Shown here: piece after piece, positions 1 to 41,486 of the stretch
How the letters are laid out: each line of letters begins with the position of its first letter
How positions within the stretch are numbered: position 1 is the stretch's first letter
Assembly (NCBI GenBank): GCA_919902665.1
Contig: CAKKRK010000031.1
Coordinates: 1-41,486, forward strand
DNA from: Nitrospiraceae bacterium
Lineage (GTDB): Bacteria > Nitrospirota > Nitrospiria > Nitrospirales > Nitrospiraceae
Direction: 5' to 3'
DNA length: 41,486 nt
Made by a program: the position numbers and the translations under genes
The notes under the pieces: generated by a model
What the model saw: only the letters and a program-made list of their open reading frames with translations
What the model was told of the DNA's origin: nothing
Database searches by the model: none

Positions 1-37
1 TTCGTGAAGCCAGGCTACCACTTATCACACTGTCTGA

Positions 38-247
38 ATTTCCGGAGCCCCCTCTAACTCCATAGACCTAGACCAGCGCATAAAGGACTTCGCCGAAGCT
101 GCGAGGCGAGCACGTGCCAGTGGCAAAGGCATACCTGTGTGGAGAGAGGATTGCTCAATCGGTGCTCAGTTCTCGTTGGATTTTAATGAGCGGTTAGATA
201 TGAACGAAGGCGTTACAGCTCCCGAATCGCGCCTTGGAGGACGGTAA
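38..247 (+). pseudogene. possible remnant of a small coding region (no usable start)
   Basis: An open frame follows a TGA at 35-37 and runs to a TAA at 245-247. The translation is protein-like in its middle (DQRIKDFAEAARRARASGKG, then IPVWREDCSIGAQF), with charged helices and ordinary codon use. There is no ATG with a ribosome site; the only in-frame GTG (137) would leave under 40 residues. The 3' end overlaps the convergent gene ending at 213. It may be the tail of a gene that lost its 5' part, or chance. I do not recognise the family. Confidence 0.25.
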
Positions 248-482
248 TCTGCGTCGTAGGGTCGCCCGTCGCTTTCAGTTCGTTGCTGATCTGATCTTTC
301 AGGTAAGATGAGTAGCCGACACGGTCGATGAGGAGATCTAAAAACCGTTCGGTCGGCAACAGGCTTTGCTCCTTGAGTTCGTCAAGGGTCTCGTCACTCA
401 CAGGCACGTAGGTGCTGCCGATGTGGAAAACCACGTTGTAGTGGCGCCCTGTGGCAATCCGCTCAAATCTTAAACCCTTCAC
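213..482 (-). CDS. small hypothetical protein (89 aa)
   Basis: Unrecognised soluble protein, with no signal peptide or membrane segment. The start is GTG at 482, chosen because GAGGAGGA lies six bases upstream, an excellent Shine-Dalgarno sequence. The N-terminal half looks like beta strands (NVVFHIGSTYVPVSDETL) and the C-terminal half is a charged helix (LKEQSLLPTERFLDLLIDRV). It is transcribed divergently from the helicase-like gene at 764, with about 280 bases between. No neighbour points to a function. The strong ribosome site argues that it is a real gene; the function is unknown. Confidence 0.6.
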   Translation of the reverse strand: MKGLRFERIATGRHYNVVFHIGSTYVPVSDETLDELKEQSLLPTERFLDLLIDRVGYSSYLKDQISNELKATGDPTTQITVLQGAIREL

Positions 483-561
483 AGATTCCTCCTCAACAGG
501 ATTGTGAAAAAACCTGCCAGCTTCGTTTTCCCATCGCTCAACGCTTCAACACACGAAGAAG

Positions 562-625
562 TATGTCTCAGCATCTCGCTCGCTGCGGCCTCGCTGGACG
601 GTCGTATTGAACATCCTGCAAGTGC
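562..625. repeat. possible interspersed GC-rich repeat
   Basis: A noncoding GC-rich block (CAGCATCTCGCTCGCTGCGG, then CCTCGCTGGACGG, ending near GAACATCCTGC) sits between the divergent genes at 482 and 764. From memory, blocks of this wording recur between genes in Nitrospira genomes. There is no second copy in this window, so the repeat status cannot be shown here. Confidence 0.25.
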
Positions 626-763
626 TAATACAAGCCGTTTATTCTAGACAAGTTCTGGTCGTGAAGACAAGGGCAACCATCAAGCGCCAGCGGTGGACAG
701 TCATTGCAATGGGCCTTTATCATGACGTTCCGTTGCCATGACGTGCGGAGGTTGTCAGCCGGT

Positions 764-2218
764 ATGACAGGCACAGAACTCATTAAATTGTGGATCACCT
801 GCCTTGAAGCGGAGCGAATCCGTTTGACCGAGACAGGGCATGATGCGCCCGTCGTGGCGTCGCAAGGTCGCCTGATGCGCACAACCGGCGGGCTCCATCT
901 ATACGAATTTATCATGCCTGCTGATGTCCAACTGTCGGTTGACCTTCCGGTATCCGTCGTCCCTGCCGATGAGGCGAACACGACGGAAGGGGTTGTCCTG
1001 CGGCAGGCCGGCAACAGCCTATCCGTCCAACTGGTTGATGCTCTTGGGTGCGACATCCCTTCTGTGACCCTTGTTCCAGATCAGGTCGGCCTTGTGAGCA
1101 CGTCAGCTTCCCGTCTGAAAGATATGTTGGGGAAGCCAGACCTGTATCATCTTGGGCCAACCGAGCGGTTGGCGTCGCTGTTGCAGATGCAGGACGTTGA
1201 GGCTGAGGCCTTCCCCTCCGCCTCATCCGTTTTCACAACCGTGTGGTCGGATGACCGATCAGTCCGGCGTCAAAAGCTGGGGAATCTGGCGATGGAGCTG
1301 ATTCGCGCCAACAAACGCATCCTCCTCATCAGCCCAGACCACCTCGCGTGCGATGAGATGGTGGGGATGGTGGGGCGTACCATGAAGGCCGGTGGACTGA
1401 ATCACACAACGTGGATCACTCGGTATGAGTTCCCGATTACCTCGAAGGCTGGCGGCATCGATCTTCAGGAACTGGGGTTCGAAGCCCAAATGCATCAATT
1501 TTATGCCAAATCACAAGGCAACAAGGCCTCCTTGAAACACAAGTATGACCGCTTCCGAGAGCTCGCCCCTTTTTTGTCTCAGAAGGAAGTGAAACAAAAA
1601 GATCTGGACGAAGTCCGCTTACTGGAATGGCGCCTCGTCACACAATTACGAGACCTTCAAGTGAAAATGGCCGATGTCCAGAAGACGCTCAAGGACTTCG
1701 AGCACCTACCGTTGTTTCAACGGCTGACGATGCAAGCGGTCGGGAAGAATGCAGCATCCCTCAAGCAGTATGGCGCGCTGTATCAGGGTCAGATGGATCA
1801 ACTGAACAAAGAACTCGATGTCGCCAAAGGCCGTATTCAGCAGCTTGTTCCGGAAGCAGCCGTTCCCAGCGGGAAGCGGGCCGAGTTCGAGGAACTCCAA
1901 GAACAGATTGCCAAACTGGGGGGAACCAAAAAGGTCCGTGAGTTACTGGCGGCCGAAGAACAACCAAACCGCCAGGCCTTCATTCAGAATCGGCGACTTG
2001 TCGCTGCCACACCCATGCGAGTCGCAAGCGATCCCCTGTTCAGCCGGGTGCGCTTCGATGTCTTGATGGTCGATGAGGCCCCGAGGATCGCTGCCCCCTC
2101 ACTCTTGGCTGCGGCCGGGCTTGTACGTGAACGCATTATCGTCAGCGGCGATCCTCGTGAAATCACGACCATCGGACAATGGGCCATGCCTGGGTCGGCC
2201 ATCCGTGCCGCACCGTGA
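764..2218 (+). CDS. superfamily 1 helicase-like protein lacking Walker A and the second RecA domain
   Basis: A protein of 484 aa from the ATG at 764, which has CGGAGG about 12 bases upstream; an in-frame ATG at 704 would add 20 residues. A beta-rich N-terminal part (to about residue 110) precedes a segment matching motif Ia of UPF1/DNA2-type SF1 helicases (LAMELIRANKRILLISPDH, about 175-193). A long charged coiled-coil insertion follows (about 250-400), then a motif like those before Walker B (RRLVAATPMRVA). Walker B is LMVDEAP (434-440) and motif III is SGDPRE (461-466). Where a Walker A (GxxGxGKT) should precede motif Ia, the residues are FTTVWSDDRS, with no GKT. The protein stops about 18 residues after motif III, so RecA domain 2 is absent. 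This is either a decayed helicase or a non-catalytic derivative. Weak promoter-like boxes (TTGAAC 607-612, TACAAG 629-634) lie upstream. Confidence 0.6.
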   Translation: MTGTELIKLWITCLEAERIRLTETGHDAPVVASQGRLMRTTGGLHLYEFIMPADVQLSVDLPVSVVPADEANTTEGVVLRQAGNSLSVQLVDALGCDIPSVTLVPDQVGLVSTSASRLKDMLGKPDLYHLGPTERLASLLQMQDVEAEAFPSASSVFTTVWSDDRSVRRQKLGNLAMELIRANKRILLISPDHLACDEMVGMVGRTMKAGGLNHTTWITRYEFPITSKAGGIDLQELGFEAQMHQFYAKSQGNKASLKHKYDRFRELAPFLSQKEVKQKDLDEVRLLEWRLVTQLRDLQVKMADVQKTLKDFEHLPLFQRLTMQAVGKNAASLKQYGALYQGQMDQLNKELDVAKGRIQQLVPEAAVPSGKRAEFEELQEQIAKLGGTKKVRELLAAEEQPNRQAFIQNRRLVAATPMRVASDPLFSRVRFDVLMVDEAPRIAAPSLLAAAGLVRERIIVSGDPREITTIGQWAMPGSAIRAAP

Positions 2219-2434
2219 AATGGCGGCACCAACGTTTGCTTGACGCCGATGAGGAGAATTCAGGATAATCCGTCTCCCCGGTAGTTCATCAGTCTGGTTC
2301 TTGATGTCGGGTTGCTCAAAAATGGATCGGAGCAAGGCCGCAAAGAGCTTCGACCTCAAAGACGTACGCGGTTGGTGCGTTGAGGGGGATGGGCGACTGA
2401 GAACGCTGCGGGAGACATGTTCAGCAGCCTGTAT

Positions 2435-2521
2435 GCCGAAGTGGCGAAACTGGCAGACGCACTAGATTCAGGGTCTAGCGCCCGCAAGGGTGTGCGGGTT
2501 CAAATCCCGCCTTCGGCACCA
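2435..2521 (+). tRNA. tRNA-Leu (anticodon CAG)
   Basis: Class II tRNA of 87 nt. Acceptor GCCGAAG pairs with CTTCGGC. The anticodon stem-loop CTAGA-TTCAGGG-TCTAG gives anticodon CAG. A long variable arm and the T arm GCGGG-TTCAAAT-CCCGC follow, and the CCA end is encoded (2519-2521). It lies alone, between the helicase-like gene and the Sel1 gene. I saw no duplicated tRNA 3' end nearby that would mark an integrated element. Confidence 0.95.
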
Positions 2522-2805
2522 CCCCAGCCTGTGCTTGCACCGCGAGTTTTTCATCGCGTCAGCGATATTTCCAATAGCCCGACTCTACCTTGCGTTCAGT
2601 CGTCGACGGGGAGCCATGTCCCATAGCCTTCCATCTGTCAGCGTGAACGCCGAAAGCAATATTTTGATGACATTTGGGCCTCGCTCGAGAAGAATGGGCT
2701 TGTCCCTCGTTTGCCCTACAGTGGGGCTGAGGAAGCTCGGTTGTCTTGTCACCGAGGGCAGCACGGGACTCCAACGCTGTTAACGGTGCTGAAAGGTGGT
2801 ACACG

Positions 2806-3357
2806 ATGAGGCTAGTCGTACTCGTAGCGGTTTTGATCTTGACTAGTGCGACCGTCTCTGCAGCGGTGGAATCGTTGAGTGGTAATTCGAAGAAAACGAT
2901 ACCTCCGTCGATACCGCTGGCCGGGGAGGAGCCATATGAGGCGTTGAAGCGTGGAGATTTCAGGGTCGCTGCGGGACTCTTTTACCCCTTGGCACAACGT
3001 GGGGATGCCCGGGCTCAGTATAACCTAGGGCTGCTGTATGGCAGTGGTCTGGGTGTGGATCAAGACTACCAGGCGGCACTGAAATGGCATCGCATGGCGG
3101 CGGTCCAAGGCCATGCAGGAGGCCAAAACGAACTTGCACAGATGTATGCGAAGGGACAGGGCGTTCAACCAAATCAGGTTCTGGCCTATGTGTGGTTCAG
3201 CACGGCAATTGCGTCGTCGAGTAGCGGGTCGAAAACTGAAATCACGAAGGACCGAGATCGTACGGCCTCACGCATGACGCCGGAGCAAATCACAAAAGCG
3301 CAGCAGATGGCTGAACAGTGCCAAGAGTCGAAATTCAAGAAATGTGGTGAGAAGTAA
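2806..3357 (+). CDS. secreted Sel1-repeat protein
   Basis: A protein of 183 aa from the ATG at 2806, preceded by AAAGGTGG; a longer frame from 2746 has no comparable site and would bury the signal peptide. The N-terminus is a clear Sec signal (MRLVVLVAVLILTSATVSAA). The mature part carries about two Sel1-like repeats, alpha-helical repeats related to TPR, with the signatures AQYNLGLLYGSGLGV and ELAQMYAKGQGV followed by AYVWFSTA. The tail is lysine-rich with two cysteines (CQESKFKKC). Sel1 proteins act as periplasmic or envelope protein-interaction scaffolds; the partner is unknown. It is monocistronic, between a tRNA and a convergent Fic gene. Confidence 0.8.
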   Translation: MRLVVLVAVLILTSATVSAAVESLSGNSKKTIPPSIPLAGEEPYEALKRGDFRVAAGLFYPLAQRGDARAQYNLGLLYGSGLGVDQDYQAALKWHRMAAVQGHAGGQNELAQMYAKGQGVQPNQVLAYVWFSTAIASSSSGSKTEITKDRDRTASRMTPEQITKAQQMAEQCQESKFKKCGEK

Positions 3358-3398
3358 GACTCACGACAGAAGCTGAAGTCGCGCATCTCCGTTGTTTG

Positions 3399-4739
3399 TT
3401 ATGTACTTACCACACTCCGAAGTTTGTCCATCATTTTGTCGGCTTGGACAAACACAAATTCCTTTCCTCTCTTTTCTTTCTTGAGGAAGCCTTTCTCTGC
3501 AAGGTCAAGCAAGTCATTTCTTGCTGTTTGGTATACCACGCCATGCGCATTCCGGTGAGCATCGAATGTGTAGGTCTCATGCGGATGCTGAATTGCGTGA
3601 GAGAGCAGACTTCTTTGGCGGAGGTTTAAGCCCGGATACTTTCTCAATGCGGCGCTCAGGCCTGTCATTTCTTTCTGTTTTCTTTGAATATAGCTCTGTG
3701 CCTCTTCGCACGCCTGCTTAGTTGCCTTCAAATTATAAAAGAGAAAATAGGTCAAATCGTTATCGTCTGTCTCTGTATGAAGATAAGCACGGACATACTG
3801 CCCAGGCGCTCTCTGCATATACCGCGATATGGCTAGGTACTCAAATAGTAAATAGTCACGAGAGAGGAGATACCAATACATCAATGCCCGTGCAGTCCGA
3901 CCATTTCCATCATGGAACGGGTGGTCATAGGCCAGCCAAAAATGAAGCATCGCTGCCTTTATCACGGGGTGAATCCACTTGCTGTCCCCATCCTTGTTGG
4001 CAAACTCGCAGAAGGCGTCCATGCGCTCTGGTAACGTACTAAAATCCGGTGGAATATGAACGGTCTCTCCTTGGTATTCGACGATGATGTTGTTACTGGT
4101 CCTGAGTCGCCCTGAGTCATCCGGATGATCCAACGTCGCTTCTGTAATTCTTTGGTGGATTTCGGTGATGAAATATTTTGTCAGATTCGTTTTTCGTTTC
4201 TCTCTGATGAACTGCATCGTTTCCCAATTATTGAGGATCATTTGCTCGCTTCGATCTTTGGGCTTTCGGCCTGTGCGGAGCAAGTCCTTCGCCTTCTGAG
4301 TGGTTGTGGCGGCTCCTTCGAGTTGACTCGATGCAATGGCCTCATCCATCAGTGATCTGATGACGAACTGTTCTCTCCCCGGTAACGCGCTGGAGGTATC
4401 AGTGACAAAATTTCCCCCAGCCCAGACATCAACGTCGTGCAGATCTTTGTGAAGACCATCAGGTATCCAATACAAAAATGGCGTACCGCTCTTGTCTGTG
4501 AATGGAGCTTTTTTAAAATTGGCGTGGCGACCAAGTTTGACCAGCGCCCACGCCTCTTCATGCGAAAACTCTTTGGGTATTGGAGCATATCTAAAGCGAT
4601 GCCAATGGCTATAGTCTTCGTTTGCTTTTTGAATGACATCTTGAAGCTCCGAGTCAACCCGCATCTGCAGGAGTTTTTGGAGCGTTTCTGGTTTCTTGAG
4701 GATCGTTGAGAGTTGGGGAGGGTCGACAATAATCGCCAT
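3399..4739 (-). CDS. Fic-domain protein adenylyltransferase with inhibitory motif and C-terminal winged helix
   Basis: A protein of 446 aa. The Fic active-site motif is HPFHDGNGRTAR (273-284), matching HPFx[D/E]GNGRxxR; His273 is the expected catalytic base for transferring AMP to a Ser, Thr or Tyr hydroxyl. An N-terminal inhibitory helix motif, SSQLEG (137-142), fits the class II consensus [S/T]xxxE[G/N], in which the Glu blocks productive ATP binding. The last 70 or so residues look like a winged helix-turn-helix (VVYQTARNDLLDLAEKGFL), so the protein may bind DNA. A Shine-Dalgarno AAAGG precedes the ATG. Upstream lies a consensus promoter set in inverted repeats (separate entries). The gene is noticeably more AT-rich than its neighbours, which suggests horizontal acquisition. 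The target protein is unknown. No separate antitoxin-like gene is adjacent. Confidence 0.92.
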   Translation of the reverse strand: MAIIVDPPQLSTILKKPETLQKLLQMRVDSELQDVIQKANEDYSHWHRFRYAPIPKEFSHEEAWALVKLGRHANFKKAPFTDKSGTPFLYWIPDGLHKDLHDVDVWAGGNFVTDTSSALPGREQFVIRSLMDEAIASSQLEGAATTTQKAKDLLRTGRKPKDRSEQMILNNWETMQFIREKRKTNLTKYFITEIHQRITEATLDHPDDSGRLRTSNNIIVEYQGETVHIPPDFSTLPERMDAFCEFANKDGDSKWIHPVIKAAMLHFWLAYDHPFHDGNGRTARALMYWYLLSRDYLLFEYLAISRYMQRAPGQYVRAYLHTETDDNDLTYFLFYNLKATKQACEEAQSYIQRKQKEMTGLSAALRKYPGLNLRQRSLLSHAIQHPHETYTFDAHRNAHGVVYQTARNDLLDLAEKGFLKKEKRGKEFVFVQADKMMDKLRSVVST

Positions 4740-4757
4740 ACGCGCCTTTATACTAAA

Positions 4758-4826
4758 AGTACTATTTTAGTATAAATTAGTACTTGCGAGATGTCAACAC
4801 GTACTAATTTTGTAAATATTAGTACG
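4758..4826. promoter_or_regulatory. paired inverted repeats, probable operator of the Fic gene
   Basis: Two inverted repeats share the same half-site. The first is AGTACTA (4758-4764) with TAGTACT (4778-4784), and it encloses the -10 box. The second is CGTACTAA (4800-4807) with TTAGTACG (4819-4826), just upstream of the -35 box. Their centres are about 42 bases apart, close to four helical turns. An overlapping TACTAAAA/TTTTAGTA pair (4751-4758, 4765-4772) is also present. Binding would cover the promoter, so repression is the simplest reading. The winged helix of the Fic protein is a candidate binder. Confidence 0.6.
4769..4797 (-). promoter_or_regulatory. sigma70 promoter of the Fic gene
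   Basis: On the minus strand TTGACA (4797-4792) and TATACT (4774-4769) are separated by exactly 17 bases. The -10 box lies 30-35 bases from the Fic ATG. This is the closest match to the vegetative consensus I found in the window. Confidence 0.8.
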
Positions 4827-4931
4827 ATTTAGATTTACGTTTAACAACTCGCTTATTTACAATGCATTATGAGCAAACTGTTTTAGAAGTTTGGGGAGGT
4901 GTTAGTAGATAACGTGATGTTGCGGTTAACT

Positions 4932-6251
4932 TTAGGACGCGCGCAAATTTCTGATCTCTGCCAGTGTTGTCTCGATTTCTTTAGGCGAGTTGATAAGACA
5001 TGGTGCGAGCCGGACGTACTTCGTTGCGTAGGGCGTGACGCTGCCGACAATGCCACGGTGACGAAGCCGTTCCACGACGGCACGAGGAGCCATGCCGGCG
5101 ACCTCGAAACACACAATCCCAGCGGACAGCTCCTGCGACATCGGGGTATGGAGCGTGACATGAGGCATGGCTACCAAGCTCTGCTTCAGCTGCTGGTTCA
5201 ACTCATAGATGCGTTGTGTCACACGAGCTTTCCCAACGGTTTGGTGAAATGCGAAGGCTTCATCCAGTGCCCAGCGATGTTCGAATGAATGGAACCCGCC
5301 TGGGGACATGTGAACCGATTGTGGAAGATGCTTCGACGACTTGTTCTCCATCCAGAGGTCATAGGCCTGTCCACTAAAGGTTGGAATCGTCGGCTGAGCA
5401 ATGGGCCAGGCCTGCGGGTGGCCCCAGACCAGCCCAGTCCCGCGTGGACCGAACATCCATTTATGGGTTCCTGCCACCAAGAAGTCGCAGCCCAGCTCGC
5501 TCACACGGAAATCTTCAACTCCCAAGGCATGGACCCCATCCACGCAGAAGATGATCCGATCCTGTTCATCACGTGAACGATTGATGGCCTGGATCGCGAG
5601 TGCCATGTCATGGATCGGCAGTTTCAGTCCCGTGCTGGAATGGACCCAGGTGACCGCTACGATGCGTGTGGCAGGCGAGATGCCCTTGCGCAGGGACTCG
5701 ACGATCTCGTCGCGCGAGACGGTCTTCAGGGCGCGATAGAGGGGTATTTGACGGACTGTGGCGCCTGTCCGTTCTGCGCGAAGGCATAAGGCGGTTTCTG
5801 TCGAATAATGGTCGTGGGTCGTCGTCAGGATTTCTTGCTCGGTCCGAAGTTGTAAGCCGCCATACAGCAGGCCCAACCCCATGGTCGTGCTGTCGGTCAA
5901 GGCGATGTCTGTGGGATTGCCTCCCAGATACTCAGCCGCTGCCTGGAGCACCTTCGCGTCCTGTTTCTCCTCATGTTCAAACCAATAGCCGATCGGGTCC
6001 GTGTCCAAGCCAGCTCGGTGCCGTTCGATGGCTTCGCGTACTGGTGTGGGATGAGAAGCGAGGAAGAACGCAGCCAAGTGGATAAGCTGTGGAGAGAGGG
6101 GAAACTGTGCTCGCAGGTCTTCCCAACTCTTCAAGCGACTTGATGACGTTGCCTGTTCAGCAAAAGCGCGAGGTTGGGTACCAGCCAGTACCGCTGCGCT
6201 CAAGGTCAAGCCGGTCCGGACTAGAAAGCCTCGACGTCCGATGTCGCTCAT
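4932..6251 (-). CDS. Tat-exported class V (PLP) aminotransferase, isopenicillin-N-epimerase-like
   Basis: A protein of 439 aa, with the start supported by GAGGAGG upstream. The N-terminus (GRRGFLVRTGLTLSAAVLAG) has twin arginines followed by a hydrophobic stretch and an AFA cleavage-like site, so it is a likely Tat substrate that folds with its cofactor before export. The core is a fold-type I class V aminotransferase: FCVDGVHALG holds the Asp contacting the pyridine nitrogen, and VAGTHKWMFGPRG holds the Lys that binds PLP. Overall length and motif spacing resemble isopenicillin N epimerase/cysteine-desulfurase-like enzymes, but the substrate cannot be read from sequence. It is 130 bases downstream of gcvP on the same strand, with a hairpin between, so probably a separate transcript. 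Confidence 0.85.
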   Translation of the reverse strand: MSDIGRRGFLVRTGLTLSAAVLAGTQPRAFAEQATSSSRLKSWEDLRAQFPLSPQLIHLAAFFLASHPTPVREAIERHRAGLDTDPIGYWFEHEEKQDAKVLQAAAEYLGGNPTDIALTDSTTMGLGLLYGGLQLRTEQEILTTTHDHYSTETALCLRAERTGATVRQIPLYRALKTVSRDEIVESLRKGISPATRIVAVTWVHSSTGLKLPIHDMALAIQAINRSRDEQDRIIFCVDGVHALGVEDFRVSELGCDFLVAGTHKWMFGPRGTGLVWGHPQAWPIAQPTIPTFSGQAYDLWMENKSSKHLPQSVHMSPGGFHSFEHRWALDEAFAFHQTVGKARVTQRIYELNQQLKQSLVAMPHVTLHTPMSQELSAGIVCFEVAGMAPRAVVERLRHRGIVGSVTPYATKYVRLAPCLINSPKEIETTLAEIRNLRAS

Positions 6252-6330
6252 AGGATGTCCTCCTCAACGATGAATCCTCTGTACTGTACTGCTTATTTAG
6301 AAAATCAGGCAAGGAGAGGTACAAACGAAG

Positions 6331-6356
6331 CCCCTGGCTGGTGAGCCAGCCAGGGG
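6331..6356 (-). terminator. hairpin downstream of gcvP, probable terminator
   Basis: A perfect 11-bp stem, CCCCTGGCTGG (6331-6341) and CCAGCCAGGGG (6346-6356), with a four-base loop, lies 25 bases after the gcvP stop. On the minus strand it is followed by CTTCGTTTGTACC, only a weak U tract, so termination may be incomplete. Confidence 0.6.
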
Positions 6357-6381
6357 GTCGGACATGGTACAGGAGGTCCTG

Positions 6382-9270
6382 CTAGTTCTGATACGTCTCG
6401 ATCGGCGGACAGCTGCACACCAGATGGCGGTCGCCGTAGGCCTCGTCGATGCGGCTCACGCTCGGCCAGAACTTGCTGTTCCTCAGCCAGGGTGCGGGAA
6501 ATGCCGCTTGCTCCCGGGTATAGGGGCGATTCCACTCCGTCGCCGTGACGGCTGCCGCAGTGTGAGGTGCGTTTTTCAGCACATTGTTTGTTCGCGGCTG
6601 GCGCCCATCGACAATTTCTTGAATCTCTGCACGGATCAGAATGAGTGCTTCGCAGAACCGATCAAGTTCACTCTTGGCTTCGCTTTCCGTGGGTTCGATC
6701 ATGAGCGTGCCGGCTACCGGGAACGACACGGTTGGCGCATGGAAGCCGTAGTCCATCAATCGCTTGGCGACATCCATCGCTTCGACCCCGGCGCTCTCCT
6801 TGAATTCACGGAGATCCAGGATGAACTCGTGAGCCACCAATCCGGAATCGCCCCGATACAGAATGGGGTAATGTTTTTCCATCCGCTTGGCCATGTAGTT
6901 GGCATTGAGGATGGCCACCTGCGTGGCTTTGGTCAATCCGTCCCGCCCCATCAAGGCGATGTACACCCAGGAAATCGGAAGGATGCCCGGACTGCCGAAC
7001 GGGGCTGCCGAAACAGGGCCAATGGCCTGAGGCCCACCAAGCTTGACCACGGGATGCCCAGGAAGAAAGGGCACGAGATGCCGTGCCACTCCAATCGGTC
7101 CCACGCCAGGCCCTCCACCTCCATGGGGAATACAAAATGTCTTATGGAGGTTGAGATGGCAGACATCTGCTCCGATGTCGCCCAGCCGACAGAGGCCCAC
7201 CATGGCAGTCATATTGGCCCCGTCGATATAGACTTGACCGCCATGGGTATGGACGATTTGACAAATGCGCCGCACACTTGCTTCAAACACCCCGTGAGTT
7301 GATGGATAGGTGAGCATCAAGGCCGACAATCGGTCTCGATATTGAGCGGCCTTGGCTTCCAAGTCGGCGACATCCACGTTTCCGTTTCGATCACATGCGA
7401 TGACCACCACCGTCATGCCGACCATGGCGGCGCTAGCGGGATTCGTGCCGTGGGCTGATACGGGGATTAAGCAGACGTCTCGGTGTGTTTCTCCCTTCGC
7501 CCGGTGGTATGCCCGAATCATCATCAGGCCCGAATATTCGCCCTGTGACCCCGCGTTCGGTTGGAGCGAGAACGCTGCAAATCCGGCAATCTCAGACAAC
7601 CACGATTCGAGTTGTTCGAACAACGTCCGATAGCCACGTGTTTGCTCAGCTGGCGCGAAGGGGTGCAAACGAGCGAACTCCGGCCACGTGACCGGTAGCA
7701 TTTCCGTGGTGGCGTTCAGCTTCATGGTGCAGGAGCCCAGCGGGATCATGGAGTGGACAAGAGAAAGGTCCTTGGCCTGTAGTCTGTGGAGATAGCGGAG
7801 CATCTCGTGCTCGGAGTGGTAGCGATGGAAGACCTCATGCGTCAGGTATTTACTCGTCCTGGCCAAGGGGGACGCGTAGTTGAGATCGATGGTGTCAGCG
7901 AGATCGGAAAGACGGAACGGCAACTGGTCATGCCCGACGAAGATGTGCAGGAGACGGTACACTTCTTCCTCGGAGCTGACTTCATCGAGTGAAATGCCGA
8001 TGGAGCCGTCTTCATAGTGCCGGAAATTGACTCCGTGTTCGTTCGCCCTGGTCGCAATTTGATCGGCTTGAGCTTTAGGGACCGGTATCCGAACCGTATC
8101 GAAGAAGACTTTTGGCAATACGTCGAATCCAAGCCGACGCAGTCCTTCCGCCAATAGCAACGTAAGGCCGTGTACACGTTCGGCGATCCGACGCAACCCG
8201 TCTGGCCCGTGGTACACCGCATACATAGCGGCCATGACGGCCAACAAGACTTGGGCCGTGCAGATATTACTGGTGGCCTTCTCCCGCCGAATATGTTGCT
8301 CCCTCGTTTGAAGCGAAAGCCTGATGGCTGGTTTGCCGGTCACATCCCTCGAGACACCAACGAGGCGACCCGGCACCTGCCGTTTGTATTCCTCTCTGGT
8401 CGCCAGAAACGCAGCATGGGGTCCACCGAAGCCGATGGAAACACCGAAGCGCTGTGTCGAACCGACGGCAATGTCGGCGCCGAACTCCCCGGGCGAGCGG
8501 AGCAAGGTCAGGGCGAGAAGGTCAGTGGCAACCGCTACGAGAACACCGGCCTCATGCGCCTGCGTGACCAATGTGCTGAAATCACTTACATAGCCGTCCG
8601 TGGCCGGATACTGCAACAACAGGCCGCACAGCTGAGGACGCGAACAATCAACGGACGAGGCGACACCGGTCTTGATGACGATACCCAGAGGCTCGGCTCT
8701 GGTCTGCAACACCGCCAAGGTCTGTGGATGGCAGTCGTGCGAGACAAAGAATTCATTTCGTTCATCGCCGGTGTTACGGGCGATCGTGTAACACATCGCC
8801 ATCGCTTCGGCTGCAGCGGTCGCTTCATCCAACAGCGAGGCATTCGCCAGCGGGAGACCGGTCAAGTCCGCCACCATGGTCTGGAAGTTCACAAGCGCTT
8901 CTAAGCGGCCTTGTGAGATCTCGGCTTGGTATGGGGTGTATTGCGTATACCAAGCCGGGTTTTCTAGAATATTTCGCTGGATCACGCCCGGGGTGATGCA
9001 ATCGTAGTACCCCATGCCGATCAACGATCGATAGACCTTGTTTTGGGATGCGATGTCTTTCAGGCGGGCCAGGACGGCCTGCTCGCCGTCACCGGCTGGA
9101 ACGTCAAGAGCTCGCCGAAATCGAATATCAGGAGGAATGGCGTTATCGGTCAATGTGTCGAGCGACAGCAGGCCCAATGTGGCCAGCATCTCCTGAATAT
9201 CGGCATCTGTGGGACCTAGGTGCCGGTGAATAAAGTCGTCAGTCGGTTGGCGCCAATTCTGAGTGGTCAT
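6382..9270 (-). CDS. gcvP: glycine dehydrogenase (decarboxylating), glycine cleavage system P-protein
   Basis: A protein of 962 aa from the ATG at 9270 ([19 protein letters not shown]), the length usual for the single-chain P-protein; a frame-extended start at 9348 adds 26 atypical residues. The PLP enzyme decarboxylates glycine and passes the aminomethyl group to lipoyl GcvH. Motifs seen are [13 protein letters not shown] at the N-terminus, [11 protein letters not shown]-type text in the first half ([14 protein letters not shown]), [12 protein letters not shown], and the PLP lysine region [18 protein letters not shown] in the second half. Both the pseudo-catalytic and the catalytic halves are present. 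No gcvT, gcvH or lpd is in the window, so the other subunits are encoded elsewhere. I saw nothing like a glycine riboswitch in the roughly 290 bases upstream. Confidence 0.97.
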
Positions 9271-9565
9271 GAAGTCAGCTACCCTCTGTTCAGGTCGGAG
9301 AGAATTTGGTTGCGTGGTGCCGCCTGTCAATCGCGGGCAGGGTACCATGGCATCAGCCCTTTTCCAAGAGACCAGGCCCGCTTTTCGGAGATGTTTTCGT
9401 GGTCATGACAATTGCTGCGTGGCGAGGAGGCCTTATCTGAAATAGCCCTCGGGCTCGGCACGTGCTCCGCGGAGTACATCGGCCTGCAGCGCCGTCGGCT
9501 TTGATTGCTTTTCACATAATTCACGCTATTGTTACCTCATAATCTTCAGTCCGGAGAGCTGACCT

Positions 9566-10219
9566 ATGGTCGCCACGAAGCAGGGGACCGATGAGAGAAC
9601 CGAGAAGCGAGCGCCGCCACACTTCTCGATGGTAAAAGCCATCGTCATTCTCTTTGTGCTGGGCACCACAGTGGCTATCGGATACGCAGGGTACGTGATT
9701 TTCAAGGATCAGAATCCGGTCAACAAGTTTCTGGCTCCCCATCTACCGACAAGTCAGCCCAGCGTGGTTCTCACAGATTCGCAGGTGAAGCCCTTCCAGT
9801 CCGATGTCCGTCTGACTCGTGAAGGGATCGACCATCTTCTCAACGCACTCGACGAAGCTGTTCGACGAAAGGATGTCGACGGCGTCCTGCGCCATATTGC
9901 TTACGACGCGACTATCACCATTCATCTAAAACAAGGCCCGCAACAACAGATGGCCATGCTGACGCGGGAAGATTACCGGAAGACTCTCGCCATGAGTTTC
10001 GCCTTTCCCAGCGCCCACGACTTCACTCGTACGAATACGTCTGTGTCGTTGGCCATCGATGAACGGAGCGCGAAAGTCTCCTTCAAGTCGACTGAGACGC
10101 TTCGCCAGGCCAATCGAGAATTCAAAACGGAAGGCGAGGAAGCGTTGGTCTTCACGATCCGCGATGGCAAGCCCATGATTACCTCTCTAGAACAGACTTT
10201 CCCCGGCGATTCGACCTAA
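9566..10219 (+). CDS. membrane-anchored NTF2-like (SnoaL-type) domain protein
   Basis: A protein of 217 aa with CGGAG upstream of the ATG. After a short charged cytoplasmic tail comes one transmembrane segment (about 28-50, AIVILFVLGTTVAIGYAGYV). A linker then leads to a C-terminal domain (about 90-215) with the helix-helix-strand pattern of NTF2/SnoaL folds: ALDEAVRRKDVDGVLRHIAY, then ATITIH, ending in a sheet (AKVSFKSTETLRQ, EEALVFTIRDGKPMITSLEQ). The domain should face the periplasm, so this may be a binding or sensing protein. It lies immediately upstream of a two-component system and a DegP protease on the same strand. A shared envelope-stress role is inference; no catalytic residues are evident. 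Confidence 0.65.
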   Translation: MVATKQGTDERTEKRAPPHFSMVKAIVILFVLGTTVAIGYAGYVIFKDQNPVNKFLAPHLPTSQPSVVLTDSQVKPFQSDVRLTREGIDHLLNALDEAVRRKDVDGVLRHIAYDATITIHLKQGPQQQMAMLTREDYRKTLAMSFAFPSAHDFTRTNTSVSLAIDERSAKVSFKSTETLRQANREFKTEGEEALVFTIRDGKPMITSLEQTFPGDST

Positions 10220-10274
10220 CCGCTTCGTGACGAGTGAGAGCCACGGTACGCTTCAAGATTCACAGCCATCGGTC

Positions 10275-10283
10275 TGGTATAAT
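10275..10283 (+). promoter_or_regulatory. extended -10 promoter of the response regulator gene
   Basis: TGGTATAAT is a perfect -10 with the TGn extension. The -35 region is poor, as expected for extended -10 promoters. The predicted start near 10290 leaves a leader of about 25 bases before the ATG at 10316. Confidence 0.6.
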
Positions 10284-10315
10284 CACCCCGCTGCTCAATA
10301 TTTGTTGGGGTGTGT

Positions 10316-10987
10316 ATGCGTGTGCTTGTCATAGAAGATGAAACCAAAGTCGGTTGTTTTATTAAGCGGGCGCTCGAAGAAGAGAGCTATGCCGTCGATC
10401 TCTTTGAGGACGGAGCCAAGGGATTAGAGATGGCCCTGGCGACCAACTATGACCTCCTGGTCGTCGACGTGATGCTGCCCTCCATGTCTGGTCTGGATGT
10501 GCTGAAGAATATTCGTCGCGAACGGGTCCACACACCGGTGCTGATTCTCTCGGCGCAATCCCAGATCGACCAGCGGGTCAAAGGATTGGATGCCGGCGCC
10601 GATGATTACCTGACCAAACCGTTCGCGATCGATGAACTCTTGGCGCGTGTTCGAGCCCTGTTGCGTCGTGGAGCATCCGAAAGCCCCGGAATTCTACAGG
10701 TGGATGATCTGATGCTCAACCCAGCAACCCGTGATGTCACCCGGGGTGGGCAACGCATCGATTTGACGCTGAAAGAGTATGCGTTACTTGAATATCTGAT
10801 GCGTCACACCGGCCGCGTCCTCACTCGGCCCATGATCTCCGAACATGTGTGGAATCAAGATTTCGACACCTTTACGAACGTCATCGATGTCTATGTGAAC
10901 TACCTTCGAAACAAAATCGATCGAGGCCGAACCAAGAAACTGATCCATACCATTCGGGGTAGCGGGTATATGCTGAAGGCCGACTAG
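10316..10987 (+). CDS. OmpR/PhoB-family response regulator
   Basis: A protein of 223 aa from the ATG at 10316, with GGGGT just upstream; a GTG two codons earlier is possible but less well spaced. The receiver domain has the acidic pocket (VIEDE), phospho-acceptor Asp51 (LLVVDVMLPSMSG), the switch Ser (LILSAQS) and Lys in DDYLTKPF. The C-terminal winged helix (about 125-220) has the family pattern LTLKEYALLEYLMRHTGRVL and ends VIDVYVNYLRNKI...IHTIRGSGYML. It is paired with the histidine kinase starting 93 bases downstream and with degP after that. The DNA target may be the TTAAT direct repeat before degP, since this family binds tandem half-sites 10-11 bases apart. Confidence 0.93.
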   Translation: MRVLVIEDETKVGCFIKRALEEESYAVDLFEDGAKGLEMALATNYDLLVVDVMLPSMSGLDVLKNIRRERVHTPVLILSAQSQIDQRVKGLDAGADDYLTKPFAIDELLARVRALLRRGASESPGILQVDDLMLNPATRDVTRGGQRIDLTLKEYALLEYLMRHTGRVLTRPMISEHVWNQDFDTFTNVIDVYVNYLRNKIDRGRTKKLIHTIRGSGYMLKAD

Positions 10988-11080
10988 CGTGAACCTGACA
11001 CAAGCCCCGCGCGTACCCAGTGACTTGAGGCGCAGCGAACCAACAGCACGACGTCGTCACCACCGAGCAGGAGCTGATCC

Positions 11081-12484
11081 ATGCCGCTACGCGTCCGGCT
11101 GACCCTGTGGTATGGGACCGCCCTAGCCCTGGTCTTGATCATTTTCTCTGTAGTGCTGTACGTCATTACGGCGAGAAGTCTCCGCGACACAGTCGATGAA
11201 TCGTTGGAAGATACGGCCATGACGGCAGTGCGGTCGCTCGAAGAGCGAGGATTTCTTCCACTGATCAACGAAGAGGAACTGCTCTCGCAATTTCCAGAGC
11301 TGACGCGAATCGATAAGTTTTTCCAGATCTTCAGCCCCTCTGGCACGATCACGATCCGTTCTCCGAATATCAAACAACACGAAGTTCCGCTGAGCCGAAC
11401 CGCCCTTGATGCCACGTTTGCCGGACAGAAAATTTTTGAGTCGGCTAAGTATCCCAAGGAGCCTCCGTTGAGGCTGATTTCCGTGCCGATCGTGTATCGA
11501 GGCAATCTCCTGTACATCGTGCAGGTCGGTACGTCGATGGAATCGGTTGGAGAGACACTCCAGCGCTTCCTGGTGCTGCTGGTTGTGGCAATCCCCATCG
11601 CCCTGGCTGTGTCTCTGGCAGGGGGATGGTTCTTGGCGGGACGCGCGTTACGGCCTGTCGATAAGATTACCCTTGCAGCGCAGCGCATTGCCGCTGGGGA
11701 CTTGAGTCAACGCCTGAGCATGCCGGCGGCTCACGACGAAATCGGCCGCCTGGCCGCCACCTTCAACAATATGATTGGCCGGCTGGATACGTCGTTTCGC
11801 CAGATTCGTCAATTCACCAGCGATGCCTCGCATGAGTTGCGGACTCCTCTGACGGTGATGAAAGGCGAAACAGACCTGGTGCTGCGGCGACCTCGTTTGC
11901 TCGACGACTATAAATCGGTGCTGGAGAGCAATCTGGAAGAAATCGATCGAATGACGCGAATCGTCGACGAACTGTTGTTTCTCTCACGTGCCGACATGGG
12001 TGAAGTCAGAGTGGAGTCGCTGCCTGTCGCCATGGAGTCGCTGGTGGAGGATATTCATCGTCAGGCCAAGTTGCTTGCGCAGGACCGCAATATCGAAGTT
12101 CTGCTGGGAACCATCATGCCAGTGGTGGTTCAGGGCGACGACTTGCGGCTTCGTGAACTGCTGCTCAATCTCGTCGAAAATGCGATGAAGTATTCGTATT
12201 CCGGTGGCAAGGTCGAGATCGCGCTGTTGAATGACGGTCGGGAGGCCAGGCTGTCGGTGACAGACTATGGGATCGGCATCGCCCCTGCCGATCATAAGAA
12301 GATTTTCCAACGCTTCTTCCGCACCGACGTTGCCCGAGGCCATACCAAGAAGGGGACGGGTCTCGGCCTCGCCATCTGTGCCTGGATCGCGGAACTGCAC
12401 AAGGGCCGGATAGAAGTCAAAAGCGATCTCGGCCAGGGATCAGCGTTCACGGTTGTCTTACCGCTCGCTCACCCCACTGCTTAG
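11081..12484 (+). CDS. membrane sensor histidine kinase (HAMP-HisKA-HATPase)
   Basis: A protein of 467 aa. Transmembrane helix 1 is at about 10-30, a periplasmic sensor region of about 130 residues follows, and helix 2 is at about 162-184. A HAMP linker comes next (RALRPVDKITLAAQRIAAGD). The HisKA helix holds phospho-acceptor His251 (SDASHELRTPLTVMKGE). The ATPase domain has the N box LLLNLVENAMKYS (Asn367), G1 DYGIGIA and G2 GTGLGLAI. The family resembles the heavy-metal/CusS-QseC type; the signal is unknown. It follows its response regulator by 93 bases and precedes degP, a common arrangement for envelope-stress sensing. Confidence 0.93.
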   Translation: MPLRVRLTLWYGTALALVLIIFSVVLYVITARSLRDTVDESLEDTAMTAVRSLEERGFLPLINEEELLSQFPELTRIDKFFQIFSPSGTITIRSPNIKQHEVPLSRTALDATFAGQKIFESAKYPKEPPLRLISVPIVYRGNLLYIVQVGTSMESVGETLQRFLVLLVVAIPIALAVSLAGGWFLAGRALRPVDKITLAAQRIAAGDLSQRLSMPAAHDEIGRLAATFNNMIGRLDTSFRQIRQFTSDASHELRTPLTVMKGETDLVLRRPRLLDDYKSVLESNLEEIDRMTRIVDELLFLSRADMGEVRVESLPVAMESLVEDIHRQAKLLAQDRNIEVLLGTIMPVVVQGDDLRLRELLLNLVENAMKYSYSGGKVEIALLNDGREARLSVTDYGIGIAPADHKKIFQRFFRTDVARGHTKKGTGLGLAICAWIAELHKGRIEVKSDLGQGSAFTVVLPLAHPTA

Positions 12485-12489
12485 TGAAC

Positions 12490-12506
12490 TTTAATCGTTG
12501 GTTAAT
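12490..12506 (+). promoter_or_regulatory. direct-repeat response-regulator box upstream of degP
   Basis: TTTAAT (12490-12495), five bases, then GTTAAT (12501-12506): TTAAT repeated with an 11-base period in the gap between the kinase gene and degP. The layout matches the PmrA/QseB box, written YTTAAK-N5-YTTAAK, apart from G at the first base of the second half. A weak -10-like TATGTT follows at 12528-12533. Binding by the adjacent regulator is inference. Confidence 0.45.
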
Positions 12507-12616
12507 CTCGTTCTCATCCCAGGTTGTTATGTTCCTTGCAACTGCAAGGCAGGGGTTACCCGATCGTAAGAACTAGGAATCACGGGTTTCCAATCAACCA
12601 GCCTATGGGAGGGTAT

Positions 12617-14107
12617 ATGTCATCACATCTGCGTAGGAAAGTCGGTTCCGCGATTGGAATCGGTCTCATGAGTGGGGTCCTGGTTTGGGGTGGGTACTTG
12701 TTTAGTGGGTCCCAGGCATCCAGTGCGCCGACTTCAACTCCAGCGGCCGCGGTCATCACCACTCCCGCGAACGGGTTCACGGACGTCGCAAGGCAAGTTA
12801 CACCAGCGGTTGTCAATATTACGACGGTCATGACTGAAAGGGTTTCGGACGGATCACTTCTCCCCGATGAACTACGAGACCGTATGGAGGAATTTTTCGG
12901 CAAACCCTTCGACCCACGGCGTCGGGGGCCGCAACCTCCCGGGGAATATCGAGGACCTCGACGGGGTCAGGGATCAGGCGTGATCATCTCTGCTGACGGA
13001 TATGTTTTGACCAACAATCATGTGATTGACAAGGCTCATGAAGTACGCGTCACTCTTCCCGACAAGCGGGAATTCAAGGGCAAGATTATTGGAGCTGATC
13101 CGAAGAGCGACCTCGCTGTGGTCAAGATCAACGCCAGCAGTCTTCCCGCCATACCATGGGGCGATGCGTCACAACTGCAGGTCGGTGAGTATGTCTTGGC
13201 GGTCGGCAATCCCTTCGGGTTGAATTCCACCGTGACGCTCGGGATCGTCAGCGCTGTTGGCCGCGGCCATATGGGGATCACGCAGTATGAAGACTTTATT
13301 CAAACGGATGCCGCCATTAACCCTGGTAACTCAGGCGGCGCATTGGTAAACACCAGAGGTGAGCTCGTCGGTATTAATACGGCCATCTTTTCGCAGACGG
13401 GTGGGTATCAGGGAGTCGGCTTTGCGGTCTCAACAACAATGGCCAAGCCGATCTATGAGAGCCTTGTCAAGACCGGTAAGGTGGTCCGAGGGTATCTGGG
13501 GATCGGTCTTCAAGACTTGAACCAGGATCTGGCAAAGTCTTTCAGTATGAAGGATTCGAAAGGCGCCTTGGTGAGCGAGGTCAAGGAAGACAGCCCGGCT
13601 GACCAAGCTGGACTTAAGCAGGGCGATGTGATCATTGAGTATCAGGGGATCCTGATTGAGGATGGTGTCGCACTGCAACGGATGGTCACCAGGACTCCAG
13701 TCGGCAGCAAGGTCCCGGTGAAGGTCATGCGCGATGGGCGCGCGCGTGATCTGACCGTGCGAATCGGAGAGCAACCGGAGCTGGAGAAAGTTGCAAAGAA
13801 GGTAGAAAGTGGTGAACATGACTACGCCTTGGCCGGTCTGTCTGTCGAGGATTTGAATCAGAACACCGCGCGCGAGTTGGGCATCAAAGGAAAGGCTCAG
13901 GGAGTCGTCGTGACGAGCATTGATCCGGACAGCGGTGCGGAAAAGGCCGGACTCGTACCTGGTGATGTCATTCAAGAGGTCAATCGGAGGCCGGTCAAGT
14001 CCGTAAAGGAATTTGAAAAGGTGTCTTCAGATTTGAAGAAGGGGGACAGCATCCTGATGTTGATCAACCGCCGTGGGGGATCACTGTTTCTGTCAGCGAA
14101 GATCTAA
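12617..14107 (+). CDS. degP: periplasmic Do-like serine protease (DegP/HtrA/MucD family)
   Basis: A protein of 496 aa from the ATG at 12617, with GGGAGGG directly upstream; the frame stays open to 12524 but lacks a better site. The N-terminus is a signal or anchor segment (GSAIGIGLMSGVLVWGGYLF). The trypsin-like domain has His135 (LTNNHVID), Asp165 (SDLAVVK) and Ser239 (NPGNSGGAL), and is followed by two PDZ domains (GYLGIGLQDLNQ from about 295; YALAGLSVEDLNQ from about 400). A basic, proline-rich loop (about 97-117, RRRGPQPPGEYRGPRRG) precedes the first catalytic strand. It degrades or refolds damaged envelope proteins. It lies downstream of a two-component system that may control it. A bidirectional terminator follows. 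The symbol could equally be mucD or htrA. Confidence 0.95.
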   Translation: MSSHLRRKVGSAIGIGLMSGVLVWGGYLFSGSQASSAPTSTPAAAVITTPANGFTDVARQVTPAVVNITTVMTERVSDGSLLPDELRDRMEEFFGKPFDPRRRGPQPPGEYRGPRRGQGSGVIISADGYVLTNNHVIDKAHEVRVTLPDKREFKGKIIGADPKSDLAVVKINASSLPAIPWGDASQLQVGEYVLAVGNPFGLNSTVTLGIVSAVGRGHMGITQYEDFIQTDAAINPGNSGGALVNTRGELVGINTAIFSQTGGYQGVGFAVSTTMAKPIYESLVKTGKVVRGYLGIGLQDLNQDLAKSFSMKDSKGALVSEVKEDSPADQAGLKQGDVIIEYQGILIEDGVALQRMVTRTPVGSKVPVKVMRDGRARDLTVRIGEQPELEKVAKKVESGEHDYALAGLSVEDLNQNTARELGIKGKAQGVVVTSIDPDSGAEKAGLVPGDVIQEVNRRPVKSVKEFEKVSSDLKKGDSILMLINRRGGSLFLSAKI

Positions 14108-14131
14108 CATCGTGTCCTCGGTTTCAAACAG

Positions 14132-14166
14132 AAGGGGAACGGGTATCAATCCGTTCCCCTTTCTCT
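14132..14166. terminator. bidirectional rho-independent terminator between degP and purU
   Basis: AAGGGGAACGG (14132-14142) pairs with CCGTTCCCCTT (14151-14161) around an eight-base loop. Pyrimidine-rich TTCTCTTCTG follows on the plus strand and TTCTGTTTG on the minus strand. It sits between the convergent genes degP and purU. Confidence 0.8.
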
Positions 14167-14192
14167 TCTGCTATTGTTGGATCGTCACCGAT

Positions 14193-15059
14193 TCAATCAA
14201 ACACGACCGTCTTTCGGCCGTAGACTAACACACGCCGTTCGATGTGTCGCCGCACGGCGCGCGCCAGCACGACTTCCTCTAAGTCGCGTCCTTTCCGTAC
14301 GAGATCGTCCACGGTATCTCGATGTCCGATGCGAATCACGTCTTGTTCGATGATCGGCCCTTCATCCAAATCTTGGGTCGCGTAGTGCGCCGTCGTCCCA
14401 ATGATCTTGACGCCGCGGTCGTAGGCCTGCCGGTAGGGATTGGCTCCGATAAAGGCCGGCAGAAAGGAATGGTGAATGTTGATGACTGGGCAACCGACCT
14501 GAACCAAAAACTCCGCAGTGAGGATTTGCATATAGCGAGCCATCACCACGAGCTCCACCCGGTGCTCTTTCAGGAGCGCTAAGACCTGTTGTTCCTGCTG
14601 CGGTTTGGTCTCTTTGGTCACGGGATAGACGGCGAATGGAATCTTGAAGAGCTCTGCCCAACTCGCGCAGGTGTCGTGATTCGAGACGATGACGGGAATA
14701 TCGATGTGCAGTTCGTCTCGGCGGTGCCGCTGGAGGAGGTCGGCGAGACAGTGATCTTGTTTCGAGACTAGCAGACCAACGCGTGTTCGTCGGCTGGACG
14801 GATACACTTCACAGCGCATCTCATACACTTTCGCGATGGGAGCAAAGGCAGCCGGAATGTCGTCTGGTGGGATCTGGAATCCCTCCGTGGCGAACTCCAT
14901 TCGCATCAGAAAATCGTTCGTGTCCTTGTCAGTGTGATGGTCCGAATCCAGGATGTTGCCGCCGAAATCATGAATGAATCCCGACACGCGTGCCACGATG
15001 CCTCTACGGTCTTTGCAATGGATCAACAGAATGATCGAATCTTTTCCCTGTGCCGACAT
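14193..15059 (-). CDS. purU: formyltetrahydrofolate deformylase
   Basis: A protein of 288 aa, the normal family length. It hydrolyses 10-formyl-THF to formate and THF, balancing one-carbon pools; the formate can feed PurT. An N-terminal ACT domain (about 1-85: IILLIHCKDRRGIVARVSGF) is followed by the formyltransferase domain. Catalytic residues are in INIHHSFLPAFIGANPY (His, with the Asn equivalent upstream in YMQILT) and DLDEGPIIEQDV (Asp). It starts 64 bases after the rimO stop on the same strand and probably shares its transcript. It ends at the bidirectional terminator shared with degP. Confidence 0.93.
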   Translation of the reverse strand: MSAQGKDSIILLIHCKDRRGIVARVSGFIHDFGGNILDSDHHTDKDTNDFLMRMEFATEGFQIPPDDIPAAFAPIAKVYEMRCEVYPSSRRTRVGLLVSKQDHCLADLLQRHRRDELHIDIPVIVSNHDTCASWAELFKIPFAVYPVTKETKPQQEQQVLALLKEHRVELVVMARYMQILTAEFLVQVGCPVINIHHSFLPAFIGANPYRQAYDRGVKIIGTTAHYATQDLDEGPIIEQDVIRIGHRDTVDDLVRKGRDLEEVVLARAVRRHIERRVLVYGRKTVVFD

Positions 15060-15123
15060 CGGTGGTTACTCCTCTGTTGGTGGTTGCAGTGAGTGTAGTA
15101 GGAGTGGCAAGGAGCCGCACGTC

Positions 15124-16581
15124 CTAGACAGGCGTTGTGACGATGCGCCCGACGAGGTCGAAGGCTGCGGCATCGGTAATCTCGACCGTGCAGAAATCAC
15201 CAGGTGTGGGAGAGGAGCCGTGCTGACGAGCTGGGTGCCGTGACGTGGTATCAGACGGGTCCTCATCGAGGTAGACGACACCATCAATTTCAGGAGCGAG
15301 CCCCTCGTGGCGGCCTTCCAGAACATGTTCCGTTTCCTCGGATCGTCCATCGACCAGCACCTCGAGGATGGAACCGACTTTCGCCCTTCCTTTGGCGGCT
15401 GAAATCGACTCCTGAATGGAGAGGATCTCGTTACGGCGCTCATCCATGACGTCCCGCTCAACCTTTTCGTCGAGGCCGACTGCTCCAGTGCCTTCTTCAT
15501 CCGAATAAAGAAACACCGCAACGCGGTCGAACTCCGCCCGTTCTACGTAATCGCGAAGCTCGGTATAGGCGGCATCGGTTTCTCCAGGAAAGCCAACAAT
15601 AAAGGCTGTCCGAAAGGTCACCATGGGGATGCGGGTACGGATACGATCGACGAGAGATTCAATAGCAGCGCGATCGCCCAGCCGATGCATGCGTTTCAGC
15701 ATCCGGTCATTGATGTGTTGAAGCGGCATGTCGATATACTTCGTGATCTTTTCTTCCCCGGCGTAGAGGTCGAGGAGGTCATCCGTGACTTGTTGGGGGT
15801 ACAGGTAAAACGGTCTGATCCACTGAATTTTCTCAACCTTCACTAACTGGCGAAGCAGCTGGACGAGGCCTTGGCGAAGACCAAGATCGACTCCGTAGTT
15901 AATCGTATCTTGCGAGATCAGGTTGATCTCTTTGACACCCTCAGCGGCGAGCTGTCGCGCTTCAGCGACAATGGATTCCACCGGCCTGCTGCGCTGCTTG
16001 CCGCGCATCAACGGAATCGCGCAAAACGTACAGTTGCGGTTGCAACCTTCGGCGATTTTCACATAGGCGCTATGCTGTTTACCCAGCCTCAGGCGAGGTG
16101 CGAGTTCATCGTAGAGATAGGGAGGTTGACTGATCCAGAGACGTCGATGTCGTTTCTTGGGAGCCAACAAGTCTCGGCAGATCTCCGCAATCTTACCGAA
16201 TTCGCCGGTGCCGACCACCGCGTCCAACTCCGGTAACTCTTTCAGCAAGTCTCCTTGATAGCGTTGTGCCAGGCAGCCGGCTGCGATGAGGACACGGCAG
16301 GTTCCTGTTTTCTTCAGCTGCCCATGTTCGAGGATGGTGTTGATCGATTCCTCTTTGGCTTCTTCGATGAAGCCGCAGGTATTGACGATGACCACGTCAG
16401 CTTGTTTCGGGTCGCTGGTCAGCTGAAATCCATCGGTTACGAGACTCCCGAGCATGATTTCCGAATCGACCTGATTTTTGGAACAGCCAAGATTGACGAA
16501 ACCAATAGTGGTTGTGGTTCCTTTTGTCTTGGCGGGTTTGGCTGATCTGGCGCGTTGAGGGATGATGAGGGGCTGAGACAT
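15124..16581 (-). CDS. rimO: ribosomal protein uS12 Asp methylthiotransferase
   Basis: A protein of 485 aa. Radical-SAM methylthiotransferase that modifies the conserved Asp of ribosomal protein S12. The N-terminal MTTase domain holds cysteines 33 (FVNLGCSKNQVDSE), 69 (VNTCGF) and 103 (AAGCLAQR) for one 4Fe-4S cluster. Cys180, Cys184 and Cys187 (EGCNRNCTFCAIP) form the radical-SAM CxxxCxxC cluster. A C-terminal TRAM domain binds substrate. The NLGCSKN wording and the S12-type linker separate RimO from MiaB. The first 24 or so residues are a basic extension (PQRARSAKPAKTKG) not needed by the fold; I found no clearly better internal start. It is divergent from the gamma-carbonic anhydrase gene. 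Confidence 0.95.
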   Translation of the reverse strand: MSQPLIIPQRARSAKPAKTKGTTTTIGFVNLGCSKNQVDSEIMLGSLVTDGFQLTSDPKQADVVIVNTCGFIEEAKEESINTILEHGQLKKTGTCRVLIAAGCLAQRYQGDLLKELPELDAVVGTGEFGKIAEICRDLLAPKKRHRRLWISQPPYLYDELAPRLRLGKQHSAYVKIAEGCNRNCTFCAIPLMRGKQRSRPVESIVAEARQLAAEGVKEINLISQDTINYGVDLGLRQGLVQLLRQLVKVEKIQWIRPFYLYPQQVTDDLLDLYAGEEKITKYIDMPLQHINDRMLKRMHRLGDRAAIESLVDRIRTRIPMVTFRTAFIVGFPGETDAAYTELRDYVERAEFDRVAVFLYSDEEGTGAVGLDEKVERDVMDERRNEILSIQESISAAKGRAKVGSILEVLVDGRSEETEHVLEGRHEGLAPEIDGVVYLDEDPSDTTSRHPARQHGSSPTPGDFCTVEITDAAAFDLVGRIVTTPV

Positions 16582-16626
16582 GGAGGCCAGTCTACGGGAG
16601 GGTTAAAAAGTCTGTCAATTAGACTC

Positions 16627-16656
16627 TTGCGGGGGGCTGGCCACTTCCCCTAGAGT
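16627..16656 (+). promoter_or_regulatory. promoter of the gamma-carbonic anhydrase gene, apparently leaderless
   Basis: TTGCGG (16627-16632), an 18-base spacer, then TAGAGT (16651-16656). Only seven bases separate the -10 box from the ATG at 16664, so transcription should begin at or next to the start codon. No Shine-Dalgarno sequence is present. Confidence 0.5.
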
Positions 16657-16663
16657 ACGCCTC

Positions 16664-17203
16664 ATGATTCGAACTTTTCAGGGCATCAGACCGACGATCC
16701 CCACATCATGCTTTATCGAAGAAACCGCTGTCGTTATTGGCGATGTGGTCATGGGGGAGGGTTGCAGTGTGTGGTTCAACGCCGTCATCCGGGGCGATGT
16801 CCACTACATCCGGATCGGAGAACGGACGAATGTCCAGGACCTCTGCATGCTTCATGTGACGCACGACACCCACCCGCTCATCATCGGCAGCGACGTCACG
16901 ATTGGCCATAATGTTGTGCTGCATGGGTGTACGATTCAGGATCGCGTGCTGGTCGGAATGGGCGCGATCATTATGGACGGGGCGGTGATTGGGGAAGACT
17001 CCGTTGTGGGTGCCGGCTCATTGGTGGTGGAAGGAACGGTGGTTCCTCCGAAGAGCGTCATCCTTGGCTCGCCCGGCCGGGTGCGGCGTGGTGCGTCGGA
17101 GGCCGAACTCGCCTGGATCAAAGAGTCAGCCGCCAACTACATGAAATATGCCCGGCAGTATATGGACGATTCGGCGAAGCCGCCGACCGGATTTAGACTT
17201 TAG
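16664..17203 (+). CDS. gamma-carbonic anhydrase family protein (left-handed beta-helix)
   Basis: A protein of 179 aa built of hexapeptide repeats forming a left-handed beta-helix trimer (VVIGDVVMGEGCSVWFNAVIRGD, repeated turns to about residue 145), then a C-terminal helix (ELAWIKESAANYMKYARQY). Candidate zinc ligands are the histidines in CMLHVTHDTH (64-70) and in IGHNVVLHGC (82, 87), as in Cam/YrdA/PaaY-type proteins. It may hydrate CO2, but many homologs of this short class have no proven activity. The start at 16664 is the first codon after the promoter. The last 11 bases overlap the convergent gene at 17193. Confidence 0.9.
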   Translation: MIRTFQGIRPTIPTSCFIEETAVVIGDVVMGEGCSVWFNAVIRGDVHYIRIGERTNVQDLCMLHVTHDTHPLIIGSDVTIGHNVVLHGCTIQDRVLVGMGAIIMDGAVIGEDSVVGAGSLVVEGTVVPPKSVILGSPGRVRRGASEAELAWIKESAANYMKYARQYMDDSAKPPTGFRL

Positions 17204-17924
17204 TTCCTTTCGGCTTGCGATTATTCGTTTCCAAGCCCCCAATCTTTATAAAGCAGACCGGATCGCCTACCAGAGCCGTCGGAAATTGCTCTCGTTCAAC
17301 GCGATACGGAATATTTTTGCGATGGCACCAGTCCGCGATCCAGATCACTTCTTCTGTTGAGGTGGTCACCAATCCCGGCAGGCTCAGTTTCGGCATGACG
17401 CGATCGACAATCAAACGTACAACGCGACGCTGCTGTTCAAATTGGCGCGGGTCAAACGTCACCGGATCGGCGGTACCGTAGGACAGAGGGGCCAGGTGAG
17501 GAAATCGCTCCGGATCGTTCAAGACGCTCACAATCCAGAGATGGTCGAAGAGGCCGGAAGCTAGAGAGGCATCCTGTGCTTTAAACTTCAGGGGTAGGGA
17601 TCGGCAGGCACGATTGAGGACCACCACTTCTGACCGTCGGAGATTGTAGGGCTCCACCTGGCGTTGCAGTTCAAGCACTTCGGCTAACAAGGCCGGCAGT
17701 TCCGTTACACCGGCTCCGACATACAGACTTCGCCCGCTATGCGATAACTTCCGTATGAGAACTTCGGCCACCTTGGTTCCCAGTCGCCGGCAGGGTTCCC
17801 GCTTTGTCCGCCAAAACTCATCACCGCCTTCGTAACAGTAGACAGACTCTAGGCGCTTGTAATCGAGGTGGTCAAATACAGAGGCGATCGTACGGCGAGT
17901 TGAACCAGAAAGGCGTGTTCTCAT
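17193..17924 (-). CDS. unrecognised protein with methyltransferase-like Rossmann signature
   Basis: A protein of 243 aa that I cannot assign. A basic N-terminus precedes a strand and glycine loop (SLYVGAGVTELPALL, about 91-105) resembling SAM-binding motif I. It is followed by VVVLNRACRS and LFDHLWIVSVLNDPERFP, which sit where motifs II and IV would be. It ends with beta-strand text (YRVEREQFPTALVGDPVCFIK). The pattern suggests a divergent class I methyltransferase, but no catalytic motif such as NPPY or DPPY is seen. The stop overlaps the 3' end of the carbonic anhydrase gene by 11 bases, tail to tail. It lies just downstream of the ORF6N remnant on the same strand. Confidence 0.6.
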   Translation of the reverse strand: MRTRLSGSTRRTIASVFDHLDYKRLESVYCYEGGDEFWRTKREPCRRLGTKVAEVLIRKLSHSGRSLYVGAGVTELPALLAEVLELQRQVEPYNLRRSEVVVLNRACRSLPLKFKAQDASLASGLFDHLWIVSVLNDPERFPHLAPLSYGTADPVTFDPRQFEQQRRVVRLIVDRVMPKLSLPGLVTTSTEEVIWIADWCHRKNIPYRVEREQFPTALVGDPVCFIKIGGLETNNRKPKGTKV

Positions 17925-17933
17925 TGAACCCTG

Positions 17934-18234
17934 TTATGCTTTGCCCTTCGACTGGAAGCCGATTCGTCGCTTAGGTAGTGCCTCTGGTGGTTTCAAGAGC
18001 GGCAGCGGTTTCTCGTAGAGGTCCAATAACACCATGTCATGCTGAAGCAACGTCCAGTTAATTTCAGCCAGCCGTTTGAGAATCGCCGTGTTGGCTACGA
18101 TCTGCACTCCGTTTGACCGCTTGGTTCAACGTCTTCGTCGGAACTGCATAGAGCGTGGCAAGATCGGCATCAATGATGACCTTACGGTTACGGATCGTGA
18201 AAATCATGGATCCGAGCGGTTTGAGTTGATTCAT
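17934..18234 (-). pseudogene. ORF6N-domain gene with internal deletion
   Basis: The ATG at 18234 opens a frame with the start of the ORF6N DNA-binding domain (MIFTIRNRKVIIDADLATLY, then AVPTKTLNQAVKRS). This frame stops after 56 codons. Immediately beyond KRS a second frame continues with text typical of ORF6N protein C-termini: ILKRLAEINWTLLQHD, then LYEKPLPLL, PPEALPKRRIGF and a TAA at 17934-17936. The central part of roughly 80 residues is missing and the join is out of frame. So two ends of one gene are fused by a deletion. ORF6N genes are common on phages and mobile elements; this is a decayed copy. Confidence 0.8.
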
Positions 18235-18310
18235 AACAAGACCTTCTAGGACCGGCGGACCATCAGCGCATTTTAACAGCGGGCAGTCTAGCCAATTCAG
18301 CGAATGAAAG

Positions 18311-19192
18311 CTACGCAGATGGTTGGATGGCTAATTCAATAACAGCCGCCATAAGACCCTCGGCCACTGAAGCGATGAAGTCCAGATTCAGTGTGTCGAG
18401 GGTGTCGGTTGGTCGATGGTAATGAGGATTACGGAAGTTGGCCGTATCCGTGAGCATGACGGCAGGGAAGCCTTGCTCCCAGAACGAGGTGTGGTCGCTC
18501 CGTCTGGTGTCCGGGAGCTTCTCTCCGTTGCCCGGTACGATCAGTGGAACAATCGGGAGATGTGATTGCATGGCTTTCGCGATGGAACCGGTCAAGATGT
18601 GTGAGCGCTCGTTCCCGATCACGGCAAGAAAATTTCCGGTCGTGGGCACCGCGATGGGTACACCGGGAGGAGTCTTCTGTGAGCCTGCTAGATGGCTCGC
18701 ATACCCGACACATTCCAACACGATCGCTCCGTGGATCGTGTCACGATTCTTTCTCAACATCGCTGTATAGGCGGAGCTGCCGAGCAAGTTCTCTTCTTCC
18801 AAGTTAAAGGCGATGCAATGGATTGGTCTGGCCAATTTCATGGCTCGCACTCGGCGAGCGATCTGCAGCATCACCGCGAGGGCGCTAGCGTTATCATCGG
18901 CGCCGGGAGACCCTTGGACCGTATCGAAGTGCGCAGCGAGGATCAGCGGCGGTGCGGATTGGAATGGCTCAGCGTCAGGAAGCGCCGTTCCGATCACATT
19001 GTGGTAGGTGTTGCCCAAGGCCTGGAAGTGTTGCGTTGTGGCGGTAAGACCGGCTTCAGAGAATTGGCGGTGCAGATAGGCTTCTGCTTCCTGGAGGCGA
19101 ATCGGAGAAGAGAGGGGATGGCGCTCGCCCACCAGATGGCGAAGGTCTTCTTTGAGGAGATTGTGGTCAATGGGCACGTGGGTTTCCGTCAA
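18311..19192 (-). CDS. M28-family zinc aminopeptidase
   Basis: A protein of 293 aa. Di-zinc peptidase signatures appear in order: AAHFDTVQGSPGADDNASA (His and bridging Asp), FNLEEENLLGSSAY (catalytic Glu and metal Glu), and the C-terminal FRNPHYHRPTDT (His ligand) after SDHTSFWEQGFPAVMLTDT. No signal peptide is seen, so it is probably cytoplasmic, unlike many secreted M28 enzymes. It begins eight bases after argB and is likely the last gene of the trmFO-to-argB cluster. The substrate is unknown; M28 members include aminopeptidases and glutaminyl cyclases. Confidence 0.9.
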   Translation of the reverse strand: MTETHVPIDHNLLKEDLRHLVGERHPLSSPIRLQEAEAYLHRQFSEAGLTATTQHFQALGNTYHNVIGTALPDAEPFQSAPPLILAAHFDTVQGSPGADDNASALAVMLQIARRVRAMKLARPIHCIAFNLEEENLLGSSAYTAMLRKNRDTIHGAIVLECVGYASHLAGSQKTPPGVPIAVPTTGNFLAVIGNERSHILTGSIAKAMQSHLPIVPLIVPGNGEKLPDTRRSDHTSFWEQGFPAVMLTDTANFRNPHYHRPTDTLDTLNLDFIASVAEGLMAAVIELAIQPSA

Positions 19193-19200
19193 CGGAAGGA

Positions 19201-20097
19201 TTAGGCCACGATCTCGGTCCCGATGCCCTTGCGCGTGAAGATTTCGAGCAGAACAGCGTGTGGAATGCGCCCGTCGATGATATGTGCCTTTCCGACCCCT
19301 TCAGCTAGCGCGTCCAGGCAAGCGTGAACTTTCGGGATCATCCCTTCCGTGATGGTCCCCTTCTTCATCATCCGTTGCACATCTTTTCGAGACACGGTGG
19401 AGAGGTGGCGCCCGTTGGCGTCGCGAATGCCTTTGATGTCGGTCATCATGACGAGTTTTTCCGCGCGCAGGGCTCCTGCGACTGCTCCGGCAACAAGATC
19501 GGCGTTGATGTTGTAGGTATTCCCTTCGCGATCCGTTCCGATGGGCGCGATCACCGGGATGTAGTGGTCGTCCTGCAGATTACGCAGCAGACCAGGATCC
19601 ACCTTTTCGATATCGCCCACCAACCCGAAGTCCCCTTCGCCGTCCTCTCCTTCTAAATCACGATCGAGACTTTCCGCCCAGGCCTTGGCCGTTAACGGCT
19701 TGCTGAGAATTAACCCTCCGTCCTTTCCGCTCAAACCAACCGCACTGCCACCGTGTCGGTTGATGAGATCGGTGATCTCCATATTGATCTTTCCTGCCAG
19801 GACCATCTCCACGATTTCCATCGTGGCCTCGTCGGTGATTCGAACACCATGGCGGAATTTTGCTTGGATGCCAAGCCGGTCGAGCATCTTGTCGATTTGG
19901 GGTCCGCCGCCGTGGATAATGACCGGGTTGATCCCGACGTACTTCAACAACACGACATTTTGTGCGAACCGTTCTTTGAGGGATGAATCCGTCATCGCAT
20001 GGCCGCCGTATTTGACCACCACGGTCTTCCCACGGAACGATCGAATGTACGGCAGGGCCTCGATGAGGACGTTGGCTTTCTTGATCAGTTTGTCCAT
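19201..20097 (-). CDS. argB: acetylglutamate kinase
   Basis: A protein of 298 aa, full length. It phosphorylates N-acetyl-L-glutamate, the second step of arginine synthesis. Amino-acid-kinase motifs are present: VVKYGGHAM (ATP site Lys), INPVIIHGGGPQID (acetylglutamate site), YNINADLVAGAVAGAL and LVMMTDIKGI. The first 25 residues (MDKLIKKANVLIEALPYIRSF) include the N-terminal helix typical of the hexameric, arginine-inhibited form; feedback inhibition is inference. It lies 30 bases downstream of hslU and eight bases upstream of the M28 gene. No other arg genes are in the window. Confidence 0.96.
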   Translation of the reverse strand: MDKLIKKANVLIEALPYIRSFRGKTVVVKYGGHAMTDSSLKERFAQNVVLLKYVGINPVIIHGGGPQIDKMLDRLGIQAKFRHGVRITDEATMEIVEMVLAGKINMEITDLINRHGGSAVGLSGKDGGLILSKPLTAKAWAESLDRDLEGEDGEGDFGLVGDIEKVDPGLLRNLQDDHYIPVIAPIGTDREGNTYNINADLVAGAVAGALRAEKLVMMTDIKGIRDANGRHLSTVSRKDVQRMMKKGTITEGMIPKVHACLDALAEGVGKAHIIDGRIPHAVLLEIFTRKGIGTEIVA

Positions 20098-20127
20098 GCA
20101 GAACTCCCGGCGATTAACACCGAATCC

Positions 20128-21525
20128 CTATAAAATATACCGGCTCAGATCCTGGTCCTTCACGATATCTTTCAATCGATCCCGTACATTGGTAGCGGTG
20201 ATACTGATTCGTTTGTCAGGCCAGCCGGGTCCCTCAAAAGAAATATCCTCAAGTAACCGCTCCATGATGGTGAACAGGCGACGCGCACCGATGTTCTCAG
20301 TCCGTTCATTCACCTGCACCGCCACTTCGGCGATCTCCTCCAGACCGTCTTTAGTGAACTCAATGGCGAGGCCTTCCGTGGCCAGCAGGGCTTGGTATTG
20401 ACGGACCAATGCCCCTTTTGGCTCTGTGAGAATACGGACAAAATCGTCTTTGGACAAGGGACTGAGTTCAACGCGAATTGGAAATCGCCCTTGGAGCTCC
20501 GGAATTAGATCGGACGGTTTCGCCACATGAAAAGCACCGGCGGCGATGAAGAGGATATGATCCGTCACGACCGGGCCGTGCTTGGTGCTGACTGTGCAAC
20601 CTTCCACGATGGGGAGTAGGTCACGCTGGACACCTTCTCGGGACACATCTGGTCCCGTGTTGCGCTCGCGGCCTGCAATTTTGTCAATCTCGTCGAGGAA
20701 CACGATTCCAGTCTGTTCCACTTTGGTGATGGCTTCCCGCGTGGCGTCATCCATATCGATCAGTTTCTGGGCTTCTTCCTGTGTCAGGTGTTTGAGCGCT
20801 TCGGGGACTTTCATCAGTCGCTTCTTTTTCTTGCCTTGGAACATGCCGCCCAGCATGTCTCGCAGATTGCCCTCGATGTCGTCGAGTCCACCCGCGTTGG
20901 AAATGACGCCAATTGGAAGGCCGCGTTCTTTGACTTCCATTTCCACCGTTCGCTCATCTAGCTTCCCTTCTCGTAGCTGCAGGCGCAGTTTCGATCTCGT
21001 CGCTTCGTGGGAATCGTGAGGGGCTTGAGCAGCCGGCTCGCCTGTGCTGTCTACAAAGACTGGTCGAGGAGGCGGTGGCGGTAGGAGAAGCTCAAGCAAT
21101 CGTTCCTCGCCTTGTTGTTCCGCCTTTTGTTGAACGGACGCCAACCGCTGCGTCTTGACCATATTGATGGCCAGTTCGGTTAAGTCACGAATGATCGACT
21201 CGACATCACGTCCAACGTAGCCGACCTCGGTGAATTTTGATGCTTCCACTTTGATGAAGGGGGCTTCGGCCAACTTGGCGAGCCGTCGGGCAATCTCGGT
21301 TTTTCCTACGCCGGTTGGCCCGATCATGATGATGTTTTTCGGCATGACCTCGTCGCGGATGTCGGGAGACAACTGCTGCCGTCGCCAGCGGTTGCGAAGT
21401 GCGATGGCGACCATCCGCTTCGCGTCCTTTTGCCCGATGACGTAGCGATTGAGTTCCTCGACGATCTGGCGCGGAGTAAGACTGTTGAGATTCAACGGTT
21501 CCGGATCGCTTGTGAGAGCCTTCAT
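20128..21525 (-). CDS. hslU: ATP-dependent protease ATPase subunit HslU
   Basis: A protein of 465 aa. AAA+ unfoldase that feeds substrates to HslV. Motifs are the N-terminal [17 protein letters not shown], Walker [10 protein letters not shown], pore loop in VGYVGRD, the I-domain (about 110-240, including a PPPPPRP stretch), Walker [11 protein letters not shown], sensor 2 GARRL and the C-terminal tail LSRYIL that docks in HslV. It starts nine bases after hslV, so the two subunits are translated from one message. Confidence 0.97.
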
Positions 21526-21534
21526 GATGGTGAG

Positions 21535-22071
21535 TTATCCTTGAAGTTCTTCAACAATAATCTGTTGGTTGGTGTAGATGTCAATAGAACCAGCGATGTT
21601 CATGGCTTCGGTGATGATTGCTGGGGCCTCGAGTTGAGAATGGCGGAGCAGTCCTCTGGCAGCCGCCAGGGCATAGGGTCCACCCGAACCGATGGCTAAA
21701 ATGCCGTCTTCCGGTTCTATAACATCGCCGGTTCCTGAAATGATGAACGACTGTTCCTTGCCGGCGACGGCAAGCAGCGCTTCCAACCGTCGAAGCGCCC
21801 GGTCGGTTCGCCAATCTTTCGCAAGCTCGACTGCCGCTCTCGTGAGATTACCCCGATACTCCTCCAGCTTGCTCTCGAATTTTTCGAATAGCGTAAACGC
21901 ATCAGCCGTGGCACCGGCAAATCCTGCCAAGATCTGGTCATGATGCAGACGCCGGAGCTTCTTGGCGTTGTGCTTCATCACCGTGGTGCCAACGGTCACT
22001 TGGCCGTCACAGCCCATGGCGACCCGTCCATCACGCCGGACACAGAGGATGGTGGTCGAGCGAATGATCAT
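21535..22071 (-). CDS. hslV: ATP-dependent protease peptidase subunit HslV
   Basis: A protein of 178 aa. Proteasome-like threonine protease. The sequence [20 protein letters not shown] aligns its Thr6 with Thr1 of mature HslV, so five residues must be removed rather than only Met. [12 protein letters not shown] holds the family's strand 2, and the Lys equivalent to Lys33 is in [10 protein letters not shown]. The ATG overlaps the xerC stop by four bases (22068-22071), indicating translational coupling. Confidence 0.96.
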
Positions 22072-23009
22072 GACGATTTCCGGTCCTTTCGTGACAAGGG
22101 GCTTGCCGCCACCCGTGCTCGTGGGTGGGCGCTATCATACACCGCGAGAAGCTGATCCATTGCCAAATGCGTATATTTTTGTGTCGTGCTCAGTGACGCG
22201 TGGCCGAGCATTTCCTGAATCGACCGGAGATCCGCGCCTTCGTCGAGCAGATGCGTCGCGTAGGAGTGCCGCAAGGCGTGGGGACTGACCGCTCCACTCA
22301 CGAGACGGCTGGAATATCGAGCAACCATTCGAGCGACACTCCGCGTGGTAATCCGGCCTCCACGACGATTCAAAAACATTGGAGCCTGCAGCTGACCGCT
22401 GCGGGCCATAGGTTTCAACGACGTGCGATACTCTCGGATGGCGTGAAGCGCCAGATCCCCGATCGGGACCATCCGTTCCTTGCGGCCCTTCCCGCTCAAG
22501 CACACGCTTCCGTCCGTCTCGTTCAGATCATCCAGATTGATGCCTACGACCTCACTTACCCGAGCACCGGTCGAGTACATGGTTTCCAGCAAGGCACGGT
22601 CGCGTAGGGTGAGGGGTGACTGCCCCGACGGAAATTCCATGAGCGCCGCCGCATCGTCCTTTGTCAACACTCGGGGGAGCGGCTTGGGCAGCTTGGGACT
22701 CCTCAGGTTTTCCGTGGGGTTCTTAGGAAGCTGTCCCTCACGAACGAGAAACCGAAAAAAACTTCGCAGGCACGCCAGCTTTCTCGCTAAGGATGACGCT
22801 TTCTCGCCTTGATGATCTAAGCTGTGTAGGTGGGCGCGAATATTGTCGCTGGTAACCGTATCGATGCGAATGGGTGTGGTGTCCTCCTTGGTTGGTTGAA
22901 GGAACCTCACCAGCTGATGAAGGTCGGATCGATAACTGCGAATCGTCTCCTGTGACGCATTGCGTTCAACCTGAAGGTGCATTACGAAAGCCTTGATTGC
23001 ATCTTCCAC
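22068..23009 (-). CDS. xerC: tyrosine recombinase (XerC-type)
   Basis: A protein of 313 aa. Core-binding SAM-like N-terminal domain (about 1-95), then the catalytic domain with Arg in [12 protein letters not shown], His/Arg in [17 protein letters not shown], His in [12 protein letters not shown] and the nucleophile Tyr in that last motif. It resolves chromosome dimers at dif with a partner recombinase. Placement between trmFO and hslV mirrors the Firmicute gid-codV-clpQ-clpY order, which supports xerC over xerD or a phage integrase. It overlaps trmFO by 28 bases and hslV by four. Confidence 0.9.
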
Positions 23010-24298
23010 GAGTCAAAATCCTCAAGGGCTCGTTGGCTGAGCAAGCGACGCTTCTTCTCTTTGTCTTTGGGATGGTTCGACAAGGGAGGAAACAGGCCGA
23101 AGTTAGTGTTCATGGGCTGGAAATGGCGCGGATCCGATGAGGCGACATGTGCGATCAAGCAGCCATGCGCGGTTGTGGAGGGAGGCGTGATCAGCGGTTC
23201 GCCTGCCAAAGCCCGCGCGGCATTGATCCCGGCCAGACCCCCCATGGCTGCTGATTCGGTGTAGCCTTCTACGCCCACAAGCTGCCCGGCAAAAAAGAGT
23301 GTGCCGCGCGCCTTGAATTGCAGTGTGTTCAAGAGGAGCTGAGGAGAATTGATGAACGTATTGCGATGGAGGCTTCCATATCGAAGGAACTCAGCCTGTT
23401 CGAGGCCGGGGATCATGCGAAACACGCGCTTCTGTTCGCCATAGGTCAGTTTGGTCTGAAAGCCCACCAGGTTGTAACAGGTACGGTGAATATTTTCAGT
23501 TCGCAATTGCACCACTGCTGCTGGTTGCAGCCCGGTTCTCGGATCTTTGAGGCCTACTGGTTTCATGGGTCCGAACTGCATCGTCTGGCGGCCACGTTCA
23601 GCGAGGACTTCAATCGGCACACAGGCCTCAAAATAAGGCGTCTTCTCAAATTCCTTCGCCTGCACCTTCTCCGCAGCCATCATGGCGTCATAAAAGACAT
23701 TGTACTGTTCTGTGGTCATGGGGCAATTCAAATAATCATCTCCGCCCTTGTCATAGCGTGAGGCGCGAAAGACGACGTCCATGTTAATCGAGTCCGCATC
23801 GACAATCGGCGAGATGGCGTCGAAGAAGTATAGGTGCTGTGACTTCGTCGCCGCACGTATGGCCTGTGACAGCTTGTCGGAGGTCAACGGCCCTGTTGCG
23901 ATGATGCAGAGACAATCCGTCGGGATCTCGCTGATTTCTTCATGGAGAATTCTGATGTTGGGATGGTTTTCGAGCGTGCGTGTGATGTGCTGGGAGAACT
24001 GGTCACGATCGACGGCCAGTGCTGACCCGGCGGGAACTTTGGCTTGTTCGGCAGCGGCGATGATCAGCGAATTGAGCCGCCGCATTTCTTCTTTTAAAAT
24101 GCCGGGCGCGTTCAGGGGATCGAGAGATCCTAATGAGTTCGAGCAAACGAGTTCAGCCAAGCCGCCCGTTTTGTGCGCCTTTGTCATCTCTTTCGGGCGC
24201 ATCTCATAGAGCGTGACTTTGGCGCCGCGATTCGCCGCTTGCCACGCGGCTTCGGAACCAGCCAGACCACCGCCGACTATCACAACATCATCACGCAT
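22982..24298 (-). CDS. trmFO: tRNA U54 methylenetetrahydrofolate methyltransferase
   Basis: A protein of 438 aa from the ATG at 24298 (MRDDVVIVGGGLAGSEAAW), where the FAD-binding fold begins as in the family; an in-frame ATG at 24367 would add 23 residues. Neither start has a strong ribosome site. The enzyme makes ribothymidine-54 in tRNA using methylene-THF and FADH2. Motifs are the dinucleotide loop GGGLAGSEAA, ELVCSNSLGSLDPLNAPG and the C-terminal LFFAGQLVGVEGYTESAAMGGLAG. First gene of the minus-strand cluster; its 3' end lies inside xerC. Confidence 0.95.
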   Translation of the reverse strand: MRDDVVIVGGGLAGSEAAWQAANRGAKVTLYEMRPKEMTKAHKTGGLAELVCSNSLGSLDPLNAPGILKEEMRRLNSLIIAAAEQAKVPAGSALAVDRDQFSQHITRTLENHPNIRILHEEISEIPTDCLCIIATGPLTSDKLSQAIRAATKSQHLYFFDAISPIVDADSINMDVVFRASRYDKGGDDYLNCPMTTEQYNVFYDAMMAAEKVQAKEFEKTPYFEACVPIEVLAERGRQTMQFGPMKPVGLKDPRTGLQPAAVVQLRTENIHRTCYNLVGFQTKLTYGEQKRVFRMIPGLEQAEFLRYGSLHRNTFINSPQLLLNTLQFKARGTLFFAGQLVGVEGYTESAAMGGLAGINAARALAGEPLITPPSTTAHGCLIAHVASSDPRHFQPMNTNFGLFPPLSNHPKDKEKKRRLLSQRALEDFDSWKMQSRLS

Positions 24299-24423
24299 GT
24301 GATTGGGAATCAGCACACAACCGGTGAGTAATGCGGCATTGTACGAACCAATTTTTTCCTCTGTCAAGATAAGCGATGGCGAACTTGTGCCGACTCTCTC
24401 TAATTCCGGGGAGTCACCCGTTC

Positions 24424-24475
24424 ATGGTTCGACAGGCCTGTCCTGAGTTCATCGAAGGGCTCACCGCGAACAGTA
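24424..24475. repeat. REP-like intergenic palindromic element
   Basis: A noncoding block upstream of tRNA-Val contains the perfect palindrome GACAGGCCTGTC (24431-24442) within an outer pair GTTCG (24427-24431) and CGAAC (24467-24471). Wording such as TTCGACAGG and CTGAGTTCATCGAAGG resembles dispersed intergenic palindromes common in several environmental bacteria. Only one clear copy is in the window. Confidence 0.4.
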
Positions 24476-24531
24476 CTACCTGAAATCACACAATGAGCTG
24501 ATCGATCACTCGCGAGGGAGTAGCCTCCGCG

Positions 24532-24561
24532 TTGACTGCCCCGGGGGCGCAGTGCTAGAGT
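24532..24561 (+). promoter_or_regulatory. promoter of tRNA-Val
   Basis: TTGACT (24532-24537), an 18-base GC-rich spacer, then TAGAGT (24556-24561). The tRNA begins 30 bases further on. The same TAGAGT -10 is used before the carbonic anhydrase gene. A GC-rich region between -10 and the start is usual for stable-RNA promoters. Confidence 0.6.
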
Positions 24562-24590
24562 TTGGCCGCTTTTTGGACTTGCCTCCGGTT

Positions 24591-24665
24591 GGGCGATTAG
24601 CTCAGTGGTAGAGCGCTTCCTTCACACGGAAGAGGCCACAGGTTCGATACCTGTATCGCCCACCA
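24591..24665 (+). tRNA. tRNA-Val (anticodon CAC)
   Basis: A tRNA of 75 nt. Acceptor GGGCGAT pairs with ATCGCCC, the D arm contains AGCTCAGTGGTAGAGC, the anticodon stem-loop CTTCC-TTCACAC-GGAAG gives CAC, and the T arm is CAGG-TTCGATA-CCTG. The CCA end is encoded (24663-24665). Confidence 0.95.
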
Positions 24666-24817
24666 TCTTTACTCCGATCCTCTCCAACCTCCCAAAGTCA
24701 TGATTTCAGAGAAACGATGAAATGCTCGGTTTCTGGACAGAATTATGGTTGTCGGCTAGACTTCAGCAGGCTGTAGAGCTCAAACGAAGCCGAATCGTGA
24801 AAGAGGAGGGTGAGCAG

Positions 24818-25177
24818 ATGGGTAAGGCAAAGTCGCTCGTGGTTTTTACTGCTTTGGCAGCCATGTTAGTAACCGGATGCGGAGATAAACACTTCCTCGG
24901 CGGTTCTCGTGAACAGTTGGCCATGAGTCCACACGCTGTCATGGATAGTACTACGACAATCTTTGCAGACCCTGTCGGAGCATCACCTGTGAATGACCAT
25001 CCTCTTCGGTGGCTCGGATTTGCATCTCATCCATTGGGGATGGTGTTAGATTACGTTCCCAATCGAGTAGCGTACGGTATTGCCTCGCTCTTCCCTCGCT
25101 GGTCCGGATATACTGCCGAGGATGCCGTGTTACACGAACTAAGGCCAAGCAAGTACTCAACTAAGCCTGAAGAATAG
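24818..25177 (+). CDS. small hypothetical lipoprotein (119 aa)
   Basis: Starts at the ATG at 24818, after GAGGAGGGTGAG; the frame is open from 24722 but the upstream part has no such site. The N-terminus is a lipoprotein signal (KSLVVFTALAAMLVTGCGDK) with lipobox VTGC, so the mature protein begins at an acylated cysteine. The rest has no family I recognise; DHPLRWLGFASHPLG and LDYVPNRVAYGIASLFP look like amphipathic or membrane-touching segments. A rho-independent terminator follows, so it is a single-gene unit behind tRNA-Val. Confidence 0.75.
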   Translation: MGKAKSLVVFTALAAMLVTGCGDKHFLGGSREQLAMSPHAVMDSTTTIFADPVGASPVNDHPLRWLGFASHPLGMVLDYVPNRVAYGIASLFPRWSGYTAEDAVLHELRPSKYSTKPEE

Positions 25178-25211
25178 TAACCAAACGGCTGCTCCTTCAT
25201 TTCTCTGGCGT

Positions 25212-25246
25212 GCCCGCTTTTACCAAAAGGCGGGCCTTTCTTTTTC
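25212..25246 (+). terminator. rho-independent terminator after the lipoprotein gene
   Basis: GCCCGCTTTT (25212-25221) pairs with AAAAGGCGGGC (25225-25235, one bulged G) around a short loop, followed by the T-rich tract CTTTCTTTTTCC. Confidence 0.85.
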
Positions 25247-25287
25247 CTCTTCGCGAAGACCCCCTCGAATCGTGTATTGTTTGTAGT

Positions 25288-26457
25288 ATGCAGGACATGG
25301 ATTGCCCGTCGAATTTCTTCAGGTCCATATCTTTGGCCAGCCTCTTTGCGGTTGTGGGTCTGGTGATCGGGTGTGGCGGGTCTGCGGCCCCTGTGAAGCC
25401 TCCGCTCCCACCCTCGAAAAGTGACCTTGCTTTGCTCGCGTCAACGGCGCTCTGTGAGCGCAAGGTCGACTTCTTGAAAAAACACCCCTCCGTGATGCAC
25501 ACCTCGACGAGTTGGGGGAGCGGGCAGGAGCTTGTCATTCCTGTGGAAGCAAGTGCCTCGCACGGAGAGGAATCCTATTTCTTCGACGAAGATGACGTGC
25601 TGGTGGGGGCTCTGTTCACCTTCTCGAAGGGACTGGACCTCAAACCCTATCCAGTGCTTCGGCACACGCTCTCTCAGCTGAAGCCGTCGGTCGAGTTCTA
25701 CTTGAACGTGGCCCAATTGGAAACACGAATGAATATGGAGAGCAGTGCGCTCCTCGAAACTGGAGACGAGAAAAGCACGACCCAGTATCTCGTCACCGGT
25801 CCTCACGACCGTCCGGTCCTGCTCCAGGCTTCCTACACGATCGATCCCTATGTGCGCCTCTTCTCTCCGTACCGACGGGAGTTTCTTGATCGGCTTCGGA
25901 ATTTTGGAGGGGGTACGGGGGGGCAAACAATGGAGAGTCAGGGAACCGAGGATAAAGAGCCGTTCGCGTCGTTGCAGCAATTCGCTCGTGGTCAGGCTGC
26001 CCAGCTTGCCTACTGCGGGGACAAGAACTATGAGATCGCCGCCGATGCGTACCAAAAGGCGATTTCAAGTGGGTTCACAAATAAGGTCTGGCTTGCCGAA
26101 GCTCGGCACAAACTTGGGGTTGCATGGCTCGTGAAAGGCCAACTCGAGAAAGCAAAAGCGGAGTTGCTGCAGTCACTAACCCTCAGGCCCAACATCCCGG
26201 AGGTGTTGAACAATCTCGGTACGGTCCAGGTAAAATTAGGGGACACGGCGGCTGGCTTACGCTTGTTCGAAAAGGCGGTGGTTCTGCGTCCTAACTATGC
26301 CCTGGCTCGGTACAACCTTGCCGAAGCATCTGAAGCCACGAACCCGAAACGCGCTGTCTCCGAGTACGAAACCTATCTTGCTCTTGTGGAAGGGATACCC
26401 GAAGAGGAAGCCCGTATAGTACACGTCAAGGAACGGGTGAAGGTCTTGAAGCGGTAG
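25288..26457 (+). CDS. TPR-containing lipoprotein
   Basis: A protein of 389 aa if started at the ATG at 25288; an ATG at 25297 is equally possible, and neither has a strong ribosome site. Earlier in-frame codons lie inside the preceding terminator. A lipoprotein signal (ISLASLFAVVGLVIGCGGS, lipobox VIGC) leads to a proline-rich linker (APVKPPLPPSKSD). A beta-rich middle domain (about 45-215) follows, and then about three TPR units from residue 235 (YEIAADAYQKAISSG, VAWLVKGQLEKAKAELLQSL, PEVLNNLGTVQVKLGD, AVVLRPNYALARYNLAEA). TPRs mediate protein contacts, so an outer-membrane assembly or scaffold role is possible. The middle domain is unrecognised. Confidence 0.8.
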   Translation: MQDMDCPSNFFRSISLASLFAVVGLVIGCGGSAAPVKPPLPPSKSDLALLASTALCERKVDFLKKHPSVMHTSTSWGSGQELVIPVEASASHGEESYFFDEDDVLVGALFTFSKGLDLKPYPVLRHTLSQLKPSVEFYLNVAQLETRMNMESSALLETGDEKSTTQYLVTGPHDRPVLLQASYTIDPYVRLFSPYRREFLDRLRNFGGGTGGQTMESQGTEDKEPFASLQQFARGQAAQLAYCGDKNYEIAADAYQKAISSGFTNKVWLAEARHKLGVAWLVKGQLEKAKAELLQSLTLRPNIPEVLNNLGTVQVKLGDTAAGLRLFEKAVVLRPNYALARYNLAEASEATNPKRAVSEYETYLALVEGIPEEEARIVHVKERVKVLKR

Positions 26458-26513
26458 TTCCTTATTCTACCGGGATTATCTTGAGTATTCTTGATTCGTG
26501 TGAAGAAAAGGAT

Positions 26514-26963
26514 TCAGCCTCGAGCTTGTTCTTCCTGTTCTTGGAGGGTCTTGCACTCGATACAGAGGGTGGTGACAGGGCGAGCTTTGAGCCGTTTGTA
26601 AGGGATATCTCCACTGCAGCGCTCGCAGATCCCGTAGGTCGCTACATTCATCCGTTCCAGCGCTTCATCGATCTTCTTGAGCAACTTCCCTTCGCGGTCG
26701 CGAATTCGCATTGAAAAGCTCTGATCGACCTCGGCGGACGCTTGATCACTGACATCGGGGAATGCTTCGAGGTTTTCCCGGTGCGTCAGAACGTCCCCGG
26801 CCTCATTCAGGATTGCCGTCCGTTGCCGTTCAAGATCACGGCGAATGTCAGGATATTTTGCGTTCCTGGGAGTTGTCTTCCGTTTATTCGCCGATGATTT
26901 GGCAGGCACCGCGCGTGGTGGTTTGGTTGAAGGAGCGTCTTTATGCGGAGAACGTGCTTTCAT
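26514..26963 (-). CDS. DksA/TraR-family zinc-finger protein
   Basis: A protein of 149 aa. A basic, low-complexity N-terminus (about 1-40, rich in Lys, Pro, Ser) precedes a coiled coil and the C4 zinc finger YGICERCSGDIPYKRL...TTLCIECK. The DVSDQASAEVD segment at the coiled-coil tip preserves the DxxDxA motif of DksA, which acts in the RNA polymerase secondary channel. It probably modulates stringent-response transcription with ppGpp. It begins 84 bases after recR on the same strand and may be the last gene of the dnaX cluster. The basic tail is longer than in E. coli DksA. Confidence 0.88.
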   Translation of the reverse strand: MKARSPHKDAPSTKPPRAVPAKSSANKRKTTPRNAKYPDIRRDLERQRTAILNEAGDVLTHRENLEAFPDVSDQASAEVDQSFSMRIRDREGKLLKKIDEALERMNVATYGICERCSGDIPYKRLKARPVTTLCIECKTLQEQEEQARG

Positions 26964-27047
26964 AGCGGTGATTCTGGATACGTCAACAATGACTATAGCA
27001 ACCTCGTTGAAGGGGGGTCAACGAGGGCCGGAAGGGGTCTGTTAGGT

Positions 27048-27650
27048 TTACAAATCGCGCCGTCCTTCAATCGATTTCAACAACGTCACTTCGTCCGCAT
27101 ACTCAATATCCATGCCTACTGGAATTCCATAGGCAATTCGGGAAACGCGGACGCCGAAGGGCTTAAGCAATCGGGTCAGATAGATCGCTGTGGCTTCTCC
27201 TTCAATGGTAGGGTTCGTCGCGAGAATGATTTCTTCAACCCCGCCGAGTCTCACGCGCTCAACCAGCTCCTCAGCTTTGATGTCGCCAGGACCTATGCCG
27301 TCGAGTGGGGAAAGCGCTCCCAACAAGACGTGATAGAGCCCACGATAGGCGCCTGCCCGTTCGACGGCGTACAGTGTACTCGGTTCTTCAACGACGAAGA
27401 TCTTGGTCTGATCACGTTTCGGGTCGAGGCAAAACTCACATAAGTCTGTCTCGGCGATATTGCGGCATTGTCGGCAAAACGCCAACCCATCTTTCACCGC
27501 ACGAATGGCATCCGCTAGCCGCAAGGCATCCTCTCGCTCAGCCTTCATGAGATGAAAGGCCAATCGCTGGGCGCTCTTGTGACCAATTCCTGGGAGACGA
27601 ACCAGTTCCTTGATCAATCTCGCCAACAAGCCCTGTTGATCGACGGCCAT
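27048..27650 (-). CDS. recR: recombination mediator protein RecR
   Basis: A protein of 200 aa, the standard length. Helix-hairpin-helix (LVRLPGIGHKSAQRLAFHL), C4 zinc finger (FCRQCRNIAETDLCEFC) and TOPRIM domain (IFVVEEPSTLYAVERAG) are in the usual order, with a C-terminal Walker-like strand (GIPVGMDIEYADEVTL). It acts with RecO and RecF to load RecA on gaps. It begins two bases after the ybaB stop. Confidence 0.97.
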   Translation of the reverse strand: MAVDQQGLLARLIKELVRLPGIGHKSAQRLAFHLMKAEREDALRLADAIRAVKDGLAFCRQCRNIAETDLCEFCLDPKRDQTKIFVVEEPSTLYAVERAGAYRGLYHVLLGALSPLDGIGPGDIKAEELVERVRLGGVEEIILATNPTIEGEATAIYLTRLLKPFGVRVSRIAYGIPVGMDIEYADEVTLLKSIEGRRDL

Positions 27651-27652
27651 CG

Positions 27653-27976
27653 CTAAAACAAGCCTGGAATTTTCATCCCGCCGGTCAGCGCTTTCATTTC
27701 GCCTTCCATCAATTCCTTGGCTTTGCGGAGCGCATCGTTTGTCGCGGCCACCACAAGGTCCTGGAGCATATCGACATCGCCGCTCTTGACGACCTCGGGA
27801 TCGATCGCCACACTGACAATCTGCATCGCCCCGTTCGCTGTGACGGTGACAATCCCACCGCCGGCCGTCCCGCTGGCGGTTTTTGACGCTGCTTGTTCCT
27901 GAATCTTGGCCATTTGTTCCTGCATGGCCTGAGCTTGCTTAAGAATGTTGCCCATATTACCGAAAGGACTTTTCAT
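27653..27976 (-). CDS. ybaB: YbaB/EbfC nucleoid-associated protein
   Basis: A protein of 107 aa. Small dimeric DNA-binding protein with an N-terminal helix (NILKQAQAMQEQMAKIQEQ), a central sheet (GGIVTVTANGAMQIVSVAIDP) and a C-terminal helix (DLVVAATNDALRKAKELM). The ATG overlaps the dnaX stop by four bases, and recR follows after two, so the three are co-translated. Placement between dnaX and recR is conserved across bacteria. Confidence 0.95.
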   Translation of the reverse strand: MKSPFGNMGNILKQAQAMQEQMAKIQEQAASKTASGTAGGGIVTVTANGAMQIVSVAIDPEVVKSGDVDMLQDLVVAATNDALRKAKELMEGEMKALTGGMKIPGLF

Positions 27977-29766
27977 TCGCTTGCCTCCTGCTGAGCTATA
28001 GGACGAACTTCGGCCAATTCGACGCCGAATATCTCGAGGGCCTGCTTCACCGTCGGGTTCGCTTTCGCACGTTCGAACAACACCAGCCGTTGTTCTTGTT
28101 CCTTGGCTGCTCGTATTTGGGCCATGGTCGGTCCTGGTGGATGGGTCTCCGTCAGCTCAATGATACGGACACGTACAAGAGACCCCAACTGACGCTCGCA
28201 CAGCTTTGATAACACTAGAAGATTTTCTTCCTTCTCCAATCTCGCTCTGGCCACGGTTGCCTGCTTGGCAAATCCTATGGTGACGAAGCCGCCCTCCATT
28301 CCTACAAACCTGCCGGCTTCGAGAAACGGTGCAATATTAGGAAATGAAGCACCAACCTCTTCTTGGACTAAGTCCCACTGCAATGTTGGTTGTGGACCAA
28401 CGGCTATGGGAGGCACGGTGGCTGGGGCGGTTGTCATCACAGTTGCCGGTGGATTGTGAGATGGTTTGGGTGAGATCGTTGACCCTTCGTCCGTTTCCCC
28501 TCTGGGTGTGTGAGCAGGTTTAGGGATGGGCCGTGACGCCGTGGGTACGCCCTGGCGTAAAGTCTGAGGAGTTGATGGTCCGCTCTTGCGCTCTTCCGGT
28601 CTAGCTGGAGGTTTCTGGCTGGAAGACGACGCTGTCTGTGCTGGGCGAGCCTCCGTACCCTCTCGTTGGCGAAGCAGGCGAGTAGCTCGAACAGCCGCAG
28701 TCTCCACCACGAAACGAGGGTGGCTGCTGAATCGTAAAGAATCTTCTGCTTGGATGAAGATTGCCAGCAGTTCCTGAAACCGCTCCGGAGTCAGTATCTT
28801 GGCATCCATCGACAGCTGGTTCAGATCATCTTCCGAGGTTTCAATTAAACTACGCAGCTCGGCCGTACTGGGAACGACTGCTGCCACCAGCAGATTTCGG
28901 ATGTGTTCCACGACTTCCGCGCAGAACGCCCGCAAGTCATGTCCCCGGTCCAGCAGGTTAGCCAGGCTGGCAAGAGCAGCAGGGCTGTCTTGGACCAAAA
29001 TCGCTCGGAGAAGTTCCTGCACAAGTTCTTGAGGTACGGCTCCCAAGAGCAGTTCGAGATCCGCGTGGCTGATGGTTTTGCCGCCGTAGGCAATGGCCTG
29101 ATCAAGCAAACTCAAGGCGTCACGCATACTCCCTTCACTGGCGCGAGCCAGGGCCACGAAGCTCCGTTCCTCAAGCGACAACTGATCTTGCGCTGCTACA
29201 TGCCGAAGTCGTTCGATGATTTCGGTCCTGGCGATCCGACGAAAGTTGTAATGCTGACATCGCGAGAGAATCGTCGCGGGGATTTTGTGAATCTCCGTTG
29301 TCGCAAAGATGAACACGACATGTGCTGGTGGTTCTTCAAGTGTCTTTAAGAGGGCATTAAACGCCGAGTTTGAGAGCATGTGGACTTCATCGATAAGGTA
29401 GACGCGAAACTGACCACGAAACGGCGTGAATCGAACGTTCTCGCGGATCTCTCGCACATCATCCACGCTGGTGTTCGACGCGCCGTCGATCTCGATGACA
29501 TCAACCGAGTTCCCCTGTGCAATTTCACGGCAATTTTCACAGGTGTCGCAGGGATGACTTGTCGGTCCTCGTTCACAGTTGAGTGCCTTCGCGAGGATTC
29601 GTGCGACGGTCGTTTTCCCCACACCTCGCGTGCCGGAAAAGAGATACGCGTGCGCGACTCGCTTCGTCGAGACCGCGTTCATCAACGTTTGGACGACATG
29701 GGGCTGACCGATTACATCGTCAAACGTGCCGGGCCGATATTTGCGCGCGGAGACTTGGTAATCCAA
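27973..29766 (-). CDS. dnaX: DNA polymerase III subunit gamma/tau
   Basis: A protein of 597 aa from a TTG start at 29766; the next upstream in-frame codons reach a TAA within eight codons, and GGGGAG lies about 12 bases before TTG, so no ATG is available. Clamp-loader ATPase: YRPGTFDDVIGQPHVVQTL, Walker A GTRGVGKTTVARIL, zinc site CERGPTSHPCDTCENC, Walker B VYLIDEVHML and sensor 1 FIFATTEIHKIPATILSRCQ. A Pro/Ser/Thr-rich linker (about 375-455) leads to a tau-type C-terminal domain. I saw no long A run in the coding strand that would match the E. coli slippery site, so separate gamma production by that route is unlikely. Confidence 0.96.
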   Translation of the reverse strand: MDYQVSARKYRPGTFDDVIGQPHVVQTLMNAVSTKRVAHAYLFSGTRGVGKTTVARILAKALNCERGPTSHPCDTCENCREIAQGNSVDVIEIDGASNTSVDDVREIRENVRFTPFRGQFRVYLIDEVHMLSNSAFNALLKTLEEPPAHVVFIFATTEIHKIPATILSRCQHYNFRRIARTEIIERLRHVAAQDQLSLEERSFVALARASEGSMRDALSLLDQAIAYGGKTISHADLELLLGAVPQELVQELLRAILVQDSPAALASLANLLDRGHDLRAFCAEVVEHIRNLLVAAVVPSTAELRSLIETSEDDLNQLSMDAKILTPERFQELLAIFIQAEDSLRFSSHPRFVVETAAVRATRLLRQREGTEARPAQTASSSSQKPPARPEERKSGPSTPQTLRQGVPTASRPIPKPAHTPRGETDEGSTISPKPSHNPPATVMTTAPATVPPIAVGPQPTLQWDLVQEEVGASFPNIAPFLEAGRFVGMEGGFVTIGFAKQATVARARLEKEENLLVLSKLCERQLGSLVRVRIIELTETHPPGPTMAQIRAAKEQEQRLVLFERAKANPTVKQALEIFGVELAEVRPIAQQEASE

Positions 29767-29813
29767 TTGTCGCGTTGCTCCCCTACATTAAGTCTTAAGA
29801 AAACCTGCGATTC

Positions 29814-29833
29814 AGGGACGTCAGGATGTCCCT
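29814..29833 (-). terminator. hairpin between SRP RNA and dnaX
   Basis: AGGGAC (29814-29819) and GTCCCT (29828-29833) form a six-base stem with an eight-base loop. On the minus strand TTTTCTTAAG follows after a gap of about nine bases. It may end or attenuate the SRP RNA transcript before dnaX; weak. Confidence 0.35.
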
Positions 29834-29861
29834 AAATACGCCAAGTTTTTTGATAGAGAGT

Positions 29862-29962
29862 GGGGCTAGGTGATCCTGCGGCACATAGAACTGACTGCTT
29901 ACCGTTGCTTCCTTCCGGATCTGGCGGGGTTCACAGGGTTCTATTGCACAGGGCCCAGCCCC
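29862..29962 (-). ncRNA. ffs: 4.5S signal recognition particle RNA (small bacterial type)
   Basis: About 101 nt. The ends GGGGCT and AGCCCC pair on the minus strand. The conserved apical domain reads GCCAGATCCGGAAGGAAGCA (minus strand, roughly 29903-29922), with the GGAA tetraloop and the Ffh-binding symmetric and asymmetric loops. No Alu domain is present, as in the Gram-negative short form. It lies directly upstream of dnaX on the same strand, the same order as the scr-dnaX-yaaK-recR region of Bacillus. Confidence 0.95.
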
Positions 29963-30068
29963 TATTCTCGATCGAGACCTTCTAGCCCCGCCCAAGCTTC
30001 AGGTGTCTATCCGCCCGCGGAATTACGATACAGCGATAAAGAGCAGGCGGTACACACAAAATGCGGTA

Positions 30069-30158
<90 letters not shown>

Positions 30159-30183
30159 GCATCGAGAAGTGTAAAGGGAGAGC

Positions 30184-30212
30184 ATCTTAGCATGCGTGTT
30201 CATGACCAGCAA
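30184..30212 (-). promoter_or_regulatory. promoter of tRNA-Ser
   Basis: On the minus strand TTGCTG (30212-30207), a 17-base spacer, then TAAGAT (30189-30184), with the tRNA starting 26 bases downstream. Confidence 0.5.
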
Positions 30213-30399
30213 GGTGACCGGCCCTTGTCGATGCTATTCGAAATGAGGAGGCAACTCCCGTAGGATAGTGGTCGTCTTGAGGTGTACCACAGTGAATGTA
30301 TGGGTGAAGTTTTCGGTGAGTAACGGGGATAGAGGAGATCAGCAAATAGCCAAGCTGGACCATCCATACAGAGGAGTAGGGTACCCTCGGTCGTATGGG

Positions 30400-30428
30400 T
30401 TGACATTACAGGTGTCCAACGGTACAAC
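30400..30428 (+). promoter_or_regulatory. promoter for tRNA-Leu(UAG) and probably tig-clpP-clpX
   Basis: TTGACA (30400-30405), exactly 17 bases, then TACAAC (30423-30428). The predicted start near 30435 is about 88 bases upstream of the tRNA. The 360-base gap between tRNA-Ser and tRNA-Leu holds this promoter and the tRNA-Ser promoter; I see no gene in it. Confidence 0.6.
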
Positions 30429-30522
30429 GCTATACGACATCGCGTGTTTTTGCAGTCTTAGCCACTCTTGGTTTAGTTAATCTATAGTTATAGGGTGGCA
30501 GCTCCGCAGTATCCTCTACTAT

Positions 30523-30605
30523 GCGAGAGTGGCGGAACTGGCAGACGCGCGAGACTTAGGATCTCGTGGGCAACCGTGGGGGTTCAAGTCCCCCCTCTCG
30601 CACCA
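30523..30605 (+). tRNA. tRNA-Leu (anticodon TAG)
   Basis: Class II tRNA of 83 nt. Acceptor GCGAGAG pairs with CTCTCGC, the anticodon stem-loop CGAGA-CTTAGGA-TCTCG gives TAG, and the T arm is GGGGG-TTCAAGT-CCCCC. CCA is encoded (30603-30605). It ends only 42 bases before the tig start codon with no terminator between, so the two are probably cotranscribed. Confidence 0.95.
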
Positions 30606-30647
30606 CATATAACGAACACTTATGGAGTAGGGAGTCTCATTTCGACG

Positions 30648-31964
30648 ATGAAGATGGAAGTGACTGAGTTAGGACCGATGAAACGCGCCTTGAAAATCGA
30701 GGTGCCGGCCGATGAGGTGGCGCAACAATTTTCACGAGCCTATTTGGAACTCAACCGTCAGGTTCGGATTCCAGGGTTTCGACCAGGGAAAGCCCCGGTG
30801 GCTATTTTAGAGAAGCGTTATGCCAAAACAATCGAAGAAGATGTCATTCGAAAGCTCGTGCCGGATTTCTATGGTCGGGCTATCAAAGAGGCCGGGATTA
30901 GTCCAGTAGTGGTGGATATTCCCCCTCTGGATCGGGTCAAAATCCAAAAAGACGCCCCGTTTACGTTCACGGCGACTGTCGAAATCAAACCGACGATCGA
31001 ACTTCGCGACTATAAGTCCCCCAATCCCATTTCGCTCCAGGCCGACAAGCGCACGGTTGCAGAGGAACAGATAGACCGTGCTCTGGAAGTGTTGCGTGAA
31101 CAACAGGCTCGGCTGGACGAGGCTCAAGCTGGTACGGTTTTATCCGAAGGGGATTATGCCATCGTCGATCTCGAAGGATTTCTGGAAGGTGCTCCTCTCG
31201 AAGGTACAAAGAAGGAAGGCCAGCTCCATAGAGTGGGGTCAAAAGCCGCTTTGCTGGGGATTGAAATCGACACTCATCTGATCGGAAGACAGGCAGGGGA
31301 TATGGTAGAAATTCCTCAGACCTATCCGGTGAGCCATCCGGATCAACGGGTCGCGGGAAAAGCTGTCAGCTTCCGCCTCGTCATAAAGGGAGTTAAACAG
31401 AAAAATCTCCCTACCCTTGACGATGAGTTCGCCAAGGACTGCGGACCATATGCGTCGCTCCACGAGTTAAGGGACAAGTTGCGTGGCCAAATGGAAAAGG
31501 CGCTCAAGAGGGATATTGAGGAGTCCTACAAAGATACTCTTCTCAAACGCCTTATCGAGACCCATCATTTTGATCTCCCTGATACACTTGTAGAACGAGA
31601 GCTCAGCACGATTGTGCAGCAGAAATTACAAGCACGACAGCGCGGCAACGTCACCGATTCCCCTCCTCCGCCAGATGCGGAAGAATTGAAGAAAATTCGC
31701 GAAGAGCACCGTGAGGACGCAAATCGTCGTGTAAAAGCAGGGTTGATTCTTGAGGCCATCGCGGAGAAAGAAAGCTTGTCGGTGACCCAGGACGATCTGA
31801 ATAATGAAGTGACTCGACTAGCTACGGAGCTCAGGGTGCCGATGGCCGATCTCGTGAAAATGATCCAGGCAGGTGGCCAGGATTCTATTGAGGAATTACG
31901 CGCGAGGATCTTGGCCGATAAGGCGCTGGATGTTGTCTATCGTCAAGCGTTTATTCAAGGATAG
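30648..31964 (+). CDS. tig: trigger factor (ribosome-associated chaperone and prolyl isomerase)
   Basis: A protein of 438 aa from the ATG at 30648; the open frame extends to 30495 only because it runs through the tRNA-Leu. An ATG at 30654 is the alternative. The ribosome-binding domain has the signature [22 protein letters not shown] (L23 contact in GFRPGK). The FKBP-type domain (about 150-245) includes [19 protein letters not shown]. The helical C-terminal arm domain ends [12 protein letters not shown]. It folds nascent chains and precedes clpP and clpX, an order conserved in many bacteria. Confidence 0.96.
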
Positions 31965-32013
31965 GCGTGGCGGGTGTTGGGTACGGAGTTGCCCGGGAAA
32001 GGAATTGAACAAT

Positions 32014-32640
32014 ATGTTGGTTCCGATGGTAGTCGAACAAACCAATCGAGGCGAACGAGCCTATGACATCTACTCACGCCTTCTCAAAGATCGCATCATT
32101 TTTCTTGGAGCCCCAATCGATGATGTGTTTGCCAACTTGGTGATTGCGCAACTGCTTTTTCTTGAATCAGAAGATCCCGAAAAAGATATTAATCTCTACG
32201 TCAACTCTCCGGGAGGTAGTGTGACTGCCGGATTGGGCATCTACGATACCATGCAATATGTGAAGCCCCCGATCAACACCATCTGCCTCGGTCAGGCTGC
32301 CAGTATGGGTGCGCTCCTATTGACCGCCGGAACAAAAGGCAAGCGTTTTTCCCTGCCCAATGCTCGGGTGATGATCCATCAACCGTTGGGTGGGTTCCAA
32401 GGACAAGCGACGGAAATTGACATTCATGCCAGGGAAATTCTCAAGATTCGTGAACGTCTCAATGAAATCATGGCCAAACACACTGGCCAGCCGATTGAGA
32501 AGATCGCACATGACACAGAGCGAGACTATTTCATGTCCGGCGAAGAAGCGAAGCGGTACGGCCTCATAGACGAGGTCATCACACGACCACCCAAACTTAT
32601 GAAAGCAGTAGAATCCGGCGACGGGATCAAAGGTAAGTAA
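32014..32640 (+). CDS. clpP: ATP-dependent Clp protease proteolytic subunit
   Basis: A protein of 208 aa from the ATG at 32014 ([20 protein letters not shown]), with AAAGGAA upstream; the frame is open from 31873, inside tig, but that part is not ClpP-like. Serine protease triad: Ser in [11 protein letters not shown], His in [11 protein letters not shown], Asp in the following helix region (DTERDYFMS). MVVEQ at residues 5-9 matches the start of mature ClpP. It follows tig by 49 bases and precedes clpX by 13. Confidence 0.97.
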
Positions 32641-32653
32641 CGCAGGAGGGTGC

Positions 32654-33910
32654 ATGGCCAAGCAGGAGAAGATGGATCGACACTTGCGCTGTTCTTTCTG
32701 TGGGAAAAGCCGTGATGAGGTGAGAAAACTTATCGCCGGACCGACGGTGTATATCTGTGATGAGTGCGTCAATCTTTGTAATGACATCATTGCGGAGGAC
32801 TGGGAAGAAGCCAAAGAAGAAATTTCGTCTAAACTCAAGAAACCAGCGGAGATCAAGCATCACCTCGATCAATATGTTATCGGGCAGGAGCGGGCTAAAC
32901 GCATTTTGTCTGTGGCCGTACACAATCATTACAAGCGCATCTCCTCAAAGGAAAAAGAGGTTGACGATATCGAGCTCCAAAAGGGCAATATCCTCATGGT
33001 GGGTCCGACCGGTACGGGGAAGACTCTCTTGGCCCAGACCTTGGCCAAATATCTTGACGTCCCATTTACTCTTGCTGATGCCACGACTCTGACCGAAGCC
33101 GGTTACGTGGGTGAAGATGTCGAGAATATCATTCTGAAACTCCTGCAAGCTGCGGATTACGATGTGGAACGAGCTGAGCGCGGGATTGTGTACATCGACG
33201 AAATTGATAAGATCAGCCGGAAGAGCGATAGTCCGTCTATTACGCGTGACGTGTCTGGCGAAGGGGTTCAACAAGCCCTACTGAAGTTAATCGAAGGCAC
33301 GGTCGCGAATGTCCCACCGCAGGGGGGCAGAAAGCATCCGCATCAGGAATTTATTCAGGTCAATACCAGCAACATTTTGTTTATCTGTGGTGGAGCGTTT
33401 GTTGGTTTAGAGCAGATCATCGAACAGCGTCTGAATCGAAAATCCATTGGATTTGGAGCTGAAATCCGAGGAAAAAGCGACATTCGTTTGGGGGATTGGC
33501 TGTCTAAGGTACAGCCAGAGGATTTTCTGAAGTACGGTTTGATACCGGAATTCGTGGGACGATTACCCGTCGTGGCCACGTTAGAGGAGTTAGACGAGCG
33601 AGCCTTGATCCGTATCCTTACTGAACCGCGCAATGCGTTGACCAAGCAGTACGAGAAACTGTTATCGTTCGAAAAGGTCAAGCTCCGATTCACCGAAGCG
33701 GCGTTGGGGGCCCTAGCACGTAAAGCCTATGCGCAGAAGACTGGGGCCAGAGGCCTTCGGGCGATCCTGGAAGAAGTGATGCTTGACATCATGTATGATG
33801 CCCCTTCCCAGAAACAGATCGTAGAAGTGGTGATTACCGAAGATGCAATCTTGGGGAAAAACCCACCGATGCGCATATTTGAACAGGAAAATGACGCTAA
33901 GACCGCATAA
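32654..33910 (+). CDS. clpX: ATP-dependent Clp protease ATP-binding subunit ClpX
   Basis: A protein of 418 aa with CAGGAGGG before the ATG. The N-terminal zinc-binding domain ([20 protein letters not shown], then CDECVNLC) recruits adaptors and substrates. The AAA+ module has Walker [13 protein letters not shown], pore loop GYVGEDVE, Walker [30 protein letters not shown] and sensor 2 GARGLRA. The IGFGAE region corresponds to the IGF loop that docks on ClpP ([10 protein letters not shown]). Last gene of tig-clpP-clpX. Confidence 0.97.
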
Positions 33911-33961
33911 AAGCTGACACATTCTATTGATTAATAGGCCTATCTAGCTAATCATTCGTAG

Positions 33962-33987
33962 AGGGGGGGAATTGATATTTCCCCCCT
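33962..33987 (+). terminator. hairpin after clpX, possible terminator
   Basis: AGGGGGGGAA (33962-33971) pairs with TTTCCCCCCT (33978-33987), with one G-T pair and a six-base loop, about 50 bases after the clpX stop. No T run follows, so it may act as an mRNA 3' stabiliser or a weak terminator. Confidence 0.5.
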
Positions 33988-34032
33988 GGCCGTTAGCTCC
34001 TTCCCTCGCTTCTCCTAACCCCATCATTTTCC

Positions 34033-34060
34033 TCGACAATCAGAAACGCCGCGCTATACT
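34033..34060 (+). promoter_or_regulatory. promoter of the PilZ-like gene pair
   Basis: TCGACA (34033-34038), 16 bases, TATACT (34055-34060). The predicted start near 34067 coincides with an in-frame GTG, which supports the GTG at 34091 as the real translation start. Confidence 0.6.
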
Positions 34061-34090
34061 TGCTTCGTGCGTGTTTCGGATGGAGGGCCT

Positions 34091-34618
34091 GTGAAATACC
34101 CTGTCTCTTTGAGCCTTCGCCACAAAGGCAAAGTTATTGAACTTGATGCGGCCCGTGAAATGGTTGTCTTGTTGGGTGTTAAGGGGGAGGTAATTGGCTC
34201 CCTGCCCTGGGACTTCGTCATTGATCAAATATTCGCCTACCGCAAGGTGGATGTTGTGGGTGCTCAAAAAGAAGTCCGGTCAGAGCCTCGGATTTCGCTC
34301 GCGTTCCGGGTGCGCTACAACAGCCCAGAAGGACCACGATGTGAGAGTCGCGCCGGTGGTATTGGCGGTGGAGGATTATTTATCGAAAGCCAGACCCCTC
34401 TTCCTGTAGGGACCAGACTGGCTATGGAGTTCTCGTTTCCAGAGAAATCCGAAGAATGGATGCCGGCAAAAGGAACCGTCGCCTGGGTTTGCCCAAAAGC
34501 TGATCAATATACTTTCAGTCCTGGAATGGGGATCCGGTTCACGGAAATAGCGGAGAATGTCCGCGATCGAATTCATGAGTTAGTGAAATCAACCCAGAAC
34601 ATAGGGCACGCAGCATAA
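34091..34618 (+). CDS. PilZ-like domain protein, first of a tandem pair
   Basis: A protein of 175 aa from the GTG at 34091, preceded by GGAGGG. The start was chosen because it aligns the N-terminus (MKYPVSLSLRHKGKVIELD) with that of the next gene (MTFPVVSTTGHRGKSLIID); a GTG at 34067 would add eight residues. A short N-terminal beta domain (about 1-60) is followed by a PilZ-like barrel (about 68-165): PRISLAFRVRY, AGGIGGGGLFIES, GTRLAMEFSFP, GTVAWV and PGMGIRFTEI. Where c-di-GMP-binding PilZ proteins have RxxxR and [D/N]xSxxG, this one has RxxxA and a glycine run, so c-di-GMP binding is doubtful. It is 37 bases upstream of its paralog. Confidence 0.8.
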   Translation: MKYPVSLSLRHKGKVIELDAAREMVVLLGVKGEVIGSLPWDFVIDQIFAYRKVDVVGAQKEVRSEPRISLAFRVRYNSPEGPRCESRAGGIGGGGLFIESQTPLPVGTRLAMEFSFPEKSEEWMPAKGTVAWVCPKADQYTFSPGMGIRFTEIAENVRDRIHELVKSTQNIGHAA

Positions 34619-34655
34619 TTCCACTCCTGGCTTACGCCATCCGGAAAAGGGATGT

Positions 34656-35174
34656 ATGACGTTTCCTGTCGTTTCCACTACGGGGCATCGAGGGAAGTCT
34701 CTCATTATTGATTCTGGGCGAGAGACGATCAACGTGCACGACACCTCTGGCCAGTTATTGGGTAGCATGTCATGGGGCGCAATCATCGAGCACGTGGTTG
34801 TCAGTGGTGAAGATGGCCGGTTTGCCCATTGTCGCGCGCAGCCCCGTGCGCCTCTCGCCCTGAAGGTCCGCTGTACGACGCCAGAAGGAAAGCAGTTCGA
34901 TAGTCTCACCGGGGGAATCGGGGGCGGCGGGCTCTTTATCGAGAGTGGTGCCCCTCTCAGTCCAGGCACAGAGTTGACGGTCGAATTTGCGCTGCCAGAT
35001 CGGCCGTGGGACAAGCTGAAAGCGAAGGCGAAGGTTGCCTGGGTCCGTAACAAGCCGGAGCGATACCTTCTATTCCCAGGCATGGGCATCCAGTTTGTGG
35101 AGTTGGAGAAGACGGTACAAGAGGAATTGGTCGGACTGGTTGAGGCCCTGAATCGAAGTCGAAATCCCTCCTGA
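34656..35174 (+). CDS. PilZ-like domain protein, second of a tandem pair
   Basis: A protein of 172 aa. Same architecture as the preceding gene: the N-terminal segment has LGSMSWGAIIEHVV matching IGSLPWDFVIDQIF. It then has a PilZ-like barrel with PRAPLALKVRC, TGGIGGGGLFIES, GTELTVEFALP, AKVAWV and PGMGIQFVEL. The GGIGGGGLFIES loop is identical in the two copies while flanking residues differ widely, so the loop is under constraint. Arg and Asp/Asn-Ser residues of the c-di-GMP site are missing here too. The pair arose by local duplication and is probably one operon from the promoter at 34033. Confidence 0.8.
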   Translation: MTFPVVSTTGHRGKSLIIDSGRETINVHDTSGQLLGSMSWGAIIEHVVVSGEDGRFAHCRAQPRAPLALKVRCTTPEGKQFDSLTGGIGGGGLFIESGAPLSPGTELTVEFALPDRPWDKLKAKAKVAWVRNKPERYLLFPGMGIQFVELEKTVQEELVGLVEALNRSRNPS

Positions 35175-35551
35175 GTAACGAGCAAGCTTTTCCGAATCAG
35201 CATGTAACCTCCAGGCCATCGTTCTATCGGCCAACGGCTGCTATTTTTCCGATATGGAACTCTTCCCTCAAGCCCGTAGGTACCTCCCGCCAGAACAAAG
35301 AAGATGACCGCCTCATCCCATAGCCGATCCAGTAGATGTAGCACCGTCTGACTAACCCTCGTTTTTTCTAAAGCATCAATGGCTCATTAACTGTTCGACT
35401 GAGCCTGTTCAAGGGTCACGTCAGGGTCGGGTGCTGGAGTATTTTGGTAACGCCTACAGCGATAGCGATCCCTCATGCCAGTGGTGCGAAGAGGGCAAAC
35501 ATCAGTCGGCTAGAATGTGAGTGAAATATGGGGAGGCTCTATGGATGAGGG
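35175..35551. other. intergenic region, no gene seen
   Basis: This 377-base gap separates the PilZ pair from the convergent TatA-like gene. Open frames on the minus strand here are continuations of antisense frames and lack ribosome sites. A short stretch at about 35393-35415 (GTTCGACTGAGCCTGTTCAA) recalls the wording of the REP-like element at 24424 but is too diverged to call. No RNA gene or strong terminator was recognised. Confidence 0.5.
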
Positions 35552-36346
35552 TCACACAGATTTTTGAGGATCTTCTTGCGGCGGCGGTAATTCTTTAGCG
35601 GCATCCATAGATTGTTGGATTTCTTTTTTGGCTGCATCCAGTTCGGCCTGAATCGTACTCATTTGAGGGTCGACGCTATTGCGGACATCGGTCACGGCTT
35701 GCCGGAATGTTCGCACGACCTCTCCGAGCCCTTCACCGAAATGCTGAAGATCATCGGGCGATACTGCTGCTGATTGTGTAGCTTTGAGCGCTGCCTGTTG
35801 CGCCTGTACGCGGGCCACTGCATCTTTGTTCACAATAGCGGAAGGACGTTTGGCGGTCGGTGTTGCCTGAGAACCAGCCGGCAACGGTGGATACGACGCG
35901 TGAGCTCTTGGAGGGGGAGCTGCAGCCCGTTCCTCCATCGAGAGCACGGGGCTGGAGGCAGATGGAGATGCTTGATTTGGGGAAAGCGTGGTTGTTTGCG
36001 GAGTCTGAAGGCTTGTGTTGTAGAGCAAGGAAGCAGTGGTGCCGGGTGTCAGCTCCGGGCCAGGGACATAGGGAGCGAGAGGCCTTGTTGTTGCTGGCGA
36101 TGATCCTGTGGCCGGTGGTGGAACTGTTGCTGCGATACTTGCCGGAGTCTGAATGGCCTGTAGTTGCCCGGTTTCTTGTTGGACCGGGTCTGAAGCGGGT
36201 TGAGGCACGTCGGTGACTTCTTTTCGAAAGCCTTTCAACGCCTTGCCGACACCCTCGCCGATCTGTGGCAGACGGCCTGCTCCAAAAATGATGAGCACGA
36301 TGACGAGAATGAGAATGAGTTCAGAGAAACCCATTGTGCCGAACAT
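35552..36346 (-). CDS. TatA/TatB-like protein with long Pro-rich linker and a second amphipathic helix
   Basis: A protein of 264 aa, over twice the length of a typical TatA. The N-terminus is a canonical TatA/B unit: transmembrane helix (about 7-22, [16 protein letters not shown]), a GAGRLPQIG hinge and an amphipathic helix (29-47). A low-complexity Pro/Ala/Thr/Ser linker follows (about 48-195). Residues 203-221 ([19 protein letters not shown]) repeat the helix at 29-47 ([19 protein letters not shown]) at 10 of 19 positions, without a transmembrane segment. A charged coiled-coil tail follows. Twin-arginine translocase pore or receptor component is the expected role; no tatC is in the window, and TatA versus TatB cannot be decided. 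A Tat-type substrate is encoded at 4932-6251. GAGG precedes the ATG. Confidence 0.85.
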
Positions 36347-36456
36347 GCACGGCCTCGCATATGATCCGGAGAGTGCCCTTGTGGGATGACTGAATCTAGC
36401 CGCCCCGTAGACATGGTGTCAAGAAAGGGTCGAAGCAGGATGCTCAGACAGAAATG

Positions 36457-37659
36457 TCAGAGAAGAGACACGATTTCGGTTTGAAGTGGTAGCCCATACA
36501 CCACGGCTTCGCGGTCCGATATATAGACGTCAAGCTCACTCCTGATCCCGAACTCTCCTGGCAGGTAGATGCCTGGCTCGATAGAAAAGCAGGTTCTCGG
36601 CAGAAGCCGACGGCTATCCTGAGTTTCCAGGTTGTCGATATTGGCTCCATTACCATGAACTTCTTCACCAATCGAGTGGCCGGTTCGATGAATGAAGAAG
36701 TCGCCGTAGCCCGCCGTGCGAATCGTCGTGCGGCAGACATCATCAACCTCCCATCCACAAGGAAATCGGCCGGTGGCCACCTGATCCTGGACAAACGACA
36801 GTGCCGCATCGCGTCCGCGTCGAACATGTTCAAAGATCATGCGCTGTTGTGCTGGTGCTTCTGTGCCGGTATAGCCTGTCCAGGTGATATCCCCATAGAC
36901 CGAGCCCGGGGCCGTTTGTTTCGCCCATAAGTCGATCAGAACCAAATTGTCCCGAGTGATGAGAGAGGAGCTTGACTCCGTCGGCCCATAATGGGGATCG
37001 GCGCTGTGGGCATCAACCGCTGCAATTGGAGCGCTGGACGTCGTCATGCCAGCATCGCGAATACGTGAGAGAATGAACTGCTGCAGATCATATTCGGATA
37101 ATCGACGTTCGTTGGTGACGCATGACGCCACATGGGCGAAGGCCTCGTCGACGATGTTTCTGAGCGCTGTCACGGCATACCGATGGGATTCCAGTTGTTC
37201 ATCTGTCCAGACTGCCTCAAATTGTTGGACGAGATCGGCTGATGTGACCACTTCAAGCCCAAAACTTCTGATCAACTCAATGGTGCCGGCATCCACTCTG
37301 GACAGATACGGGACGGCGTTGAACGGTGAATACTGCATGGCGATTTGCCGTCGACCTTGCAACAGCGAGGCCAAGAGCAAACGTTGCTGTTCCCATGACA
37401 CGTACTGCTGGATCTGACCGGGTAACTCATCCAGCACATGTGGTTCGATCCTGTGAAGGAGTTTAACCGGTTCTCCCGACGAGGGGATCCAATAGTACCA
37501 GCGCCGAGTGACATGCTGGGTCGGATCAAGGAGCAAGACCCGATAGGCTAATGGGTCGCTGCCGCGAAAGTCGTAGAAAAGCCATCCATCAAGAGAGCCT
37601 ATGTCTCTGAGTGCGTCTTGGATTGCAGCGATCCGCGTTTGGTGGGCAACGTCGCTCAT
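36457..37659 (-). CDS. M24-family metallopeptidase (Xaa-Pro aminopeptidase/dipeptidase-like)
   Basis: A protein of 400 aa. The N-terminal creatinase-like domain (about 1-150) precedes the pita-bread domain with the five metal ligands: Asp in LIDLWAKQ, Asp in YGDITWTGYTG, His in RTGHSIGEEVHG, Glu in SIEPGIYLPG and Glu in IRSELDVYI. It probably cleaves peptides with proline at the second position in the cytoplasm. Which subtype (PepP or PepQ) cannot be decided. It is divergent from the hypothetical gene at 37742, with about 80 bases between. Confidence 0.9.
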   Translation of the reverse strand: MSDVAHQTRIAAIQDALRDIGSLDGWLFYDFRGSDPLAYRVLLLDPTQHVTRRWYYWIPSSGEPVKLLHRIEPHVLDELPGQIQQYVSWEQQRLLLASLLQGRRQIAMQYSPFNAVPYLSRVDAGTIELIRSFGLEVVTSADLVQQFEAVWTDEQLESHRYAVTALRNIVDEAFAHVASCVTNERRLSEYDLQQFILSRIRDAGMTTSSAPIAAVDAHSADPHYGPTESSSSLITRDNLVLIDLWAKQTAPGSVYGDITWTGYTGTEAPAQQRMIFEHVRRGRDAALSFVQDQVATGRFPCGWEVDDVCRTTIRTAGYGDFFIHRTGHSIGEEVHGNGANIDNLETQDSRRLLPRTCFSIEPGIYLPGEFGIRSELDVYISDREAVVYGLPLQTEIVSLL

Positions 37660-37723
37660 GGGTGTCCATCTTATCCTCGGGGTACAGGTGCGTCAATCAA
37701 GCTCCGGGTCTTTATGTGAATCA

Positions 37724-37732
37724 TGGTACAAT
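37724..37732 (+). promoter_or_regulatory. extended -10 promoter placed for a leaderless mRNA
   Basis: TGGTACAAT is an extended -10 whose last base is nine bases before the ATG at 37742, so the predicted transcript starts within about three bases of the start codon. The -35 region is poor and no Shine-Dalgarno sequence is present. Confidence 0.45.
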
Positions 37733-37741
37733 GGCGCTCCT

Positions 37742-38212
37742 ATGGTTCTAGGATCACATCGAGACGTCCCATCGTATCGAGTCACGTTCTTCTTTGGGCC
37801 TGAGCCAGTCGAGGGGCGCCCCGATGTGCTGGCCTGTGTGTTCAACGTGAAGAAACGGAGTTGGAAAGCAGGCATTCAGATCTCCGTCGAGATGAGAACC
37901 GACCAGCTGGCGGGGCTTCAACAGAAGATGCGCCTTGCTGATCGACTTGCGAAGAGCTTGATGGCTCTTGATCCCCAAGAGCGTCCTCATTATCAAGAGC
38001 GTATAGCGGATTGCTTTGCACAAGCTGTTTGCTGGTGTAAGTTGGATCTAAGACTGCAAGCAGGTGTGGTCCAAGAAAATCAGCGAATCCAAGTTGATGA
38101 GTTGTTCATCGAATTAGATCAGGAGGCCAATAATCGTGCAGACGATGTGCTCGCTTACATCTTGGGAGAGTTGGATCTGACCCCTGATCATTCGGTGCCA
38201 TCATCCTGTTAA
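37742..38212 (+). CDS. hypothetical protein (156 aa)
   Basis: Unrecognised cytoplasmic protein. The ATG at 37742 was chosen because the sequence before it in the open frame overlaps the divergent M24 gene and has a promoter in it. The N-terminal half is beta-rich (SYRVTFFFGPEPVEG, VLACVFNVKKRSWKAGIQISVEM) and the C-terminal half helical (MRLADRLAKSLMALDPQERP, ELDQEANNRADDVLAYILGEL). A cysteine cluster FAQAVCWCKLDL lies between. No nucleotide-binding or catalytic motif is evident. Confidence 0.65.
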   Translation: MVLGSHRDVPSYRVTFFFGPEPVEGRPDVLACVFNVKKRSWKAGIQISVEMRTDQLAGLQQKMRLADRLAKSLMALDPQERPHYQERIADCFAQAVCWCKLDLRLQAGVVQENQRIQVDELFIELDQEANNRADDVLAYILGELDLTPDHSVPSSC

Positions 38213-38231
38213 GGTCGAGATCCCTCGGGGG

Positions 38232-38259
38232 TTGCATTCGGGAGAGAATTTGTTATAAC
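38232..38259 (+). promoter_or_regulatory. promoter upstream of the small secreted protein gene
   Basis: TTGCAT (38232-38237), 16 bases, TATAAC (38254-38259), about 74 bases before the GTG start at 38333. Confidence 0.45.
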
Positions 38260-38332
38260 GCTCGCGAGGACTAGTGTATGATCATTTGGATATCCCGTCA
38301 TTGTGGATCTGAAAAGGAAGGAGGCGCTTCAC

Positions 38333-38713
38333 GTGAGACTCCCAATCGTGGTTCTCGTCGTCATCATCACCTACTGTTCGATGTTTGTCGCTCCGGCTTG
38401 GAGTCAGTCGTCGTCCGCTGACACACAGCAAGGGACGGCTTCCGGGGCCGGTATGGGAGCTGCTTCAGCTGCCGCCACAATCTTGTATTTCCCGTTTAAA
38501 GCAGCATTTGCTGTTGGCGGTGGAATTGTCGGTGGTCTCGCGTATGTGTTTTCGGGATTCAGTGAGCCAACGGCGAAAAGTATCTGGGTCCCCAGCATGT
38601 ACGGGACCTACCTCATTACCCCGGAGCATCTCAGTGGCGATCGTCCGGTACGTTTCCTCGGTGTTGGTGCCGAAAATGAGGATACCTCCGTCGCACCTGC
38701 TCCGACGAACTAG
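38333..38713 (+). CDS. small exported protein with Gly/Ala-rich membrane segment (126 aa)
   Basis: Starts at the GTG at 38333 because AAGGAGG lies eight bases upstream; the frame also holds a GTG at 38303 without a site. The N-terminus is a Sec signal (RLPIVVLVVIITYCSMFVAP, then AWSQS). A Gln/Ser/Thr linker leads to a long Gly/Ala-rich hydrophobic stretch (about 40-80, with ATILYFPFKAAFAVGGGIVG), probably membrane-embedded, and a short soluble tail (SIWVPSMYGTYLITPEHLSG). I do not recognise the family. It is followed after 14 bases by the C26 amidotransferase gene and may be cotranscribed with it. Confidence 0.7.
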   Translation: MRLPIVVLVVIITYCSMFVAPAWSQSSSADTQQGTASGAGMGAASAAATILYFPFKAAFAVGGGIVGGLAYVFSGFSEPTAKSIWVPSMYGTYLITPEHLSGDRPVRFLGVGAENEDTSVAPAPTN

Positions 38714-38727
38714 CCTGCGCATTGAGT

Positions 38728-39468
38728 ATGAAGCCTGTAATTGGCGTGACCCCAGACTTTAATACCGGTGACAGGAAGGACATGGGCGGGCACGAGCCAA
38801 CCTATTTTTTGCGGGCTCGCTACATTCGGGCTGTTGAAGAACTCGGTGGTATTCCTCTGATCTTTCCTCTCGTAGCGGAACCGTCTGCCCGGCGACGGCT
38901 TCTTGACCGTGTTGATGGGTTGCTCCTCACCGGCAGTGGACCAGACCTTCCGCCGAGTCTCTATGGAGAGCGGCAGCGCTACAAGTTTCCGCTGGTGAGC
39001 GAACGCCGTGCCAACTTTGAGCTGGAGTTAGTCCTTCAGGCCCAGAAGCGGGATCTTCCCCTCCTAGGAATCTGCGGAGGGATGCAGACCGTGAATGTCG
39101 CCTGTGGAGGGAGCCTGTATCAGGACATTCCTGCACAAGTCCCCAGTGCGTTGGATCATCGTCAAAAGGCGAAAGCGATCCATGTCGCTCACTCGGTGAC
39201 CGTGACACCCAAGAGCCTCTTGAACAAGGTGGTCGGAAAGAGAACCTTCATGGTGAATAGTTCCCATCACCAATCGGTCAAGACAGTCGCTCCGTCGCTC
39301 TGCGCGAGTGCCATGGCACCCGATGGGATCATCGAAGCGATCGAATCCCCTGCACATCGATTTCTCCTCGCTATCCAATGGCACCCCGAATTCTTGTTCG
39401 AGCGGCATGTGGTCCATCGGCGGCTGTTTGAAGCCCTGCTCCGTGCGGCCCGCCGGACGCGTGCATGA
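38728..39468 (+). CDS. class I glutamine amidotransferase-like hydrolase (peptidase C26)
   Basis: A protein of 246 aa from the ATG at 38728 (MKPVIGVTPDF); a TTG two codons earlier is possible. Gamma-glutamyl hydrolase family related to PuuD: nucleophile Cys in LLGICGGMQTVNVACGG, with His and Glu in AIQWHPEFLFE. VDGLLLTGSGPDLPPSLYGE holds the oxyanion-region glycines of the family, and VNSSHHQSVK is also typical. It hydrolyses gamma-glutamyl bonds; the putrescine-pathway substrate of PuuD is not implied, since no other puu genes are present. An APC amino-acid permease follows. Confidence 0.88.
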   Translation: MKPVIGVTPDFNTGDRKDMGGHEPTYFLRARYIRAVEELGGIPLIFPLVAEPSARRRLLDRVDGLLLTGSGPDLPPSLYGERQRYKFPLVSERRANFELELVLQAQKRDLPLLGICGGMQTVNVACGGSLYQDIPAQVPSALDHRQKAKAIHVAHSVTVTPKSLLNKVVGKRTFMVNSSHHQSVKTVAPSLCASAMAPDGIIEAIESPAHRFLLAIQWHPEFLFERHVVHRRLFEALLRAARRTRA

Positions 39469-39599
39469 TCTCTCCGGACCGTTCCAGTAAGCACCGCCAA
39501 CTCGTTTCCTGGTCTCTGGCCATACGTTGATCTCAGATGGAGCCGTAGCGTCGTGACCCCATCACAGCGAATTCCGGTACGTTGAGCTTGGGAGGGACC

Positions 39600-41048
39600 G
39601 TGGGTAGCCAACTTCTCCGAACGAAACCCATCGATCAAATTCTGGCCGATGCCGAACATCCAGAGCATCGTCTCAAGAGAACATTGACGGCGTGGGATCT
39701 CACGGCGCTTGGGATCGGCGCGATTATTGGGACCGGCATTTTCGTCCTGGTCGGAACCGCCATCGTCGGTGATGCACACCGGCCAGGAGCGGGACCAGGG
39801 ATTGTTCTATCCTTCGTTCTTTCCGGCATCACCTGCGCGTTAGCTGCGCTGTGTTATGCCGAATTTTCAGCGATGATCCCGGTCGCAGGGTCAGCGTACA
39901 CCTTTTCGTACGCCACACTGGGTGAGTTTCTGGCCTGGCTCACAGGGTGGAATCTAATTTTGGAATATGGTGTGGCCTGCGTCGCGGTTGCGATCGGCTG
40001 GTCCGGCTATTTCAACAAATTATTGAAGCTCGCCGGCTTGGAATTGCCCTATTGGGCGACGAATCCACCGCATTGGGCGGGTGGTCCGGAGGGAAGTATC
40101 GCCAATTTTCCAGCTGCCATCATCGTTTTGTTGGTCACGGCCATCCTCGTGATAGGCATCAAGGAAAGTGCCCGTGCCGCCGGCATGATCGTACTGCTGA
40201 AACTTGCGGTGGTTCTTTTCTTCATCGCCGTAGGGGCTCCCTCTGTCAGCGCTGACAACTGGACACCGTTCATGCCGAACGGATTTGAAGGGGTCCGTGC
40301 CGCGGCTGCCATCATCTTTTTTGCCTATATTGGGTTCGATGCGGTCTCAACTGCTGCAGAGGAGGCTCGGAACCCTCAACGAGACGTTCCGTTGGGTATC
40401 CTTGCTTCGCTGGCGGTGTGTACCGTGCTCTATATTGCCGTGGCGGCGGTCCTCACCGGCCTGATTCCCCTCAGCCAAATTGACATACATGCTCCAGTGG
40501 CTGAAGCGCTCAGCGTCGTGGGGTTTAAATGGGGCGCTGCTATCGTGGCTATCGGAGCCGTGGCGGGTATCACGAGTGTATTGATCGTCATGATGCTGGG
40601 ACAAATCCGCGTGTTCTTTGCTATGTCGCGCGATAGGCTGTTAAGCCCGAGGCTCTCACAGGTTCATCCAAGGTTTGGAACGCCCCATCGGGCAACGATT
40701 CTGACCGGAGTGGCTATCGCGATCCTGGCGGCGTTGTTCCAGATCGGGGAAGCGGCCGATATGACCAACATCGGAACCTTCTTTGCCTTTATCCTCGTCA
40801 GCTTTGGGGTCATGCTGCTCCGGTACGTAAAGCCTGATCTGCCCAGGCCCTTTCGTCTTCCCTTCATGCCTCTCGTGCCCATCATGAGCATCGCCGCATG
40901 CCTATACCTAATGGCTGGTTTGCCTTCGGCAACATGGATCCGTTTTGTGGTATGGACCGTTATTGGCATTCTCGTGTATGCGGCGTATGGGATGAAACAC
41001 AGCAAACTAGCTGCTCAGGCTGTCGACTGTAGTCCGCCCTCACGATGA
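39600..41048 (+). CDS. APC-superfamily amino-acid permease (cationic amino acid transporter type)
   Basis: A protein of 482 aa from the GTG at 39600, with GGAGGG just upstream; a TTG at 39582 is the alternative. The conserved N-terminal text LRTKPIDQILADAEHPEHRL and LKRTLTAWDLTALGIGAIIG is typical of the CAT/YfnA-like group. The unwound TM1 substrate motif is GIGAIIGTGIF. About twelve hydrophobic helices are seen, with YIGFDAVSTAAEEARNPQRDVP as the TM6-TM7 signature. It takes up amino acids by proton or sodium coupling; the substrate is unknown. It lies 131 bases downstream of the C26 hydrolase, which may process what it imports (inference). Confidence 0.92.
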   Translation: MGSQLLRTKPIDQILADAEHPEHRLKRTLTAWDLTALGIGAIIGTGIFVLVGTAIVGDAHRPGAGPGIVLSFVLSGITCALAALCYAEFSAMIPVAGSAYTFSYATLGEFLAWLTGWNLILEYGVACVAVAIGWSGYFNKLLKLAGLELPYWATNPPHWAGGPEGSIANFPAAIIVLLVTAILVIGIKESARAAGMIVLLKLAVVLFFIAVGAPSVSADNWTPFMPNGFEGVRAAAAIIFFAYIGFDAVSTAAEEARNPQRDVPLGILASLAVCTVLYIAVAAVLTGLIPLSQIDIHAPVAEALSVVGFKWGAAIVAIGAVAGITSVLIVMMLGQIRVFFAMSRDRLLSPRLSQVHPRFGTPHRATILTGVAIAILAALFQIGEAADMTNIGTFFAFILVSFGVMLLRYVKPDLPRPFRLPFMPLVPIMSIAACLYLMAGLPSATWIRFVVWTVIGILVYAAYGMKHSKLAAQAVDCSPPSR

Positions 41049-41073
41049 ATCAGGAACAATTCTAGTAAGGAGT

Positions 41074-41486
41074 CTAGTCCGACTTTCCAGAGGGCTGGGT
41101 TGCGGAAACGGGTGCTGCGGTAGAAGTCTCTTCAGCGGGAACTGCGGCAGCAGCCGGGACAGGCGATCCAGGGGCTGTGTCTACTGGAGCGGCTGCGGCC
41201 TTGGGCGGAGTGGCCGGTTTAGGTGGGGGGGCAGCTGGCTTGGGCGGCGCTGGTCTTTCTGGCTTAATGCCTCCTTCCCAGGCTGGGCCCGAATACATGT
41301 TTGCCGTTAAGCCCTTTGTCTTCCATTTTTCCTCGAAATCAGCAGCGGCCTTGTTCGGCGTTTCACCAAGGCCCATGACATTGTTCCAAGGATAGACTTT
41401 TGGGCCGATCTGGCAGCCAGATTCCGTCAGGCGCAAATAGATCGCGATCGGATTGCCCCGGTAGGGCCCAAGAAAAATATGGACAG
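41074..41486 (-). CDS. hypothetical protein with Pro/Ala-rich tail (5' end outside window)
   Basis: Partial gene: the frame continues unbroken to the window edge, and the text HIFLGPYRGNPIAIYLRLTE lies upstream of the first possible start (TTG at 41436), so the true start is beyond 41486. The visible part has a short folded segment (NNVMGLGETPNKAAADFEEKW, where a small domain ends) and then about 70 residues of Pro, Ala and Lys (APPKPAAPPPKPATPPKAAA) like those of envelope-spanning or surface proteins. The family is not recognised. It is convergent with the permease gene. Confidence 0.6.
   Translation of the reverse strand, partial: VHIFLGPYRGNPIAIYLRLTESGCQIGPKVYPWNNVMGLGETPNKAAADFEEKWKTKGLTANMYSGPAWEGGIKPERPAPPKPAAPPPKPATPPKAAAAPVDTAPGSPVPAAAAVPAEETSTAAPVSATQPSGKSD

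What the first reader, a model, noticed from the sequence alone, without database searches (positions are those of the whole stretch)
4751..4826. Consensus promoter locked inside paired inverted repeats upstream of a Fic gene with a winged-helix tail
TTGACA-N17-TATACT is flanked and overlapped by two inverted repeats sharing the GTACTA half-site, centred about 42 bases (four turns) apart. The Fic protein has its own inhibitory motif and a C-terminal winged helix. This suggests an autoregulated AMPylase: the enzyme would repress its own very strong promoter, perhaps releasing it upon a change of ligand or modification state. That would combine toxin, antitoxin and repressor in one chain.
Basis: partly seen in the sequence, partly recalled or inferred. 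Interest (0 to 1): 0.6.

Follow-up and report, generated by a model that had tools for sequence, protein, structure and literature searches.

The report
Fic enzyme that represses its own promoter
A protein-modifying bacterial enzyme of the Fic family very probably switches down its own strong promoter with the DNA-binding domain at its tail; its binding sites are found at this promoter across a phylum and change in step with one amino acid of that domain, and a distant Yersinia relative is already known to work this way.

Summary
On the minus strand, TTGACA-N17-TATACT lies between and inside two 25-bp palindromes (GTACTA-N13-TAGTAC, centres 42 bp apart), the only two exact copies in the 3.56-Mb genome. 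The array is larger than described: six TACTA half-sites, with extra ones 9-10 bp from the main pair. The same array lies at the promoter of 32 of 34 orthologs (42-92% identity) that share the recognition-helix start Y-[QE]-T-[AS]-R; shuffles give it in 0.2%. Across 395 Nitrospirota genomes, all 20 exact sites in fic-bearing genomes lie at fic; elsewhere they occur at background level.

Tyr goes with TACTA, Arg with TGCTA and Asn with TCCTA, the last two on separate branches. More distant homologs often have their own, different palindromes.

Most likely this is negative autoregulation by a class II Fic AMPylase through its C-terminal winged helix. CccR of Yersinia is a proven precedent (PMC9755527), so this is a new variant, not a new kind. 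The proposed release by ligand or modification state is untested.

The parts
3399..4739 (-). Fic gene, 446 aa: N-terminal extension (about 1-115), class II inhibitory motif SSQLEG (137-142), Fic motif HPFHDGNGRTAR (273-284), long helix 330-367, winged helix 373-432 with recognition helix 403-415
3495..3533 (-). codons of the predicted recognition helix (residues 403-415), beginning with Tyr403, the residue that covaries with half-site base 2
4801..4825 (.). palindrome 1 (TACTA half-sites 4820-4824 and 4802-4806), upstream of -35, hence not transcribed from this promoter
4792..4797 (-). -35 hexamer TTGACA, between the palindromes
4759..4783 (.). palindrome 2 (half-sites 4778-4782 and 4760-4764), covers part of the spacer, the -10 and the probable start of transcription
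4769..4774 (-). -10 hexamer TATACT, inside palindrome 2
4747..4776 (.). overlapping inverted repeat TTTATACTAAAA/TTTTAGTATAAA with extra half-sites 4768-4772 and 4751-4755; the outer one (4751-4755) is conserved in Nitrospiraceae orthologs, the inner one coincides with the -10

Best explanation
The repeats are the operator of the fic gene and the Fic protein is its own repressor. Dimers bind pairs of TACTA half-sites 18 bp apart through the C-terminal winged helix (Tyr403 at the start of the recognition helix reads base 2 of the half-site). They occupy palindrome 1, just upstream of -35, and palindrome 2, over spacer and -10, and stop RNA polymerase from using a near-consensus promoter. The level of a potentially toxic AMPylase thus sets itself; its activity is held down separately by the inhibitory helix SSQLEG. 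Shown here: site array, promoter overlap, conservation, restriction to fic promoters, covariation with residue 403, predicted winged helix. Inferred: binding by Fic, dimer stoichiometry, repression rather than activation, AMPylase activity and toxicity, and what relieves repression.
For: TACTA-N13-TAGTA in 32 of 34 Tyr-type orthologs, in 0.2% of shuffles; the other three versions in none of the 34. Arg-type L034: 9 TGCTAA and no TACTAA; both exact TGCTA-N13-TAGCA sites of its genome are at its fic. Asn-type L053: 2 TCCTAA, no TACTAA, same 11-bp and 18-bp spacing. The two changes lie on separate branches. The -35 and -10 lie in the array in close orthologs. 20 of 20 exact TACTAAT-N9-ATTAGTA sites in fic-bearing genomes lie at fic; 6 elsewhere against 6 for the reversed control pattern. 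The C-terminal model resembles DNA-bound MarR-type and AspA winged helices. An Arg at the start of that helix contacts a guanine in FadR and NagR (PMC4333415). No neighbour gene is shared by all orthologs. CccR is a proven self-repressing Fic protein (PMC9755527).
Against: No binding or expression data for this protein. The Arg and Asn contrasts rest on one protein each. L088 and L089 lack the exact N13 palindrome, though both have TACTA half-sites. Among distant homologs only about half have a significant palindrome (46% at p<=0.05, against 12.5% of control upstream regions). A trans-acting regulator with a single target is not formally excluded.
Confidence: 0.84

Rival explanations
1. Another regulator, encoded elsewhere, binds the repeats and controls fic; the winged helix of Fic only serves its enzyme activity, as reported for the C-terminal domain of E. 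coli Sofic.
For: [quoted passage not shown]
Against: Sites follow residue 403 of Fic itself; they occur only at fic in fic-bearing genomes; no neighbour gene accompanies fic beyond the Nitrospira relatives that share its locus. A trans regulator would have to co-change with Fic residue 403 by chance.
Confidence: 0.09
2. The inverted repeats act as RNA hairpins (translation or attenuation control in the 5' leader).
For: In several orthologs one palindrome lies next to the ribosome-binding site, and paired changes would also keep a stem.
Against: Palindrome 1 lies upstream of -35 and is not transcribed from this promoter; half-sites also occur as direct repeats 10-11 bp apart and palindromes 42 bp apart, a helical spacing of DNA; all half-sites of an operator change together and in step with a protein residue.
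Confidence: 0.03
3. Fic binds the operator but as an activator, or as a switch that activates at low and represses at high occupancy.
For: Palindrome 1 sits just upstream of -35, where activators often bind.
Against: Palindrome 2 covers the -10 of a near-consensus promoter that needs no activator; CccR, the characterised analogue, represses.
Confidence: 0.04

Closest known systems
CccR (YPK_0951, PDB 7XUX) of Yersinia pseudotuberculosis
   Same: Class II Fic AMPylase with C-terminal DNA-binding domain that represses its own promoter by binding inverted repeats near -35/-10 (PMC9755527); overall fold aligns over the whole CccR chain (Z 23.2, rmsd 6.0, 323 residues, 17% identity).
   Different: CccR (380 aa) lacks the N-terminal extension, has one operator AGATAATCAT-N26-ATGATAATCT against an array of several TACTA-N13-TAGTA units here, and is a T6SS-secreted effector; no secretion link is known here.
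SoFic / EcSofic (single-gene anti-phage defence)
   Same: Class II inhibitory motif, Fic motif, C-terminal winged-helix-like domain; PADLOC SoFic profile matches at 4.5e-51 over residues 117-433; SoFic structures are the best Foldseek hits.
   Different: Below the NCBIfam SoFic cut-off (76 of 550 bits) and the Pfam SoFic-like_C cut-off; extra N-terminal region of about 70-80 residues; no room for an AS1-like gene between fic and the convergent Sel1 gene 42 bp away. No autorepression is described for Sofic in the paper read.
GntR-type and MarR-type winged-helix repressors (FadR, NagR, MepR)
   Same: Winged-helix fold (MarR-type); an Arg at the start of the recognition helix reads a guanine in FadR and NagR (PMC4333415), as proposed for L034.
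   Different: Here the winged helix is the tail of an enzyme; no ligand domain of those families.

Membership tests
Fic (Fido) AMPylases, class II | HxFx(D/E)GNGRxxR motif | tested here: met
   HPFHDGNGRTAR 273-284; Pfam PF02661 80.2 bits against cut-off 24
Fic (Fido) AMPylases, class II | (S/T)xxxE(G/N) inhibitory motif N-terminal to the Fic motif | tested here: met
   SSQLEG 137-142; S137, Q139, E141, G142 invariant in 34 sequences
Fic (Fido) AMPylases, class II | AMP transfer to a target protein | not testable with these tools
   needs enzyme assay
SoFic | NCBIfam equivalog NF046030 above cut-off | tested here: not met
   76.4 against 550 bits
SoFic | SoFic-like C-terminal domain PF21248 above cut-off | tested here: not met
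   15.5 against 27 bits
SoFic | anti-phage activity | not testable with these tools
   needs plaque assay
CccR-type self-repressing Fic proteins | Fic domain plus C-terminal HTH/winged helix | tested here: met
CccR-type self-repressing Fic proteins | inverted repeats over own -35/-10 | tested here: met
CccR-type self-repressing Fic proteins | direct binding and repression of own promoter | not testable with these tools
   inferred from covariation and genome-wide restriction
CccR-type self-repressing Fic proteins | CccR operator layout (10-bp repeats, 26-bp spacer) | tested here: not met
   half-sites 18 bp apart start to start, extra half-sites 10-11 bp away
CccR-type self-repressing Fic proteins | T6SS export | not tested
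   no secretion genes were sought

The most novel reading that the evidence does not exclude
A family of single-chain modules found in several phyla in which one polypeptide is enzyme, its own inhibitor and its own repressor, with a readable protein-DNA code that diverges between lineages, and in which DNA binding and AMPylase activity are coupled, so that a phage- or stress-induced change (ATP state, self-AMPylation, target binding) releases the promoter and the enzyme together.
Probability: 0.22. Interest if true: 0.78.

Novelty: new variant of a known kind. Interest (0 to 1): 0.58.

Why it matters
Fic enzymes with winged-helix tails are usually described as enzymes or toxins and the tail is mostly unexplained; among the papers found, only CccR has a proven operator. 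Here a whole clade carries dedicated operators that mark the tail as a specific DNA reader, point to the recognition position (residue 403) and predict a specificity switch that is easy to test. It makes two questions directly testable: what the C-terminal domain of SoFic-like defence proteins does, and how a one-gene toxic enzyme is kept low without an antitoxin gene.

Tried and rejected
RNA-hairpin reading: rejected on geometry (palindrome upstream of -35, direct half-site repeats at 10-11 bp). Regulon of a global regulator: rejected, sites are confined to fic. The looser pattern TGCTA-N13-TAGCA over a class gave background hits in 104 of 229 genomes and is informative only for G361. L054, a Lys-type helix, has no upstream sequence in its contig, so its half-site could not be read. 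A search for relatives of L034 in viral contigs found none; a blastn search of E. coli genomes with the Klebsiella homolog found none. Vibrio plasmid homologs (L044, L046, L047) and Ilyobacter (L048) show no clear fic-type palindrome.

Full report
Observation. The fic gene (3399-4739, minus strand, 446 aa) is preceded by TTGACA (4797-4792), 17 bases and TATACT (4774-4769), 11 of 12 matches to the sigma-70 consensus. Two exact GTACTA-N13-TAGTAC palindromes lie at 4759-4783 and 4801-4825, 42 bp apart; no shuffle of the window has one and the 3.56-Mb genome has no third. An inverted repeat at 4747-4776 overlaps the second. On the coding strand the order of TACTA half-sites is forward, reverse, -35, forward, forward (on the -10), reverse, reverse.

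The protein. Pfam finds Fic (80 bits); the motif HPFHDGNGRTAR and the class II inhibitory motif SSQLEG are intact. AlphaFold2 (mean pLDDT 86) gives an N-terminal extension, the Fic core, a long helix 330-367 and a C-terminal winged helix whose recognition helix is 403-415, starting at Tyr403. The C-terminal 81 residues modelled alone (pLDDT 88) resemble MarR/ArsR-type winged helices and AspA, several of them in DNA complexes (MepR-DNA Z 9.4, rmsd 3.2, 81 residues; AspA-DNA Foldseek E 3.2e-4).

Conservation. Orthologs were collected from Nitrospirota genomes, plasmids, phages and viral contigs. Among 34 distinct proteins with the helix start Y-[QE]-T-[AS]-R, 32 have at least one TACTA-N13-TAGTA in the 300 bp upstream, most have two, and none has the version with C, G or T at base 2; 7 of 3400 dinucleotide shuffles have one. 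In 12 Nitrospiraceae the half-site columns are 97% identical against 69% for the remaining columns near the promoter and 63% further upstream. Spacing is regular: forward to reverse half-site 18 bp (60 pairs), same-strand half-sites 10-11 bp apart (46 pairs) and 42 bp apart (30 pairs), that is about one and four turns of DNA.

Specificity to fic. TACTAAT-N9-ATTAGTA was sought in 395 genomes of the phylum. Fourteen of the 26 genomes with a close fic relative have it, 20 sites in all, every one within about 270 bp of the fic start; 5 of the other 369 genomes have 6 sites, the same as the 6 sites of the reversed control pattern. Fisher's exact test gives 5e-15, descriptive only, since the pattern was learned from part of these sequences and the genomes are related.

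Covariation. All Tyr-type proteins go with TACTAA. L034 (Arg at 403, 'HGTARQTAR') has nine TGCTAA and no TACTAA, and both exact TGCTA-N13-TAGCA sites of its 2.8-Mb genome lie at its fic. L053 (Asn, 'HGVSNQTAR') has TCCTAA half-sites in the same 11- and 18-bp layout and no TACTAA. In the tree Arg and Asn are on separate branches, L053 being sister to a Tyr/TACTAA protein (L091) with 99/96 support. An arginine at the start of this helix contacts a guanine in FadR and NagR (PMC4333415), the change seen in L034. Only one Arg and one Asn case are known, so the code is a strong lead, not a proof. Beyond this clade, several homologs have strong palindromes of other sequence (L051 z 14; L045 and L112 AACTCA; L055 and L059 CATTTCA; L061; L113; L097; L043), and proteins with similar helices tend to share half-sites (L045, L112 and L167; L055 and L194; L191 and L192). 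As groups, 78% of the clade and 46% of distant homologs have a significant palindrome against 12.5% of control upstream regions.

Mechanism. The simplest account is negative autoregulation: Fic dimers on half-site pairs sit next to -35 and over -10. No neighbour gene is shared by all orthologs, and in Nitrospira the gene is present or absent at one and the same place beside an aminotransferase gene (four of twelve loci have it; in L151 the aminotransferase is followed by the Sel1 gene without fic). In the window the Sel1 gene ends 42 bp from fic, so there is no room for a downstream antitoxin gene such as AS1 of EcSofic (PMC12249575). Toxicity, AMPylation and defence are inferences from the family.

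Comparison with the known. CccR of Yersinia pseudotuberculosis is a class II Fic protein whose C-terminal HTH binds AGATAATCAT-N26-ATGATAATCT at its own promoter and represses it (PMC9755527; PDB 7XUX). The principle is thus known. Different here are the subfamily (N-terminal extension; below the SoFic cut-offs), the operator architecture (arrays of half-site pairs in helical phase) and its conservation with an evolving specificity. Full-text searches of the open library found no other autoregulated Fic protein of this type; subscription papers and preprints were not searched.

Verdict. Observation confirmed, autoregulation well supported (0.84), release mechanism open, new variant of a known kind.

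Noticed in passing
L033 (G063, contig C6), Fic motif: This ortholog reads HPFMDGNGPIAR instead of HPFxDGNGRTAR, so the catalytic motif is altered, yet its promoter palindrome is among the strongest of all (20-bp arms around TACTA-N13-TAGTA). It may be a Fic kept as a regulator only, or a sequencing error.
   Followed up: no
window 3357-4932 and L141-L152: In 12 Nitrospira loci around the aminotransferase gene, fic is present at the same place in four and absent in the others; in L151 the aminotransferase is followed by the Sel1-repeat gene without fic: a presence/absence polymorphism.
   Followed up: partly
L003 and L006: Contigs labelled Planctomycetaceae and Obscuribacterales carry fic next to the same aminotransferase gene as Nitrospira, with Fic proteins 92% and 79% identical to the window's; they look like misbinned Nitrospira contigs.
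   Followed up: partly
L191, L192, L193 upstream regions: Distant homologs on viral contigs have further lineage-specific palindromes (TTGCTCTTA..AGAGCAA in two; TTTGCTG..CAGCAAA), which could extend the recognition code.
   Followed up: partly
L054/L094/L165 (IMGVR_UViG_2802429555_000002): A Lys-type recognition helix (HAVSKQTAR) exists, but the contig starts at the gene, so its operator is unknown; it would be the next test of the code.
   Followed up: no
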